A stretch of DNA of 64,000 nucleotides, taken from contig NZ_CP014545.1 of assembly GCF_001586275.1 (NCBI RefSeq), positions 186,001 through 250,000 on the forward strand. The letters run 5' to 3'. Shown here in pieces: positions 1-64,000 of the stretch. Numbering within the stretch: position 1 is the first letter of the stretch; the number at the start of each line of letters is the position of its first letter. Source of the stretch: Sphingorhabdus sp. M41 (GTDB taxonomy: Bacteria; Pseudomonadota; Alphaproteobacteria; Sphingomonadales; Sphingomonadaceae). Below the pieces are notes generated by a model, which worked only from the letters and a program-made list of their open reading frames with translations, made no database searches and had not been told where the DNA came from. A program made the translations under genes and the position numbers.

Positions 1-1
1 C

Positions 2-877
2 GAAATGATTGCGATGATCCGCACGCTTCCTCCGGAGGTCATGGCGGCTGCCGATTTGCCGGTCGGTGAACTGGCTGTCGATCGTGAACTGGAGATGCCG
101 GGCCCCGCCGGGACAATAGCGCTGCGCCTGTTCGACCCGCGCGCAAGCCGGGCCGCAGGGCCGGTGGTCGTGTTTTATCATGGCGGTGGCTTTTGCGTCG
201 GTTCGATCGGAACCCATGCCAGCCTGTCGGCGGAGATAGCGCGGCAACTTGATCTGCCCGTCATCTCGGTCGAATACCGGCTCGCACCCGAAGCCCCATG
301 GCCGGCCGCACCCGACGATGCCGAGGCCGCCGCGCGCTGGATTGCCGAAAATGAGGCAGTACTTGAGCGAAAGTTTGACGGACTGATCCTGTGCGGCGAC
401 AGTGCTGGCGGAAATCTTGCGATCGTGACCGCCTTGGCGCTGCGCGACAGGCCGGCCAAATATCCGGTCGTCCAGCAACTGCTTCTCTATCCGGGCACCG
501 ATGTGACTCGAGACTATCCTTCCCGCGCCGCCTTTTCGGAAGGCTATGGCCTCGACAAAGCGGATATGGCGCTGTTCAATGAACATTATGACGGCAATCC
601 GGATGACTGGCGGCATAGCCCACTGCAAGCCGAGCTTTCCGGTCTGGCGCCGACCGTACTCGCAACCGCATCGCTGGATCCCTTGCGCGACGAAGGCCGC
701 GCTTTTGGAGCAAAGCTGGTGCAATCGGGTTGCGAAGTAGCATTCCACGAGATGCGGGGTACAATCCACGGCTTTGCGACCTTCCGCAAGGGGATCGCGT
801 CGGCCAATGATGATCTGGCTCTGATCCTCAGCCAGTCGCGGGTGACGCTTGCCGGGTCGAAAAAAGAAAGCGCCTGA
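2..877 (+). CDS. alpha/beta hydrolase, HSL-like esterase (5' partial)
   Basis: Probable carboxylesterase of the hormone-sensitive-lipase (alpha/beta hydrolase fold-3) type, predicted cytoplasmic. The oxyanion-hole motif YHGGGF, the nucleophile elbow GDSAGG, a downstream DPLRDEG aspartate and a HGF histidine form the expected triad in the right order. The frame is open to the left edge of the window, and the first in-window ATG (position 5) leaves a short N-terminus for this family. The true start is therefore probably upstream and the gene is called 5' partial. It ends 4 bases before the convergent crotonase gene and probably belongs to the same catabolic block. Substrate unknown. Confidence 0.85.
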   Translation, partial: EMIAMIRTLPPEVMAAADLPVGELAVDRELEMPGPAGTIALRLFDPRASRAAGPVVVFYHGGGFCVGSIGTHASLSAEIARQLDLPVISVEYRLAPEAPWPAAPDDAEAAARWIAENEAVLERKFDGLILCGDSAGGNLAIVTALALRDRPAKYPVVQQLLLYPGTDVTRDYPSRAAFSEGYGLDKADMALFNEHYDGNPDDWRHSPLQAELSGLAPTVLATASLDPLRDEGRAFGAKLVQSGCEVAFHEMRGTIHGFATFRKGIASANDDLALILSQSRVTLAGSKKESA

Positions 878-881
878 CGGA

Positions 882-1688
882 TCAATCCCGCTGGAAAACC
901 GGTGGTCGTTTCTCGATCATGGCAGTAATTGCTTCGCGGTGATCGCCGTCGCGTACCGATTCTGACTCCCATTTCATGCCGGGTAACAGGAGCGCGCCCG
1001 ACAGGCGCTTGAGCTCAATATTGGTCAGCGCTTTGGTCTTGCGCAGGGCAAATTGCGGTTTGGCGAGCAGTTTGTTGCAAAGTTCCGCAATGGCACCATC
1101 CAACCCGGCCGGATCAAATGCCTGGTTGATCAGGCCGATCTCTACAGCTTTCTCTGCGGCGATAAGGTCGCCGGTCAGCAAATATTCCTTGGCCCGGGTT
1201 AGCCCGATCCTTTGCGGCCAGGCTATCGCGCCGCCATCGCCCGCAACCAGGCCGATATTGACATGCGGATCGCCGATCTTCGCCTTGTCCGAAGCGAAAA
1301 TTATGTCGCACAGCAAAGCGACGGTTGCGCCGAGCCCGACAGCATGCCCGTTCATCCGGCAAACAACCGGTTTTTCGATATCGATCAGTGTTTCGACAAT
1401 TTGCCGCGCCATTTCTATTTCATGATCAAAGCATTCGGGATTGTCGGCGTTATTCTGAATATGGGCGAAGTCGCCGCCCGCCGAAAAAGCCTTGCCCTGG
1501 CCGGTCAACAGGATGACATCGGACAATTCGTCGTCCCGCGCGAAAGCGAGAGCCGCCGGGAATTCGTCATGCATGGTCTGGTCGAAAGCATTCAAGGCAT
1601 CGGGGCGGTTGAAGGCGATGGTGAGCAAACGTCCGTCTCGTTGAAGCTTGATCGTATCGAGTTGGGGCAAATCATGAGTCATCGGCAT
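882..1688 (-). CDS. enoyl-CoA hydratase/isomerase (crotonase) family protein
   Basis: A 268-residue crotonase-fold protein acting on an acyl-CoA. The oxyanion-hole segment GKAFSAGGDF (about residues 65-74) and the helix HAVGLGATVALLCD are recognisable. By eye alignment, the two catalytic glutamates of classical hydratases (rat Glu144 and Glu164) correspond to Thr122 and His142, 20 residues apart as expected. Ordinary syn-hydration is therefore doubtful. A GLVAGDGG stretch follows, as in a recurring bacterial crotonase subfamily. The ATG at 1688 is the first in frame. The gene diverges from the flavoprotein gene at 1814. Possible roles are isomerase, hydrolase or hydratase on an unusual substrate. 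Confidence 0.85.
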   Translation of the reverse strand: MPMTHDLPQLDTIKLQRDGRLLTIAFNRPDALNAFDQTMHDEFPAALAFARDDELSDVILLTGQGKAFSAGGDFAHIQNNADNPECFDHEIEMARQIVETLIDIEKPVVCRMNGHAVGLGATVALLCDIIFASDKAKIGDPHVNIGLVAGDGGAIAWPQRIGLTRAKEYLLTGDLIAAEKAVEIGLINQAFDPAGLDGAIAELCNKLLAKPQFALRKTKALTNIELKRLSGALLLPGMKWESESVRDGDHREAITAMIEKRPPVFQRD

Positions 1689-1716
1689 CCGTCCTTTTTC
1701 GACCTTCTATCACGCT

Positions 1717-1740
1717 GGTGCGATATACAAACGTCGCACC
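1717..1740. promoter_or_regulatory. candidate operator dyad in a divergent promoter region
   Basis: A perfect 7-bp inverted repeat, GGTGCGA and TCGCACC, separated by 10 bases. It lies between the divergent crotonase and flavoprotein genes, 29 bases upstream of the crotonase start and 73 upstream of the flavoprotein start. The placement fits a shared repressor site. No regulator gene is adjacent, so the binding protein is unknown. Confidence 0.4.
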
Positions 1741-1813
1741 CGCGATAATCCTTGTCGCGCATAGGGTAAGTCGTCTTAACTGACTATGCTTGGTCAGGCT
1801 GAGGGAGCGGAAT

Positions 1814-3502
1814 ATGGCAGATTTTGATGAGACTTACGACTGGGTTGTGGTTGGGAGCGGGGCTGGATCCTTCAGTTCGGCGCTCGTGATGCGGCAGGCC
1901 GGAAAATCGGTGCTCATTGTCGAGAAGACCGGATTGGCTGGCGGCACGACGGCCAAGTCCGGTGGTGTGATGTGGATTCCCGCCAACCGGTTCATGCAAG
2001 CGGATGGCGAGAATGACAGCGTCGAGGCAGCGATGACCTATCTTGATCGCCTGCAGGAACTGGATGGTGGCGAGGCTCCCGGGACATCGAGCGAAAAGCG
2101 CCGCGCCTATCTGACCGAAGCTCCACGGGCGGTTGATTTTCTGGTTGAACAGGGAGTGAAACTGCGGCGGGGCCCTGTTTTCTGGCCTGATTATTATGAC
2201 GAGCTACCAGGGGGGTGCAAGACTTCGCGAACAGTGGTCGCCGAACCATTTAATCTGAAGGAACTCGGCCCGATGGCTGACAAGTTGCGGCCAGGATTTG
2301 CCGAATTCAACGTTCTGCTCGGTGACGCGATGGAATCGGGTCATATGCGGACAAATCCCGGTGCCAAAAAAATACTGCTCAAGATAATTTTGCGGACTGT
2401 CCGCGACAAGCTATTGGGCCGCAAGTTCACCACCGCCGGTGCAGCACTGCAGGGACGAATGCTGAAGGCAGCACTGGATGCCGGTGCGGAAATCAGGCTG
2501 AATAGTCCGGTTTCGGAATTGTTGATCGAAGATGGTAAAGTCGTTGGTGTGACAGTCGAAACCGATGGCGCGATCAAGAAAATTGGCGCGCGCTTTGGTG
2601 TGCTGGTCAACGCCGGCGGCTTTTCGCAAAACCAGGAAATGCGCGACAAATATGCGCCGGGTACGCGTGCGAAATGGTCGCAAACACCCGAAGGCGATAC
2701 CGGTGAGATGATTTGCGAACTGGAACGTGTCGGCGGTGTCCTCGCCCAAATGGATCAGCTTGTCGGCTATCAGTCGACGCTCGCGCCCGGTTGGGACAAA
2801 GCTTATGTGGCGCCCGGCGCACAGGGCCTGACCGGCAAGCCGCATGCGATCCTGGTCGACCAGTCTGGCGAGCGCTATATGAATGAAGGCGGTTCCTACG
2901 AATTATATTGCGAGAATATGCGCAAGAGAAATGAACAGACACCGGCGATCCCGAGCTGGGCGATTTTTGACCGGCAATATGTCGAAAAATACAAGGTTGC
3001 GGACAAATATATCGACAAGAAAATCCCCGAAGGCTGGCTCGAAAGTGGCTATTTGCATCGAGCCGATACGATGGAGGAACTGGCGACCAGTATCGGTAGC
3101 AATCCCGAAGTGCTGGCTCAAACCGTAAGTCGCTGGAATCGGTTTGTTGCGCTGGGCAAGGACGAGGATTTCCAGCGAGGTGCCCGGCAATATGACAATT
3201 GCGGATTTGTAGGCGATCCGTTTTCCGAGCAGAGTTCAATGGGCAGTATCGAACAGGGTCCGTTCTACGCAGTGCCTGTCATACCCGGAGATGTCAGTAC
3301 TTATGGTGGCGTCGTGACCGACGAGAGAGGACGCGTCGTGAAGGCATACGGGACACCGATCGCCGGCCTGTACGCGACCGGTGTGAGCACCGCTTCGGTG
3401 ATGGGCAATATATATGCTGGTGCCGGGTCAAGCATTGGTCCGGCCATGACCTTCGGCTATATTGCGGCAAAGCATGCGGCTGGCCTCGACAATCAACTTT
3501 GA
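1814..3502 (+). CDS. FAD-dependent oxidoreductase, 3-ketosteroid 1-dehydrogenase-like
   Basis: A 562-residue flavoprotein of the fumarate-reductase/KstD superfamily. An N-terminal Rossmann motif (GSGAG, residues 14-18) is followed by the GGTTAKSGG loop typical of this group. The C-terminus has NIYAGAGSSIGPAMTFG, which resembles the KstD region carrying the catalytic Tyr and Gly. A PDYYDELPGG segment recalls the KstD substrate region. The family removes hydrogens from cyclic ketones such as 3-ketosteroids; the actual substrate is unknown. The start at 1814 is chosen because GAGGGAG (1801-1807) is well spaced; the open frame extends 24 bases further upstream without such a site. It is followed after 131 bases by the E1 pair on the same strand. 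Confidence 0.85.
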   Translation: MADFDETYDWVVVGSGAGSFSSALVMRQAGKSVLIVEKTGLAGGTTAKSGGVMWIPANRFMQADGENDSVEAAMTYLDRLQELDGGEAPGTSSEKRRAYLTEAPRAVDFLVEQGVKLRRGPVFWPDYYDELPGGCKTSRTVVAEPFNLKELGPMADKLRPGFAEFNVLLGDAMESGHMRTNPGAKKILLKIILRTVRDKLLGRKFTTAGAALQGRMLKAALDAGAEIRLNSPVSELLIEDGKVVGVTVETDGAIKKIGARFGVLVNAGGFSQNQEMRDKYAPGTRAKWSQTPEGDTGEMICELERVGGVLAQMDQLVGYQSTLAPGWDKAYVAPGAQGLTGKPHAILVDQSGERYMNEGGSYELYCENMRKRNEQTPAIPSWAIFDRQYVEKYKVADKYIDKKIPEGWLESGYLHRADTMEELATSIGSNPEVLAQTVSRWNRFVALGKDEDFQRGARQYDNCGFVGDPFSEQSSMGSIEQGPFYAVPVIPGDVSTYGGVVTDERGRVVKAYGTPIAGLYATGVSTASVMGNIYAGAGSSIGPAMTFGYIAAKHAAGLDNQL

Positions 3503-3572
3503 TCCCATGCTTTTGGGCAACTGGCAGAAACCAACGCGGGAGCGATAACCTGCAATATTCCAAGTTGCGTGA

Positions 3573-3587
3573 TTGACCTTGGGTCAA
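3573..3587. promoter_or_regulatory. candidate operator palindrome upstream of the E1 genes
   Basis: TTGACC and GGTCAA form a perfect 6-bp dyad around a 3-base centre (TTG), about 47 bases upstream of the E1 alpha start. The left arm also resembles a -35 hexamer, so a bound protein could control promoter access. The regulator is unknown. Confidence 0.4.
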
Positions 3588-3633
3588 GAGGACGTGATTG
3601 TCGGCAGGATTTTAACGAAGTTCGAGGGAAACA

Positions 3634-4629
3634 ATGGCCGAACTCAGCAATGCACCCAAACCCGCCAGCGAGGATCTGGTGGATATCTACCGCCGGATGC
3701 TGCGCATCGAACGCAACGAGGACGCCGTTCTCGCTTCGATGCGCCGGGGCCGGCTCACCATGCCCTATTATTCGGCACGCGGGCAGGAAGTCATCCCGTC
3801 TACCATCTCACATTTCCTGAATGATGAGGACCAGATCTGCACGATCTATCGCGGTATCCAGGACATGGTCGCCAAGGGTATCCCGCTGAAGCCATTGTGG
3901 GCTGAGCTAGCCGGCAGAGTCGATGGAACCTGCAAGGGCAAGGGTGGTGCGATGCACATGACCCATCCCGAAACCGGTATCATGGTAACCACCGGTATTG
4001 TCGGCTCTTCAATGCCGATTGCGAACGGTCTCGGCTGGGCAGCCAAGCTCGATGGCAGCAAGCGTGTCGTGATCGCCTATTTCGGCGACGGCGCCTCCAA
4101 CATTGGTGCCTTCCATGAATCGCTCAACATGGCCTCGCTCTGGAAATTACCGGTCATCTTCGTATGTGCGAACAACCGGTTTGCCGAACATACGCGCTAT
4201 GAGGACGGCACAGCGGTTGACCAGATTTCAAAACGCGCGGTCGGATATAACATGCCCGGCTTCACCGTCGACGGCAATGACCCTGATGACATGTTTGCCC
4301 ATGCCTCGGCCGCGATCCAACGTGCGCGCGCAGGCGAGGGACCGACATTGCTCGAATGCATGACATTCCGTTTCCGGGGTCACGTGATCGGTGATGACGA
4401 CAAATATATGACCAAGGAAGAGAAAGAGGCGGCAATGGCTGCTGATCCGCTTCCGGCTCTCCGGGCGCGTCTGGTGTCAGAAGGTCATGCCACTGAGGAA
4501 GAGTTGACGAACATGCAGGAAAAAATCGAAAAAGAAGTCGAGGAAGCGCGCGACTTCGGTCTTGAAAGCGAGCTTCCCTCGCTGGATGAATTGCGTCGCG
4601 ACGTATTCGCCGAGGAGATACCGGCATGA
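3634..4629 (+). CDS. 2-oxoacid dehydrogenase E1 component, alpha subunit
   Basis: A 331-residue thiamin-diphosphate-dependent E1 alpha subunit of the pyruvate/acetoin dehydrogenase type. The ThDP motif begins with GDG at residues 151-153 and closes with NN at 180-181; the GSSMPIANG segment is also typical. The E1 alpha2beta2 heterotetramer decarboxylates a 2-oxoacid (or cleaves acetoin) and passes the acyl group to a lipoyl E2. The gene overlaps the beta subunit by ATGA, indicating translational coupling. No E2 or E3 gene lies in this cluster, so the partner must be encoded elsewhere or the pair works without one. Pyruvate, branched-chain and acetoin specificities cannot be separated by eye. 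Confidence 0.9.
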   Translation: MAELSNAPKPASEDLVDIYRRMLRIERNEDAVLASMRRGRLTMPYYSARGQEVIPSTISHFLNDEDQICTIYRGIQDMVAKGIPLKPLWAELAGRVDGTCKGKGGAMHMTHPETGIMVTTGIVGSSMPIANGLGWAAKLDGSKRVVIAYFGDGASNIGAFHESLNMASLWKLPVIFVCANNRFAEHTRYEDGTAVDQISKRAVGYNMPGFTVDGNDPDDMFAHASAAIQRARAGEGPTLLECMTFRFRGHVIGDDDKYMTKEEKEAAMAADPLPALRARLVSEGHATEEELTNMQEKIEKEVEEARDFGLESELPSLDELRRDVFAEEIPA

Positions 4630-5615
4630 GCGAGATGGTGAAAATGCACGCCGTTCAGGCGATCAACGCAGCGCTTCACGAAGCAATGGCTGCAGATGAC
4701 AAGGTGCTCGTTCTGGGCGAAGATGTCGGTGACAAAGAGGGTGGCGGGATCACTGGCATAACCTCTGGTCTGTCGACGAAATTTGGTGACGACCGCGTCA
4801 AGAGCACGCCGATAGCCGAGCAGGCGATCATGGGCGCTGCCATCGGCGCCGCCATGGCCGGTTACAAGGTTGTCGCGGAAATCATGATGATGAATTTCAC
4901 AACCGTCGCGATGGACATGATCGTCAATCATGCGGCAAAGCTGCGTTTCATGTCCGGCGGACAAACAAGCGTTCCGATTGTCATTCGCACGCTGACCGGT
5001 GCCGGTTGGCAGACTGCAGGGCAACATTCCGATTTTCTCGAAGGCTGGTTTGCCCATGTCGCCGGTATCAAGGTTGTCTGTCCGGCATTCCCGGCTGATT
5101 ATAAAGGTCTGATGCTGTCCTGTATTCAGGATCCCGACCCTTGTATCTTCGTCGAGGCGGGTGGCACATTTTTCATTCCGAACGACGTGCCTGATGATCA
5201 GGGACCGATTCCGCTCGGAAAAGCCAATGTTGTTCAGGAAGGCACCGATGTCACCATCGTTACCTGGTCGGCACAAACCATCCGCACAATGGCTGCCGCC
5301 GAGGCAATTGCCGAAGCTGGCATCTCGGCAGAGATCATTGATCTCAGAACGATTTCGCCGTGGGATAAGGAAACCGTATTGGCATCCGTCGAGAAGACTG
5401 GCCGGTTGCTGGTTGCGCACGAAGCATCGCGCAATTTCGGTCCTGGCGGTGAAATCGCTGCAACAGTGAGCGAGGAATTGTTCGGCAAGCTCAAGGCACC
5501 CGTAAAACGGCTTGGTGGTCCGACCTGTGCTGTACCCTTTGCCAAGAATCTCGAGACTGCGTTCATCGTCCAGCCAGAGGATATCGTCGCGGCGGTTAAG
5601 GAAATAATGGCCTGA
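4626..5615 (+). CDS. 2-oxoacid dehydrogenase E1 component, beta subunit
   Basis: A 329-residue transketolase-like beta subunit that completes the E1 enzyme with the upstream alpha gene, which it overlaps by ATGA. Typical features are VLGEDVGDKEGG near the N-terminus, the TPIAEQAIMGAAIGAAMAGY segment at the ThDP interface, and the C-terminal RLGGPTCAVPFA. There is no N-terminal lipoyl domain, unlike the main PdhB of many sphingomonads, so this looks like an accessory complex. The catabolic neighbours suggest it handles a product of the surrounding pathway; this is inference. Confidence 0.9.
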   Translation: MSEMVKMHAVQAINAALHEAMAADDKVLVLGEDVGDKEGGGITGITSGLSTKFGDDRVKSTPIAEQAIMGAAIGAAMAGYKVVAEIMMMNFTTVAMDMIVNHAAKLRFMSGGQTSVPIVIRTLTGAGWQTAGQHSDFLEGWFAHVAGIKVVCPAFPADYKGLMLSCIQDPDPCIFVEAGGTFFIPNDVPDDQGPIPLGKANVVQEGTDVTIVTWSAQTIRTMAAAEAIAEAGISAEIIDLRTISPWDKETVLASVEKTGRLLVAHEASRNFGPGGEIAATVSEELFGKLKAPVKRLGGPTCAVPFAKNLETAFIVQPEDIVAAVKEIMA

Positions 5616-5620
5616 TTGCA

Positions 5621-5658
5621 ATCGCCCCTGCCTTCGTCTTTCGACGGGGCAGGGCGAT
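5621..5658. terminator. candidate bidirectional hairpin between convergent genes
   Basis: ATCGCCCCTGCC pairs with GGCAGGGCGAT (one bulged C) in the gap between the E1 beta gene and the convergent acyl-CoA dehydrogenase gene. Position and stem strength fit a terminator. No clear T-run follows on either strand, so intrinsic termination is uncertain. Confidence 0.4.
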
Positions 5659-5746
5659 CGCCGGCCTGTCTCACTAGATATTATTTCGCGCTATATTGGT
5701 TAACCTGCCTGACGGGCCTTTTGCGCCCGGCCGTCTTCCGCCAGAT

Positions 5747-6760
5747 TCAGTTGGCGTCGAGTAGCCGGCGACCAGCCTCTTCATCCCAATGATCTTCATT
5801 GCCGCACAATTGGCAGTTGAGGAAAGCGCGCTTGAAGAAAAGGTGGCAGGGATGTTCTTCGGTCAGGCCGATGCCGCCATGCAGCTGGATGGATTCTTCC
5901 GCTATATCCCTGAATATGCTAGTCGAATGAGCCTTCAATGCGCCCATTTCAAGCGGCGTGGGATCGCCGGCGATGCGACTCCAGAATAAAGCTTCACCCG
6001 CGACCAGCTTTACCTTGAGATCCGCTACACGGTGCTTGAGCGCTTGAAACATCGCGAGCGGCCGGTCGAATTGCCTACGCGTTTTCAGATATTCGATTGT
6101 CATGTCGAGCAGCGCGCCTGCCGCTCCCAGGCTGTCCGCAGACAGCGCCAAATGTGTGCTGATCGACAGGCTGTCGTGCAATCGCTGAACGGCTGGTCCT
6201 TCCGCTATGACAAGAGATGGGTCGATCTGATATCCGGTCATCTCGATATCAAAAAGGCGTCGGCTCTCATCCCAAAGCGGTTGTTCATGCAAGGTTACTC
6301 CGGGCGCGTCGAGCGGGATCAGAGTATAAACATCACCCATTTCTGCCAGAATATGGCTTGCCATGTCGCCTTCAAAAACACCTGCAACTCGTCCGTGATA
6401 GGTTCCGTCGTCCTGCTTTTGAACGGCTGCAGGCAGCATATGGAGCGGGATATATTCGCCGCCGCAAATCCGCTCTATCCAGCTTGTCTTGTCGACGAGG
6501 GTCGATGATGCGGCAATTCCCTGAAGCCCCAGCAGGGCCGGGATCAGGGGTGCTGCCGGCAGCACCCGCCCCAGTTCATGGTGGATGGTCGCGACGGCAT
6601 CGCGTTCGAGGCCCAGGCCTCCCAGATCCTCCGGCAGATCAAGCATCAGCCAGCCCATTTCAGCGATCAGCTGCCAGCTTTCATCGCGCGGTGGCTTGAG
6701 CTGGCTCGCCGGAAAAGCCTTTTGCGCCGCATCACGCAATTCGGAAAGTTCAATTGTCAC
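5747..6760 (-). CDS. acyl-CoA dehydrogenase family protein, short subunit
   Basis: A 337-residue acyl-CoA dehydrogenase homologue, shorter than the usual ~380 residues. The C-terminal half keeps RRQFDRPLAMFQALKH (FAD/tetramer contacts) and the LHGGIGLTEEHP motif. The N-terminal half is reduced and the usual mid-domain FAD loop is weak. It starts with GTG inside the stop region of the upstream dehydrogenase (GTGA overlap), so the two are translationally coupled. Adjacent short and long subunits of this kind form alpha2beta2 enzymes in bacterial steroid side-chain and ring degradation (FadE/ChsE type). A heteromeric enzyme is the favoured reading, and the substrate is inferred to be a bulky cyclic acyl-CoA. 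Confidence 0.85.
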   Translation of the reverse strand: MTIELSELRDAAQKAFPASQLKPPRDESWQLIAEMGWLMLDLPEDLGGLGLERDAVATIHHELGRVLPAAPLIPALLGLQGIAASSTLVDKTSWIERICGGEYIPLHMLPAAVQKQDDGTYHGRVAGVFEGDMASHILAEMGDVYTLIPLDAPGVTLHEQPLWDESRRLFDIEMTGYQIDPSLVIAEGPAVQRLHDSLSISTHLALSADSLGAAGALLDMTIEYLKTRRQFDRPLAMFQALKHRVADLKVKLVAGEALFWSRIAGDPTPLEMGALKAHSTSIFRDIAEESIQLHGGIGLTEEHPCHLFFKRAFLNCQLCGNEDHWDEEAGRRLLDAN

Positions 6761-7932
6761 AGCGACCAGCCTTTCGGTTCGCGAGCCATGCCGAGCATGC
6801 GTTCGGCGATGATATTGCGCTGAACCTCTTCGCTGCCGCCCGCGATGGTCCAGGCATAGCTGTTCATGAAATCAGCCATCCAGTTGCCGGTGTTGAGATC
6901 GCCAAAAGTGATCGGCCCGCGATATTGGGCATCAATCCCGCCGACCCGAACACCCAGGTCGGCCCAGGCGCGAAGACAGCGCGAATAGGCATTTTTCACG
7001 ATCGAGGCATCGCCGATCGCTTCGGTGCCGTCCATCCGCTTCTGCAGGAAATGGTCGGAAAGCGCACAGACTGCATCAACTTGGGTAGCCAGCCTTCCAA
7101 GATCGCGCAACACGCCGGCATCGTCCGCTCGGCCATGGTCCCGGACTGTCTCGGCCAGTCGATACATATTGCCGCGCATGCGGTAGGACAATTCCATCAG
7201 GGTCAGCCCGCGCTCGGATGCCAACGTGGCCTGCGCCACCGCCCATCCGTCTCCTTCATCCCCGACGCGTTCGCTGACCGGTATTTCCACGCCATCCAGG
7301 AAGATTTCGGCAAATTCCTCATCGCCCTGAATCTGATGGATCGGACGAACGGTTACACCCGGTAATTTCATATCCATCAGCAAATAGGTCATGCCAGCCT
7401 GCTTCGGCCCTTCTGAAGATGTCCGTGTCAGCAGCAGACATTTGTCGGCATATTGAGCCATGGTTGACCAGACTTTCTGGCCATCGACGACATATATGTT
7501 CCCCTTGCGCACGGCTTTGGTCTTGATCGCGGCCAGATCGGATCCGGCGTTAGGTTCCGAAAAGCCCTGACACCATGTCTCGCCCTTCAGGATTTTCGGC
7601 AGATAGCGCGCCTGTTGTTCCTCACTGCCACATTCGTTAAGCGTAGCGAAGGCGTGGTAGGTCGACACGAAGGACAAGAGCAGTCGTGGCGCGTCGGCGC
7701 GGGCCAGTTCCTCGTAAATCACTTTCTGCTCGGCAAGGCTGCGGCCACCGCCAGGCCATTTCTTCGGCCAGTGTGGAATCGCATAGCCCCCTGCAACCAA
7801 TTTTGCGAACCAGGCGCGCTGTTCCTTTGCGAATTTTTCATGTGTGTCGGCGCTTGTCCGCCAGTCATTTGGCCTATTAACGGCGAGCCACGCCCGAATT
7901 TCGTTTCGCAGATTTTCAAGTGCATCGGTCAT
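6757..7932 (-). CDS. acyl-CoA dehydrogenase family protein, long subunit
   Basis: A 391-residue acyl-CoA dehydrogenase. The FAD-binding loop WCQGFSEPNAGSDLA, the FAEIFLDGVEIP strand and the C-terminal TIAGGSEEVQRNIIAERMLG are characteristic. At the position of the classical catalytic Glu (IYEGTS in MCAD) the sequence reads AGG, as in subfamilies that use another base. The ATG at 7932 is chosen because the protein then begins like its family; an in-frame TTG lies 36 bases upstream. It lies downstream of the Rieske gene and overlaps the short subunit by GTGA, so the three probably form one operon. Probable role: alpha,beta-dehydrogenation of a CoA thioester, with electrons passed to ETF. Confidence 0.88.
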   Translation of the reverse strand: MTDALENLRNEIRAWLAVNRPNDWRTSADTHEKFAKEQRAWFAKLVAGGYAIPHWPKKWPGGGRSLAEQKVIYEELARADAPRLLLSFVSTYHAFATLNECGSEEQQARYLPKILKGETWCQGFSEPNAGSDLAAIKTKAVRKGNIYVVDGQKVWSTMAQYADKCLLLTRTSSEGPKQAGMTYLLMDMKLPGVTVRPIHQIQGDEEFAEIFLDGVEIPVSERVGDEGDGWAVAQATLASERGLTLMELSYRMRGNMYRLAETVRDHGRADDAGVLRDLGRLATQVDAVCALSDHFLQKRMDGTEAIGDASIVKNAYSRCLRAWADLGVRVGGIDAQYRGPITFGDLNTGNWMADFMNSYAWTIAGGSEEVQRNIIAERMLGMAREPKGWSL

Positions 7933-7988
7933 GGTGAAGCTAGGCACTATTCTGGCGGTGCACCGCAAGGGCGCGGCGATAATATCGA

Positions 7989-8315
7989 TCAGGCGATGCT
8001 GGAAACATCGACAAATATTCTTCCATTCTCGATCTCGACCGGGAAGGTCGCAATATTCTCGACAGCTGGCGGATTAAGGGGTTCGCCCGTTGCAAGATCA
8101 AAACGTGTGCCGTGTGCCGGACAGGCTATCCAGCCAGCCCCAATGCGTCCAGCCTCGAGGGCCTGAAACGCGTGTGAGCATTCATTCGCGACGGCGTAGA
8201 TTTTACCGCCGCTGTTGCAGACCAGAATTGGCTGGCGCCGCACACAAAAGGCCCTGGATTCTCCTGCGGCAAGTTCGGCAAGCTTTGCCACCTCAATCCT
8301 GTCCTCGTTTTTCAT
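7989..8315 (-). CDS. Rieske [2Fe-2S] ferredoxin-like protein
   Basis: A 108-residue soluble Rieske protein. The two cluster-binding motifs CSH (C46, H48) and CPAHG (C65, H68) have the spacing of the BphA3/NirD-type ferredoxins. Such proteins pass single electrons to ring-hydroxylating oxygenases or other oxidoreductases; no terminal oxygenase lies in the window. The start at 8315 gives a family-like N-terminus; an in-frame ATG at 8354 would add 13 residues. It is the first gene of the probable Rieske/dehydrogenase operon and starts 75 bases from the end of cysQ. Confidence 0.82.
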   Translation of the reverse strand: MKNEDRIEVAKLAELAAGESRAFCVRRQPILVCNSGGKIYAVANECSHAFQALEAGRIGAGWIACPAHGTRFDLATGEPLNPPAVENIATFPVEIENGRIFVDVSSIA

Positions 8316-8389
8316 CGATACTATACCCCGGGATGTTGGTCGATGGCGGCACATTTCACATATATAAGCAGCAGGGACAGGTGAAACCG

Positions 8390-9136
8390 TTAAAGTCCGG
8401 CGAGCGCCTTAAACACTGGATCGGCATGTTCCTTCCGGCAGATCAACAGATCCGGCATGTACACATCGCGCTGGTTATATAGCAGCGGGGAGCCGTCGAC
8501 ACGACTGACGTGCAGGCCATGCGCCGCCGCCACGGCTATCGGGGCGCAACTGTCCCATTCATATTGACCGCCAGTGTGGAGATAGATGTCGGCTTCCCCG
8601 CGGACCACCGCCATGGCTTTCGCGCCAGCACTGCCCATCGGTACAAGTTCGGCACCCAGGATTTCCGAGACCGCCACTGCTTCTGCGGCAGGGCGGGTCC
8701 GGCTGACCACCATGCGCAATTTCTCAGGCGGTGGCGGTACCGGGTTCGGCTGGTCGGAACGCAGCACGAGATCCAGGCCGGGCAGCGCCACGGCACCAAT
8801 CGCGGGAAGGCCGTCTATGGCCAGCGCGACATGCACTGCCCAGTCGGTCCGGCCTTCGCCATATTCGCGGGTGCCGTCGACCGGATCGATGATCCACACC
8901 CGCGATTTTGACAGGCGTATTTCGGTGTCCTTGCTTTCCTCGGAAAGAAGTCCGTCATCGGGACGCTGGTGCGTAATCGCGTGGATCAGAAACTGGTTCG
9001 CCGTTTCATCGCCCGCTTTGCCCAGCGCCTTACCCGACAACAGCCCGCTATCGCGTACTTGCCGCAGCAGCTTGCCGGCTGTGTCAGCGAGATGGGCGGC
9101 AAGGGCAACATCATCCTGCATGATTTTCTCGTTCAT
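8390..9136 (-). CDS. cysQ: 3'(2'),5'-bisphosphate nucleotidase CysQ
   Basis: A 248-residue inositol-monophosphatase-fold enzyme that dephosphorylates 3'-phosphoadenosine 5'-phosphate (PAP), the inhibitory by-product of PAPS reduction. Metal-binding motifs are visible: the EES segment, [12 protein letters not shown] and a C-terminal [10 protein letters not shown]. The start overlaps the cysNC stop by ATGA, placing it third in a cysD-cysNC-cysQ operon, which strongly supports a PAP recycling role over inositol phosphatase activity. Confidence 0.9.
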
Positions 9137-11040
9137 TTCAGCGGCGCGATCTGGCGGATGATATATTCCGCAGCTTCGACTGGAGTCATTTCGACGGTAT
9201 TGACCCGGATATCCGGCTTCTCAGGCGGTTCATAGGGACTGTCGATACCGGTGAAATTCTTGAGTTCGCCAGCCCGCGCCTTTTTATAAAGCCCTTTCAC
9301 ATCGCGTTCCTCGGCGACCTCCAAAGGCGTGTCCACGAAAATTTCGACAAACTCGCCTTCGGGCAGCATCGCCCGCACCATGTTGCGTTCCGCACGGAAC
9401 GGAGAAATGAAGGCAGTCAGAACGATCAGACCGGCATCGGTCATCAGTTTTGCCACCTCGCCCACCCGGCGGATATTTTCGATCCGGTCGGCCTCGGTAA
9501 AACCGAGATCCTTGTTGAGCCCATGCCGGACATTGTCGCCATCGAGCAGAAAAGTGTGACGGTTCATCACGTTGAGAAGTTTTTCGACTTCATTGGCGAT
9601 GGTCGATTTGCCGGACCCCGACAGACCGGTGAACCAAAGCACCTTGGGCTTCTGGTTCTTGAGGTCGGCATGGGCTTCGCGCGTAATATCTGTTGCCTGC
9701 CAATGGACATTCTGTGCCCGGCGAAGACTGAAATGCAACATGCCCGCACCAACCGTGGCGTTGGTGATCTTGTCGATCAGGATAAAGCCACCCAATGTGC
9801 GGTTGTCAGCATAAGCCTCAAACACGATAGGTTTGTCGGTGGCAATTTCGGCTACGCCAATAGCGTTCAGGTCGAGCGTTTTTGCCGCCATATGCTGCAT
9901 CGTATTGACGTCGATGCTATATTTCGGTTCCTGCACTGTCGCGGATACCATCTGCGTACCGAGCTTGAGCCAATATGCACGGCCAGGGAGCAAGGCATCG
10001 TCATCCATCCAGACGATGGTTGCCTCGAATTGATCGGATGCCTCGGGTGGATTGTCCGCCGTCGCAATGACATCGCCGCGCGAACAATCTATTTCGTCAT
10101 CGAAGCACAGCGTGACCGATTGTCCGGCGACCGCTTCTTCCAGATTTCCGCCGAGGGTGACAATCTTGCTGATGGTTGAGGTTTTTCCGGAAGGCAGGAC
10201 GCGGATTTCATCACCCGGCTTCACCGTGCCCGTCGCAATCTGGCCGGAAAATCCGCGGAAATCGAGATTGGGCCGGTTGACCCACTGGACCGGCATGCGC
10301 AGCGGCTTGGACTGGCTGGCGTCCAGGTCAAGATTGACCGTCTCGAGATGCGCCATCAGTGGCTCACCCTTGTACCAGGGAGTATTCGCCGAATTTTCGG
10401 TAATATTATCACCTTTGAAGCCGGAAATCGGCATGGCGGTGAAATTGTCGATCCCGATCTCGGTGGCGAAAGCGGTATATTCGGCGACAATCGCGTCATA
10501 TTTTGCCTGATCATAATCGATCAGGTCCATCTTGTTGACGGCCAATACGATATTCTTGATGCCGACGAGGTTGCACAAATAGCTGTGCCGCCGGGTCTGA
10601 ACGAGCACACCCTTGCGGGCGTCGATCAGGATGACGGCAAGGTCGGCGGTCGAGGCGCCGGTGACCATGTTGCGGGTATATTGCTCGTGCCCGGGACAGT
10701 CGGCGACAATGAACTTGCGCTTTTCGGTCGAGAAGAACCGGTAGGCGACGTCGATCGTGATCCCCTGCTCCCGTTCCGCAGCGAGACCATCGACCAGCAG
10801 CGCGAAATCAATCTCCTGGCCCTGCGTGCCGACCGATTTGGAATCGGCCTGCAGCGCTTCGAGTTGATCCTCGAAAATCATCTTGCTGTCGTAAAGCAAC
10901 CGGCCAATCAGGGTCGATTTGCCGTCGTCCACCGAGCCGCAGGTGATGAAGCGGAGCAGTGACTTGTGCTGATGCGTCTCCAGATAGCTGTCGATGTCCT
11001 CGGCGATCAGTGCGTCGGTCTTGTAAATGGTATCGGTCAT
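9133..11040 (-). CDS. cysNC: bifunctional sulfate adenylyltransferase subunit 1 / adenylylsulfate kinase CysNC
   Basis: A 635-residue fusion. The N-terminal two thirds is a GTPase of the EF-Tu type (G1 GSVDDGKS at 35-42, then DCPGHEQY and NKMDL) that drives ATP sulfurylase. The C-terminal third is an APS kinase with Walker A GLSGSGKS (472-479) and the [13 protein letters not shown] and [11 protein letters not shown] segments. With CysD it converts sulfate to APS and then PAPS. An SD (GGAGGG) lies 9 bases upstream of the ATG. The gene overlaps cysD by TGATG and cysQ by ATGA, so all three are coupled. Confidence 0.96.
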
Positions 11041-11945
11041 CAGAAGTATCCCTCCTGCTTTTTCTTTTCCATCGATGCCGAAGAATCATGGTCGATCGCA
11101 CGGCCCTGTCTTTCCGACGTCGTTGTCAGCAACATTTCCTGGATGATTTCCGGCAAGGTTGCAGCGGTGCTTTCTACCGCACCGGTGAGCGGATAGCAGC
11201 CCAATGTGCGGAACCGGATGGATCGTTCGACCGGTGTCTCGCCCTCTTGCAGCGGAAAGCGGTCGTCATCGACCATGATCAGCATGCCGTCGCGTTCGAC
11301 TGTCGGGCGTTTGGCCGAGAAATAAAGCGGAACAATCTCGATATTCTCCAGATGAATATATTGCCAGATATCGAGTTCCGTCCAGTTGGACATCGGGAAG
11401 ACGCGGATGCTCTCACCCTTGGCTTTGCGGGTATTGTATAGTTTCCACAGTTCGGGCCGCTGGTTCTTGGGATCCCAGCGGTGATTGGTCGACCGGAAGG
11501 AAAATATCCGTTCCTTGGCCCGGCTTTTTTCCTCGTCGCGTCGCGCGCCGCCGAAGGCCGCATCAAAGCCATATTTGTCGAGCGCCTGTTTGAGTCCTTC
11601 GGTTTTCCACATATCGGTATGCAATCCGCCGTGATCAAAGGGGTTGATCCCGCGTTCGACCGCTTCGGGATTCTTGTAAACCAGCAATTCCATGCCGGCA
11701 TCTGCAGCAGCCTTTTCGCGCAGCTTGTACATATCCTGAAACTTCCAGGTCGTATCAACATGGAGCAATGGAAAGGGTGGCGGCGAAGGGTAAAAGGCTT
11801 TCTTGGCGACATGCAGCATCGCCGCGCTGTCCTTGCCGACCGAATAGAGCATCACCGGCTTTTCTGCCTCCGCCACAACCTCGCGCATGATGTGGATCGC
11901 TTCGGCTTCGAGCCGCTCCAGATGGGTCAATGTTCGTGCCGTCAA
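11040..11945 (-). CDS. cysD: sulfate adenylyltransferase subunit 2 CysD
   Basis: A 301-residue PP-loop ATP sulfurylase catalytic subunit that forms APS from sulfate and ATP with CysN. The [12 protein letters not shown]-loop, the HVDTTWKF segment and the [20 protein letters not shown] stretch are diagnostic. The start codon is TTG at 11945, preceded by GAGGAG at a 6-base distance; no ATG occurs nearby, so the rare start is likely real and may limit expression. It is the first gene of the operon, divergent from a LuxR-type regulator whose promoter region it shares. Confidence 0.95.
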
Positions 11946-11999
11946 TGTCCGCTCCTCAATTGCTGGGACTATATTGACCAGAGAAAGCTTTTATATGGA

Positions 12000-12015
12000 C
12001 CTCCCATATGGGAGG
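12000..12015. promoter_or_regulatory. 16-bp perfect palindrome overlapping the regulator's ribosome-binding site
   Basis: CCTCCCATATGGGAGG is its own reverse complement. The right half supplies the SD (GGAGGG, 12011-12016) of the regulator gene at 12025. In RNA it can fold into a 6-bp stem with a 4-base loop that hides the SD; in DNA it could be an operator for the divergent cysD and regulator promoters. Confidence 0.55.
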
Positions 12016-12024
12016 GTGTAGCAA

Positions 12025-13173
12025 TTGTGCATGGCTTTCCCGGGAAATTCCGAAACCGGATTGCTGCTTTCCCTGCAGAAGGCGGTGGTCGAAAAATCAG
12101 GCTGGACCGAGTTCCTGGCGGGACTCGCAACGATGGCACACGCTCGGTTCGCGGCAATGATCATTGAAATTCCGGGTTCTTCCGACGCGGCATATATCGT
12201 CAATGCGATGCCAAATGGTCAGCCGGTATCAATTTCCTCCGCTGCGCTGGCTATAATTCTTTCCGACCGTCTACGCCCGGAACGGATATATTCTGCCGCC
12301 GAGCTGAAAGATATCGACTCAGGCGCCGGAATGGATGCGGCGCTCGCCAAACTTGGCACGCCCGCAGTGCGAGCGATGCGCGCCGTTGTTTCCGAAAGTC
12401 TTTCAATCAAGGTGGGAGTCTTCGGTTCGGTCGAATTTGGAGCAGCGGACGGCGCTATTTTGAGAAGATTGTTCCCCTATCTCAGGTCATGCGCGCGCGC
12501 TGCGGTGATAGTCGAGCGCGAACGATTTCATGCGTCCGTAACTGCCAAATTGGCTCGCAAAACCGGCCTCGGCTGGTTCTTGCTTGATCGTTCCGGCGTC
12601 ATTGTGGAGTCAGTATCTGACCGGCCAGACAGATTGCCCGGCTTTAGCATTCTCTCTGGCATGCAAGGTGAGCGGTTCGCTTTCGCAGATCGCGCAACCG
12701 AAACGGCGCTAGCGGATATCCTTGATCGCTGTGCAACCGGAACCGCTGAACGTTCAGCGGCCATTGAAATAAGTTCCGGTCCGATGTTGCATATGCGTGT
12801 TTCACCATTTCCAGCATCGGATTATGCTTGGCTCTGTAACGCTGTTGCGCTTGTGACATTGCACGGAGAGAGCCAGATGACGGCGGACGGTTGCGGGTTG
12901 CTGGTTGACCTGTTCGGTCTGCTCCCCAGCGAAGCGCGGCTTGCCAAAGAGTTGGCTGGCGGGAAATCCTTGGTCGAGGCCGCTGACCATATGGGCCTTA
13001 CGATCGAAACCGTGCGCAACTATTCAAAAAAGATTTTCGCCAAGACCGGAACTACGGGACAGGTGGATCTCGTCAGGTCGATCCTGGCCAATGGTCTGGC
13101 TGAACTTGAAGCTCCTTCACTCTGTCTGCCGAGTTCCGGAAGAGAAGATTCGGTCAGCCCATCCGAAATCTAG
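12025..13173 (+). CDS. LuxR-type helix-turn-helix transcriptional regulator
   Basis: A 382-residue protein with a C-terminal LuxR/GerE DNA-binding domain (about residues 297-360). It contains LLPSEARLAKELAGGKSL and a recognition-helix region around GLTIETVRNYSKKIFAKTG. The long N-terminal part has no motif I can name and may be a PAS/GAF-like sensor. TTG at 12025 is preferred because GGAGGG stands 8 bases upstream; the ATG at 12031 would be 14 bases away. It is divergent from cysD, so control of sulfate activation is possible but unproven. It ends 96 bases before a convergent pentapeptide-repeat gene; nothing notable was seen in that gap. Confidence 0.8.
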   Translation: MCMAFPGNSETGLLLSLQKAVVEKSGWTEFLAGLATMAHARFAAMIIEIPGSSDAAYIVNAMPNGQPVSISSAALAIILSDRLRPERIYSAAELKDIDSGAGMDAALAKLGTPAVRAMRAVVSESLSIKVGVFGSVEFGAADGAILRRLFPYLRSCARAAVIVERERFHASVTAKLARKTGLGWFLLDRSGVIVESVSDRPDRLPGFSILSGMQGERFAFADRATETALADILDRCATGTAERSAAIEISSGPMLHMRVSPFPASDYAWLCNAVALVTLHGESQMTADGCGLLVDLFGLLPSEARLAKELAGGKSLVEAADHMGLTIETVRNYSKKIFAKTGTTGQVDLVRSILANGLAELEAPSLCLPSSGREDSVSPSEI

Positions 13174-13269
13174 TGCCAATCTATCTAACCTGGCCGGCGA
13201 AACCGATCGCTAATCCAAGCTGAAATTGAGGTCCCAATTGCAACCCTCACGGATGTCGACGATGGGCGC

Positions 13270-13962
13270 CTAAAGCACGTTAAGTCCAAGTTCGCCAAGC
13301 AACTGTCCGGCCTGCACCCTGGAAATTGTTGCGCCGCGAAACAAACCTGCATCGATCAAGCGAAGGCCGCCAAGATCCGCACCGCGAAGATCAGCCCCTG
13401 CAAAGCGTGAGCCCGCCATGTTCGCGTCGCGCAGGCTGCAATCATCAAGCACGGCCGAGCGGAAATCACAGTTTCGCAGGTCGGCGTGGCTGAAATCTAT
13501 TTTGTGCAGGGTCTGTTTATGGAAGCTATAGCCGGGCAATTTGGCACCGATCAGGAGCGTTTCTTCAAAACGTGCGTCCAGAGACTTGCTCTCTGACAGA
13601 TCCGTGCCGGTCAGTTTGCAGCTTCGAAATGATGCAGACGCGAGGGTCGAGCGGCGCAGCACGGCATTGTTGAAATCGCTCGACTGGAATGAGGCCTCCG
13701 TCAAATCGGCACCGCTGAACGTCGCAAAGGCGCCGCGGCAGGACTGCCAGTCCGTCCTTTCGAGACAAGTCCCGGAAAAATCGGCTCGCCGCAAATTGCA
13801 TCGTTCAAATTTCCAGCCTGACAGGTCGAGATTGGCGAGATCAACGCCTTCCAGATCACAGTCAATCAGACATGCTGGCGAATGGCCGGACGCCATTTGC
13901 ACTATATGCTCTCGCGATAATGTCCGCTCGCTTATGGAGCCATCGGCAAACAGGTCGTTCAT
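13270..13962 (-). CDS. pentapeptide repeat protein
   Basis: A 230-residue protein built mostly of A(D/N)Lxx-type repeats, for example DLANLDLSGWKFERCNLRRADF and later AGADLRGADLGG-like units. These should form a right-handed quadrilateral beta-helix. The C-terminus QAGQLLGELGLNVL resembles the end of Qnr/McbG-like DNA-gyrase-protecting proteins, but many such proteins have other roles. GAGGGG lies 5 bases upstream of the ATG. No signal peptide is apparent. The 160 bases upstream, to the esterase gene, contain no recognisable gene. Confidence 0.8.
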   Translation of the reverse strand: MNDLFADGSISERTLSREHIVQMASGHSPACLIDCDLEGVDLANLDLSGWKFERCNLRRADFSGTCLERTDWQSCRGAFATFSGADLTEASFQSSDFNNAVLRRSTLASASFRSCKLTGTDLSESKSLDARFEETLLIGAKLPGYSFHKQTLHKIDFSHADLRNCDFRSAVLDDCSLRDANMAGSRFAGADLRGADLGGLRLIDAGLFRGATISRVQAGQLLGELGLNVL

Positions 13963-14122
13963 CCGGCCCCTCGAAGATTGTGATATACCGGCAGCAGCTA
14001 TGCTGGGAAAACCGGCGCGATGCCAATCAATTCGGGCGAAGTGTGTTGGTGATCAAGCGGGATATTGTCCGTTCAACCAGACTATCATGACGCCTCTCAA
14101 TGTTACCGGTGCGAATATGCCA

Positions 14123-15763
14123 TCAATCATTGGGGCTGCTGTCGACTGGACAGGCTTTTAATGGAATCATGTTCAGAAACCACTGCTCGCCGTTGCACCG
14201 CCGCTGTTTCATTATCTGTTCTTGCAGTTCGAACATAGCCGCCGCCTGACCATGTCCCACGACTGGAGTTGCGGCGAAGCGCATCCGTGCCTGGTCATTG
14301 GCATATGGAGGCCATGCAGGACCTGTGACGGACGAGGGAGCCCCGGTAGTGGCAAAGCTTGCCCAATAGTCGATCATCGTCGTCGCAAGGGCATCATCGG
14401 CGGGATCGACCGGTATAGGCCAGTTGGCAGGCAATCGTTTGTCCGGGCCGACGCGGCCAAAGGTGAAGGGCAATTCACCGGCGTGAAAACTGCACAGGTC
14501 GCGCTCCTTCGCCGCAGCATAGCAATGATCGAAGATGAAGGAAAAAGCTGGCTGCCCCGCTGCGGTCTGTTGCCTGACCAGCCGCTCAATCGCCCAGCCA
14601 TAGACCGCGTCGCGTGTTGCATCGAGCTGGCTTTCTGCAATATTCGAGGCGGGATAGAGCTGCAGATAGGCCGGCGCAAGATTGCCAAAACGCTTAGTGA
14701 TTTCGATTTCATAGGCGTCAGGCTCATTGGGTGCAGCGGGAATCAGCAGCCGTTGTGAACGGATTTCGCCGCTGTTGAGTCCGGCCAGGATCGGCACCTG
14801 CGCTTGCTCGCTGCGGTCGAAGGTTTCGACGACTTGCGCAGGCAATATCTTGCCATCGACCGTGCCTTGTGCCGGGAAGCGGGCTTGCCAGGCCTTCACC
14901 ATCAGCGCGTCGGGGTCGAGCGCCCGCAGAACGCCGATATCTTCGCCGAGCGCCGCGCCAATTGTCTCGGCAGCGGGCATGCCGAAGGCGCTTTCGCGCA
15001 GGAGCGGCACTGCGCGGATATTCGCACTCTGGATGATAGCCTTTGCAAACAGACCGTGGGCAGGCGGGCTGGACAGTAGATAGGTGATACTGAGCGCACC
15101 GGCCGATTCACCCATCACCGTGACATTCTGTGCATCGCCGCCAAATGCGCCGATATTGTCTTTCACCCACGCCAGCGCTGCAATCTGGTCAAGCAAGCCA
15201 TAGTTGCCGGAAATGCCATCCGGCGATTCAGCACTGAGTCCAGGGTGTGCCAGCCAGCCGAAGACCCCGAGCCGATAGTTGATCGAAACAAACACAATCC
15301 CGCGCTTCGCATATTCGCTTCCGTCGTACATCGGGCTGGCGCTTGATCCGCGTTGCAGCGCGCCACCGTGGATCCAGACGACCACAGGAGCGCCATTTGC
15401 GTTATTCGGCGACCAGATGTTTAGTGTCAGGCAATCTTCACTGGTCGCTGCCAGTTCCTCGAAATAGACACTGCTGGCGGGGTAGGGCGGTTGGATACAA
15501 CTGGCCCCGAATGCGCTTGCGTCAAAAGTGCCCTGCCATTTTGCAGGCGGAGCGGGTGGCTGCCAGCGTCGGTCGCCAACCGGCGGCAAGGCATAGGCTA
15601 TGCCCTTGAATATGCCGATATCATCCGTGATTGTTCCGGTAAGCCGACCCTGGGGGATCTGGACTTCAGGCCGATCTGGCATTTTCGATGAAGATTGCGT
15701 GCCGCTTATGGCAGCCGCCAAGATTCCGATATATGCTGCGATCCGAAGAGCGATTTTGCTCAT
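14123..15763 (-). CDS. secreted type-B carboxylesterase (first paralogue)
   Basis: A 546-residue alpha/beta hydrolase of the cholinesterase/type-B carboxylesterase family. The start at 15763 has AGGAGAGG upstream and gives a Sec signal peptide (about residues 1-25). The nucleophile is Ser220 in GESAG; IHGG provides the oxyanion hole, SEDCLTLNIW is the family signature, NSGEIR probably carries the acid and FHAGELPF the histidine. It should hydrolyse an ester in the periplasm or outside the cell. It is divergent from the M28-like gene and shares a dyad operator with it. A second esterase at 22876-24540 has the same architecture. Confidence 0.9.
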   Translation of the reverse strand: MSKIALRIAAYIGILAAAISGTQSSSKMPDRPEVQIPQGRLTGTITDDIGIFKGIAYALPPVGDRRWQPPAPPAKWQGTFDASAFGASCIQPPYPASSVYFEELAATSEDCLTLNIWSPNNANGAPVVVWIHGGALQRGSSASPMYDGSEYAKRGIVFVSINYRLGVFGWLAHPGLSAESPDGISGNYGLLDQIAALAWVKDNIGAFGGDAQNVTVMGESAGALSITYLLSSPPAHGLFAKAIIQSANIRAVPLLRESAFGMPAAETIGAALGEDIGVLRALDPDALMVKAWQARFPAQGTVDGKILPAQVVETFDRSEQAQVPILAGLNSGEIRSQRLLIPAAPNEPDAYEIEITKRFGNLAPAYLQLYPASNIAESQLDATRDAVYGWAIERLVRQQTAAGQPAFSFIFDHCYAAAKERDLCSFHAGELPFTFGRVGPDKRLPANWPIPVDPADDALATTMIDYWASFATTGAPSSVTGPAWPPYANDQARMRFAATPVVGHGQAAAMFELQEQIMKQRRCNGEQWFLNMIPLKACPVDSSPND

Positions 15764-15818
15764 TCCATTCCTCTCCTGCCACTGCCGCAATGCTTGCCAT
15801 TGTCCGGCGCCAACTATA

Positions 15819-15838
15819 CACTCACTCGCTAGTGAATA
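15819..15838. promoter_or_regulatory. candidate TetR operator, site 1
   Basis: CACTCAC-N6-GTGAATA (15819-15825 and 15832-15838), an inverted repeat with 5 of 7 positions complementary. It lies 55 bases upstream of the minus-strand esterase and 74 bases upstream of the plus-strand M28-like gene. Nearly the same arms and the same 6-base spacing recur at 20477-20496, and a related site lies at 26898-26921. Confidence 0.55.
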
Positions 15839-15912
15839 TCAAGTGCACTTCCTTCACGACCGACATAATGTCGGCAAGGAAACAAGCGGCAGAAACACCG
15901 GGAGATGATGAT

Positions 15913-17217
15913 ATGAGCGGACCGACGAGACGCGATGTGCTGGCAGGTGCGAGCAGCCTGCCCCTGACTGTCGCGATACCGACAGCGGCGCAGGCCACAG
16001 CCACCACTAAGCCCAATTCGATTGCAGACGATCTCGCCAGATATATCGGATTTGGGAGCAAGCAGTCGGGCAGCGAGGGTGATGCAGCCTGCGGCCACTG
16101 GCTTGCCGGCGAGCTTGAGGAGGCCGGATTCGTGGTCGAGAAACCCGTGCTTTCAGTGCCATATTTCGATCAAGCCATTTGCGAAATCACCATCGACGGC
16201 GCGCGCGCAACACTCTGGCCGCAACCAATTGTCATTCCGACGCCCGCCAGCGGCGTGTCCGGACCGCTGGTTCGCGTCGATGGAGCGGGAAGGGCGGATG
16301 CGCCGCTCGGCGGGGCAATTGCACTGGTCGATCTACCCTATGGCCGTTGGTCTTCTGCCTTTTCGAAATCCGTGCGCGGGCCCGTCGATGCGGCCTTTGC
16401 CGGCGGTGCGAAGGCCGTAGTCATTGTCACCAACGGTCCTACCGGCAAGGTGATCGCACTCAATGCCGATGGTCGCGCACCGATGTTTGCAGGACCCGTA
16501 GGCCTGCTTGCGCCTGCCGATGCGGCAGCCTTCCTGAGCGCTGCGACGACACATGCCACGGCGACAGCGACGCTGACGGGACAGGCCGGTCGGCGACCGG
16601 CGTTCAATGTGATCGGCCGGATGGATCGGCAAAAAGGGAAATGGATCGTCGTCTCGACACCGCGCTCCGGCTGGTACGGTTGCGCGGCAGAACGCGGTGG
16701 CGGCATTGCCGCATGGCTCGACCTTGCGCGCAACATACCCAGAATGCTGCCCGATCACGATATCGCCTTCCTTTGCAACAGCGGCCATGAATATGAGAAT
16801 CTGGGCGCCGAGGAATCGCTGAAGGCGACAGCGCCCAAGCCCGAAGAGACCCACTTCTGGTTACATCTCGGAGCCAATCTTGCCGCCCGCGACTGGCACG
16901 AGGGGCTGTTTGGCCTGTCACCGCTGCCGGGCACAGATTCGCAGCGCTATCTGGTTGTCAGCCCGCCACTGCTCGACCCGGCACGGCGCCTGTTCAAGGG
17001 ACTGGCTGGTCTCGAAGGCCCCTATCCCAGCGACAAATTATCGGCGGGCGAGCTAACCGCGATCATTGCCGCAGGCTACCCCTCGGTTGCAGGCGTGTTC
17101 GGCGTGCATCGCTTCCATCATGTCGCCGACGATGACGAGCGATGCATAGATGCGTCGAGCGTTGCCGAGACGACCGAGGCATTCCGCAATCTTCTGCTGG
17201 AAGCTGGCAAAGCCTGA
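15913..17217 (+). CDS. Tat-exported M28-like protein lacking metal ligands
   Basis: A 434-residue protein beginning with a twin-arginine signal (TRRDVLAGASSLPLTVAIP, Arg6-Arg7) ending near AQA. The start at 15913 replaces a 75-codon longer open frame because the Tat signal begins there. The middle region looks like a PA-type insert and the C-terminal half follows the M28 aminopeptidase pattern. Where M28 enzymes have HxD, DN and EE metal ligands, it reads PRSG, ERGG and HEYE. It is probably not a zinc peptidase; it may bind a ligand or have a different chemistry. It is divergent from the esterase and probably co-regulated with it. Confidence 0.75.
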   Translation: MSGPTRRDVLAGASSLPLTVAIPTAAQATATTKPNSIADDLARYIGFGSKQSGSEGDAACGHWLAGELEEAGFVVEKPVLSVPYFDQAICEITIDGARATLWPQPIVIPTPASGVSGPLVRVDGAGRADAPLGGAIALVDLPYGRWSSAFSKSVRGPVDAAFAGGAKAVVIVTNGPTGKVIALNADGRAPMFAGPVGLLAPADAAAFLSAATTHATATATLTGQAGRRPAFNVIGRMDRQKGKWIVVSTPRSGWYGCAAERGGGIAAWLDLARNIPRMLPDHDIAFLCNSGHEYENLGAEESLKATAPKPEETHFWLHLGANLAARDWHEGLFGLSPLPGTDSQRYLVVSPPLLDPARRLFKGLAGLEGPYPSDKLSAGELTAIIAAGYPSVAGVFGVHRFHHVADDDERCIDASSVAETTEAFRNLLLEAGKA

Positions 17218-17229
17218 AGGTTTGCGTTG

Positions 17230-18558
17230 TTACAGTCGGTTCGCGCGAGCCAGTGCACCGAAATGATAGGCGCTTGGCCGGGGCGTCCGTTTGAACGTCT
17301 CGCGGTCAACGGCTGCCAGTCCAAAAGTGTGGCCATAGCCCGATGTCCATTCGAAATTATCGAGCAAGGACCAGTAGAGATAGCTGCGGACAGCGATCCC
17401 TTCGTCGATACAGGCCCGGACACCATCGAGCGCCTGATCAATAAAGGCAATGCGGCGCTTGTCATCATTCACGGCCACGCCGCTTTCGGTTACGTAGATC
17501 GGCTTGCCGATGGTTCGATGCGCCCAGCGGATCGTGTTCGCCAGCGCCTGGGGGTAGAATTCATAGCCCGACATCGTCAGTTCGGCGTCCGGCGGCGGCG
17601 CGACCATGCCCTTCTCGTCGAAAACCATGCGGGTATAGCACTGCACCCCGAAGAAATCGGAGTGGCTGCGGGCCACATCGACCCAGTCGCCATAGAGCTT
17701 CCGCTCATAATGCGCGACCAGCGAAGGTGATCCTGCGGACTGAATCTCTTGGGTTGTCAACGTTATCCCAACCGGAAGATCCGGTCTTGCCGACTTGATT
17801 TCGTCATAGGCCAGTCGATGCGCCTGCTGCAGGATCGGAGTTGAAATTGCCGGATCGGAATAGGCCAAGCGCGAAAAGCGCGGCGAACCGGTGGCGCGAA
17901 CCGCAGCCTGGTTGACCGCGCGGATCTGCTTTCGGGCTTCATCCGACTGTGGGTATAGCGCCACCAGCAATCCGATATTGGCTTCGTTGAACGTAGTCAC
18001 AAGATGCATCAGCCCGCCGAGTCTTTCGGCGACAGTGCGGCAGAAGCGGGCAAACAACTGCGGCGCATCTTGTACCTCAAAGCCGCCGCGGGCAGCAAAC
18101 CAGAGCGGGGTGGTGAAATGATTCAAGGTCACAATCGGCCGCAGCCCGCGAGCGCGGCATGATTCGAGCACGCGCTTGTAATGATCAAGAGCCGCATTGG
18201 AAAAACAGCCTTCGCTGGGTTCGATCCGTGCCCATTCGACGCCCAGACGGTAGCAGTTCAAACCCAATTGCTGGGCGAGTGCGAAGTCTTCATCATAACG
18301 ATGATAGCTATCGCACGCATCACCCGAACGGTCCTTGAACAAGGTCGGCTCAAGATTTTCCGCCAGCCAGGCATCGCTGTTGACATTGTTGCCCTCGCTT
18401 TGATGGGCAGAGATTGCCGCACCCCACAAAAAGCCCGGAGGCGCACGTCGGCGAACCTTCACCGATGCCGTATTTGCCAGAAGCGTCGGAGCGGCCGCTG
18501 TGCCTGCCGCTACCTGCATCAACTCGCGCCGCCCGATCTCGAAGTCCTGATCCGCCAT
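17230..18558 (-). CDS. Tat-exported glycoside hydrolase family 1 (beta-glycosidase)
   Basis: A 442-residue GH1 enzyme. Retaining-mechanism residues are Glu192 in TFNEAN (acid/base) and Glu358 in YVTESG (nucleophile); FLWGAAISAHQSEG at the N-terminus and WSLLDNFEWTSGYG near the end are typical. The start at 18558 follows AAGGAAGGGG and reveals a Tat-like signal (Arg10-Arg11, then ELMQVAAGTAAAPTLLA), unusual because most GH1 enzymes are cytoplasmic. It lies 13 bases downstream of the MFS transporter gene and forms an operon with it. It probably removes a beta-linked sugar from the imported or extracellular compound. Confidence 0.9.
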   Translation of the reverse strand: MADQDFEIGRRELMQVAAGTAAAPTLLANTASVKVRRRAPPGFLWGAAISAHQSEGNNVNSDAWLAENLEPTLFKDRSGDACDSYHRYDEDFALAQQLGLNCYRLGVEWARIEPSEGCFSNAALDHYKRVLESCRARGLRPIVTLNHFTTPLWFAARGGFEVQDAPQLFARFCRTVAERLGGLMHLVTTFNEANIGLLVALYPQSDEARKQIRAVNQAAVRATGSPRFSRLAYSDPAISTPILQQAHRLAYDEIKSARPDLPVGITLTTQEIQSAGSPSLVAHYERKLYGDWVDVARSHSDFFGVQCYTRMVFDEKGMVAPPPDAELTMSGYEFYPQALANTIRWAHRTIGKPIYVTESGVAVNDDKRRIAFIDQALDGVRACIDEGIAVRSYLYWSLLDNFEWTSGYGHTFGLAAVDRETFKRTPRPSAYHFGALARANRL

Positions 18559-18571
18559 CACCCCTTCCTTT

Positions 18572-20239
18572 CTATGCTTCAATGTCGCGTTTATAGGTTT
18601 CCGGGAGAAACAATATTCCGACCACTGCGGTAATGCCGGCGATGACAATCGCGTACCACAGGCCCTGATAGATGCTGCCGGTCGCCGCAACCATCGCGAA
18701 GGCAACCGTCGGCATGAAGCCCCCGATCCAGCCGTTCCCGATATGATAGGGCAGCGATAGGGACGAATAGCGGATACGTGCGGGAAACAGTTCGACCAGC
18801 AACGCTGCCAGCGGCCCGTAGACCATCGTTCCCAAGGTTCCGAGCATGCAGAGGATCACGATCACCCTGAACTGGTCAATCTGGTCCGGGTCTGCGTCGG
18901 TGGGATAGCCTGCGGCTACCAACGCCCGCTGCACATCAGCTCCGAAAGCGGCAACGGCGCTATTCTTGGTGTCGCCTGAGACAAGCGCAGGGTCGGGAGC
19001 AATGATGCTCCGATCACCGATCCGGATCGACGCTATGCTGCCGATCGGCGCATCGATATTTTCATAATTTATCCCGCTCTTCGCGAGATAGGATTTTGCA
19101 ATGTCGCAGCTCGTTGTGTCGAAGGTGTTGCCACCGATAGGATCGAATTGAAACGAACATTCGGAGCCATGGGCCACGATGCTAACGGGTGCGCGTTCGA
19201 TAGCAGCCGCCATTGCCGGGTTCGCGGCATTGACCAGCGCACTGTAAAGCGGGAAATAGGCAAAAACGGCAATAACACATGCGGTCATCATGATCGGCTT
19301 GCGGCCGATCTTGTCGCTGAGCCAGCCCCAGAAAACATAGAGAGGAATCGTGATGGTGAGCGCAGTGGCGACCAGGAAGTTCGCGGTAGCACCATCGACC
19401 TTGGCGATTTTCTCAAGAAAGAAAAGCGGATAGAGATGGCCCGAGAAGCCGATGACCGCTTGTCCCGCAACCGCGCCGAAAAGCGCGATCAAAACGATCT
19501 TCAGGTTTTTCCATTTGCCAAAAGCTTCCCTGAGCGGTGCTTTGGATGTTGCGCCATGCGCTTTCATCCTCTGGAATACAGGGCTTTCGTTGAGCTGAAG
19601 GCGGATCCAGAGCGCGACCAGCAGCAGGACGATCGAGAAAAGAAACGGCAGGCGCCAACCCCAGGACAGGAAGTCATCGGCATCCAAGCTGGTCCGCAAC
19701 CCGACCACGAACATGGAAGCCAGAATAAGACCGAGCATCGCTGTTGTCTGGATGAAGCCGGTGTAAAAACCGCGTTTCCCGTTCGGTGCATGTTCGGCGA
19801 TATAGACCGCCGCACCGCCATATTCGCCACCGATCGCAAGGCCCTGCAACAATCGCAGCGCCATCAGGATAATCGGTGCCGCAATGCCGATTTGGTCATA
19901 GCTTGGCAGCAAGCCGACTGCGAAGGTCGACATACCCATGATCGCCATGGTGACGAGAAAGGTTTTCTTGCGTCCCACGATATCGCCGACCCGCCCGAAT
20001 ACCAGCGCGCCAAACGGCCGTACCGCAAAGCCCGCAGCAAAGGCCATCAGCGCGAGGATGAAGCCTGTGGTTTCGTTGACCCCCGAAAAAAACTTCGCCG
20101 AAATGACGCTGGCAAGCAGGCCGTAGAGGTAAAAATCATACCATTCAAACACCGTCCCCAGCGACGAAGCGGTGATGACGAGCTTTTCATTCTGTTTCTT
20201 GCCCACGCCGTCTGGCAAAGCTTCCGTGTCGGTAGCCAT
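18572..20239 (-). CDS. MFS transporter, metabolite:H+ symporter type
   Basis: A 555-residue major-facilitator protein of the MHS (ShiA/KgtP/ProP-like) group. It has FEWYDFYLYG in the first membrane segment, the loop motif GRVGDIVGRKKT between helices 2 and 3, and a second copy (GWLSDKIGRKP) in the C-terminal half. A roughly 100-residue hydrophilic insert with two cysteines (CSFQF and TSCD) sits in the C-terminal half, probably periplasmic. The ATG at 20239 is preceded by GGGAG and AAGGA. It is cotranscribed with the GH1 gene and probably imports a carboxylate released from the substrate. Confidence 0.9.
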   Translation of the reverse strand: MATDTEALPDGVGKKQNEKLVITASSLGTVFEWYDFYLYGLLASVISAKFFSGVNETTGFILALMAFAAGFAVRPFGALVFGRVGDIVGRKKTFLVTMAIMGMSTFAVGLLPSYDQIGIAAPIILMALRLLQGLAIGGEYGGAAVYIAEHAPNGKRGFYTGFIQTTAMLGLILASMFVVGLRTSLDADDFLSWGWRLPFLFSIVLLLVALWIRLQLNESPVFQRMKAHGATSKAPLREAFGKWKNLKIVLIALFGAVAGQAVIGFSGHLYPLFFLEKIAKVDGATANFLVATALTITIPLYVFWGWLSDKIGRKPIMMTACVIAVFAYFPLYSALVNAANPAMAAAIERAPVSIVAHGSECSFQFDPIGGNTFDTTSCDIAKSYLAKSGINYENIDAPIGSIASIRIGDRSIIAPDPALVSGDTKNSAVAAFGADVQRALVAAGYPTDADPDQIDQFRVIVILCMLGTLGTMVYGPLAALLVELFPARIRYSSLSLPYHIGNGWIGGFMPTVAFAMVAATGSIYQGLWYAIVIAGITAVVGILFLPETYKRDIEA

Positions 20240-20305
20240 ATTCCTTCTCCCATTTATCCCGGCAGCGGCGGCGGACTTCGGCCAGCTCGCTACTGCCGGG
20301 GAATA

Positions 20306-20458
20306 TCAATGCCCGGCAGTGATCGCCGGATCGACCTGTTCGATGCTCATCATTTCGCGGTTTGCTGCGGGAGCATTGTGCTGCCCTCCGAAACCGCATG
20401 CGTCAGACAATGCCCGCATCAAGCTGTTCGACCGTCCCTTCAAATATGCCTTCATCAT
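20306..20458 (-). CDS. possible small ORF between operator site 2 and the MFS gene
   Basis: A 50-codon frame starting ATG-ATG 18 bases downstream of operator site 2 and ending before the MFS start. It contains DACGFGGQHNA, which recalls the C-terminal GFGG loop of beta-ketoacyl synthases, but no other part of that fold is present. No Shine-Dalgarno sequence precedes it. It may be a remnant, a leader peptide or chance. The rest of the 313-base gap (20240-20552) holds only operator site 2 and the MFS SD. Confidence 0.2.
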   Translation of the reverse strand: MMKAYLKGRSNSLMRALSDACGFGGQHNAPAANREMMSIEQVDPAITAGH

Positions 20459-20476
20459 AGATCTTGTACTTTCAAT

Positions 20477-20496
20477 AACTCACGTGTGAGTGAATA
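20477..20496. promoter_or_regulatory. candidate TetR operator, site 2
   Basis: AACTCAC-N6-GTGAATA, differing from site 1 only in the first base of the left arm, with the same spacing. Inside it, CTCAC-GT-GTGAG is a perfect 5-bp dyad. It lies 238 bases upstream of the MFS gene and immediately downstream of the tetR stop, so it would control the MFS-GH1 operon. Confidence 0.55.
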
Positions 20497-20552
20497 AGAA
20501 GTTCATCTTGAAACTGGAACTGATCTTGTTTCTAGTCTCAGCTACCAGCCCG

Positions 20553-21272
20553 TTAACGCTGCTCGCAAATTTCCTTGAAGCCCGCCGCCATGAATCGGGC
20601 CATACGTTGTTTGACCGCAGAATAATCTTCCGACTGGCAAAGGCCGTGCGACAATTTGTCGATACGGCCCGTTCGCGCCAGCGTCAGCATCAGCGCGCCG
20701 GTTACGAAATGATAGCCCCAGAAAATATCTTCTTCAGCGGCGTCCGGCAGGGCTTTTTTCAGAATATCGATCAGGCGCAGCACGACCGGGTCGAAATATT
20801 TATCCATATATTCAGCGCCATCGGGACTATTCGATGCTTGCGCGCCGAATGCGCCGTAATTCTTCCAGCCTTCACCGCCATGGATATAGAGGTCGAGGTC
20901 GGTGTCGAGAAAGGCGTGGAGCGCGCCTTCCACGGTCGGGTTTTCCCCGGCAGCGCGGTCATAATCATCAAGCGCCTGCATCCGTTTCTCGATTGTAACC
21001 ACAGCACGCCGGGCAAACACGGCGTCGAACAGCGTCTGCTTGTCGTCGAAATAATAGTTGAGCAAAGTGTGATGGACGCCGACCTGTTTGGCCACATCCT
21101 TCAGTGTCACACCATAAAAGCCGTGCTTGGAAAAAAGGAGTTCGGCAATATCGAGTATCTGTTCCATCATCTCGGCCCGTTGTTCGGCCTTGGAAACTTT
21201 CTTCACACTGGTTTTTGCTGTCGATGCCAAACTCATTTCCTTCTGCACTATATCCGTCGCGACCGGGATCAC
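20553..21272 (-). CDS. TetR-family transcriptional regulator
   Basis: A TetR repressor of up to 239 residues. The N-terminal helix-turn-helix reads GFYGVTLKDVAKQVGVHHTLLNYYFDDK; the remainder is the variable ligand-binding domain. The start is uncertain: GTG at 21272 lies within a 13-bp tandem repeat, while the ATG at 21236 has AAGGA only 1 base away. It is the last gene of the TonB receptor-esterase-ligase operon, so operator site 3 would make it autoregulated. It is the obvious candidate to bind sites 1-3. The inducer is probably the imported compound or its CoA ester (inference). Confidence 0.88.
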   Translation of the reverse strand: MIPVATDIVQKEMSLASTAKTSVKKVSKAEQRAEMMEQILDIAELLFSKHGFYGVTLKDVAKQVGVHHTLLNYYFDDKQTLFDAVFARRAVVTIEKRMQALDDYDRAAGENPTVEGALHAFLDTDLDLYIHGGEGWKNYGAFGAQASNSPDGAEYMDKYFDPVVLRLIDILKKALPDAAEEDIFWGYHFVTGALMLTLARTGRIDKLSHGLCQSEDYSAVKQRMARFMAAGFKEICEQR

Positions 21273-21290
21273 CCTACGGGATCACCCTAC
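21265..21290. repeat. 13-bp perfect tandem duplication
   Basis: GGGATCACCCTAC occurs twice head to tail (21265-21277 and 21278-21290). The ligase stop codon lies in one copy and the possible GTG start of tetR in the other, so the duplication sets the distance between the two genes. Confidence 0.9.
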
Positions 21291-22879
21291 ACGTGTCCGT
21301 AATCTGCCCGCAATTGTATTTTATTGATCTTTCCGGTGGCCGCGAGCGGCATCCCGTCCAGACGGATGATTGCATCAGGAATCCACCAGGACGCGACATT
21401 CTCGTGCAGCGGCGCGAGCAATTCTTCGTCGCTGATCGAATTATCGCAGGTTTCGACCAGCAGAATCGGCCGTTCGCCCCATTTGGGGTCGCTCCGGCCT
21501 ATCACCGCGGCAAGCGACACCTGGGGCAGGGCACCGACCAGTGATTCAATTTCAGCAGGGTTGATCCATTCACCGCCCGATTTGATCAGGTCCTTGGCGC
21601 GACCGGTGATCATCAGATTGCCGTCAACGTCAATGCGCGCGAGGTCACCGGTGTCGAACCAGCCCTCCGCGTCGGTCGCGGGCTTGTCATCGCCGAAATA
21701 GCGTTTGACGACACTCGGTCCGCGCACGCGCAGATGGCCCTCTGGTCCGCGTTGCTCGTCAAGCGGGTGCCCCTCGCTGTCGGTGAGGAGCAGGTCAATG
21801 CCGATAGCAGGCCGTCCCGAAAGGGCCGCCAGCCGCCCCGAATCTCCCGCTACTGCAGCGGTGCCGAGCGGCGACAGTTCGGTCATGCCCCAGCTGGTCT
21901 GCACCTCGACACCGAGCCGCTGCTCGATCCGTTCCATCAGCGCCGGTGGCATCGAAGCGCCTCCCACAAGTATCCGTTCGAGCGATGGTACATCACCGCC
22001 CTCGGTCTCGAGATGTTCGACCAGGCCGAGCCACACGGTCGGTACGCCGACGCCCAGAGTGACGCCTTCGGACCGGATCAGAGCGGCCAGATGCGCTCCA
22101 GTGCTATTGCTGCCGGGTAACACAAGCTTGCCGCCAACCGCGGGGACCGCGAACGGCAGGCCCCAGGCGTTGGCATGGAACATGGGAACGACCGCAAGCA
22201 CCGCATCATTCGCGCGAACCCCCATCACGTCGGCCTGAAGCTGCCGCATCGTATGCAGATAACAACCGCGGTGGGTATAGGTAACTCCCTTGGGTGCGCC
22301 GGTTGTACCCGAAGTGAAGCAAAGTCCGGAGGGTGTGTTTTCGTTGAACTGTCCCCATTCGATGTCCGGCGATGATGCCTCAGCCATTGCTGTTGCCAGC
22401 ACGCCGACATTGATCGAATCATCCGCTGCTTCGATCGTCGCTCCATCATCGTCGAGCAGCAATATCTGTTCTATGGCGCCACCCTCCGCAGCAGTCGCCC
22501 GGGCAAGCGGCAGCAGATCCCGGCTGGCCAGCAGCAGGCGCGCTCCGGACTGCGCCAGCATGGCTCCGAGACTCTTGGCGGTGAGTCGCGGGTTCAGCGT
22601 ATGACACACCGCACCCATGCCGATTATCCCGTACCAGCTTTCAAAATGCCCCTGACTGTTCCAGGCGAGCGTCGCGACATGGTCGCCCTTGCCCACGCCC
22701 AGCCGATGCAACGCACCCGATACGGCGCGCGCGCGATCATGGATAGCGGCATAGCTGATCCGTTCGACAGTACCGTCCGGCGCTGCTGAAACCACCTCGG
22801 CGAGGGGGTGCCATTTTGCAGCGTGGGAAAGAAACTTGTCGAGTGTCAGTGCATAGCCTTGCATTGAACCGTCGATCAT
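21287..22879 (-). CDS. AMP-dependent acyl-CoA synthetase/ligase
   Basis: A 530-residue ANL-superfamily enzyme that activates a carboxylic acid to its CoA thioester through an acyl-adenylate. Core motifs are the P-loop SGTTGAPKGVTYTHRG, SWGMTELSP, the DTGDLARI hinge region, GRAKDLIKSGGEWI, and the terminal catalytic Lys in TGKINKIQLR. The start at 22879 follows GAGGGG (5 bases) and overlaps the esterase stop by ATGA. In context it probably activates the acid released by the esterases. Medium-chain, aryl and terpenoid acids are all possible. Confidence 0.93.
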   Translation of the reverse strand: MIDGSMQGYALTLDKFLSHAAKWHPLAEVVSAAPDGTVERISYAAIHDRARAVSGALHRLGVGKGDHVATLAWNSQGHFESWYGIIGMGAVCHTLNPRLTAKSLGAMLAQSGARLLLASRDLLPLARATAAEGGAIEQILLLDDDGATIEAADDSINVGVLATAMAEASSPDIEWGQFNENTPSGLCFTSGTTGAPKGVTYTHRGCYLHTMRQLQADVMGVRANDAVLAVVPMFHANAWGLPFAVPAVGGKLVLPGSNSTGAHLAALIRSEGVTLGVGVPTVWLGLVEHLETEGGDVPSLERILVGGASMPPALMERIEQRLGVEVQTSWGMTELSPLGTAAVAGDSGRLAALSGRPAIGIDLLLTDSEGHPLDEQRGPEGHLRVRGPSVVKRYFGDDKPATDAEGWFDTGDLARIDVDGNLMITGRAKDLIKSGGEWINPAEIESLVGALPQVSLAAVIGRSDPKWGERPILLVETCDNSISDEELLAPLHENVASWWIPDAIIRLDGMPLAATGKINKIQLRADYGHV

Positions 22880-24540
22880 TGGCACCCCTCGGCTTTGGGT
22901 GGTAGTGGTGGCGAAATGACGCCGATGTTCCAGTTCCATGCGGTATCACCCGCAGCGCGCCGGCGGCACACGACCGCTTCGTGCAGCGCTGCTGTTCCGG
23001 GGAAAAGATTATGACCCAGACGCGGCTTGTCGGCAAAATGCATGAACGCCTTGTTCTGGGAATAGGACAGCCAGTCCGGCTGGCCCTTGGCTCGTGGTTG
23101 CCCGCTTCGGGCGAAGCTTGCCCAATAATCACCCATCGCGGCGATCAACTTGCGCTCTGACAATTTGTTCGGGATTTTCGGCCATAGGGGCGGTGTCTTG
23201 CCGGCAGTATCGAATACGAAAGGCAGTTCTGCAGCATGGAAGGCATGCAAATCCCATTCCTGGGTTGCCGGGTAGCCATGGTCGAAAAGATAGAGATAGG
23301 CGGGTATGCCGAGCGCCGCCTGATTTGATACCAGCCGCTCGGACGTCCAGCCGTACATGGCATCGCGCGTCGCGGCGAGCATGCTTTCTTCCTTGTTCTT
23401 GGCAGGGTAGCGGGACAGGTAAGCGTCCGCGAACTCGCCGTAATTGGTCCGGATAGCCGCTTCATATGCGGCGGCATTATCAGGTGCCTTGGGCAGCAGG
23501 AAACGCAGGGACCGGATTTCGCCCGCATTGAAGCCGGCGAGTATTGGCACCGGTGCCTGTTCGTTGCGGTCGAAAGTCTCAACCAGCTGGCGCGGCACGG
23601 TCTTGCCATCGATGACAGGGAAAGGGAAATATCCGGCCGCAGGTGCCTTTTCGGCAATCTCTTCTGCGGGCATTGCCCGGAGTGCGACAAGATCGTCAGT
23701 ACCCAGCTTGGTCGTCAAGTCTATGCCCTGCTCTTCGGCTGGTACCATGCCATTGCGTTTTTCGCGCAGCGCTGGTGCCGAGACCATATAGGCGCTCTGG
23801 GCGATCGCCTTGTCGAACAGCCCGCGCGCGTCCGGCGCCGCCATCAGATACATGACGCTGAGCGCGCCCGCAGACTCGCCCGCGATCGTCACATTGGCTG
23901 CATCGCCGCCGAACGCGCCAATGTTTTGCTTCACCCACTGGAGTGCCGCGATCTGGTCGAGCAGGCCATAATTACCCGATACGCCGTCTGACGATTCTGC
24001 GCTGAGCTCCGGGTGCGCGAGATAGCCGAGCGCCCCGAGACGGTAGTTGATCGACACGACGACCATGCCGCGAGCCGCAAGCGCGCTGCCGTCATAAAGC
24101 GGATCGCCGCCCGATCCCGTGGTCAGCGATCCACCATGTATCCAGACGAAGACCGGCGCGCGCGTGGCATTGTCCGGTGCCCAGATGTTGAGCGAGAGAC
24201 AATCCTCGCTCATCTCCGGCAGGTCCCATGCGTAGATGCTGGGTCCTCGCGGCTTTGGTTGCATGCATGCCGCACCAAATTTGGTGGCATCGCGTACGTC
24301 CTGCCAGTCAGCTGCCGGTTGGGGCGGCGTCCAGCGCAGCTTGCCAACCGGTGGTGCAGCATAAGGAATGCCCTTGAAGATGCGGACCCCTTTTTCCTCG
24401 CTTCCCTGCACCTTGCCTGCCGGCGCATCGACGACCGGACCATCGGCGGCTGCCGCCGGTACCGGGACCATGACCGCCAGCAGGAGAGCCAGATGGGTCA
24501 GGCCCCGGAACGTCGCATCTTTCATGTTACGATGCCCCAT
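22876..24540 (-). CDS. secreted type-B carboxylesterase (second paralogue)
   Basis: A 554-residue type-B carboxylesterase with a Sec signal peptide (hydrophobic THLALLLAVMVPVPAAAA). Ser223 in GESAG is the nucleophile; SEDCLSLNIW, IHGG, NAGEIR and FHAAELPF complete the family pattern. ATG at 24540 overlaps the TonB receptor stop as TGATG; an internal ATG at 24525 with a weak GGGG upstream is an alternative. It is a clear paralogue of the esterase at 14123-15763 and lies in one operon with the receptor, ligase and regulator, so it probably acts on the substrate recognised by the receptor. Confidence 0.92.
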   Translation of the reverse strand: MGHRNMKDATFRGLTHLALLLAVMVPVPAAAADGPVVDAPAGKVQGSEEKGVRIFKGIPYAAPPVGKLRWTPPQPAADWQDVRDATKFGAACMQPKPRGPSIYAWDLPEMSEDCLSLNIWAPDNATRAPVFVWIHGGSLTTGSGGDPLYDGSALAARGMVVVSINYRLGALGYLAHPELSAESSDGVSGNYGLLDQIAALQWVKQNIGAFGGDAANVTIAGESAGALSVMYLMAAPDARGLFDKAIAQSAYMVSAPALREKRNGMVPAEEQGIDLTTKLGTDDLVALRAMPAEEIAEKAPAAGYFPFPVIDGKTVPRQLVETFDRNEQAPVPILAGFNAGEIRSLRFLLPKAPDNAAAYEAAIRTNYGEFADAYLSRYPAKNKEESMLAATRDAMYGWTSERLVSNQAALGIPAYLYLFDHGYPATQEWDLHAFHAAELPFVFDTAGKTPPLWPKIPNKLSERKLIAAMGDYWASFARSGQPRAKGQPDWLSYSQNKAFMHFADKPRLGHNLFPGTAALHEAVVCRRRAAGDTAWNWNIGVISPPLPPKAEGCQ

Positions 24541-26819
24541 CAGAAGCGGTAGTTCGCACGAATGCCCGCCGTGCGCGGCCGCAGCCTTGCATAACGGCCA
24601 TCGAGGAAGGCTTCCGGATGGATATAGGTGATCGAGGAATCATCGAACACATTCTCGACATAGGCGGTCAGGTCCAGCGACCCCAGCTTGACCCCGGCGA
24701 AAAGATTCACGTTGGTCCATGCCTCGGTGAAATCATAAGTCGGGCTCACAGCATTAGGATTGCCTGGTACGTTCGGGAACTGGTTCGGGAACGATCCGAC
24801 GTGCGACGCATTGAGCGCAGCGAAGGCGGTGTTTCCGCCACCGACCGCAAAGTCGTAGCGCAATGTGCCCGATCCCTGAAAATGCGGCGACGCAAGCCGG
24901 ACACCCGGAACCGCGCCAGATATCGCCGCTTCGACCGCCGAAAGTTTTGTCACCTTGGCTTCGTTGTACGACCCGTTGAGGGCGAGGCTGAGGCCTTCGA
25001 CCGGCCGCGCCAGAAACTCGAATTCAATGCCATAGCTCTCGGCACCGCCGATGTTGGTCGCGAACTGGATCGAATCCGAGACGCGGTTCGCCTGAACCTG
25101 GATGTTTTTCCAGTCGATATAATAACCCGCAAGATTCGCGGTCAGGTCGCCGCCCAGCCAGCTGCCTTTGACGCCGACCTCGTAGTTGGTGACGCTGTCC
25201 GAATTTGCGCCGTCGGGAATGACGAGATCATTCGGATTGATGGTACTGACCAGGCCGGCCCGGGCGTTGACAACCGGCGTCCGGAAACCGGTCGATATGG
25301 TTGCATAGGTGGTCAGATCCGAATTTGGCTTCCACGAGACGCTGGCCTTGTAGGACAGGCGGTCGTCCTTGACCTTCAACCCTTCCTCGTAGCCAATCGG
25401 TGTGATTGTCACCGGCACATTCTGAAAGCCGAGAAAGGCGAGGGTAAGATAATTGCTGTTATAGCCACCGCCCCGGGTGAAGCTTTGCACCTCTGTGCTG
25501 CCGTAGCGCAGGCCACCAGTGACCCAGAAATTGTCGCTGAAACGGTAGGTCAATTCGCCGAAACCGGCAATCTCGCTCTGGTCGGTATAGGCATTGAACC
25601 GCTGATAATATTCATCCGGCAGTCCGGTCAGCCCGCGTGCGGCGAGATATTCGGGCGTGGAGCGATAGGCAAAGTCCACGGCGCGCCGTTTGTCGTAATA
25701 GAAGAAGCCAGCGACCCACTCGATCGGACCCGACGTGCGCGAGACCAGGCGGGTTTCCTGAACAAACAGGTCGTCATAGCCAAAGGCGTCCAGTGCGAAC
25801 GGGAAGGCCTGCGCGAAAGTTCCGGCCAGATCAACATAGAAGGATGCGTCATAGGTCGACAATGTTGTCGAGCTGATCAGTTCAGCGAAGTCGAACTCAT
25901 AATTGACGGTCGCGTTGAAGTTGGTGAGTTCCCCCTGGAACAGGTCGGGCCGGTCGGAAAGACGCGTGAACTCGCCGAGGTTCGGATTGGTCAGTCCCGA
26001 ATCCGCGGGCTGGCTGTTTTCATAGGAGGCCAGCAGCTTCACCTGCATCCGGTCGCTCGGCTGCATCAGCAGGATTGCGCGCCCGCCATAGGCTTCCAGA
26101 CTGTTGGAATTGTTCACGCCGGTGCCGATATTGTCGACCCAGCCATCCTCGTTGCGGTAATAGCCAGTGACGCGAAGCCCCAATTCGTCCGTCATGATCG
26201 GTATGTTGATCATCGCATTATAGCGCTGGCGTATCGAATCGGATCCGGTCAGGCCGATGTCGGCGCTGGCGGAGGCCTGGAATTCATCCAGGTCCGGACT
26301 GCGCGTAATGATGCGCATCGCACCGGCGAGCGAGTTCGAACCGAACAATGTACCCTGCGGCCCGCGCAGAAATTCGACGCGCTCTACGTCGTACAGATTG
26401 GGATCGAGAATGGTCGAATTGCCGTTTGCCGAAATTGGCAGTTCGTCGACGTAGATGGCAACCGCGCTCTGCAGCCCGGCGCTATAGCCGTTGGTGTTGA
26501 TCCCGCGGGCGGTGAAATTATTGAAATTCTGGGTCGGCCGATTGACGACGATGCCGGGCGTATTCTGCGCAACACCTTCAAAGCCGACGATACCAAGGTC
26601 GTCCAGATCCGCTTGATCATAAGCAGTGACGCTGATGGGAATATCCTGGATCCGTTCGCTCCGGCGAGTGGCGGTAACGATAATTTCCTTGTCACCGCGC
26701 TTCTGGTCCTGCGCTGTCTCGTCGGTGGGCTGCGATGTTTCGCCGGACTGTGCCACAGCAGAAACGGGTTGCGCGAGCAAGGCGACCGCAGACACGGACG
26801 CAAAAAATGTAACTTTCAT
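24540..26819 (-). CDS. TonB-dependent outer-membrane receptor
   Basis: A 759-residue receptor: Sec signal peptide (cleavage near AVAQS), a plug domain opening with EIIVTATRRSERIQDIPISV and continuing through VERVEFLRGPQGTLFGSN, then a long beta-barrel ending in a terminal aromatic (NYRF). The plug sequence is of the type common in sphingomonad receptors for small organic substrates rather than siderophores, though specificity cannot be read directly. A strong SD (GGAGGAGAGG) precedes the ATG. It is the first gene of a four-gene operon and lies 78 bases downstream of operator site 3. Confidence 0.95.
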   Translation of the reverse strand: MKVTFFASVSAVALLAQPVSAVAQSGETSQPTDETAQDQKRGDKEIIVTATRRSERIQDIPISVTAYDQADLDDLGIVGFEGVAQNTPGIVVNRPTQNFNNFTARGINTNGYSAGLQSAVAIYVDELPISANGNSTILDPNLYDVERVEFLRGPQGTLFGSNSLAGAMRIITRSPDLDEFQASASADIGLTGSDSIRQRYNAMINIPIMTDELGLRVTGYYRNEDGWVDNIGTGVNNSNSLEAYGGRAILLMQPSDRMQVKLLASYENSQPADSGLTNPNLGEFTRLSDRPDLFQGELTNFNATVNYEFDFAELISSTTLSTYDASFYVDLAGTFAQAFPFALDAFGYDDLFVQETRLVSRTSGPIEWVAGFFYYDKRRAVDFAYRSTPEYLAARGLTGLPDEYYQRFNAYTDQSEIAGFGELTYRFSDNFWVTGGLRYGSTEVQSFTRGGGYNSNYLTLAFLGFQNVPVTITPIGYEEGLKVKDDRLSYKASVSWKPNSDLTTYATISTGFRTPVVNARAGLVSTINPNDLVIPDGANSDSVTNYEVGVKGSWLGGDLTANLAGYYIDWKNIQVQANRVSDSIQFATNIGGAESYGIEFEFLARPVEGLSLALNGSYNEAKVTKLSAVEAAISGAVPGVRLASPHFQGSGTLRYDFAVGGGNTAFAALNASHVGSFPNQFPNVPGNPNAVSPTYDFTEAWTNVNLFAGVKLGSLDLTAYVENVFDDSSITYIHPEAFLDGRYARLRPRTAGIRANYRF

Positions 26820-26897
26820 TTGAACCTCTCCTCCACGTCAACGCTCTTTGTCGCTGACTTGGGCAGGGTTTATGTCGACATCATTTTGGAATGTCAA

Positions 26898-26921
26898 CAC
26901 TCACTATCACGTGCGTGAATA
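26898..26921. promoter_or_regulatory. candidate TetR operator, site 3
   Basis: CACTCAC (26898-26904) is followed after 6 bases by GTGCGTG (6 of 7 complementary) and, after 10 bases, by GTGAATA (26915-26921), the arm seen in sites 1 and 2. It sits 78 bases upstream of the TonB receptor gene and would control the whole receptor-esterase-ligase-tetR operon. Confidence 0.5.
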
Positions 26922-27157
26922 TTATTGCCGACAGAGATTTGCCTTTCCTTTCCGCATGTAATGCCGTTCGAAAGGGGGCTGATCACGGCAGGAATATATG
27001 CTTGAAGGCTGTTGTCCGAGGCCTGCAACCAGCTGGCATGGATGTCGATTGGTGAACCATCTGGCCGAAGGAATGAACGCCAATTCGAAATCGCTTGTCC
27101 CGGCCGCGTCGGATCCCGCCCGTCCCAATCACCAATTCCGGAGTGGGGAAGCGATAA

Positions 27158-27212
27158 GGGCGGCAGAAGCGACCGCTTCCGGCTCAGCCAGAATCGGTCG
27201 CTTCTGCCGCCC
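27158..27212. terminator. long perfect inverted repeat downstream of the M14 gene
   Basis: An 18-bp perfect stem (27158-27175 with 27195-27212; arms begin GGGCGGCAGAAGCGACCG) around a 19-base loop, 65 bases beyond the stop of the minus-strand M14 gene. It may terminate that operon or be a REP-like element; only a weak TTATC follows the stem. Apart from this and operator site 3, the gap 26820-27277 shows no recognisable gene. Confidence 0.5.
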
Positions 27213-27277
27213 GGAAATTCATGGAGCAGCTATGGCTTGAGACTGTGTCTAGCGCCCCTCTGCCTCCGCAGCTTCCG

Positions 27278-28402
27278 CTAGATATCGCCGATCATCTCGG
27301 CCAGAGTGGCCAGGCATTCGCGGGCGAGCAAATTGCAGCGTTCAGGGGACCAGCCCTGCTCGGCATCGGGCAGATCGCGATTATCCTTGAACGGCATTTC
27401 CAACGTCATTGCCACGGCGCCGAAACGTTCGGCCAGCTGATTGGTCGACATCGACAGATTGGCTTTGCCCTTGGCCGCGGTCGGATAGCCAAGCTTGGTC
27501 TGGAAATCCGGCGTGCGCTGGGCGAGGCGATCACGGTAGCCGTGATATTTTTCCAGCTGCGCATCGGTGATCGACGGAATGCCTTCGAAACCGGCGATAA
27601 AAACCGCAGGAATCGCTTCGTCTCCGTGCACATCCATGGCGAAAGCAACGCCGCTTTCGTCCATAGCATTGCGAACGCATAGCACTTCGGGAGATTTTTC
27701 GGCGCTGGGTTCATGCCACTCCCGATTGAGATTGGTGCCGGCGAAATTGGTTCGTAAATGCCCTCTGCACGAACCATCTGGGTTCATATTGGGCACAATA
27801 TGGAACCGGCATTTCTCCAGCAGCAGCCGTGCATGAGGGTCTGCCGGATCGGTGAGCATTTCCAGCGCGCCTTCCATCCACCATTCGGCCATGCTTTCGC
27901 CCGGATGCTGGCGGGCGTAGAGCCAGACCTGCTTGTCGCCGCTTCCCAATTCCACGCAGTCTATCGGCTGGCCTTCCAGGCTATGGCCAAGCGTGCGCAC
28001 GCTGACGCCCTCAAATCCGGCGGTTTCGGCGATCAGATCATGGTGCCGTTCGATACTATAAGGTGCGAAATAGGCAAACCAGATGATATTGCTGCTGGCG
28101 GTGTAGCGGATCGACAAGATACCGCTTTGCTCGTCGTAGCTGCTCGCCGCGCGACCCCAATATTCCCGGTCTTCGCTGACGCAGGCGTTATAGTCGGGCC
28201 ATCCCTGCGGATAGGCGGAGTCTTTCAGCCCGCCAATGTTCAATTCCAGTTCGTCGCCAATCTCGCAGGCCACCCGAAAATGGAACCACTGGAAAAACTC
28301 GCTGTCCTTGTCCTTGCGGATCGAGAGCGTTGCAGTCTTGCCTTCGATGGCATGAACTTCGATATTGCCGCTATCGAATGCGCTGGTGATTTTTATGCTC
28401 AT
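27278..28402 (-). CDS. M14-family zinc carboxypeptidase, cytosolic (CCP-like)
   Basis: A 374-residue M14 metallocarboxypeptidase. It begins with a beta-rich N-terminal domain (about residues 1-125) typical of the cytosolic carboxypeptidase/Nna1 branch. The catalytic domain follows: ARQHPGES (zinc HxxE), NMNPDG, the substrate-binding NLNREW, the third zinc ligand in DVHGDE and the general-base Glu in TLEMPF. There is no signal peptide, so it is predicted cytoplasmic. It overlaps the upstream lipoprotein gene by ATGA. In eukaryotes this branch trims glutamates from protein tails; the bacterial substrate is unknown. Confidence 0.9.
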
Positions 28403-29007
28403 TTCACCCTGATAGTGGTTCCGGACTCTCCGGGGAAGTCCTTGAATAGGGCTGCGGCCAATTTTGCTGCTGCCAGGCCGGGCTGCGATGCCGGGGAGCC
28501 TTGTTTGGCCTCGACCGACGCGCGGCCTTCCCAGACGACGGTACCGTCATCACGTTTGGTAATGCGGACCGATAATTCGGTGACGATCTTGTCTTTTGGC
28601 TTGCCGCCAAGATTGATGCCAATGCCCAATCCGACGCCGGATCCATAGCTGCCAGTGCTGCCGCCGACTCCGACCGATATCGGTGATCGTGTTCCGCCAG
28701 CGCTCAACACCGCTCTCTCAATCGTGTAGCGGACGAGATATTTGCTGTCTTTGGCCGCCTCGCGCGCTTCCGTGAAGCCCACGCGCTGCAATTCGTGCAA
28801 TATAGCAGCGGAATAGGTCGCATATTCGATGCTGCGGCTATGGCCTTCATCGGTCAAATTGGCTTCGATAACGACACTGCCCGGCACAATCGCGGCAACC
28901 TGAGCATTGTGAAAACGGGTGACGTCCACCGGCGGCGTCATCGCCACACATCCTGACAATAGCGATCCTGCCATTGCCATCGCCACAAATGATTTCAAGC
29001 CGGTCAT
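28399..29007 (-). CDS. DUF4136-like lipoprotein
   Basis: A 202-residue predicted lipoprotein with a type II signal ending in LLSGC. The body, with a glycine-rich [20 protein letters not shown] segment and the [17 protein letters not shown] strand, resembles DUF4136 proteins of unknown role. The ATG at 29007 has AAGGAG 8 bases upstream and is preferred to a GTG at 29016. It overlaps the M14 gene by ATGA, so the two are coupled, although a functional link is not obvious. Confidence 0.75.
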
Positions 29008-29158
29008 GATACGCACTCCTTACTTTGCCCCGCGCCATATTAGAGCATAATCGCGGCGACTGCGGTAAAAAATTGCGTCCGCAGGTCAGCCTGTTTAACC
29101 GAATGGAGAGGCCAATGCACTAAACGGCAGATATTGGTTAGTTACTAGGGATCAGGAC

Positions 29159-30166
29159 ATGATGGCAAAGCCTTTTACCATATTGGTCACCGGTGGGGCG
29201 GGATATATCGGCAGTCACGCGGTGCTTGCCTTGCTGGATGCCGGCTGGCCGGTCGCAGTGATCGACAATCTGACCACCGGTTTTCGCTGGGCGGTACCGG
29301 AGGGTGTTGCCTTTCATGAAGGTGATATCGAGGATTCCGCCTTGCTCGCCCGAATCATCAGGACCGAAAATATCGGCGGCATCATGCATTTCGCCGGTTC
29401 GGTCATCGTGCCGGAATCGGTTGCCGATCCGCTCAAATATTATCACAACAACAGCGCCAAGAGCCGCAGCCTGATCGAATCGGCCGTTACCGGCGGGGTG
29501 CATCACTTCATTTTTTCATCGACCGCAGCCACTTATGGGATCCCCGAGGAAAGTCCGGTCAGCGAGAGCACGCCGCAACTGCCGATCAATCCTTATGGCA
29601 TGTCCAAGCTGATGACCGAGCATATGCTCCGCGATGTTGCGGCGGCGCACGAGCTGAATTTCTGTGCCTTGCGTTATTTCAACGTTGCCGGCGCTGATCC
29701 GCAGGCCCGGACCGGCCAGTCGACGGCGGGGGCCACCCATTTGATCAAGGTTGCGGTAGAGGCTGCGCTCGGCAAGCGCGATAGTGTCGCCGTCTTCGGT
29801 ACGGATTATGACACGCCGGATGGCACGGGCGTGCGGGATTATATCCATGTTTCCGATCTGGCTGATGCTCATGTGCTGGCGCTCGAGGCACTGATTGCGG
29901 ACCCGGATCGCAATCATCTGCTCAATTGCGGCTATGGCCGCGGTTTTTCGGTGCTCGAGGTTCTCGATGCCGTTGACCGGGTTACGAACATGCGAATCAA
30001 GCGAAAGATGGAAGGCCGGCGCGCAGGCGACCCCGATTCGCTGATTTCGGACAATCGGGCGATCATGGACCGCTTTCCGTGGCAGCCAAAACATGCCGAT
30101 CTCGACGAAATTGTCGCCCATGCACTGGCGTGGGAGCGCAAACTGATCGAAATTCGCGGAGAATAG
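29159..30166 (+). CDS. galE: UDP-glucose 4-epimerase
   Basis: A 335-residue extended short-chain dehydrogenase that interconverts UDP-glucose and UDP-galactose with bound NAD. Visible motifs are GGAGYIGSH (NAD binding), the catalytic Ser in FSSTAATYG, YGMSK (catalytic Tyr and Lys), NPYG and LRYFNVAGADP. Length and order match GalE; related epimerases acting on GlcNAc or pentose forms cannot be excluded. It is a single gene transcribed rightward and probably feeds surface polysaccharide synthesis. The 151-base gap before it holds its promoter; no clear motif was found. Confidence 0.93.
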   Translation: MMAKPFTILVTGGAGYIGSHAVLALLDAGWPVAVIDNLTTGFRWAVPEGVAFHEGDIEDSALLARIIRTENIGGIMHFAGSVIVPESVADPLKYYHNNSAKSRSLIESAVTGGVHHFIFSSTAATYGIPEESPVSESTPQLPINPYGMSKLMTEHMLRDVAAAHELNFCALRYFNVAGADPQARTGQSTAGATHLIKVAVEAALGKRDSVAVFGTDYDTPDGTGVRDYIHVSDLADAHVLALEALIADPDRNHLLNCGYGRGFSVLEVLDAVDRVTNMRIKRKMEGRRAGDPDSLISDNRAIMDRFPWQPKHADLDEIVAHALAWERKLIEIRGE

Positions 30167-30266
30167 CGCTGGTCGCTTGACTTTGGCAGCCGCCGACCTT
30201 AATTGCCCTGCTCAACGCAGCAAGGCTGCTTTCAAGAAATTCAGATAATCAAGGCGTGGTACCAAA

Positions 30267-30392
30267 ATGAAAGTCCGCAACTCTTTGAAGTCGCTTAAAA
30301 ACCGTCACCGGGATTGTCGCGTAATCCGTCGCCGTGGTCGCACCTATGTGATCAACAAGACGAATCGCCGGTTCAAGGCGCGCCAGGGCTAA
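30267..30392 (+). CDS. rpmJ: 50S ribosomal protein L36
   Basis: A 41-residue L36 protein: [20 protein letters not shown] at the start, then an Arg-rich tail ending FKARQG. Only one cysteine of the zinc ribbon is left (the DCR position), so this is the zinc-free L36 type common in alphaproteobacteria. It is an assembly component of the large subunit near the peptidyl-transferase region. It lies 100 bases after galE and just before the HAD gene. Confidence 0.95.
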
Positions 30393-30419
30393 CTGCCTGT
30401 TGTTGGCGGGGGTTCTGCC

Positions 30420-31028
30420 ATCTCAAAAATTGACACCGTCATCTTCGATATAGGCAATGTCCTGTATCGCTGGGACTTGCGCTGTCTATTCACAAAACTG
30501 ATTGACGACCCGGAAGAGCTGGACTGGTTTCTGGCTAATGTCGTGACACCGGAATGGCATTTCCAGCATGATGCCGGTCGGCTCTTTGCCGAGATGGTCG
30601 CAGAGCGCAGTCGCGAATTTCCCGAATATAGCGATCATATCATGGCTTATTCCCAGAGGTTTCCGGAAACCATCCTGGGGCCGGTCGAAGGCATGCTTGA
30701 TCTGGTTCATGCGCTTCGGGATCGAGGTAACCCCCTGTTTGCTATCAGCAATTTCGGTGCCGAGTCCTGGGCGCAATTCCGGCCATCGGCGCCGATATTC
30801 GAACTATTCACCGATATTGTCATTTCCGGCGAAGAAAAGCTGATCAAACCGGATGCAGCCATTTTCGAACTGGCCCTGAAACGCTTTGCCCGCCGCGCCG
30901 ACCAATGTCTTTTCATTGACGACCGGCTCGATAATATCGAGGCAGGTGAGGCAATCGGGCTCCCCGGACATCATTTCAAGAATGCCGTCGGACTTGAAAG
31001 GGAACTGAAAGCCTTGGGCCTGCTCTAG
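30420..31028 (+). CDS. HAD-family hydrolase (no conventional start codon)
   Basis: A HAD-like phosphatase of about 202 residues. The nucleophile motif FDIGNVLYRWD, the middle AISNFGAESW and the C-terminal IKPDAAIFELAL...CLFIDDRLDNIEAG blocks are in normal order. The first ATG/GTG/TTG in frame is TTG at 30477, which would delete the catalytic aspartate. Upstream, to the rpmJ stop, the frame offers only CTG (30393), ATC (30420) or ATT (30429). ATC at 30420, with GGGGG before it, gives the expected N-terminus. It shares a CTAG with the convergent pyk stop. Substrate unknown. Confidence 0.75.
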   Translation: MSKIDTVIFDIGNVLYRWDLRCLFTKLIDDPEELDWFLANVVTPEWHFQHDAGRLFAEMVAERSREFPEYSDHIMAYSQRFPETILGPVEGMLDLVHALRDRGNPLFAISNFGAESWAQFRPSAPIFELFTDIVISGEEKLIKPDAAIFELALKRFARRADQCLFIDDRLDNIEAGEAIGLPGHHFKNAVGLERELKALGLL

Positions 31029-32476
31029 CTGCGCTTGAGCTCGTCGCCGCTCAGCCGCACGATATGCAGCAAATTGGTCGAGCCCGGGGTGCCAAAGGGA
31101 ACGCCAGCGCAAACAATCAAGCGCGATCCCGCCTCGGCCAGCTTGTGACGCAGGGCCATGCGCTTGGCTTTGCCGATCATTTCCTCGAAATTGGTAACAT
31201 CGCGCGTGACTACCGCATAGGCTCCCCATAACAGGCCGACCCGCCGCGCGGTGTGGCGATTGGGAGTGAGCACCAGCAGCGGCACGGAGGGACGTTCGCG
31301 CGCCATTCTGCGGGCTGTCGAGCCGGATGATGTATAGCAGACAATAGCCGATGTCTCGATGGTGCGGGCAATATTGTAACTCGCCGCCGCCAGCGCATCC
31401 GCCGTCGTCTCGTCGGGGACCGTTTCGGTGAAATGCACCCGATCCGCGTATGACGGATCATTTTCCACCTGAGAGGCGATTCGGTCCATCATTGTCGCCG
31501 CTTCGATCGGCCAGTCGCCCACCGCCGATTCGGCCGACAGCATGATCGCGTCGGCGCCGTCATAAATGGCGGTCGCGACATCGGACACTTCGGCGCGGGT
31601 CGGAGTCGGGGACTTGATCATCGATTCGAGCATCTGGGTGGCGACAACCACCGGGCGGCCGAGCTTGCGGGCAGCGGCAACGATTTTCTTCTGCAGCGGC
31701 GGCACCTGTTCCGGCAACAGTTCCACACCCAGATCACCGCGCGCGACCATCACCGCATCGGAAAGCTCGAGAATCTCGTCAAGCCGGTCGATCGCGGCGG
31801 GTTTCTCGATCTTGGCGAGCAGGGCCGCCTTGCCGCCAATCAATCGCCGCGCCTCTGCGACATCCTCGGGGCGCTGGACAAAGCTCAGCGCAATCCAGTC
31901 GACATCCTGCCCCAGCGCGAAGGTCAGATCCTTGCGATCCTTGTCGGTGAGCGAGCTGACCGGCAGCACGACTTCGGGGACATTGACTCCCTTGCGGTCG
32001 GATATTTCACCGGCGACAATGACTTTGGTCTCGACGCTCTTGCCGTCGGCCTTGGTCACTTCCAGCCGGATTTTGCCGTCGTCCAGCAACAATGTGTGAC
32101 CCGGTTGCAGCGTTCCCAATATTTCCTTGTGCGGCAGGCTGACCCGCGTCGCGTCACCCTTTTCCTTCAGCATGTCGAGCGTGAAACTTGCGCCGTCTTT
32201 CAGCATCACCGGCGGATTGGCAAATGTGCCGATACGCAGCTTTGGCCCCTGAAGGTCGGCGAGAATGGTGATCGGCCGACCGATTTTCTTTTCCAGCGCC
32301 CGGATCGACTTCACATTGGCGGCATGCGCCTCATGCTCGCCGTGACTCATGTTCATCCGGAAGGCATCGACACCGGCACGGTACATTTTCTCGATCATTT
32401 CCGGGCTGCCGCTGGACGGCCCGAGCGTAGCCAGCACTTTGACCTTGCGGTTGCGGGAGAAGATCGGCGATGCCAT
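31025..32476 (-). CDS. pyk: pyruvate kinase
   Basis: A 483-residue pyruvate kinase that makes pyruvate and ATP from phosphoenolpyruvate and ADP. The N-terminal KVLATLGPSS and FRMNMSHG segments bind nucleotide and substrate; AKIEKPAAIDRLDEI, MVARGDLGVELLPEQVP and the VATQMLESM block form the active site, followed by the C-terminal allosteric domain. The ATG at 32476 follows AAGGAA by 8 bases. It is convergent with the HAD gene; both stops lie in one CTAG. Confidence 0.96.
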   Translation of the reverse strand: MASPIFSRNRKVKVLATLGPSSGSPEMIEKMYRAGVDAFRMNMSHGEHEAHAANVKSIRALEKKIGRPITILADLQGPKLRIGTFANPPVMLKDGASFTLDMLKEKGDATRVSLPHKEILGTLQPGHTLLLDDGKIRLEVTKADGKSVETKVIVAGEISDRKGVNVPEVVLPVSSLTDKDRKDLTFALGQDVDWIALSFVQRPEDVAEARRLIGGKAALLAKIEKPAAIDRLDEILELSDAVMVARGDLGVELLPEQVPPLQKKIVAAARKLGRPVVVATQMLESMIKSPTPTRAEVSDVATAIYDGADAIMLSAESAVGDWPIEAATMMDRIASQVENDPSYADRVHFTETVPDETTADALAAASYNIARTIETSAIVCYTSSGSTARRMARERPSVPLLVLTPNRHTARRVGLLWGAYAVVTRDVTNFEEMIGKAKRMALRHKLAEAGSRLIVCAGVPFGTPGSTNLLHIVRLSGDELKRS

Positions 32477-32562
32477 GTTCAAATTCCTTAGTGGCGCTTT
32501 ACTAGTCGATTGCCTATCCGCAAATCATGACAGGTTAACAACAAAAAACAACGGAAACGAAC

Positions 32563-32871
32563 ATGACCGAACAAATATCTGACGCTGCCGCCGCCGCTGC
32601 CTTCCGCCGCCTGGTCGCCCATTTGCAGCACCGGCACGATGCAGAAAATATTGATCTGATGGGACTGGCCGGCTTCTGTCGCAATTGTCTGGCCGACTGG
32701 GTGATGGAGGCGACTGTCGATGCAGGCGGTTCCATGACCAAGGACGAAGCCCGCGAGGCAATCCATGGCATGCCCGCCAATCAGTGGAAGCAAAAATACC
32801 AGACCGAAGCAACAGCGGAGCGGCTCAAAAAGATGAAGGAAAGCGTGGCCAAAAACGCCGACGCATCTTAA
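32563..32871 (+). CDS. DUF1244 family protein
   Basis: A 102-residue alpha-helical protein of the DUF1244 family (FRRLVAHLQHRHDAENIDLMGLAGFCRNCLADW). No catalytic motif is apparent; CRNC could bind metal. It is divergent from pyk and stands 44 bases before gapR; this neighbourhood recurs in alphaproteobacteria. Function unknown. Confidence 0.88.
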   Translation: MTEQISDAAAAAAFRRLVAHLQHRHDAENIDLMGLAGFCRNCLADWVMEATVDAGGSMTKDEAREAIHGMPANQWKQKYQTEATAERLKKMKESVAKNADAS

Positions 32872-32915
32872 AGACGGGCTACGAATCTGAATACAATATT
32901 TCAAAGGAATGAAGC

Positions 32916-33158
32916 ATGAGCGAAGGCAATGTTGCCGCAGACCAGCTGCGTCTGTTTATCGAACGTATCGAGCGGCTGGAAGAAGAGAAAAAAGGCATGG
33001 CGGACGATATCCGTGATGTATATTCCGAAGCGAAATCACAAGGCTATGACGCCAAGATCATGCGCCAGATCGTGCGTTTGCGGAAAATGGAAGCCCATGA
33101 CCGTCAGGAAATGGAAGCCATTCTCGACACCTATAAAGCGGCGCTTGGCCTGGCTTGA
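32916..33158 (+). CDS. gapR: GapR-like nucleoid-associated protein (DUF2312)
   Basis: An 80-residue DUF2312 protein. The segments [18 protein letters not shown] and [15 protein letters not shown] match the coiled-coil and DNA-binding helices of Caulobacter GapR, which forms a tetrameric clamp on overtwisted AT-rich DNA and helps relieve torsion ahead of replication and transcription. Length is complete. The fit to the family is strong; the cellular role here is inferred from Caulobacter. Confidence 0.92.
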
Positions 33159-33197
33159 CCAATAGGCTAATAGCTAGTCTTTAGCGGCGGGAGAGCA

Positions 33198-33521
33198 ATG
33201 ATGATCGTCACCACGACACCCAGTATCGAGGGCCATGCGATTCGCGACTATCGCGGGATCGTGATTGGTGAGGTGATCGTCGGCGCAAACCTGTTTCGTG
33301 ACCTGTTCGCCAGCATCACCGACATTGTCGGCGGGCGCTCGGGCAAATATGAAAATGTCCTGAAGCGCGCGCGCGATGAAGCGCTGGCGGAGATGGAAGC
33401 GGAGGCGGCGAAGGTCGGCGCCAATGCGGTTGTCGGTGTCGATCTTGACTATGAGGTCGTCGGCGACAAGGGTTCGATGCTGATGGTATCCGCATCCGGA
33501 ACCGCGGTAATCGTGGAATAA
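33198..33521 (+). CDS. YbjQ/DUF74 family protein
   Basis: A 107-residue YbjQ-family protein. The family forms pentameric barrels and is annotated as heavy-metal binding without firm proof. The [21 protein letters not shown] and [13 protein letters not shown] segments are typical. ATG-ATG at 33198 gives two equivalent starts. It lies 22 bases upstream of yebC. Confidence 0.9.
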
Positions 33522-33543
33522 TAATTCGGGAATTTGAGGTAAA

Positions 33544-34293
33544 ATGGCAGGCCATAGTAAATTCAACAATATCAAGCATCGCAAGGGCGCTCAGGACAAG
33601 AAGCGTGCGGCGCAATTTTCGAAGCTCTCGCGCGAGATAACCGTTGCGGCCAAGTCCGGCATGCCGGACCCGGATTTCAATCCGCGTCTGCGGCTTGCGG
33701 TCAACAGCGCCAAAGCGGTGTCGATGCCGAAAGACAATATCACGCGCGCCATCGAAAAGGCGACCGCGAACGAAGGCGATGACTATAGCGAGATCCGCTA
33801 TGAAGGCTTCGGCCCCGGCGGCGTGTCTCTGATCATCGAGACGCTGACCGACAATAATAACCGCACTTTTACCAATGTTCGTACGATCATGTCGCGAAAT
33901 GGTGGCAATCTGGGCGAAAGCGGTTCGGTTTCGCACGGTTTTGACCGGGTTGGTTATATCCAGTATCCGGCCAGCGCCGGTGACGAGGAGACCGTTCTCG
34001 AAGCCGCAATGGAAGCCGGCGCAGAAGATATTTCCTCCGATGATGACGGCCATGAAATCTGGACCGCGATGGAAGACCTCCATGAAGTGTCCGGTGCTCT
34101 GGAAAAGGCGCTTGGTGAAGCGGCCAGCGTGAAACTCGCCTGGCGGCCTTCGGTGCAGGTCGAAGTCGATCAGGAGCAGGCCGAGACCCTGCTCAATCTG
34201 ATCGACATGCTGGAAGAAGATGACGACGTCCAGACCGTCTGGGGCAATTATGACGTGTCTGAAGAAATCATGGAAAAACTGAACGCCGAGTGA
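33544..34293 (+). CDS. yebC: YebC/PmpR family DNA-binding regulator
   Basis: A 249-residue YebC protein, beginning [20 protein letters not shown] with the usual three-domain length. Members act as transcriptional regulators and, as shown for some, help ribosomes stalled at proline-rich stretches. It stands directly upstream of ruvC as in many proteobacteria. Its stop overlaps the next start as TGATG. Confidence 0.95.
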
Positions 34294-34643
34294 TGTGGGA
34301 ATTTGCCGCCAAGGCCGCACTCGCAGGAGTGATCGTGGCTCTGGTGGCAGCCATCGCACAGCGCCAGCCCAGCTTCGGGGCGCTCGTCGCCTCGTTGCCG
34401 CTGATCTCGATATTGGGCATGATCTTCCTCTGGTATGCACGTCCTGACGCGGAAAACATGGCGCTGCATGCCGAGGCGACCTTCTGGTATGTGCTTCCAT
34501 CTCTTCCAATGTTCCTGCTGATTCCGATGATGTTGCGCAATGGTATCAGCTTCTGGCTGTCGCTGGCGGCCGGGTGTCTGCTGACGATAAGCCTCTATAT
34601 GATCATGGCTTTTGTCGGTCGCCGCATGGGTCTACCGATTTAA
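34293..34643 (+). CDS. small integral membrane protein, DUF3147/GlpM-like
   Basis: A 116-residue protein with about four membrane helices ([68 protein letters not shown]). It resembles the DUF3147/GlpM group of unknown function. It starts by TGATG overlap with yebC and ends one base before ruvC, so it is inserted tightly into the yebC-ruvC operon. Confidence 0.75.
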
Positions 34644-34644
34644 T

Positions 34645-35115
34645 ATGATCATTCTCGGCCTCGATCCGGGTCTCGGAACCACCGGCTGGGGCGTGATCGT
34701 TGCCGACGGCAATCGCCTGTCTCATATCGCCAATGGCCAAATCAAGACCGATACCAAAATGTCCTTGGCGACCCGCTTGCTCAAACTCGACCTCGAACTG
34801 ACCGACCTGCTGCTCGAATATAAACCGGACGGCGCGGCGGTCGAGGAAGTCTATGTCAACAGCAACCCGCAGAGTACGTTGAAGCTGGGGCAGGCGCGCG
34901 GCGTGGTGCTGCTCGGCGCTTCGCGGACCGGGATTGAAGTCGGCGAATATTCGGCGCGGACAGTGAAGAAATCCGTGGTCGGTGTCGGCAATGCGGACAA
35001 GGATCAGGTGCAGGCAATGTTGAAAATACTGCTGCCCGGCGTCAAACTGGCCGGTGCCGATGCCGCCGATGCGCTGGCGGTGGCCATCACCCATGCCCAT
35101 CACCGGAAGAGATAG
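34645..35115 (+). CDS. ruvC: crossover junction endodeoxyribonuclease RuvC
   Basis: A 156-residue Holliday-junction resolvase. Acidic active-site residues are visible in ILGLDPGLG, in VEEVYVN and in the C-terminal [10 protein letters not shown]. The start at 34645 gives the canonical [10 protein letters not shown]-terminus. It acts with RuvA and RuvB downstream, from which it is separated by a palindromic repeat. Confidence 0.95.
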
Positions 35116-35127
35116 CGGAGCAAAGCA

Positions 35128-35199
35128 CCGTTCGTCCTGAGCCTGTCGAAGGACCATGGAGCGCGCAAATTCGTACTTCGACAAGCTCAGCACGAACGG
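35128..35199. repeat. palindromic REP-like element, CCGTTCGT type
   Basis: Two 23-base arms (35128-35150 and 35177-35199) are inverted copies with two mismatches; each begins or ends with CCGTTCGT/ACGAACGG and contains TGTCGAA/TTCGACA. It fills the ruvC-ruvA gap. Similar dispersed repeats are common in sphingomonad genomes. Confidence 0.8.
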
Positions 35200-35236
35200 A
35201 ACTGGACTTGTGCCACCCTTGCATTAATACACAGAT

Positions 35237-35842
35237 ATGATCGCAAAACTCACCGGAACTATTGACGAAATCGGCACGGACAATATCGTGCTCGATGTGC
35301 AGGGCGTTGGCTATCTGGTTTTCTGCTCGTCACGCACCATCAGCGCGATTGGTGGCAAGGGCGATGGGGCGACCATCTATACGGAGATGCAGGTCAGCGA
35401 GACCGATATGCGGCTGATGGGCTTTGCCAGCGGCTCGGAGCGCGACTGGTTCCGCCTGCTGATCTCGGTACAGGGCGTCGGCGGCAAGGTGGCACTTGCG
35501 ATCCTGTCGGCATTGGAACCGGGAGAAATTTCGCGGGCCATAGCAATGGGCGACAAGGCAATGGTCTGCCGCGCCAATGGTGTCGGGCCAAAACTGGCGC
35601 TGCGGATTGTCAATGAACTGAAAGACAAGGTCGGCGGTATCGCGACCGATCCGATTATTGGAGCAGGCGGCGCGGTCCACGCACCCTCGAACAACAGCGC
35701 CGATGCGGTCAGCGCGCTGCAAAATCTGGGCTTCAAACCGGCGGATGCAAGTGCTGCGGTCGCTGCGGCGGACGCTGAGGTTGGCGATGGCGCAACACTG
35801 GACGCGCTGGTGCGCCTGGCGTTGAAGAAGGCGGCGCGGTGA
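35237..35842 (+). CDS. ruvA: Holliday junction branch migration complex subunit RuvA
   Basis: A 201-residue RuvA: OB-fold N-terminus ([21 protein letters not shown]), helix-hairpin-helix repeats ([30 protein letters not shown]) and a C-terminal RuvB-binding domain ([14 protein letters not shown]). It binds four-way junctions and loads RuvB. Confidence 0.97.
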
Positions 35843-35904
35843 TGCCACTGATCAAAGGCGCTCCCAGTCATTCTGGCGCATATAAAGTAGCATTTTTTAA
35901 AAGA

Positions 35905-35978
35905 TCACGCGAAGCCGCGAAGGTGCGAAGGGGGCAGGGCTTGCCGCACTATCTTTGCGCCTTCGCGGCTTCGCGTGA
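35905..35978. repeat. perfect 19-bp inverted repeat, REP-like
   Basis: Arms TCACGCGAAGCCGCGAAGG (35905-35923) and its exact complement (35960-35978) around a 36-base loop, in the ruvA-ruvB gap. It can form a stable hairpin that may slow exonucleases or reduce readthrough to ruvB. Confidence 0.85.
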
Positions 35979-36010
35979 ACTATTAACCACTGGTGAGACA
36001 AAGAAACGGG

Positions 36011-36033
36011 TTCCCGCTTTCGCGGGAATGACG
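36011..36033. repeat. short palindromic repeat, TTCCCGC type
   Basis: TTCCCGC-TTTC-GCGGGAA followed by TGACG, a compact hairpin 20-40 bases upstream of ruvB. The GGAATGACG ending recurs in the element at 57545-57567. Confidence 0.75.
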
Positions 36034-36053
36034 GATGAGCTAGGTCACTTTGC

Positions 36054-37088
36054 ATGAGTGAAGTTGAGAGCGAGCGGATGGTTTCGAGCGAACGCAAAGT
36101 CGAAGACATCGACGCCGCCCTGCGTCCGAAAACGCTCGATGAATTTATCGGACAGGAAGCGGCGCGTGGCAATTTGCGGGTGTTTATCGAGGCGGCCAAG
36201 GGGCGCAGCGAGGCGCTGGATCACGTGCTGTTCTTTGGGCCTCCCGGCCTGGGCAAGACCACGCTGGCACAGATCATTGCGCGCGAACTGGGGGTCGGCT
36301 TTCGCGCCACGTCCGGGCCGGTTATCGCCAAATCCGGCGATCTCGCGGCGCTGCTGACCAATCTGGAAGAAGGCGATGTCCTGTTTATTGACGAGATCCA
36401 CCGGCTCAATCCGGTGGTCGAGGAAGTGCTCTATCCGGCGATGGAGGACCGGGCGCTTGATCTGATCATTGGCGAAGGACCGTCGGCGCGCTCGGTACGG
36501 ATCGATCTGCCGCAATTCACCTTGATCGGAGCGACTACGCGGCAGGGGCTGCTGACCACGCCGCTGCGCGACCGTTTCGGCATACCTGTGCGGCTCAATT
36601 TCTATACGACCGAGGAACTGGAAAAGGTCGTCCATCGCGCCGCGCGGCTGCTCGATCTCGACATTGCCCCCGATGGCGCCACCGAAGTTGCGCGCCGCGC
36701 CAGAGGCACACCCCGTATCGCTGGCCGTCTGCTCCGCCGGGTGCGGGATTTTGCCAATGTCGCGGGTACAAAACTTGTCGACCGGAAAATCGCTGACGCA
36801 TCGCTGACCCGGCTGGAGGTCGACAGCATCGGCCTCGACGCAATGGACCGGCGCTATCTCCATATGATCGCCGATATCTACAAGGGCGGGCCGGTCGGCG
36901 TGGAAACACTGGCCGCGGGTCTCAGCGAACCGCGCGACACGATCGAGGAAGTGATCGAGCCCTATCTGATCCAGCTCGGCCTGATCGCCCGGACCGCGCG
37001 CGGCCGGACGCTCAATGATCGCGGGTGGAAACATCTCGGGCTGACACCGCCTGCTGGCAAAGAGGTGGGCGGAGAGTTGTTTGACTAG
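36054..37088 (+). CDS. ruvB: Holliday junction branch migration ATPase RuvB
   Basis: A 344-residue AAA+ motor that drives branch migration with RuvA. Walker [10 protein letters not shown], Walker [10 protein letters not shown], sensor 1 GATTRQG, the LRDRFG arginine finger region and the C-terminal winged helix ([13 protein letters not shown]) are all present. It is the last gene of the ruvC-ruvA-ruvB group; two repeats separate it from ruvA. Confidence 0.97.
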
Positions 37089-37092
37089 CGGG

Positions 37093-37174
37093 TCACCCCA
37101 GCGAAGGCTGGGGTCTAACCCGCCATGGTTTGAATCGTGATATTGGTTTGGATCCCAGCCTTCGCTGGGATGAC
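37093..37174. repeat. pair of inverted palindromic repeats, CCAGC type
   Basis: CCCCAGC-GAAG-GCTGGGG (37096-37113) and TCCCAGC-CTTC-GCTGGGA (37153-37170) are each hairpins and together form an inverted pair with flanking GTCA/TGAC. They occupy the 89-base gap between convergent ruvB and the oxygenase gene and may act as a terminator. Confidence 0.8.
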
Positions 37175-37177
37175 GAA

Positions 37178-38635
37178 TTATCGCAGCTGCTCAGCCGAAG
37201 CCCAGGTTGCATGGGTGCCGCTGCTTATCCGGTGCGGCAAGATAATCGTGCAGACCGGGCCCGCCGCAAGATCCTGCGCGTCAATAATGATACATTCCGA
37301 CCGGTCCTGCCCCATATCGGTGATAAAGCTGATCAGATAGCCGTCATCCTCGGACTGCGCATTGGCGCGCGGGATGAAGGGGGCTTCGGATCCGAATCGT
37401 TGCTCGCCAAAACTCAGATGTTCCGCTTCACCGGTCTTCAGATCATGTTTGGTCAAGCCGTTGAACAGGAACCAACCCGGTTCGCCGGTGACGCTATAGA
37501 CATAGCGAAAGGGCTGTCCGGCAATCTGCTGGTTGATCATCCCGAATTCGACCGGATAGTCGTCGAACAATGTCTCTTCGCGGGTCTCGCCAGTTTTCAT
37601 ATTGAAGCGCCAGCGATGCAGTTCGGGCTTGAAACTGTGGAGGTCGATGCTCGCGCCCATGCTTTCATAGCCGGACGGGAAATCGGTCAGGGGTGGCGGC
37701 ACCGGTTCATTCTGGAAATAGCCGTCGAGCACCACCTCATCGCCCTCTTCATAGGCATTGGACCAGTGGAGGACGTAGGTCGGCTTTGCCTCGAACCATT
37801 TGATATCCTCCGGCTGGCCCATACGGGGGATGATCCCGAAGCGGGTTGGCTCGTCGGGATGATAGGCGGGAATATAGAGATTTCGTTCGATCAATTCCGG
37901 CTTCCAGTAGAGGGGGCAGTCGTTGAAAATCGCATAATTTTCGGTGAACGCCATATCATGCGGCAGGCGCGGGCCCGGCAGTGGGATGGGAATGAAATGC
38001 TTGAGCTTATTGTCCGGCCCGACCACGCCATAATGGAGATAGGGCGTTTTGGTTGAATAGTTGAAGAACAGCAATTCACCGGTCGCTTCGTCGACTTTCG
38101 GATGGGCCGAAATACCGTCCTCCGGCACCCAGTCCGCCGTGCCGAGCGTTTCGAGCGTTTCCGGATCAAGCCGATAGCCTTCGCCGCATTGATAGAAGGT
38201 TGAGAGGATCGTACCGGCATGGACCACGACATCGGTCGAACTGCTGTCCTTGACGCTACCATGCGCGCCCCAGCCCGGGCGTTTGGACTCATCGGGCTTG
38301 CCCATGATGCCAACCCACAATGGCCCGCCTTCTTCCTGCTCCGCCTCGAACCCTTCGGTGCGGACAAAGCGGTTGCGATAGGTCGCCTTGCCGTCTTTCA
38401 AGCGGATTGTGTGAATCATCCCGTCGCCGTCGAACGGGTGATAGCGCCCGATGCTGTCGTGCACCGGATTTTCGGTGTTGCGGATATAGAGTCCGTCAAT
38501 GTCTGCCGGAATGGTCCCGATTATTTCGAGATCATCCGTGGCCAGTTCTTCGAAAACCGGAGTCCACGCACCGTTGCGATAGGGGTGGTCATTCGGTTCC
38601 AGCGTTACCTTCACCTGATCCACCCCGGTCGCCAT
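37178..38635 (-). CDS. carotenoid/stilbene cleavage oxygenase family protein
   Basis: A 485-residue member of the carotenoid cleavage dioxygenase family (seven-bladed propeller, non-heme iron). Four probable iron ligands are seen at His178 (ISAHPK), His226 (LPHDMA), His290 (VLHWSNAYEE) and His475 (THATW). The NAYEEGDE stretch resembles bacterial lignostilbene dioxygenases, which cleave the central double bond of hydroxystilbenes, but apocarotenoid cleavage is equally possible. The start overlaps the dapD stop as TGATG, giving coupling to an unrelated biosynthetic gene. Confidence 0.9.
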   Translation of the reverse strand: MATGVDQVKVTLEPNDHPYRNGAWTPVFEELATDDLEIIGTIPADIDGLYIRNTENPVHDSIGRYHPFDGDGMIHTIRLKDGKATYRNRFVRTEGFEAEQEEGGPLWVGIMGKPDESKRPGWGAHGSVKDSSSTDVVVHAGTILSTFYQCGEGYRLDPETLETLGTADWVPEDGISAHPKVDEATGELLFFNYSTKTPYLHYGVVGPDNKLKHFIPIPLPGPRLPHDMAFTENYAIFNDCPLYWKPELIERNLYIPAYHPDEPTRFGIIPRMGQPEDIKWFEAKPTYVLHWSNAYEEGDEVVLDGYFQNEPVPPPLTDFPSGYESMGASIDLHSFKPELHRWRFNMKTGETREETLFDDYPVEFGMINQQIAGQPFRYVYSVTGEPGWFLFNGLTKHDLKTGEAEHLSFGEQRFGSEAPFIPRANAQSEDDGYLISFITDMGQDRSECIIIDAQDLAAGPVCTIILPHRISSGTHATWASAEQLR

Positions 38636-39471
38636 CAGTCGCGCAGCAATTCATTGATGCCGGTCTTGGACCGGGTCTGTGCATCGACGGTCTTGACGAT
38701 CACGGCACAATAGAGGCTTGGCCCGGGTACGCCGTCAACATTGACTTTCGGCGGCATCGTGCCGGGTACGACAACCGAATAAGGCGGCACTTCACCGATC
38801 CAGATCTTGCCGGTGACCCGGTCAACAATCTTGGTCGACGCGCCGAGATAGACGCCCATGGAGAGCACCGCGCCTTCGCCGACGCGAACGCCTTCGGCGA
38901 CTTCGGCGCGGGCGCCGATGAATGCACCATCCTCGATGATCACCGGATCGGCCTGCAATGGTTCCAGCACGCCGCCAATGCCGGCACCGCCGGAAATATG
39001 GACATTCTTGCCGATTTGCGCGCAGCTGCCGACCGTTGCCCAGCCGTCGATCATCGACCCTTCGTCTACAAAGGCGCCGATGTTGACGAAGCTTGGCATC
39101 AGCACGACGCCTTTACCGATGAAGGCACCTTGGCGGACGATCGAGCCGGGTACCGAGCGGAAACCGGCTTCGCGGAACCGGTTTTCACCCCAGCCAGCAA
39201 ATTTGCTGGGAACCTTGTCCCAGTGATTGGCGCCACCCGGGCCTTCGATCAGTACATTGTCGTTGAGCCGGAAAGAGAGCAGTACTGCCTTCTTGAGCCA
39301 TTGGTTAACGACCCACTCGCCATCTCTTTTTTCGGCAACCCTGCCGCTGCCATTATCGAGCATGGCCAGCGCTGCGTCCACGGCATCGCGGACTTCGCCC
39401 TGCGTTGTCAGGCCAAGGGACTCCCGTTTGTCCCAGGCGTCGTCGATGGTGGTCTGCAATGCTGCGGTCAT
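38635..39471 (-). CDS. dapD: 2,3,4,5-tetrahydropyridine-2,6-dicarboxylate N-succinyltransferase
   Basis: A 278-residue left-handed beta-helix acyltransferase of lysine and diaminopimelate synthesis. The hexapeptide repeats around [19 protein letters not shown] and the segment [16 protein letters not shown] are characteristic of DapD. It uses succinyl-CoA. Its start overlaps the stop of the upstream HAD gene by ATGA. Confidence 0.96.
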
Positions 39472-40151
39472 GTCGGTGTTTCTTCCTTCGTTTTGTGGAG
39501 GCCGGTGACCCAGCTTTCCAGGTCGGTGATTTCGTGGTCAATATAGGCGGGATCATGCTCGCGACCAGCCCATTCCGCACCGGTATTAATCCACACAGTG
39601 GTCATGCCGAGATCTTTCGCAGGACGCAAATTGCGGGCCATATCTTCGACGAACAGGGCACGGTTCGGGTTAATGCCGGTGGCGGCGATCATGCTTTCAT
39701 AAGCTGCTGGCTGTGGCTTCGGTACCAGGCTCGTGTCCAGAATATCGTGCATCTGGTGAAACAGGCCAGCAAGTCCGCGCTTTTCCAGCACCCGCTCGGC
39801 ATAAGGCCGGTCAGCATTGGTAAAGACGAGTTTTTCGCCCGGCAGCGCTGCAATGGCGGCGCGGACCAGAGGCGCAGGCGACAAACGATCCATGTCGATG
39901 TCGTGGACGAAATCGAGGAAATCATGAGGGTCGGTGCCATGATGATGCATCAGGCCAGCAAGCGTTGTGCCGTGATCGTGGAAAAACCCTTTCTGGATTT
40001 TCCGTGCTTCCACCAAGTCACATTCGAGGGCCCGCGCAATATATTCGCCCATTTTGATATCAATCAGCGCGAACAGGTCGGACTCGACCGGATAGAGCAC
40101 ATTATCGAGATCAAAAATCCAGTGATCGATATGAGAGAGTTCGGGTGGCAT
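39468..40151 (-). CDS. pyrimidine 5'-nucleotidase-like HAD hydrolase
   Basis: A 227-residue HAD-IA phosphatase. The nucleophile motif [10 protein letters not shown], the [14 protein letters not shown] block and [16 protein letters not shown] match the SDT1/pyrimidine-nucleotidase branch. It probably dephosphorylates nucleoside monophosphates. It leads the dapD operon (ATGA overlap). The 60 bases between it and the next gene show nothing notable. Confidence 0.85.
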
Positions 40152-40211
40152 TTGTGGAATCGCCTAGGCAATAGAATGCAGTTCGGCAAGCGCCTGTTGT
40201 CGCGCTGTCAA

Positions 40212-41000
40212 TTATTTGAGCCGCTGCACCCAACGGCGATCTCCGTCAAATTTATTGCTAATTTCGCTGAAGCGCAGGAAATCAGCGCCTTCGGAATCGG
40301 TCAAATTGAAATATTCCAGCTGCAGGAAGTCGAGAATTTGGGCATCAGGCTGATTTCTCGCTGCCCGTTCGACCTGTTCCGTATAGGGATGATAATGGAC
40401 TTGATAAGGCAGCAAAATACTGGAGTTAAATTGATCCAGCAAGCGAAAGCAGCCGCGGGCGCTTTGCTTTGTAATTTCGGTAATATCCTGCGTCTTCATT
40501 TCTTCGGCGCATTTTGGAAAGCTTTTGTCGGGAGGAGTTGGAAGCGTTGGACGGGTCGGCAAGTTTTCCGATTGCCATGCCAACACCTGCGGAGACCACG
40601 CTCTGGCAGGCGTGTTTTGCGGGGTGGAATCAAAAGAATTTGATCCGGCAATATCCGATTGTGGAACGTCATTGTCGCCCGGCACTTTTCGATCAGGATT
40701 CGGTGGGCTCAATTCAGCGGTTTTAGATGGGGTAATGGCGGTCGCATTTGCCTTTGCCGGAATTTCCTGGCTTTTTTTTTCGACCAGCGAGATGGCATTG
40801 TCCGATTGATTGAACATCGCGTTCGAATTGCCCACGACACCGCCGACAATCGAAGCGAGAACGCCTCCGACAAGCCATCGCCGCGTGCCAGCATGTTTTG
40901 GTTCCCATCTTTCGAACAGGATCAAAAGGCCGCCAATAACGCACAGTACAAAGGCAGCGATGGATGTGTAAAGAATGATGTTGGTAGCTATTGGCGGCAT
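40212..41000 (-). CDS. hypothetical membrane-anchored protein
   Basis: A 262-residue protein of no family I recognise. Two hydrophobic segments near the N-terminus (ILYTSIAAFVLCVIGGLLILF and WLVGGVLASIVGGVVG) are followed by a Pro/Ser/Thr-rich linker and a C-terminal region with two cysteines (CAEEM and RGCFRLLDQ) that could form a disulfide. Strong SD GGAGGAG precedes the ATG at 41000. A run of nine A on the coding strand (in LVEKKSQ) could slip. AT content and composition differ from neighbouring housekeeping genes, so recent acquisition is possible. Confidence 0.65.
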   Translation of the reverse strand: MPPIATNIILYTSIAAFVLCVIGGLLILFERWEPKHAGTRRWLVGGVLASIVGGVVGNSNAMFNQSDNAISLVEKKSQEIPAKANATAITPSKTAELSPPNPDRKVPGDNDVPQSDIAGSNSFDSTPQNTPARAWSPQVLAWQSENLPTRPTLPTPPDKSFPKCAEEMKTQDITEITKQSARGCFRLLDQFNSSILLPYQVHYHPYTEQVERAARNQPDAQILDFLQLEYFNLTDSEGADFLRFSEISNKFDGDRRWVQRLK

Positions 41001-41042
41001 AGGCTCCTCCAAAGAGGATTAGCTACATTTCGTGTAACAAAG

Positions 41043-42971
41043 TCAAGCCCGCGCCTCTGCTTCTTTAACGCTCGCGCTATTGTGGCGCAGCGCCTTGAGT
41101 ACAGTATCGACGATGCCGTCGGCATCCAGGCCTGCTCCGGCATATTGCACATCCGGCTTGTCCTGTTCCTGAAATATGTCGGGCAGCCGCATTGTGCGGA
41201 TTTTCAGGCCGGCGTCGGTCAGGCCGTTGTCCGATGCATAGGTCAGGACGTGTGCGCCGAGGCCGCCGACAGCGGCTTCCTCCACCGTGACCGCAACTTC
41301 ATGCGTCGTCAGCAGTTTGCGGATCAGCTCTTCATCGAGCGGCTTGGCGAAGCGCAGGTCAGCGACGGTTGTGCTGAGTCCTCTTGCTTCTAGCCGTTCA
41401 GCGGCCTTCTTTGCCTCCTCAAGCCGGGCGCCAAGCGACAGAATCGCTACCTTTGTGCCCTGTTTGACAATCCTGCCCTTGCCGATTTCCAGCCGTTCGA
41501 GCTTTTCCGGAATCGGGACGCCGGTGCCATTGCCGCGCGGATAGCGAAAGGCAATCGGACCACTGTCATGCAAGGATGCGGTATAAGTCATGTGCGCAAG
41601 TTCTGCTTCATCTGCTGCGGCCATCACCACCATATTGGGCAGGGTCGCCAGATAGGTAACATCGAACGATCCGGCGTGTGTGCTGCCGTCCGCTCCGACC
41701 AAGCCCGCGCGGTCGATCGCGAAGCGGACCGGGAGATTCTGGATCGCCACGTCGTGGACAACCTGATCATAGGCGCGTTGCAGAAATGTTGAGTAGATCG
41801 CACAAAAGGGTCGCATGCCCTGCGCCGCGAGGCCGGCGGCAAAGGTTACTCCATGCTGTTCGGCAATGCCGACATCAAAGGCCTTGTCGGGATGCGCCTT
41901 GGCAAATTTGTCGACACCGGTGCCCGAGGGCATGGCGGCGGTAATCGCGCAGATACGCGGATCGCTGTCGGCCAGCTTGGCAAGGGTTTCGCCAAAAACA
42001 TTCTGATAAGCGGGAGGTCCGCCACCGGGGCCTTTGTTCTGTTTGCCGGAGATAACGTCAAACTGGGCGACGCCGTGATATTTGTCGTCGGCTTCTTCGG
42101 CAAATTTATAGCCTTTGCCCTTTTCGGTGACGACGTGGATCAGACAGGGGCCCTCCGCAGCGTCGCGCACATTTTCCAGGACGGGAATCAGATGTTCGAG
42201 GTTATGGCCATCGATCGGGCCAACATAATAGAAGCCCAGTTCCTCGAACAGGGTTCCCCCCATGGTCATGCCACGGGCATATTCGTCGGTCTTGCGAGCA
42301 GCGTCATAGAGCGCTTTTGGCAGCTTGCTGGCGATCCGGCGCGCTAGCTGGCGCACGCCAAGAAATTCGCGGGAGGATACGATCCGGGCGAGATAGGCCG
42401 AAAGTCCACCGACCGGCGGTGCAATCGACATGTCATTGTCATTTAGGATGACGACCAGCCGGTTACCGGCTGCCTCGGCATTGTTCATTGCTTCATAGGC
42501 CATACCAGCACTCATCGCGCCGTCGCCGATGACGGCGATACCGCGGCCTGGTTTGTCATTCAGTTTGTTGGCAATTGCAAAACCAAGAGCGGCGCTGATC
42601 GAGGTTGAACTGTGCGCAGCGCCAAAGGGATCATATTCACTTTCTGACCGCTTGGTGAAGCCTGATAGCCCGCCGCCTTGCCGCAGCGTCCGGATTCGGT
42701 CACGCCGGCCAGTGATGATCTTGTGCGGATAGCATTGATGGCCGACGTCCCAGATCAGCCGGTCCTCGGGCGTGTTGAAAACATAGTGGATTGCGGTGGT
42801 GAGCTCGACAACGCCGAGGCCTGCGCCCAAATGGCCTCCCGTGGTGGAAACCGTATCGATCACTTCGGCGCGCAATTCGTCGGCAAACTGGCGAAGCTGA
42901 CCCGGCTTCAATTTGCGCAAATCGGCTGGAAAGGAGACATCATCCAGCAAAGGTGTATTCGAAACTGGCAT
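41043..42971 (-). CDS. dxs: 1-deoxy-D-xylulose-5-phosphate synthase
   Basis: A 642-residue thiamin-diphosphate enzyme that condenses pyruvate and glyceraldehyde 3-phosphate in the first step of the MEP isoprenoid pathway. The [15 protein letters not shown]-terminus, the ThDP motif [17 protein letters not shown], and the C-terminal transketolase blocks ([33 protein letters not shown]) are complete. SD GGGAG lies 6 bases upstream. Isoprenoids feed carotenoid and quinone synthesis typical of this group. Confidence 0.97.
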
Positions 42972-43068
42972 ATTTACTCCCTGTATAGTCCCAGCTTTAA
43001 CGGCATCGCGTTGTTCTGTCGAATTTTCAGCAGGTGGTCCGTTAACATTAACTTACAAACGGGGTGGA

Positions 43069-43533
43069 TCAATTGCATTTCTGGCAGATGCCGCGCACCT
43101 CTATCACCGGACGGATGGATTTAAAGCCCTCACTTTTCGCGACCCTGCGCACTTGCTGCGACAAGGTGTCGTCGTCAATATGAGTTGCCTCACCGCAAGT
43201 GTCGCAGACAAGAAAAATACAGTCATGCTCGCAGCCGGGATGGCTGTTGGCGAGATAAGCATTGGCGCTTTCGACCCGCATCGCGAGATTATTTGCCACG
43301 AACAGGTCGAGTATCCGGTAAACGCTGTTTGGTGCAACGCGTTTGCCGCGCGCGGTGGAAACAAGTTCCGCAATGTCATAAGCCGACGCCGGACGAGAGA
43401 AACCAGCCAGCGTGTCAAAGATCGCCGCCCTTGTATCTGTCCATTTCTCACCGGATTTCTCCAGATTGGCGCGCGCCGCGTCAGCTAAAGAATCGCCTTG
43501 ATGCTCATGATGATCATGTTTTCCCATAAGCAT
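43069..43533 (-). CDS. zur: Fur-family regulator, Zur-like
   Basis: A 154-residue Fur-superfamily metalloregulator. A His-rich N-terminus (GKHDHHEHQGD) precedes the winged helix (SAYDIAELV, APNSVYRILDLFVANNLAMRV); the dimer domain has HPGCEHDCIFLVCDTCGEA and a C-terminal CQKC, the structural zinc site. His-rich ends and the adjacent MerC-like gene favour zinc sensing (Zur) over iron. ATGs at 43533 and 43527 are both possible starts; neither has a clear SD. It lies 40 bases downstream of the merC gene, probably in one operon. Confidence 0.82.
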   Translation of the reverse strand: MLMGKHDHHEHQGDSLADAARANLEKSGEKWTDTRAAIFDTLAGFSRPASAYDIAELVSTARGKRVAPNSVYRILDLFVANNLAMRVESANAYLANSHPGCEHDCIFLVCDTCGEATHIDDDTLSQQVRRVAKSEGFKSIRPVIEVRGICQKCN

Positions 43534-43573
43534 AATTTAGGGATGTTTCGCCACAAGGGCAATGGGGCGCGCA

Positions 43574-43981
43574 TTAATGGGTGGCGCGGTAGTTCAAATC
43601 ATGGGCCAGCGCGAGCAATCCGACGCCCAATATAGTGTACAGGATTTCGGCGCTGCCATGCCCGCTGTCATGACCAATCGATATCGCGCCCATCATCATT
43701 CCCAGCCCTAGGCTGCCAATGGCGACAGGCATGATATAACCATGATCCAGGACACCGCGTCCCAGACTGTAAAAGCCAATGGCAATAGCGATGCCCAGAC
43801 CGATTTCATGGATTATAGGATTAAGGAGCAAGCCACCGGCTGAAGACAGGATCGCGACAATAGCGATGGTCGAGATACAATGTACGAGACACAGGCCCGA
43901 AAGCAGTACGGCAATGCGATCCCACAAGCCGTCCCTGATCAACAGACCATCTTTGCTCCACAATTTCGCTGCCGTAAACAC
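43574..43981 (-). CDS. MerC-domain membrane protein
   Basis: A 135-residue protein with four predicted membrane helices and the MerC signature LSGLCLVHCI, where the cysteine pair binds metal. MerC proteins move mercuric ion in resistance operons, but no mer genes are nearby. A link to zinc or another metal through the adjacent Zur-like regulator is more likely. It is transcribed leftward ahead of that gene and divergent from ctaA. Confidence 0.85.
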   Translation of the reverse strand: MFTAAKLWSKDGLLIRDGLWDRIAVLLSGLCLVHCISTIAIVAILSSAGGLLLNPIIHEIGLGIAIAIGFYSLGRGVLDHGYIMPVAIGSLGLGMMMGAISIGHDSGHGSAEILYTILGVGLLALAHDLNYRATH

Positions 43982-44031
43982 GACTCACCATCTCACTTTA
44001 TTTTTGCGTGCACCCGATATAGGAAAAAGCG

Positions 44032-44051
44032 TGTTAAGATACAACATAACA
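44032..44051. promoter_or_regulatory. candidate Zur/Fur-type box
   Basis: An AT-rich 20-base segment with inverted ends TGTTA and TAACA (10-base spacing), 51 bases upstream of merC and 70 upstream of divergent ctaA. It fits the shape of Fur-family boxes only loosely. Confidence 0.3.
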
Positions 44052-44120
44052 TTTTTGGATTCAGGCCACTGTCGTTGATTCTGGTTGTCAGTCCGTGGTT
44101 TTGATTCCACATAGCAGTCG

Positions 44121-45173
44121 ATGACTGACCCGATCGCCCTGAAGCTGCCGTCTGATGCGGCTTTCTCCCGCCCCATAGCCATATCCAACTGGCTCTATTC
44201 CGTCGCCTTTCTGGTGTTCATCATGGTCGTGGTAGGCGGCATCACCCGGCTGACCGAATCGGGTCTGTCGATAACCGAATGGAAGCCGGTGACCGGCGCG
44301 CTACCGCCTTTGAGTGAGGCGGACTGGCTGTCGGAATTCAAGAAATATCAGCAAATCCCGGAATATCTGGAAATCAGTGGTCCGGCGGGGATGACGCTGG
44401 CGGACTTCAAATTCATCTATTTCTGGGAATGGGTGCATCGGTTGCTCGGTCGCCTGATCGGCGTGGCCTTTGCGCTGCCGCTACTTTGGTTCGCGGTGAA
44501 GCGTGCGATCCCGTCCGGCTATGGCTTGCGCCTGGTGGCCTTGCTCGCGCTCGGCGGACTGCAGGGTACGATCGGCTGGTGGATGGTCAGTTCCGGCCTG
44601 AGCGAGCGGACTGATGTCAGCCATTTCCGGCTGGCAGTGCATTTGCTCACTGCGCTTTTCATATTGGGCGGACTCGTCTGGACGGCGCTCGACTTGCGGC
44701 AGCTGGACGCCGGCAGGAAAAAGCCGTCGCGTCTGACCGGCTTTGCCCTTGCGACGATAGCTGTTCTGTTTGTCCAGCTTCTGTTCGGCGCATATACTGC
44801 GGGTCTGAACGCCGGCTATGTGTCGAGCAGCTGGCCGCTGATGAACGACTATTTCGTTCCAGGCGGGATCAATTGGGGAGCGGGCGTCTTGCACGCGCTT
44901 AATAACGACCCCTATCTGATCCATTTCATTCATCGCTGGTGGGCCTGGGTCGCTGTAGGCTTTCTCGTCGTTCTCGCCCGGAAGGTCCGGCCCATCGACC
45001 GCAGGGCGTCGATCGCCATCCACACAGCCTTCGGAATCCAGATATTGCTCGGGATTGCGACTGTCATGACCGGAATCAATATTCATCTTGCGGTGTTGCA
45101 TCAGGCGGTCGGGGCACTGGTCGTCGCATCCTGCACGTGGGGCGTATATCTGATCGGTCGGCCGCAAGTCTAA
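44121..45173 (+). CDS. ctaA: heme A synthase (COX15/CtaA type)
   Basis: A 350-residue polytopic membrane enzyme that oxidises heme O to heme A for aa3-type oxidases. About eight helices carry the conserved heme-ligand histidines: WEWVHRLLGR, SHFRLAVHLL, HFIHRWWAW and VLHQAVGAL. GGITRLTESGLSITEWKPVTG near the N-terminus is diagnostic of the COX15 branch. It is a single gene, with the merC promoter region behind it. Confidence 0.95.
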   Translation: MTDPIALKLPSDAAFSRPIAISNWLYSVAFLVFIMVVVGGITRLTESGLSITEWKPVTGALPPLSEADWLSEFKKYQQIPEYLEISGPAGMTLADFKFIYFWEWVHRLLGRLIGVAFALPLLWFAVKRAIPSGYGLRLVALLALGGLQGTIGWWMVSSGLSERTDVSHFRLAVHLLTALFILGGLVWTALDLRQLDAGRKKPSRLTGFALATIAVLFVQLLFGAYTAGLNAGYVSSSWPLMNDYFVPGGINWGAGVLHALNNDPYLIHFIHRWWAWVAVGFLVVLARKVRPIDRRASIAIHTAFGIQILLGIATVMTGINIHLAVLHQAVGALVVASCTWGVYLIGRPQV

Positions 45174-45220
45174 ACGAGGTCACGGTAACATTATACCCTC
45201 CAGCAAAGCCCCGCTTTCGC

Positions 45221-45249
45221 TTGACTTGCGGAAAAAACAACGCCAATAG
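45221..45249 (+). promoter_or_regulatory. candidate promoter of rplM-rpsI
   Basis: A consensus-like -35 TTGACT at 45221-45226 with a weak -10-like CAATAG at 45244-45249 (17-base spacing), followed by a leader hairpin and then rplM. The -10 match is poor. Confidence 0.35.
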
Positions 45250-45260
45250 CGCCGCAGCCG

Positions 45261-45284
45261 GCCGGAACTTCGTGTCCGGCTTTT
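45261..45284 (+). terminator. attenuator-like hairpin in the rplM leader
   Basis: GCCGGA pairs with TCCGGC around an 8-base loop and is followed at once by TTTT (45281-45284), 42 bases before the rplM start. It looks like a weak intrinsic terminator inside the 5' leader, as expected for attenuation or autoregulation of ribosomal protein synthesis. Confidence 0.45.
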
Positions 45285-45326
45285 ATCATTTCTGAATCAA
45301 TCCATTCTCCAAGAAGGAGCCACCCC

Positions 45327-45806
45327 ATGAAGGGTATCACCAAACAGACGCAGTCGGCCAAGCCCGCTGATGTCGAAAAGAAATGGCATATCATTGATGC
45401 CGAAGATCTGGTCGTTGGCCGGGTTGCATCGATTATCGCCAATATTTTGCGTGGCAAGCACAAGCCAAGCTACACGCCGCACGTTGATTGCGGTGATCAT
45501 GTCATCGTGATCAATGCTGAGAAGGTGAAGTTCACCGGCAACAAAACCAAGCAGAAAACCTATTACAAGCACTCCGGCCATCCCGGCGGCATCAGCGGTA
45601 CGACTGCGGAAAAGGTCCTCGAAGGCCGTTTCCCCGAGCGCGTAATGGAAAAAGCTGTCGAGCGGATGATCCCCAAAGGTCCGCTTGGTTTCGCCCAGAT
45701 GCGTGCATTGCATGTTTTTGCCGGTACCGAGCATCCGTATAACGGCCAGAACCCGGTGACGCTCGACGTCGCTTCGATGAACCGTAAGAACAAGGTGGGC
45801 GCATAA
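45327..45806 (+). CDS. rplM: 50S ribosomal protein L13
   Basis: A 159-residue L13, an early-assembly protein of the large subunit. [18 protein letters not shown] and the C-terminal [16 protein letters not shown] are typical. SD AAGGAG lies close upstream. It overlaps rpsI as TAATG, the usual rplM-rpsI operon. Confidence 0.98.
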
Positions 45807-46348
45807 TGTCTGACGTAAAAACCGATCTCGCTGATCTTAAAGATATCGCTGGCCCAGCTGTGGTTGACGCACCGGCCGCTGCTGCTGATGCGGACGCCGA
45901 AGTTGTAACCGCTGAGCCACCTGTTTCTACCATGCCGTTGCGCGAGCAAGAGCTGGACAAATACGGTCGTGCTTATGCGACCGGTCGCCGGAAAGACGCG
46001 GTTGCCCGTGTATGGCTGAAGCCTGGCAAGGGCAAGATCACGGTCAATGGCCGCGATCAGGAAACCTATTTTGCACGCCCAACCCTGCGTCTGGTGCTCA
46101 ACCAGGTTTTCGCAATCACCGAGCGCGAAGGTCAGTATGACGTCGACGTCACCGTCAAAGGCGGCGGGCTTTCGGGACAGGCTGGCGCGGTCAAGCACGG
46201 TATTTCCCAGGCATTGACCAAATATGAACCGGCTCTTCGGTCAGCGGTGAAGGCAGAAGGCTTTCTTACCCGTGACAGCCGTAAGGTTGAACGTAAGAAA
46301 TACGGTAAGGCGAAAGCGCGTAAGAGCTTCCAGTTCTCCAAGCGTTAA
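45806..46348 (+). CDS. rpsI: 30S ribosomal protein S9
   Basis: A 180-residue S9 with an extra acidic, Ala-rich N-terminal extension of about 50 residues before the conserved [17 protein letters not shown] core. The C-terminal [17 protein letters not shown] tail reaches the P-site tRNA. The long extension is common in sphingomonads. It is translated by TAATG coupling from rplM and followed by a strong terminator. Confidence 0.97.
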
Positions 46349-46374
46349 GCGAACCCAAATCGGAATACGGAAAA

Positions 46375-46398
46375 GGCGGCCTGCGGGTCGCCTTTTTT
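46375..46398 (+). terminator. intrinsic terminator of rplM-rpsI
   Basis: GGCGGCC-TGCG-GGTCGCC (one G-T wobble) followed by six T, 27 bases after the rpsI stop. A textbook Rho-independent terminator. Confidence 0.9.
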
Positions 46399-46412
46399 AT
46401 GGTGTTGCGGAA

Positions 46413-47735
46413 TCAGACAACGGGATGCTGGGATTGTCTGATTGCGCTGCGGCTTGAGATAAACAGGATAATGCTGGTCAGGATCGCGGAGATCAGCATG
46501 ACCCATGCGGCCCCGATAGTTCCAGAGGTCGGTAAAAACACTGCCATTAGCGATCCAAGGGCGGCTAGGCCGGCTACACGAGCGACGAGTGCGTCTCGCG
46601 CACGGCCTGCTGCCTGCAGCAAGGGTTCCAGACCGAGTCCGGCCAGACTGATGATGGTCGCGGCGCCCAGCAGCAGCAAGATCGGGAAGGCGGCAAGATA
46701 TTCGGGACCCGAGATGAGGGAAATGATGTTCTTGCCCAGCACCAGCAGGGCAATGAACAGAACGGCACCGCTAATCGCTGAAACCCGCAAGGATCGCCAG
46801 AACAAGGTCCGCAGTTCCTCCGATTGACCGATAGCGAACAATCGGGATAGTTCTGCAAATAGAGGGCGGGCAAAAACCTCTGCGAGTCGGTTGAGACTAT
46901 TGGCAATCTGATCTGCCAGACGGAACAGACCGGCGGCCGCTGGTCCGACGAAAAATCCGACAATGACGACCACCAGCCGTTCCCGGACCACGCTGACCAG
47001 ATAAGCGAGATTGGTGAACAATAGAAATGCCAAAAATTCTTTTCGGCTTGGTGGTGTTACGGGAACTGCGGCAGCGTCTCTTAAAGGATGATCGGTCTCC
47101 TCCCGTCGCCAGACCATTAGCCACATAACCGCAAAGCTAACAAATTCAGAGAGCCCCCAGACGATGAGAAATCCGGTCATGGAAGCTGTAGTGAGATACA
47201 GGATCAGCGCGCCGACAAAGCGTACGATAGGGATGATGGCATCTCCGAAGGCATTGCCGCCAAAACGATCCTGAGCGCGTAAGATGCCGGTTGGTGTGGA
47301 CCGGACCGAAAGGAACACGATTATGCCATAACCCATGATAGCCTGCACCGTGGGACTGTTCCAGCCAAATTGGGATGCACCGTAGGGAAGCATCAGCCAC
47401 AAGACGCCACATGCGACAAGCCCGCCGAGGAATTCGATCCAGAAATTTTGCGCCGAGAGTTTCCGAAATGCCTTATTCTGCCCGGCCAGCAAATAGGGTA
47501 CGCCAAATTGCACCACTGCTTGCCATGTCTGGAGCTTTAAAATCGCTGTCAGAACCTGAACGGCACCAACAATGACCATGAATTCACCAAAGCCGGCGAC
47601 GCCCAATGTCCGAGTCAATATGGCGAGATAGAAAATGCTGAGGATCGCGCCTACGCCCTTGGCTGAAAACAGCCAGCTGCTGTTGCGAAACACCCGGACA
47701 AGCGAATCCTCGCTACTGAACCATTTGGAGAGCAT
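46413..47735 (-). CDS. polysaccharide biosynthesis protein, oligosaccharide flippase (Wzx-like)
   Basis: A 440-residue membrane protein with 12 or so predicted helices, of the MATE/MVF polysaccharide-transporter group. The N-terminal SWLFSAKGVGAILSIFYLAI and RTLGVAGFGEFMVIVGAVQ stretch is typical. It probably flips lipid-linked oligosaccharide across the inner membrane, but no glycosyltransferase genes are adjacent. The ATG at 47735 is preferred to an in-frame TTG at 47756; neither has a good SD. Confidence 0.85.
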   Translation of the reverse strand: MLSKWFSSEDSLVRVFRNSSWLFSAKGVGAILSIFYLAILTRTLGVAGFGEFMVIVGAVQVLTAILKLQTWQAVVQFGVPYLLAGQNKAFRKLSAQNFWIEFLGGLVACGVLWLMLPYGASQFGWNSPTVQAIMGYGIIVFLSVRSTPTGILRAQDRFGGNAFGDAIIPIVRFVGALILYLTTASMTGFLIVWGLSEFVSFAVMWLMVWRREETDHPLRDAAAVPVTPPSRKEFLAFLLFTNLAYLVSVVRERLVVVIVGFFVGPAAAGLFRLADQIANSLNRLAEVFARPLFAELSRLFAIGQSEELRTLFWRSLRVSAISGAVLFIALLVLGKNIISLISGPEYLAAFPILLLLGAATIISLAGLGLEPLLQAAGRARDALVARVAGLAALGSLMAVFLPTSGTIGAAWVMLISAILTSIILFISSRSAIRQSQHPVV

Positions 47736-47853
47736 ATTTCGCGACACAGGTTTCAACTTTTTTCGTTTATGATCCGGCGATTGAGCCTCTCTTTATCGCA
47801 ATATCCAGCTTTTTCTATCTCTCTATTGTCAGGGTGAGTCTTTAAAAATCCTG

Positions 47854-47859
47854 TATAAT
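47854..47859 (+). promoter_or_regulatory. -10-like hexamer upstream of thrC
   Basis: A perfect TATAAT 69 bases upstream of the thrC start. No convincing -35 element at the right distance was seen, so this is a weak prediction. Confidence 0.3.
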
Positions 47860-47928
47860 AATCGGATGGGTCCGGGAGCGCAGAATTTTTTGAGTGGATT
47901 GCAGAGCAGCCAATGCTAGCTAGGCGAT

Positions 47929-49164
47929 ATGATCCAAGATAATCGCACCGCGCAAATCGCTAATTTCGTCACTCATCTGGAATGTTCCAAAACCGGAGAG
48001 GTCCTGCCTCAGGGAACCGTGCACAACCTGTCACCCGCTGGCGCACCGATATTGGTGCGCTATGACTTGTCCGGGGTTGCGGAAACGCTGACCAAGGAAA
48101 AGCTGGCCGCCCGTCCTTCCGATCTATGGCGCTATCGAGAGCTCTTACCAGTGGCCAGCGCAGCCAATATCGTCTCACTAGGCGAAGACATGACACCCTT
48201 GATCACGCTCGACAATTCGCTCGGGTCCAATGTAATCGTCAAGGACGAAGGGCGTTTACCAACCGGATCGTTCAAGGCGAGGGGCTTGGTCATGGCTGTG
48301 TCGATGGCCAAGGAATTGGGGCTGAAACGACTCGCTATGCCGACCAACGGGAATGCAGGCGCTGCCATGGCGGCCTATGCCCGGCGCGCCGGGATGGAGG
48401 CTTTTGTGTTCTGTCCTGACGACACACCCGAGGTGAACGTGCGGGAAATCGCTCTGCAGGGCGGGAAAGTCTGGCGGGTGAATGGTCTGATCAACGATTG
48501 CGGCAAGATTGTTGCCGATGGTGAAGCCGAATTGGGCTGGTTCAATCTCTCGACGCTTAAGGAGCCTTACCGGATCGAAGGCAAGAAAACGATGGGCCTG
48601 GAACTGGTCGAGCAATTGGGCTGGGAAGTCCCGGATGTCATTTTCTATCCGACGGGCGGCGGCACCGGGCTGATCGGCATGTGGAAAGCTTTCGACGAGC
48701 TGGAAGCGATCGGTTTCATTGGATCCCGGCGGCCGCGCATGGTTGCGGTGCAGGCCACTGGCTGCGCGCCAATTGTCGATGCCTGGGAAAAGGGGCTGGA
48801 ACATGCCCCTTTGTGGGAGAATGCCCACACTGTGGCTGCGGGCATCCGCGTGCCGGTGGCGATTGGCGACTTCCTGATATTGCGGGCCGTGCGTGATTCC
48901 GGTGGTTTTGCAATGGCGGTCGAGGATGATGCGATAATCGCGGCGCAGCAAAGAATTGGGCAGGAGGACGGACTGTTGCTCTGTCCCGAAGGCGCCGCCA
49001 CCGCTGCTGCCTATCTGAAGGCGCTGGAGAACGGCCTGATCAGCAAGAGTGATCGTGCCGTGCTGTTCAATTGCGGCAATGGCCTCAAATATCGCATGCC
49101 CGCCGCAGATGCCACGCTTGATCGCCATTCGCCGATCGACTGGAGCGCCATTGCCAGCGCCTGA
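47929..49164 (+). CDS. thrC: threonine synthase
   Basis: A 411-residue PLP enzyme of the fold-II type that converts O-phosphohomoserine to threonine. The PLP lysine is in LPTGSFKARGL, and TNGNAGAAMAAYA, FYPTGGGTGLIGM and FNCGNGLKY bind cofactor and phosphate. The N-terminal CSKTGEVLP segment resembles the plant-type branch. Related cysteine or threonine-dehydratase-like enzymes are less likely. Confidence 0.9.
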   Translation: MIQDNRTAQIANFVTHLECSKTGEVLPQGTVHNLSPAGAPILVRYDLSGVAETLTKEKLAARPSDLWRYRELLPVASAANIVSLGEDMTPLITLDNSLGSNVIVKDEGRLPTGSFKARGLVMAVSMAKELGLKRLAMPTNGNAGAAMAAYARRAGMEAFVFCPDDTPEVNVREIALQGGKVWRVNGLINDCGKIVADGEAELGWFNLSTLKEPYRIEGKKTMGLELVEQLGWEVPDVIFYPTGGGTGLIGMWKAFDELEAIGFIGSRRPRMVAVQATGCAPIVDAWEKGLEHAPLWENAHTVAAGIRVPVAIGDFLILRAVRDSGGFAMAVEDDAIIAAQQRIGQEDGLLLCPEGAATAAAYLKALENGLISKSDRAVLFNCGNGLKYRMPAADATLDRHSPIDWSAIASA

Positions 49165-49186
49165 GCGGCTGGCTAAGGCTCGGTCG

Positions 49187-50071
49187 ATGAAATGGCTTGT
49201 CATAATCGGTGTGCTTATAATTGCTTGCGGGGGCTTTGGCTGGTGGTTCTTCTCGCAGCCGGGCCCGAAACAGCTGGATATGATCAATAATGTCATGCCG
49301 GGCGACAGCGACGCCAAGTTGCTAGTGCAAGGTAAGGTTTACGACGAAGCGCTTGGCCTTGGACTCAATATCTGGACTCCGAAAACCGCTGCGACCGGTC
49401 CGCTTCCGGTGATTGTCTTCATCTATGGCGGCGGTTGGCGCGACGGCGCCAAGGACCATTATGCTTTCACCGGGCGCGCGCTAGCCAGTCGCGGCTATAT
49501 TGTCGTGTTACCTGACTATCGTCTGTTTCCGAAAACGCGTTTTCCCGGTTTCCTCGAAGACAGCGCCAAGGCGCTGGCCTGGGTGCACGACAATATTGAC
49601 CAACATGGCGGTGATACGAGCCGAATATTTCTATCCGGCCAATCCGCCGGTGCCTATAATGTCATGATGCTGGCACTCGACCGTCAATGGCTTGGTCGTG
49701 AAGGCAAATCACCGGACCTGATCCGGGGCGTGGCGGCATTGGCCGGACCCTATGATTTCTATCCGTTTGATTCCGACACCACGAAGCAGAGTTTTGGCGA
49801 ATATCATGCACCGGAAATGACTCAGCCGGTTAATTTTGTCCGCGCCGATGCGCCGCCACTATGGCTTTCCAGTGGCACCAATGACACTCAGGTCAGACCC
49901 CGCAACAGCAAGATTTTACGCAACAAGATTCTCGCAGCAGGCGGTGATGCCGAATATGTCGAATATCCAGATGTCGACCATCTCGAGATCATGATGGCGC
50001 TGGCAAAGCCGTTCCGTCACAAGGCCCCGGTGCTTGATGACATGGTGGCCTTTTTTGAGCGCCACAACTGA
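49187..50071 (+). CDS. alpha/beta hydrolase with N-terminal membrane anchor or signal
   Basis: A 294-residue hydrolase of the BD-FAE/carboxylesterase type. An N-terminal hydrophobic segment (MKWLVIIGVLIIACGGFGWW) exports or anchors it. Motifs are YGGGWRDG (oxyanion), GQSAGA (nucleophile), SSGTNDTQVRPRNS (acid region) and a late HLE histidine. The start at 49187 is chosen because the membrane segment begins there; longer frames overlap thrC. It is 22 bases after thrC. Substrate unknown. Confidence 0.85.
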   Translation: MKWLVIIGVLIIACGGFGWWFFSQPGPKQLDMINNVMPGDSDAKLLVQGKVYDEALGLGLNIWTPKTAATGPLPVIVFIYGGGWRDGAKDHYAFTGRALASRGYIVVLPDYRLFPKTRFPGFLEDSAKALAWVHDNIDQHGGDTSRIFLSGQSAGAYNVMMLALDRQWLGREGKSPDLIRGVAALAGPYDFYPFDSDTTKQSFGEYHAPEMTQPVNFVRADAPPLWLSSGTNDTQVRPRNSKILRNKILAAGGDAEYVEYPDVDHLEIMMALAKPFRHKAPVLDDMVAFFERHN

Positions 50072-50175
50072 TTGCATCAATTGGAAGCCCACTAGTCTTT
50101 TTTGCAGTGCAAAACGGTTGAGATACCAGCACTTCTTGGTTATGCCGATCCGCAGAACAAGGGAATCCGATCGAC

Positions 50176-50958
50176 ATGGCTACTTTTACGCTCCCCAAGA
50201 ACAGTAAGATCCGCAAAACCGGCGAGTTGCACCAAGCGCTGACCAGTGGGAAAAAGCGGCCATTTAAGGTCTATCGCTATGATCCGGACAAGGGCGAAAA
50301 CCCGCGCTACGATACGTTCGAAATTGATACGGATGAATGCGGCCCGATGGTGCTTGATGCATTGATCAAGATGAAGTCCGAGCAGGATGCTACGCTGACC
50401 TTCCGCCGGTCATGTCGTGAAGGCATTTGCGGATCCTGCGCGATGAACATCAACGGCAAAAATGGTCTGGCCTGTACCACTGCGATTGAAGATTGCGGGA
50501 ACAAGGTGACGATCACTCCGCTGCCGCATATGGAAGTGATCAAGGATCTGGTCCCGGATTTCACCCATTTTTACGCTCAATATGCCTCGATCCAGCCGTG
50601 GCTGAAAACGGTCACGCCGACACCATCGGGCAAAGAACGGCTGCAATCGCCGGCAGATCGCAACAAGCTGGATGGTCTTTATGAGTGCATCCTGTGCGCC
50701 TGCTGCCAGACCAGCTGCCCGAGCTATTGGTGGAATAGCGACAAGTTTCTTGGTCCGGCAATCCTGTTGCAGGCTTATCGTTGGCTCGCCGACAGCCGCG
50801 ATGAAATGACCGGTGAGCGGCTCGACGAGTTGGAAGATCCGTTCCGGCTCTATCGCTGCCACACGATCATGAATTGCGCCAATGCTTGCCCGAAGGGTCT
50901 GTCCCCGGCCAAGGCGATTGCCGAAATTAAGAAGATGACCGCCTCGCGCGAAGTCTGA
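50176..50958 (+). CDS. sdhB: succinate dehydrogenase iron-sulfur subunit
   Basis: A 260-residue SdhB. Cys motifs for the three clusters are complete: [21 protein letters not shown] ([2Fe-2S]), [13 protein letters not shown] ([4Fe-4S]) and [14 protein letters not shown] ([3Fe-4S]). It passes electrons from the flavoprotein SdhA to quinone at the membrane subunits. sdhC, sdhD and sdhA are not upstream, so sdhB is separated from its partners in this genome. Confidence 0.96.
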
Positions 50959-50979
50959 TTCGAAAGCCGGCGCCCATTC

Positions 50980-51474
50980 ATGTCTGAAGCAGAGCGCAAT
51001 TTTGTCATCAGCGAGCCCGATCCGGAATTTCCGGACTGGAAGATATGGCAGCTGAACGATCCCGATTGCTATAACAGCTTTCTGGGAAAGATGATTGTCA
51101 GACGCGGGGGCAACGGACTCGACGATGATGTCGCCCGGGTCCGGATGTTTCCCGAACGCAAGCACCGAAATCTCGGCGATGCGGTCCATGGCGGAACGAT
51201 GATGGGGTTTATCGACTGTTCGCTGTTCGCCGCGATGCGGGTGCTCGAACTCGGTCCGTCCGGTTATGCCGTAACGTTGGAATTGCAGACCCATTTTCTG
51301 GGTTCTGCACGAATGGACGAGCCACTCGAGGCGCAAGTCGAGATCACACGCGAAACCGGCCGCTTTCTGTTTATGCGGGGACTGGTTGTGCAGGGTGAGA
51401 ATGGGGACGACAATATGGCCTCGTTTACTGCAATCGTGAAAAAGGCTCCGCGCCAGAAAACAGATTTGCAATGA
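50980..51474 (+). CDS. PaaI-like hotdog-fold thioesterase
   Basis: A 164-residue hotdog-domain protein. The NLGDAVHGGTMMGFID helix matches the PaaI/4HBT thioesterase pattern, with VTLELQTHFLG as the central strand. It should hydrolyse an acyl- or aryl-CoA thioester. It follows sdhB by 21 bases and overlaps zapE by ATGA. Confidence 0.85.
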   Translation: MSEAERNFVISEPDPEFPDWKIWQLNDPDCYNSFLGKMIVRRGGNGLDDDVARVRMFPERKHRNLGDAVHGGTMMGFIDCSLFAAMRVLELGPSGYAVTLELQTHFLGSARMDEPLEAQVEITRETGRFLFMRGLVVQGENGDDNMASFTAIVKKAPRQKTDLQ

Positions 51475-52592
51475 GCTCTTTCTACCAGCGCTATCTGGCT
51501 CTGATCGCGCAAGGGGAATTGAAACGCGATCCCGATCAGGAGGCTTGCGCGAAACGGCTTGCGCGATTGCAGGAGGAGCTGGAAGCCGTGCCGCCACGAG
51601 GCAGCATATTGTGGCGCGCATTCGGCAGAAAACCGAAGGTACCTCAAGGGATCTATATGTGGGGCGGAGTCGGGCGCGGCAAGTCGATGCTGATGGACCT
51701 GTTCTACAATAATCTTGAAATCCACCGAAAGAAGCGCGCGCATTTCCATGAGTTCATGCTCGACGTTCATGATAGAATTCGAGAGGAGCGCAAGAAGGAA
51801 CTGGGCGATCCGATAATGCCGGTTGCCGCTGGCTTGGCCAGCGAGGCGCGCTTTCTGGCCTTTGACGAAATGGTGGTGAATAACAGTGCCGATGCGATGA
51901 TCATGTCGCGGCTGTTCACCGGGCTGGTCGAAGCAGGCGTCACGATTGTAACCACTTCCAACCGTCCACCCGATGACCTGTACAAGGACGGCCTCAACCG
52001 CGAGCATTTTCTGCCATTTATCGATTTGCTCAAGACGCGCCTCGACGTGATTTCGTTGAACGGTCCGACAGATTACCGTCGGGAGCGGCTGGGCGATGTC
52101 GATCTTTGGCACGTTCCGAATGGCGAGGCAGCAACCAAGGCGTTGAGCGAAGCCTTCTTCCGTCTGACCGATTACCCGCCCGAAGATCGCGAACATGTGC
52201 CTTCGGCCGAAATAGAGGTGCAGGGTGGCCGGATGCTCACCGTGCCGAAATCGCTCAAGGGTGTCGGGGTATTCTCGTTCAAGCGGCTCTGCGCCGAAGC
52301 TCGCGGTGCGCAGGATTATCTGGCGATTGCGCGCCATTATCATAGTGTTATCATTGTCGGCATACCGGTTCTTTCCAAGGAGAATCGCAACGAAGCCGCG
52401 CGGTTTGTCACTCTGATCGATGCGCTGTACGAATATAAGGTGAAACTGCTGGCAGCGGCTGATGCGAAGCCGGATGCGCTCTATCCGGAAGGTGACGGCA
52501 GTTTTGAATTTGCGCGGACAGCATCGCGTTTGCTCGAGATGCAATCTGATGATTATCTGGCTTTGGGTCATGGGTCTGAAAGCAAAATATAG
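51471..52592 (+). CDS. zapE: cell division protein ZapE (AFG1-like ATPase)
   Basis: A 373-residue AAA-type ATPase of the ZapE/AFG1 family. Walker A GGVGRGKSMLMDLF, the HFHEFMLDVHDRIRE block and LAFDEMVVNN (Walker B region) are seen. ZapE destabilises FtsZ filaments in E. coli, and the mitochondrial homologue helps degrade respiratory subunits. Location beside sdhB is common in alphaproteobacteria. Confidence 0.93.
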   Translation: MSSFYQRYLALIAQGELKRDPDQEACAKRLARLQEELEAVPPRGSILWRAFGRKPKVPQGIYMWGGVGRGKSMLMDLFYNNLEIHRKKRAHFHEFMLDVHDRIREERKKELGDPIMPVAAGLASEARFLAFDEMVVNNSADAMIMSRLFTGLVEAGVTIVTTSNRPPDDLYKDGLNREHFLPFIDLLKTRLDVISLNGPTDYRRERLGDVDLWHVPNGEAATKALSEAFFRLTDYPPEDREHVPSAEIEVQGGRMLTVPKSLKGVGVFSFKRLCAEARGAQDYLAIARHYHSVIIVGIPVLSKENRNEAARFVTLIDALYEYKVKLLAAADAKPDALYPEGDGSFEFARTASRLLEMQSDDYLALGHGSESKI

Positions 52593-52602
52593 GAGAGGCA
52601 AT

Positions 52603-53991
52603 ATGCGGACGGGGATTTTTGCGGGATTGGCCGCCACTGCACTATTGGCGTCTGGTGCGCACGCAGCGCAAAAGGAAGCGCCAGAGGTCGAAGCTCGGGA
52701 TCTGTTCAAGCAAGTTGTCGAAATCCCCACCGTTGAGGGCAGGGGTGAAGTGCCGCGTCTGGTCAAACTGCTCACCGCCAAATTTAGCGCCGAAGGGCTG
52801 ACCGAAATTAGTGTCAAACCGCATGGCGACACTGAAAGCATGATTGTGCGCTGGGCAGCAGAGGGGCCAGCCACCGCTGAACCGATTCTGCTGATGGCGC
52901 ATATGGATGTTGTCGAAGCGAAGCGTGCCGACTGGGCTGATGATCCATTTATTTTCCGCGAGAAAGACGGCTATTATTGGGGCCGTGGTTCGGTTGACAA
53001 TAAGGCGGGAATGACCGCGATCGTGATGAGTCTGATCCGGCTGAAGCGGGATGGTTTCAAACCGAAGCGTGATATTATCGTGTTGTTCACCGGCGATGAA
53101 GAAACGGCGGGTGATGGCTCTCGTCTGGCAGCGACCGAATGGATTGATCTGGTGCGCGCCGAATATGCTCTCAATAGCGATGCCAGCGGTGGCGGTTTTA
53201 CCGCTGACGGCAAGCCGTTGGGCTATGGATTGCAGACCGCTGAGAAGACGTACCGGACCTATAGTTTTACGGTGACCAATAAAGGCGGTCACAGCTCAAA
53301 ACCGCGCCCGGACAACGCGATTTACGAATTGGCGAACGCGCTGACGCGACTGGAGAGCCATCGGTTCACGCCGATGTTGAACGAGACGACGCGTGGCTAT
53401 TTCGCGGCACGCTCAGAACAAGAAACCGGCCCGATTGCGGATGCCATGCGGCGCTGGCTGGCAGATGAAAATGATAGCGAAGCTGCCGATATTATCGAGG
53501 CTGATCCGAAAGAAGTGGGTCTGACCCGTACGCGATGCGTTGCCACCAAATTAAACGGTGGTCATGCGGACAATGCGCTGCCGCAATTGGCGCAGGCGAC
53601 GGTCAATTGCCGGATATTCCCGGGCGTTGAACCAGCCAAAGTGTTGGCTGAGTTGCAGCAGATCGCCGGTACAGGGGTAAAGGTCGAACAGTCAGATAGC
53701 TTTGGCGCATCGACCCCGGCCAGTCCGTTGCGCGCAGATGTTGTGGGAGCATATACGAAGGCGATCCACAAGCGCTTTCCCGGCATGGCGGTTGTACCAT
53801 CCATGTCGACCGGCGCGACCGACGGCGTGTTTTTCCGCGGTATCGGCATTCCGGTCTACGGAGTCAGCGGCGTCTGGCTAAAAATTCCGGAAGATGCGAG
53901 AGCGCATGGACTGGATGAGCGTATTCCTGTGGAGAGCTTTCATATGAACATCGATGTCTGGGAAGATATGCTCCGCGAACTTGCTGGCTAG
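52603..53991 (+). CDS. M20-family metallopeptidase, exported
   Basis: A 462-residue M20/M25/M40 peptidase. The start at 52603 follows AGGAGAGG and yields a Sec signal peptide (cleavage near AHAAQ). Metal and catalytic residues appear as His100 and Asp102 in AHMD, Asp132 in SVDNKAG, Glu166-Glu167 in GDEETAG, and a late His in the SFHMN segment. Probably a periplasmic dipeptidase or carboxypeptidase. It follows zapE by 10 bases and shares a CTAG with the convergent phosphotransferase stop. Confidence 0.9.
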   Translation: MRTGIFAGLAATALLASGAHAAQKEAPEVEARDLFKQVVEIPTVEGRGEVPRLVKLLTAKFSAEGLTEISVKPHGDTESMIVRWAAEGPATAEPILLMAHMDVVEAKRADWADDPFIFREKDGYYWGRGSVDNKAGMTAIVMSLIRLKRDGFKPKRDIIVLFTGDEETAGDGSRLAATEWIDLVRAEYALNSDASGGGFTADGKPLGYGLQTAEKTYRTYSFTVTNKGGHSSKPRPDNAIYELANALTRLESHRFTPMLNETTRGYFAARSEQETGPIADAMRRWLADENDSEAADIIEADPKEVGLTRTRCVATKLNGGHADNALPQLAQATVNCRIFPGVEPAKVLAELQQIAGTGVKVEQSDSFGASTPASPLRADVVGAYTKAIHKRFPGMAVVPSMSTGATDGVFFRGIGIPVYGVSGVWLKIPEDARAHGLDERIPVESFHMNIDVWEDMLRELAG

Positions 53992-55028
53992 ATCAGGCTC
54001 AAACTGTCGAGATCTAAAGCCATTTGTGCCGGTCTCTCAGCCATCGCTGCGAACATCCGGTCGCCGCGATCTGTCTGCTCTACATGCAGCGAGGCGTTGA
54101 TTGCCATGATGAAGCCGGAAAAGGCATGGCGACGATATTCCTCCCAGAATGCGTCGAAGCTCGGAGCGTTGGTGCGGCGGCTCAGATAGCCGCGAACAAG
54201 CTGTTCTTCCTGCTCCCGCCGTACCGCTGGATCGGCAAAGCTGGTGCCAATCATATAGGCCACATCATTGGCAGGATTGCCGAGGGAACAAGTCTGCCAG
54301 TCCACCAGTGCGGCTATTTTACCGTCGTCGTGAAACAGGATGTTGTCGAGCCGCATATCGCCGTGGGTGATCGTCAGTTCGAGTGGCTCATGTGCAACAT
54401 AAATATCGAATCGACCGATCAATTCTTGGCCGAGATCCAGTATGTCTGATGACAGCAGGGTTGAAAACCGGTCCCGAAAAACAGGATAGCCATTGGGCAA
54501 TGTGCTTTTGAGAAAGTCGCTGTTGCCTTGACCGTGATACAACCATTTCAGGTGATCAAAACCGGCATCGGGTTGAAAACTGTGCAGGGCGGCGGCTTCG
54601 GCCAGCGTGGTCTCGACCTGGATCAATGAAGCGCCGGCCAGTTGATCGCCTTGCGACGCAGGTGCCATGTCTTCCAGCAGGAGCACAAATTCCTGTTCAT
54701 TCTCGGCGATAGCGGCGTGATAGGATTTCGGGCGGAGCGCCTGACAATCATCGGCGACATCACGATACCAGCCGATTTCCATATCATAGAGATGAAATAT
54801 GGCGGCTGCGCCCCGGCTGACCGGATCGGCGCTCGGGCATTTGGCGATGAAGGTTGCCGGATGGCCGTTTTCGGACCAGTCGCAGGTGAAGCGATAGCTG
54901 TCACAGACTTGGCCCGTGCCGACCGGTTCGTAAGTCAGCGATGCGAGCGATCCGGGAGCCGTGTCAAAAACCTGCTCGATGAACGAAGTTTCAAATTCTT
55001 CGGGACGTACCGGAAAACGGCCGCTCAT
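53988..55028 (-). CDS. phosphotransferase (APH/choline-kinase-like) family protein
   Basis: A 346-residue kinase-like protein with the Brenner motif ITHGDMRLDNILF (catalytic Asp, metal Asn) and the metal-binding VDWQTCSLGNPANDVAYM. This large family includes aminoglycoside kinases and, in sphingomonads and mycobacteria, proteins beside lipid and hydrocarbon genes; resistance is not implied. The ATG overlaps the stop of the upstream DUF7064-like gene (ATGA), so the two are coupled. Confidence 0.85.
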   Translation of the reverse strand: MSGRFPVRPEEFETSFIEQVFDTAPGSLASLTYEPVGTGQVCDSYRFTCDWSENGHPATFIAKCPSADPVSRGAAAIFHLYDMEIGWYRDVADDCQALRPKSYHAAIAENEQEFVLLLEDMAPASQGDQLAGASLIQVETTLAEAAALHSFQPDAGFDHLKWLYHGQGNSDFLKSTLPNGYPVFRDRFSTLLSSDILDLGQELIGRFDIYVAHEPLELTITHGDMRLDNILFHDDGKIAALVDWQTCSLGNPANDVAYMIGTSFADPAVRREQEEQLVRGYLSRRTNAPSFDAFWEEYRRHAFSGFIMAINASLHVEQTDRGDRMFAAMAERPAQMALDLDSLSLI

Positions 55029-56119
55029 GCTGCGGGGTCCATCATGCCAGTGAGGTCGCTGCTGGCGTGCGGGCCGATGAACAATTGTTCTACAACGCCG
55101 ATTCCATGATGCTCGCGGCCATCGACGGTCAGTATCGCATCGCTCAGCGCCTGAATATGGATGGTGGTCATGTCGATGCCGGGTTCGGGATCGACCATGA
55201 TGACGTCATAGCTGGTCTCCAGATCGCCATGATCCATGCCATGGCCCCAGACCGGATGGAGATAGCCGAGGCCCGACATATAGAATGTGCGCGCCGCGTC
55301 GCCGGTGCGCGGGGTGATGCGAAGCTGGCCGTCACCGGTGTCGAGTGCCACTTGCTTGATGCGGCGGGAGCCGCTGTGATAGCTGAGGTCAATCGCCTTG
55401 GGTTCGAATTCCTGTGCGTTGCCCGCAATTGCATCGACCACTCCACGACGGTTCCAGGGCAGACCGTCGCCGTCATCATTGCTGTGAAAAAAACAGGCGT
55501 GATCTTCGAAATTGAGAGGGGTCCAGAGCCACCAGAATTGCGGGAATTCTCCTGCTGGCGGTGGCTGTGATTCGGCTGCTCCGACCTGCCTGATGCCCCA
55601 GCTTCTGTCGCGGGTGCCGCGGCAGTCGGCGATATCGATATCCTGACCGTCGACGGTGATCGTGCCCGACCATTCGCCATTCTGGGTCATTCTGGTATAG
55701 TCCATCAGCAGCCGCGGGCCTTCACGGCGGATGAAGCGGGGTTCCTCGATCGGACTGTGGCGGGCGGTGAAGCTGATGTCTGCGGTGATCGGGCTGTCAT
55801 TTCCGGCGACCGTTAGCCGAAGCTGCTGCAGCGGTTCGACAATATTGATGGTGATCGGGCCGACAGTCAGGTCGAGCCGTTCGCTGGACATTCTCTTCGA
55901 AGCGCGCAGATTATGCTGCTTGCCGTCAATCGAGACGCAAAAGGCGGCGTCCATGATATCGAGCTGTGGATAGACACCGAGGGCGGCGGCGAAGAAGATG
56001 CTGCCGTCTGCGCTATAGCCGTTGAAGAAATAGCGGTCGTAGAAATTGCGGTTGCCGCCCGACATCGCCATGGGTTCCGGGGTCTGGTGCAGCGGGTAGT
56101 CGTCGCCTTTTGTCAGCAT
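55025..56119 (-). CDS. DUF7064/AttH-like protein (CrtC-type lipocalin-like)
   Basis: A 364-residue protein with the recurrent TRDRSWGIRQVG and FPQFWWLWTPLNFEDHACFFHS blocks of DUF7064/AttH-like two-domain proteins, related to hydroxyneurosporene-synthase-like lipocalin folds. No catalytic motif is evident. The start at 56119 follows AGGAGAGG by 5 bases, cutting a 33-residue unlikely extension. It is upstream of and coupled to the phosphotransferase, and preceded by two operator-like copies. Lipid or isoprenoid ligand binding is a guess. Confidence 0.65.
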   Translation of the reverse strand: MLTKGDDYPLHQTPEPMAMSGGNRNFYDRYFFNGYSADGSIFFAAALGVYPQLDIMDAAFCVSIDGKQHNLRASKRMSSERLDLTVGPITINIVEPLQQLRLTVAGNDSPITADISFTARHSPIEEPRFIRREGPRLLMDYTRMTQNGEWSGTITVDGQDIDIADCRGTRDRSWGIRQVGAAESQPPPAGEFPQFWWLWTPLNFEDHACFFHSNDDGDGLPWNRRGVVDAIAGNAQEFEPKAIDLSYHSGSRRIKQVALDTGDGQLRITPRTGDAARTFYMSGLGYLHPVWGHGMDHGDLETSYDVIMVDPEPGIDMTTIHIQALSDAILTVDGREHHGIGVVEQLFIGPHASSDLTGMMDPAA

Positions 56120-56141
56120 ATTGCCTCTCCTGATGTATCGA

Positions 56142-56167
56142 CATGTTCCGCACTTGATACGGATTCC
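56142..56167. promoter_or_regulatory. operator-like copy 1
   Basis: Contains TGTTCCGCACTTGATACGGA, nearly identical (20 of 22 positions) to the reverse complement of copy 2 at 56195-56219. It lies 22 bases upstream of the DUF7064-like start and has the dyad shape of TetR-type operators. Confidence 0.5.
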
Positions 56168-56194
56168 GGGGCTCGTCTCGTGCAAGCCTCTCAT

Positions 56195-56219
56195 GGTTCC
56201 GTAACAAGTACGGAACATG
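56195..56219. promoter_or_regulatory. operator-like copy 2
   Basis: GTTCCGT-N7-ACGGAAC, a perfect 7-bp dyad, in inverted orientation to copy 1 and 75 bases upstream of the DUF7064-like gene. Two sites could support cooperative repression. Confidence 0.5.
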
Positions 56220-56296
56220 CCAAACTTCCATCATGGCATTTCAATTTCACTTTGCAACGCAAAAGATTGGAAGAATTGGAGACATGTTTGCTGTTC

Positions 56297-56372
56297 CGTC
56301 ATCCTGAACTTGTTTCAGGACCTCCAACGGCTCTCCCGCTTCCGGGGGTCCTGAAACGAGTTCAGGATGACG
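56297..56372. repeat. REP-like inverted repeat, TTCAGG type, copy 1
   Basis: Two 26-27 base inverted arms (56297-56323 and 56347-56372), each with CGTCATCCTGAACT- and TTTCAGGA-type sequence. An almost identical element lies at 62639-62696. With the two operator copies it accounts for most of the 56120-56518 gap; nothing else was recognised there apart from the mdh SD (AGGAG). Confidence 0.85.
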
Positions 56373-56446
56373 AGCGTGTCGCGTCATTATTGCTACTGCG
56401 AACCAATTGCAAAGATAGCGGTCAAATTGGTGCTTTCTGCGGTTGA

Positions 56447-57481
<1,035 letters not shown>

Positions 57482-57488
57482 GAGCAGC

Positions 57489-57567
57489 CGTCATCTCGGC
57501 GATAGCCGAGATCTCATGCAGAAACGCGGCGCGCTGGAAAGGAGTTCCAGCTTTCGCTGGAATGACG
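57489..57567. repeat. pair of palindromic REP-like elements
   Basis: TCTCGGC-GATA-GCCGAGA (about 57494-57511) and TTCCAGC-TTTC-GCTGGAA (57545-57562) followed by TGACG fill the mdh-sucD gap where sucC would stand in related genomes. The second matches the element before ruvB in design. Confidence 0.75.
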
Positions 57568-57579
57568 AAGGATTAGTTT

Positions 57580-58470
57580 ATGAGCATTTTAATCGACAAG
57601 AACACCAAAGTTATCACCCAGGGCATGACCGGCAACACCGGTACGTTCCACACAGAACAGGCTCTGGCTTATGGCACGCAGATGGTTGCGGGCGTTACGC
57701 CGGGCAAGGGCGGCACGACCCATATCGGTCTGCCGAACTATAACACTGTGGCCGAAGCCAAGGATGCAACCGGCGCGACCGCTTCTGTTGTTTATGTTCC
57801 ACCGCCATTTGCAGCGGACTCGATCCTCGAAGCGATTGACGCGGAGATTGAACTGATCGTCGCGATTACCGAGGGCGTTCCGGTGCTCGATATGGTTCGC
57901 GTCAAACGCGCGCTGCAGGGCAGCAAGTCGCGCCTGATCGGGCCCAACTGCCCCGGCGTATTGACCCCTGACGAATGCAAGATCGGCATCATGCCCGGCA
58001 GCATTTTCAAAAAGGGCTCGGTCGGTGTGGTCTCGCGTTCCGGTACGCTGACCTATGAAGCGGTGCACCAGACGACAGCGGTTGGCCTTGGCCAGACGAC
58101 AGCGGTCGGCATTGGCGGCGATCCGGTCAACGGCACCAATTTCATCGACGTGCTGGAATTGTTCCTTGCCGATGACGAAACCAAGTCGATCATCATGATC
58201 GGTGAAATCGGCGGCAGCGCGGAAGAAGAAGCGGCGCAGTTCATTGCCGACGAAGCCAAGAAGGGCCGCAGCAAGCCTATGGTCGGCTTTATCGCTGGTC
58301 TGACGGCACCTCCGGGACGCCGCATGGGTCACGCCGGTGCGATTGTTTCCGGCGGCAAGGGCGGCGCGGAAGACAAGATTGCCGCGATGGAAGCGGCCGG
58401 TATCCGCGTGTCACCTTCGCCAAGCGAACTGGGCACGACATTGGATGCGATGCTCAAAGAGCTGGTCTAG
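57580..58470 (+). CDS. sucD: succinate-CoA ligase, alpha subunit
   Basis: A 296-residue alpha subunit of succinyl-CoA synthetase. The CoA-binding [14 protein letters not shown], the [13 protein letters not shown] block and the phospho-histidine in [10 protein letters not shown] (about His251) are present. It needs a SucC beta subunit, which is not in this window. Confidence 0.97.
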
Positions 58471-58477
58471 ATTATTT

Positions 58478-58501
58478 GGCCCTCTGCGTGAGCAGAGGGC
58501 C
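58478..58501 (+). promoter_or_regulatory. GNRA-capped hairpin between sucD and sucA
   Basis: A perfect 10-bp stem, GGCCCTCTGC and GCAGAGGGCC, closed by a GTGA tetraloop, ending 10 bases before the sucA SD. No T-run follows, so processing, mRNA stability or a translation effect is more likely than termination. Confidence 0.6.
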
Positions 58502-58522
58502 TCCCTCCCCCAAGGAATGATC

Positions 58523-61306
58523 ATGGGTTTTGAGAATCAGGATTTTATCGGCTCGGAGCAGGAGCAGGGCCCGAGCTGGCAGCGCAAACATTGGCCGATT
58601 GACGATGCCGATGAATTGAACAGCGCGCTCGATCCCACGCAAATGGGTATCGAAATCAAGGCTGCGGCGGAGAAATCCGGCAAGTCGATGTCCGATGCCG
58701 AGGTTGCCCAGGCAGCAGAAAAATCGATCCGGGCGATGATGCTGATCCGCACCTATCGGGTGCGCGGCCACCTGGGCGCCAATCTTGATCCTCTGGGCCT
58801 GTCCAAACTGGAGGAACCCGCTGACCTGACTCCTGAATTTCACGGCTTCACCGCCGAAGAAATGGACAAGCCCGTCTATCTGGGCGGGGTGCTGGGATTT
58901 CAAACCGCGTCCATCCGCGAAATCGAAGCCGTGCTGCGCGCTAATTATTGCGGTTCGGTCGGACTCGAATATATGCATATCGCCGACACTGTCGAACGGC
59001 GCTTCTTGCAGGACCGGATGGAAGGCAAGGATGCTGAAATCCAGTTCACGCCCGAAGGCAAGAAGGCGATTCTCAACAAGGTAATAGAGGGCGAGGAATA
59101 TGAAAATTTCCTCGGCAAAAAATATGTCGGGACCAAGCGTTTTGGGCTCGACGGCGGTGAATCGATGCTGCCGGCGCTGGAAAATATCATCAAATATGGC
59201 GGCCAGTCCGGTGTTCGCGACATTGTCTATGGCATGGCCCATCGCGGACGTCTGAACATTCTCGCCAATGTGATGGCCAAGCCCTACAAGGTGATCTTTC
59301 ACGAATTTCACGGCGGCTCGGCCAACCCTGAAGATGTCGGCGGCTCCGGCGATGTGAAATATCATCTCGGCACCAGTACCGACCGCGAATTTGACGGCAT
59401 CAACGTTCATATGAGTCTGGTGCCCAATCCTTCGCATCTCGAAGCGGTTGACCCGGTGGTGCTCGGCAAGGTCCGCGCCCAGCAGGTGGCGCGCGACGAT
59501 CTGGAAAAACATGACCAGGTTCTGCCGGTACTGATCCACGGCGATGCTGCCTTTGCCGGTCAGGGAATCGTCTGGGAATGTCTCGGCTTCTCCGGCATTC
59601 GTGGTTATAATACCGGCGGCTGCATCCATTTCGTGATCAACAACCAGATCGGCTTTACCACCAGCCCGCAATTTGCGCGCTCTTCGCCCTATCCGTCGGA
59701 CGTTGCCAAGGGCGTGCAGGCACCGATTTTCCACGTCAACGGCGACGACCCGGAAGCGGTGACCTTCGCCTGCAAGATCGCGATGGAATTCCGCCAGCGT
59801 TTTGGCCGGGATATTGTCATCGACATGTGGTGCTATCGCCGCTTTGGCCATAATGAAGGCGACGAACCGAGCTTCACCCAGCCGATCATGTATGCCGCGA
59901 TCAAGAAACATCCCAAGGTCAGCAAGCTCTATGAAGCGCGGCTGGTCGAGGAAGGCGTGATTGATGCGGACTGGGGTGACACGACCCGGAAAGCCTTTGC
60001 CGACCATCTCGAAACCGAATTCCAGGCTGCAGCCGACTATAAAGCCGACAAGGCCGACTGGTTTGGCGGTCGCTGGCAGGGATTGCATATCCCCGCCGAT
60101 CCGGAAACCGCACGGCGCAATGTCGAAACCGCGATCGATACAAAATTGTTCGATAGCCTGGGCCGGACGCTGACAACGGTGCCCGAAGGGCTCCGGATCC
60201 ACAAGACACTGGGCCGGGTTCTCGACGCCAAGGTCACGATGTTCAAGAGCGGCGAGAATTTCGACTGGGCGACCGGCGAAGCGCTGGCTTACGGATCGCT
60301 GGTATCCGAAGGCTATAATGTGCGCCTGTCCGGACAGGACAGCGGGCGCGGGACTTTTTCCCAGCGCCACGCCGTCTGGGTCGATCAGGACACCGAAGAA
60401 AAATATGTGCCTTTGAGCACCGTCAGACACGGCCGCTTTGAAGTACTCGACAGCCCGCTGAGCGAATATGGCGTGCTCGGCTTCGAATATGGCTATGCCG
60501 GCGCCGATCCGAAAACGCTGGTGCTCTGGGAAGCGCAATTCGGCGATTTTGCCAATGGCGCGCAGATCATGATCGACCAGTTCATTGCCTCGGGCGAAGC
60601 CAAATGGCTGCGGGCCAACGGGCTGGTGATGCTGTTGCCGCATGGCTATGAGGGCCAGGGCCCGGAACATAGTTCGGCGCGGCTGGAACGGTTCCTGCAA
60701 CTTTGCGCGCAGGATAATATCCAGGTCGCCAATATCACCACCCCGGCCAATTATTTCCACATATTGCGTCGTCAGATGCTACGTTCTTTCCGCAAGCCGC
60801 TGATCATCATGACGCCGAAGTCGCTGTTGCGGCACAAGATGGCCGTGTCAAAAGCGGAGGATTTCCAGGGCGATCAGCATTTCATGCGGATATTGTCCGA
60901 TACCAATCCGCCAGCAGACAAGGATGTGAAGCGTCTGGTGCTCTGCTCCGGCAAGGTCGCTTATGATCTGATCGAAGCGCGGGACGAGGCGGGTGACAAG
61001 AATACCGCGATCATCCGGATCGAACAGCTTTATCCGTTCCCGGGCGAACCTTTGGTGGTCCGCCTCAAACGGATGAAAAATCTCGAGACTCTGGTCTGGG
61101 CACAGGAAGAACCGGAGAATAACGGCAGCTGGCATTTTGTCCGCTCCTATCTGGAAAAATGTCTGGAGCAGGCAGCCGTCGGTCCGGTCGATCCGGTCTA
61201 TGCGGGGCGTTGTGCAAGCGCTTCGCCGGCTACCGGTCTGGCATCGCGGCACAAGCAGCAGCAGGCGCAGCTGATCGCCGAGGCGCTGGGGCATGAAATA
61301 GTTTAA
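58523..61306 (+). CDS. sucA: 2-oxoglutarate dehydrogenase E1 component
   Basis: A 927-residue E1o that decarboxylates 2-oxoglutarate and transfers the succinyl group to E2. The start at 58523 is preceded by AAGGA (6 bases) and gives MGFENQDF. A longer frame overlaps sucD and is rejected. Active-site segments are YGMAHRGRLNILANV, HGDAAFAGQG, NNQIGFTT and SLLRHKMAVS. It forms a complex with odhB and lpdA downstream. Confidence 0.97.
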   Translation: MGFENQDFIGSEQEQGPSWQRKHWPIDDADELNSALDPTQMGIEIKAAAEKSGKSMSDAEVAQAAEKSIRAMMLIRTYRVRGHLGANLDPLGLSKLEEPADLTPEFHGFTAEEMDKPVYLGGVLGFQTASIREIEAVLRANYCGSVGLEYMHIADTVERRFLQDRMEGKDAEIQFTPEGKKAILNKVIEGEEYENFLGKKYVGTKRFGLDGGESMLPALENIIKYGGQSGVRDIVYGMAHRGRLNILANVMAKPYKVIFHEFHGGSANPEDVGGSGDVKYHLGTSTDREFDGINVHMSLVPNPSHLEAVDPVVLGKVRAQQVARDDLEKHDQVLPVLIHGDAAFAGQGIVWECLGFSGIRGYNTGGCIHFVINNQIGFTTSPQFARSSPYPSDVAKGVQAPIFHVNGDDPEAVTFACKIAMEFRQRFGRDIVIDMWCYRRFGHNEGDEPSFTQPIMYAAIKKHPKVSKLYEARLVEEGVIDADWGDTTRKAFADHLETEFQAAADYKADKADWFGGRWQGLHIPADPETARRNVETAIDTKLFDSLGRTLTTVPEGLRIHKTLGRVLDAKVTMFKSGENFDWATGEALAYGSLVSEGYNVRLSGQDSGRGTFSQRHAVWVDQDTEEKYVPLSTVRHGRFEVLDSPLSEYGVLGFEYGYAGADPKTLVLWEAQFGDFANGAQIMIDQFIASGEAKWLRANGLVMLLPHGYEGQGPEHSSARLERFLQLCAQDNIQVANITTPANYFHILRRQMLRSFRKPLIIMTPKSLLRHKMAVSKAEDFQGDQHFMRILSDTNPPADKDVKRLVLCSGKVAYDLIEARDEAGDKNTAIIRIEQLYPFPGEPLVVRLKRMKNLETLVWAQEEPENNGSWHFVRSYLEKCLEQAAVGPVDPVYAGRCASASPATGLASRHKQQQAQLIAEALGHEIV

Positions 61307-61318
61307 GATGTAAAGGCC

Positions 61319-61340
61319 GTTCCCCTGCCTCGGCAGGAAC
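61319..61340. repeat. hairpin in the sucA-odhB gap
   Basis: CCTGCC-TC-GGCAGG with flanking GTT/AAC pairing, separated by a CC bulge. A short hairpin in the 64-base gap; role unknown. Confidence 0.5.
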
Positions 61341-61370
61341 ACAGGAAGTTACGAAAGCAGAGTAGAAATT

Positions 61371-62621
61371 ATGGCAATAGAAGTAACAGTCCCGGTATTG
61401 GGCGAATCGATCACCGAAGCGACCCTGGGCGAATGGCTCAAGCAGCCTGGCGATGCGGTCGCCGCTGATGAACCGATTGCCAGCCTGGAAACCGACAAGG
61501 TAGCGCTGGAAGTGCCCGCACCGCAAGCTGGCGTAATGGGTGCGCACAAGGTCGCGGTCGGCGATACGGTTGAAGTCGGTGCGGTCATCGCGACGATCGA
61601 AGCGGGCAGCGGCGCAGCACCCGCGAAGAACGCGGAAACGCCGGTTGATGCGCCGGAAAAAGCGCCCTCTGTCACCGCCGCCAAGTCTGCGGACAAGCAG
61701 GATGAGGTTGCCGCCAGCATTACCCTGTCGCCGTCGGTGCGCCGACTGGTACTGGAACACGGGATTGATCCCAGCCAGATCAGCGGCACCGGCAAGGATG
61801 GCCGGCTGACCAAGGCGGATGTCGAGCAATATGTGAAATCCGGTGCGCAGCAGGCACCGCAGGCCGAAGCAGGCGCTGCGACCAGCGGACAGGCACCGGC
61901 AGCGCCATCGCAGGGTGGCAATCGCAATGAAGAACGGGTCCGCATGACCCGCTTGCGGCAGACCGTCGCCCGGCGGCTGAAAGAGGCGCAGGACACAGCA
62001 GCGCTGCTGACCACGTTCAACGATGTCGACATGACTGCGGTGATCGAAACACGCAGCAAATATAAGGAGCTGTTCGCCAAGAAACATGGCGTGAAGCTCG
62101 GCTTCATGGGCTTTTTTGTCAAAGCGGCCTGCATGGCGCTGAAAGACGTGCCTTCGGTCAATGCGCAGATTGACGGCGAGGAAATCGTCTATCACGACTA
62201 TGCCGATATTTCGGTCGCGGTGAGCGCGCCCAATGGTCTGGTCGTACCGGTCATCCGCAACGCCGAGACAATGAGCTTTGCCGATGTCGAGAATACGATC
62301 GGCGATTTCGGCAAGCGGGCCAAGGACGGCAGCCTGACCATGGCGGACATGAAGGGCGGTACCTTCACCATCTCCAACGGTGGTGTGTTCGGCTCGCTGA
62401 TGTCGACGCCAATCATCAACCCGCCGCAGTCCGCCGTGCTCGGCCTGCACCGGATCGAGGATCGCGCTGTCGTCGTCGATGGCGAGATTGTCGTTCGTCC
62501 GATGATGTATCTGGCGCTGAGCTATGACCATCGCCTGATCGACGGGCGGGAAGCAGTGACCTTCCTGGTGCGAATGAAGGAAGCGATCGAGGATCCGGCG
62601 CGGCTTTTGATTGATTTGTAA
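61371..62621 (+). CDS. odhB: dihydrolipoyllysine-residue succinyltransferase (E2o)
   Basis: A 416-residue E2 of the 2-oxoglutarate dehydrogenase complex. Order: lipoyl domain with Lys43 in ETDKVALE, an Ala/Pro-rich linker, peripheral-subunit-binding domain (about 115-155, [20 protein letters not shown]), a second linker, and the catalytic domain with His387 and Asp391 in SYDHRLIDG. The single lipoyl domain fits E2o rather than the multi-lipoyl E2 of pyruvate dehydrogenase. Confidence 0.97.
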
Positions 62622-62638
62622 GCAGGCAAACCATTGCT

Positions 62639-62696
62639 CGTCATCCTGAACTTGTTTCAGGATCTCGGGAGGTCCTGAAACAAGTTCAGGATGACG
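62639..62696. repeat. REP-like inverted repeat, TTCAGG type, copy 2
   Basis: Inverted arms at 62639-62665 and 62671-62696, the same family as 56297-56372 but with a much shorter loop. It nearly fills the odhB-lpdA gap. Confidence 0.85.
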
Positions 62697-62712
62697 GAAT
62701 GAGAGACAGAAT

Positions 62713-64000
62713 ATGACCGACAATTTCGACTATGATCTTCTGATAATCGGCTCCGGCCCCGGCGGTTATGTCGCGGCGATTCGGGCGGCGCAACTCGGTC
62801 TGAAAACGGGCTGCATCGAGAGCCGCGAGACGCTGGGCGGCACCTGCCTCAACGTTGGCTGCATCCCGTCCAAGGCGATGCTGCACGCTTCCGAGCTTTA
62901 TCATGAAGCCCATAGTGGCGCGCTGGAGAAATTCGGTGTGAAGCTGACCGGCGCGAAGCTCGATCTGAAGCAGATGCTGGCCGAGAAGGTGAAGGCGGTT
63001 GCGGAGCTGACCGGTGGCATCGAATTCCTGTTCAAGAAGAACAAGGTCGACTGGATCAAGGGCCATGGCGCGTTCGAAGATAGTCACACGGTCACGGTCG
63101 GCGACAAGAGCTATACCGCGAAAAACATCCTGATCGCCACCGGCTCGTCCGTCACTCCGCTGCCCGGCGTCGAAGTCGACAACAGCAAATCCGTCGTGGT
63201 CGACAGCACCGGCGCGCTCGAACTGTCGAAAGTACCCGGTCATCTGGTCGTTATCGGCGGCGGCGTGATCGGGCTGGAACTGGGCTCGGTCTGGCTGCGC
63301 CTCGGCGCGAAAGTGACCGTGGTCGAATATCTCGACCAGATTCTCCCGGGCATGGACGGCGATATCCGCAAGGACGCGAACCGCATGTTCAAGAAACAGG
63401 GCTTTGATATCAGGACCGGGACCAAGGTCACCGGGTGCACGGTCAAGGGCAAGAAAGCGACGCTAACGATGGAACCGGCCAAGGGCGGTGACAGCGAGAC
63501 GCTGGAAGCCGATGTCGTGCTGGTGGCGATCGGCCGCAAGCCGAATATCGACGGTCTTGCGCTGGAGAAGTCCGGTGTGGAAACCAACGGTCGCGGACAG
63601 ATCGAGGTTGGCCATGACTTCCAGACCAAGGTTCCCGGTGTCTATGCCATTGGTGATGTTACTCCCGGTCCGATGCTGGCGCACAAGGCCGAGGATGAGG
63701 GCATTGCCGCGGCCGAATTCATCGCCGGCCAGCAGGGTATCATCAACCACGACCTGATCCCCGGCGTCGTCTATACCTATCCCGAAATTGCCAATATCGG
63801 CAAGACCGAGGAAGAGGTGAAGGACAGCGGCGTCGAATATAAGGTCGGCAAATTCCTGTTCGCTGCCAACAGCCGCGCCAAGACCAATCGCGATACCGAA
63901 GGCTATGTGAAGATCATTGCGGACGCCAAGACCGACCGCGTGCTTGGTGCGCATATCATTTCTTCGCTGGCCGGCACGTTAATCGCGCAGGTCACCCAGG
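62713..64000 (+). CDS. lpdA: dihydrolipoyl dehydrogenase (3' partial)
   Basis: The first 429 codons of an E3 flavoprotein that reoxidises dihydrolipoamide with NAD. It has GSGPGGY (FAD), redox-active Cys45 and Cys50 in GGTCLNVGCIPSK, IGGGVIGLELG (NAD) and the AIGDVTPGPMLAHKAEDEG segment. It runs off the window before the C-terminal His-Glu pair, about 36 residues short of usual length. The ATG at 62713 has GAGAGA upstream. Confidence 0.95.
   Translation, partial: MTDNFDYDLLIIGSGPGGYVAAIRAAQLGLKTGCIESRETLGGTCLNVGCIPSKAMLHASELYHEAHSGALEKFGVKLTGAKLDLKQMLAEKVKAVAELTGGIEFLFKKNKVDWIKGHGAFEDSHTVTVGDKSYTAKNILIATGSSVTPLPGVEVDNSKSVVVDSTGALELSKVPGHLVVIGGGVIGLELGSVWLRLGAKVTVVEYLDQILPGMDGDIRKDANRMFKKQGFDIRTGTKVTGCTVKGKKATLTMEPAKGGDSETLEADVVLVAIGRKPNIDGLALEKSGVETNGRGQIEVGHDFQTKVPGVYAIGDVTPGPMLAHKAEDEGIAAAEFIAGQQGIINHDLIPGVVYTYPEIANIGKTEEEVKDSGVEYKVGKFLFAANSRAKTNRDTEGYVKIIADAKTDRVLGAHIISSLAGTLIAQVTQ

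What the first reader, a model, noticed from the sequence alone, without database searches (positions are those of the whole stretch)
14123..26921. Three similar dyads define a putative TetR regulon
Sites at 15819-15838 (CACTCAC-N6-GTGAATA), 20477-20496 (AACTCAC-N6-GTGAATA) and 26898-26921 (same left arm; GTGCGTG at N6 and GTGAATA at N10) precede three separate transcription units. These are esterase/M28-like (divergent), MFS-GH1, and TonB receptor-esterase-ligase-tetR. I did not notice this arm pair elsewhere in the window. tetR is the last gene of the unit behind site 3, so the regulon would be autoregulated and each unit would have one site.
Basis: partly seen in the sequence, partly recalled or inferred. 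Interest (0 to 1): 0.7.

Follow-up and report, generated by a model that had tools for sequence, protein, structure and literature searches.

The report
TetR regulon with a conserved operator
Three matching DNA switches probably control a small set of genes that look able to import and break down an ester compound, and the same switch sits beside the same kind of regulator gene in other bacteria, so this is a real but fairly ordinary regulatory circuit.

Summary
A matrix made from 80 relatives, window left out, scores them 31.8, 32.2 and 28.5; the next independent place in the window scores 1.5. In the 3.34-Mb genome nothing else lies within 2 mismatches of the motif pattern. Sites occur in 78 of 80 loci encoding this TetR, mostly before the receptor operon, an SDR gene, the esterase/M28 pair or an ABC transporter. 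Of 199 family genomes, 11 of 18 with tetR have near-exact sites beside it; 10 of 181 without it have one stray hit each. The regulator is nearest NicR2 and PsrA but lacks PsrA's operator. Most likely it is a ligand-released repressor that here also controls its own gene and governs uptake and hydrolysis of an unknown ester. Binding, ligand and sign of control are untested; the receptor-promoter site abuts the -35 box and could act positively.

The parts
15815..15838 (.). Operator 1 (24 bp), between divergent esterase 1 and M28-like genes; on the esterase side it fills the spacer between TTGATA and a TATAGT-like -10
   Evidence: matrix score 31.8; 14 loci have a site between the same divergent genes, TTGA directly before it in 11 of 14
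20473..20496 (.). Operator 2 (24 bp), between the end of tetR and the MFS-GH1 unit, 233 bp before the MFS start codon
   Evidence: matrix score 32.2; in relatives a site stands after tetR before an SDR gene or before MFS; also in 3 of 3 fetched loci of the same genus, scores 24.2 to 31.7
26898..26921 (.). Operator 3 (24 bp), directly upstream of the -35 box of the receptor-esterase-ligase-tetR operon
   Evidence: matrix score 28.5; TTGAC follows the site directly in 63 of 65 receptor promoters, the 2 exceptions having a receptor of only 25-26% identity
26869..26897 (-). Putative promoter of the receptor operon: TTGACA, 17 bp, CATAAA
   Evidence: read; -35 conserved, -10 weakly conserved; no start site was measured
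20553..21272 (-). tetR, the regulator; last gene of the receptor operon, single copy
   Evidence: PF00440 44.6 bits and PF17939 120 bits; one strong match in the genome, the next 38% over 50 residues
21287..22939 (-). Acyl-CoA ligase (longest reading; a start near 22864 is possible)
   Evidence: PF00501 235.7 bits; nearest solved chains 6ihk/6ijb (AMP-binding domain protein) and 1ult fatty-acid-CoA ligase
22876..24540 (-). Esterase 2, type-B carboxylesterase
   Evidence: PF00135 362 bits; among the nearest solved chains 8wdm, p-nitrobenzyl esterase, fumonisin B1 esterase 8s6d
24540..26819 (-). TonB-dependent receptor
   Evidence: PF00593 and PF07715
18572..20239 (-). MFS transporter resembling metabolite/H+ symporters
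   Evidence: TIGR00883 345.9 bits, below its cut-off of 443.45
17230..18561 (-). GH1 glycosidase with a Tat-like start
   Evidence: PF00232 208 bits; Tat-like motif read by eye, not tested
15913..17217 (+). M28-fold protein with a Tat-like start
   Evidence: PF01546 20.2 bits, below its cut-off of 24.6; the model of mean pLDDT 68.4 matches M28 aminopeptidases
14123..15763 (-). Esterase 1, type-B carboxylesterase
   Evidence: PF00135 325.8 bits

Best explanation
The TetR encoded at 20553-21272 binds the 24-bp palindrome at three places and controls four transcription units: receptor-esterase 2-ligase-tetR, MFS-GH1, and the divergent esterase 1 and M28-like genes. Without ligand it most likely represses them. 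At the esterase 1 promoter the operator fills the spacer between -35 and -10; at the receptor promoter it abuts the -35 box and would hinder sigma. An ester taken up by the receptor would be cut by the esterases, the freed acid moved by the MFS carrier and activated by the ligase, and the acid or its CoA thioester would release the repressor. Because tetR is in the receptor operon, the circuit would here be a negative autoregulatory loop. Shown here: the sites, their conservation and their link to tetR; promoter positions are read from sequence. Inferred: binding, sign of control, ligand and substrate.
For: A gapped-dyad count on the intergenic DNA of 80 tetR loci, with no motif given, returned TCACT-N9-GTGAA first: 61 of 80 loci, 0 when the same DNA is read backwards. 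160 sites in 78 of 80 loci. The window sites score 28.5-32.2 with a matrix made without them. In 6 of 6 loci where only TetR of 12 window proteins matched, sites persist. In 199 family genomes the exact pattern is in 4, all tetR-positive (hypergeometric 4.8e-5); at up to 1 mismatch in 11 of 18 positive genomes, all near tetR, against 10 of 181 negative genomes. In the helix-turn-helix stretch GVHHTLLNYYF, 10 of 11 residues are invariant in 40 aligned sequences (window and 39 of the 80 loci). Sequence and fold are nearest NicR2 and PsrA; PsrA and its relative Smlt2053 are tied to beta-oxidation and fatty acids (PMC10304680, passages). Some relatives have thiolase, acyl-CoA dehydrogenase and 3-hydroxyacyl-CoA dehydrogenase genes near the locus.
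Against: No binding or expression data. The receptor-promoter operator lies at about -59 to -36 of the putative start, a place also used by activators. All 80 loci were fetched with this TetR, and some tetR-positive family genomes are the same genomes as loci used for the matrix (G014 and L063, G195 and L033, G012 and L032 by coordinates or contig length), so only the tetR-negative side of that test is independent; there 10 of 181 genomes had a near-match, against 5 genomes for the reversed control. Of 16 positive genomes with a TetR of 65% identity or more, G062 has only a doubtful site (11.2; its reversed control 8.2) and G006 a modest one (14.4). L025 and L060 have no site; both contigs end before the expected receptor promoter, but the place after tetR also lacks one. 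In L056, L079, L081 and L082 no site precedes tetR. The beta-oxidation genes in L063 stand on the other strand beside another TetR gene and may be a separate cluster. GH1 and M28-like genes do not fit neatly into a fatty-ester pathway.
Confidence: 0.73

Rival explanations
1. Dual action: TetR represses esterase 1 (operator in the spacer) and the MFS unit, but activates, or both represses and activates, the receptor operon from the site just upstream of its -35 box.
For: TTGAC follows the site directly in 63 of 65 receptor promoters, the 2 exceptions having a different receptor. PsrA, a relative, activates rpoS in Pseudomonas fluorescens SBW25 (about 6-fold lower without it) from a site predicted 50 to 29 bp upstream of a base about 12 bp before the start (PMC11838912, passages).
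Against: A repressor touching the -35 box explains the same fixed spacing; the -10 is only weakly conserved; no start site is mapped. In another strain the PsrA site at rpoS is given at -427 to -416 (PMC3510223, passages), so position is not a firm guide.
Confidence: 0.2
2. Another regulator binds the sites and tetR is only a neighbour.
For: No binding test exists; a gene with a weak, below-cut-off LuxR-type match (GerE 19.5 bits) lies at 12025-13173; the SDR gene follows tetR in many relatives too.
Against: In 6 of 6 loci where only TetR of 12 window proteins matched, sites remain. Four paralogue places of 46-55% identity (L103, L104, L107, L108) show no site of 10 or more, best 8.6. Of 181 family genomes without tetR, 0 have the exact pattern.
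Confidence: 0.06
3. Chance or general repeats without regulatory role.
Against: Scores far above random sequence and sites in 78 of 80 loci while most flanking columns are not conserved.
Confidence: 0.01

Closest known systems
PsrA (Pseudomonas; Smlt2053 and XAC2014 in xanthomonads)
   Same: TetR protein with related sequence and fold (NF053516 69.8 bits; 2fbq); autoregulation; beta-oxidation genes nearby (PMC10304680, passages)
   Different: Operator (G/C)AAAC-N2-4-GTTT(G/C) (same passages); no AAAC-N2-4-GTTT lies in the three promoters here. Far below the NCBIfam PsrA cut-off of 300 bits.
NicR2 (nicotine degradation regulator)
   Same: Nearest solved structure by sequence (E 4.9e-18) and by fold
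   Different: 22-25% identity in the fold alignment; the genes at the sites are not nicotine genes by family names. NicR2's operator was not found in any call.
EdcR (estradiol degradation, Caenibius tardaugens)
   Same: TetR repressor of a sphingomonad catabolic cluster with palindromic operators proposed at several promoters
   Different: C-terminal domain TetR_C_11 and operator TnnCnnTACnAnTnGTAnnGnnA (PMC8700777, passages), both unlike this one
Fumonisin degradation cluster (FumD esterase; cluster layout recalled, not from a call)
   Same: Its esterase is a solved relative of esterase 2 (8s6d, E 7.7e-76); receptor plus transporter layout (recalled)
   Different: Ligase, GH1 and this TetR are not part of it as I recall; the similarity is at family level only

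Membership tests
TetR family regulator | N-terminal TetR_N helix-turn-helix | tested here: met
   PF00440 44.6 bits, cut-off 24
TetR family regulator | All-helical fold like solved TetR proteins | tested here: met
   AlphaFold model pLDDT 80.1, helices only, best PDB matches NicR2 and PsrA
TetR family regulator | Binds a palindromic operator at its own and neighbouring promoters | tested here: inconclusive
   Conserved palindromes are present; binding itself cannot be tested here
TetR_C_30 subgroup (PF17939) | C-terminal domain model match | tested here: met
   120 bits, cut-off 26.3
PsrA | NCBIfam PsrA model (NF053516) at its cut-off | tested here: not met
   69.8 bits against 300
PsrA | (G/C)AAAC-N2-4-GTTT(G/C) operator at its promoters | tested here: not met
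   AAAC-N2-4-GTTT gives 4 window hits, 1.6 expected, none in the three promoters
NicR2 | Nicotine pathway target genes | tested here: not met
   By family names the genes at the sites are receptor, esterases, ligase, MFS, GH1 and M28-like; nicotine genes were not searched for as such
Ligand-released repressor | Inducer lifts binding | not testable with these tools
   needs EMSA with candidate acids and CoA thioesters

The most novel reading that the evidence does not exclude
One TetR that reaches the cut-off of no NCBIfam subgroup model listed for it uses a 24-bp palindrome as a geometry-coded switch: it represses where the operator fills the promoter spacer (esterase 1) and activates where it abuts the -35 box (receptor operon). 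The whole regulon moves between bacterial classes as an ester-catabolism cassette whose uptake step is swapped (TonB receptor or ABC transporter) while operator and regulator stay constant.
Probability: 0.15. Interest if true: 0.55.

Novelty: new member of a known kind. Interest (0 to 1): 0.4.

Why it matters
It gives a regulator found in Alpha- and Gammaproteobacteria a predicted operator and a predicted gene set, so its ligand and the ester it serves can be tested directly. It could also serve as an inducible switch in sphingomonads. The case shows that comparing operators across loci can settle a regulon guess made from three sites. In itself it is one more local TetR circuit.

Tried and rejected
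A first dyad count over whole loci returned mainly repeats that looked like shared coding sequence; restricting it to intergenic DNA solved this. The first gene caller gave many wrong-strand or missing genes in some loci and was replaced by one trained on tblastn-supported genes; it still clips starts and in the window calls only part of the M28 gene, so targets marked '?' are uncertain. The intergenic DNA came from the first caller. The 2-mismatch family scan hits 121 of 199 genomes and its listing was cut, so it is not used.

A PsrA-type operator was looked for and is not in the three promoters. A scan of viral contigs with the TetR found no relative. A moved SDR gene is not supported: the best relative in the genome is 55% identical at 3077024 and no pattern hit or 21 lies near it. 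One Pfam query (L026:11900-12100) was badly aimed and gave nothing. Searches for a paper on this regulon: searches returned none; some searches listed 20 (of 25), 1 and 8 papers whose titles and abstract starts concern other systems, of which I saw passages of three (PMC8700777, PMC10304680, PMC3510223); one search was swamped by unrelated papers. Most subscription papers are not held, so this is weak evidence of absence.

Changed on checking: confidence in the best explanation lowered from 0.85 to 0.73, because autoregulation is not general, the positive side of the family test overlaps the matrix loci, and the odds had summed to more than 1. The receptor-operator position was mended from -60..-37 to -59..-36.

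Full report
Observation. The three sites are at the stated places. The TetR protein (20553-21272) found 222 relatives in genome contigs, of which the best 80 were kept (69-94% identity). A count of gapped dyads in their intergenic DNA, with no motif given, put TCACT-N9-GTGAA first: 61 of 80 loci, 0 in the same DNA read backwards. A symmetric 24-bp matrix from these loci, the window left out, has the consensus TATTCACTCACTAGTGAGTGAATA and scores the window sites 31.8, 32.2 and 28.5; the next independent place in the window scores 1.5. Over the relatives, 190 positions score above 8 and 175 above 10; in reversed DNA (relatives and window) 3 and 0. In 200 random sequences the maximum was 17.96.

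Genome-wide. In the own genome ACTCAC-N6-GTGAAT at up to 1 mismatch hits sites 1 and 2 and two other places. TTCACTMNCNNGNGNGTGAATA at up to 2 mismatches hits only the three sites; at 3 there are five other places, and the reversed control has 8 hits in all. TetR is single-copy: the next match is 38% over 50 residues.

Conservation and targets. At score above 8 there are 160 sites in 78 of 80 loci. L025 and L060 have none: both contigs end before the expected receptor promoter, but the place after tetR lacks a site too. 65 sites scoring above 20 lie before a TonB receptor gene, 52 before an SDR gene, 51 of them within 65 bp of the called start, 14 between esterase 1 and M28 as here, 6 before an ABC-transporter binding protein; the rest are before MFS, a second kind of MFS, M28, ligase, tetR or uncalled genes. 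In the window no SDR stands between tetR and MFS and the operator lies 233 bp before the MFS start; in L006 and L013 MFS likewise follows at 197 and 243 bp. I infer loss of the SDR gene. In six loci (L056, L072, L077, L079, L081, L082) only TetR of 12 window proteins matched by tblastn at 45% identity over 150 residues, and all six keep one or two sites. In L072, L076, L078 and L084 a site lies before tetR; in L056, L079, L081 and L082 the only site lies after it, before the ABC genes.

Presence and absence. Of 199 family genomes (own included), 18 hold the TetR at E up to 1e-60. At up to 1 mismatch it is in 21: 11 of 18 tetR-positive, every hit within about 10 kb of tetR, and 10 of 181 tetR-negative, one hit each; the reversed control hits 5 genomes; in the own genome it finds sites 1 and 2 only. 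Some positive genomes are also matrix loci (G014 and L063, G195 and L033, G012 and L032), so the negative side is the independent one. Of the 7 positive genomes without such a hit, G012, G110, G184 and G006 have matrix sites of 14 to 29 near tetR, G062 a doubtful 11.2 (control 8.2), and G081 and G085, whose TetR is 46-47% identical, none of 10 or more; nor have second copies of 49-55% in G012 and G110 (a fifth paralogue, in G155, was not looked at apart). So the operator follows TetRs of about 65% identity and more, not the paralogues tested. In the genus 4 of 32 genomes have the TetR, so the locus is accessory; the other three have a site after tetR (24.2-31.7).

Anatomy. At the receptor promoter TTGAC follows the operator directly in 63 of 65 loci; the two exceptions, L078 and L084, have a receptor of only 25-26% identity. 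A -10 is weakly conserved, best at 17 bp in 44 of 63; in the window it reads TTGACA-N17-CATAAA, which puts the operator at about -59 to -36 and outside the transcript, against an RNA element. At esterase 1 the operator sits between TTGATA and a TATAGT-like box 18 bp on, with TTGA before the site in 11 of 14 relatives, a usual place for a repressor. Start sites are read, not measured.

Regulator. PF00440 and PF17939 match above their cut-offs. The nearest solved proteins are NicR2 and PsrA, by sequence and by fold (model pLDDT 80.1). It is not PsrA: 69.8 bits against 300, and the PsrA operator is absent from the three promoters. In GVHHTLLNYYF 10 of 11 residues are invariant in 40 sequences (window and 39 of the 80 loci), as a fixed operator would require.

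Function. A receptor, two type-B carboxylesterases, an acyl-CoA ligase, an MFS like metabolite/H+ symporters, a GH1 and an M28-fold protein suggest import of an ester or conjugate, hydrolysis and CoA activation. Near the locus some relatives have SDR, thiolase, acyl-CoA dehydrogenase and 3-hydroxyacyl-CoA dehydrogenase genes, though in L063 these stand beside another TetR gene. The substrate is not identified. The likeliest ligand is the acid or its CoA thioester, by analogy with PsrA (PMC10304680, passages).

Sign of control. Repression is most likely; activation of the receptor operon is not excluded, since PsrA activates rpoS from an upstream site (PMC11838912, passages; in another strain the site is given at -427 to -416, PMC3510223, passages).

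Verdict. A real, conserved TetR regulon whose operator differs from those of the two regulators whose operators I could read (PsrA, EdcR); a new member of a known kind.

Noticed in passing
window 15913-17217 (+): M28-fold protein: 18 aligned sequences (window and 17 relatives) keep an invariant PRSGW where, as I recall, M28 peptidases have the metal-binding HxD, and HEY where they have EE. It may have lost its metals, like the transferrin receptor that it also matches in fold. Not tested by superposition; the model has pLDDT 68.4.
   Followed up: partly
window 17230-18561 (-): GH1 glycosidase with a Tat-like start (GRRELMQ, read by eye), so perhaps exported; nearest solved chain 6ier.
   Followed up: no
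L045, L053, L056, L079, L081, L082: The same operator stands before a branched-chain-amino-acid-type ABC transporter next to this tetR, and no receptor match was called in these loci.
   Followed up: partly
L066:2056-2079: A second TetR copy of 70% identity in the same locus has its own site upstream (score 19.9).
   Followed up: no
L006 and window 27278-29016: The M14 carboxypeptidase and DUF4136-labelled lipoprotein genes flank the cassette in both genomes but at opposite ends of it, as if it had inserted or flipped independently.
   Followed up: no
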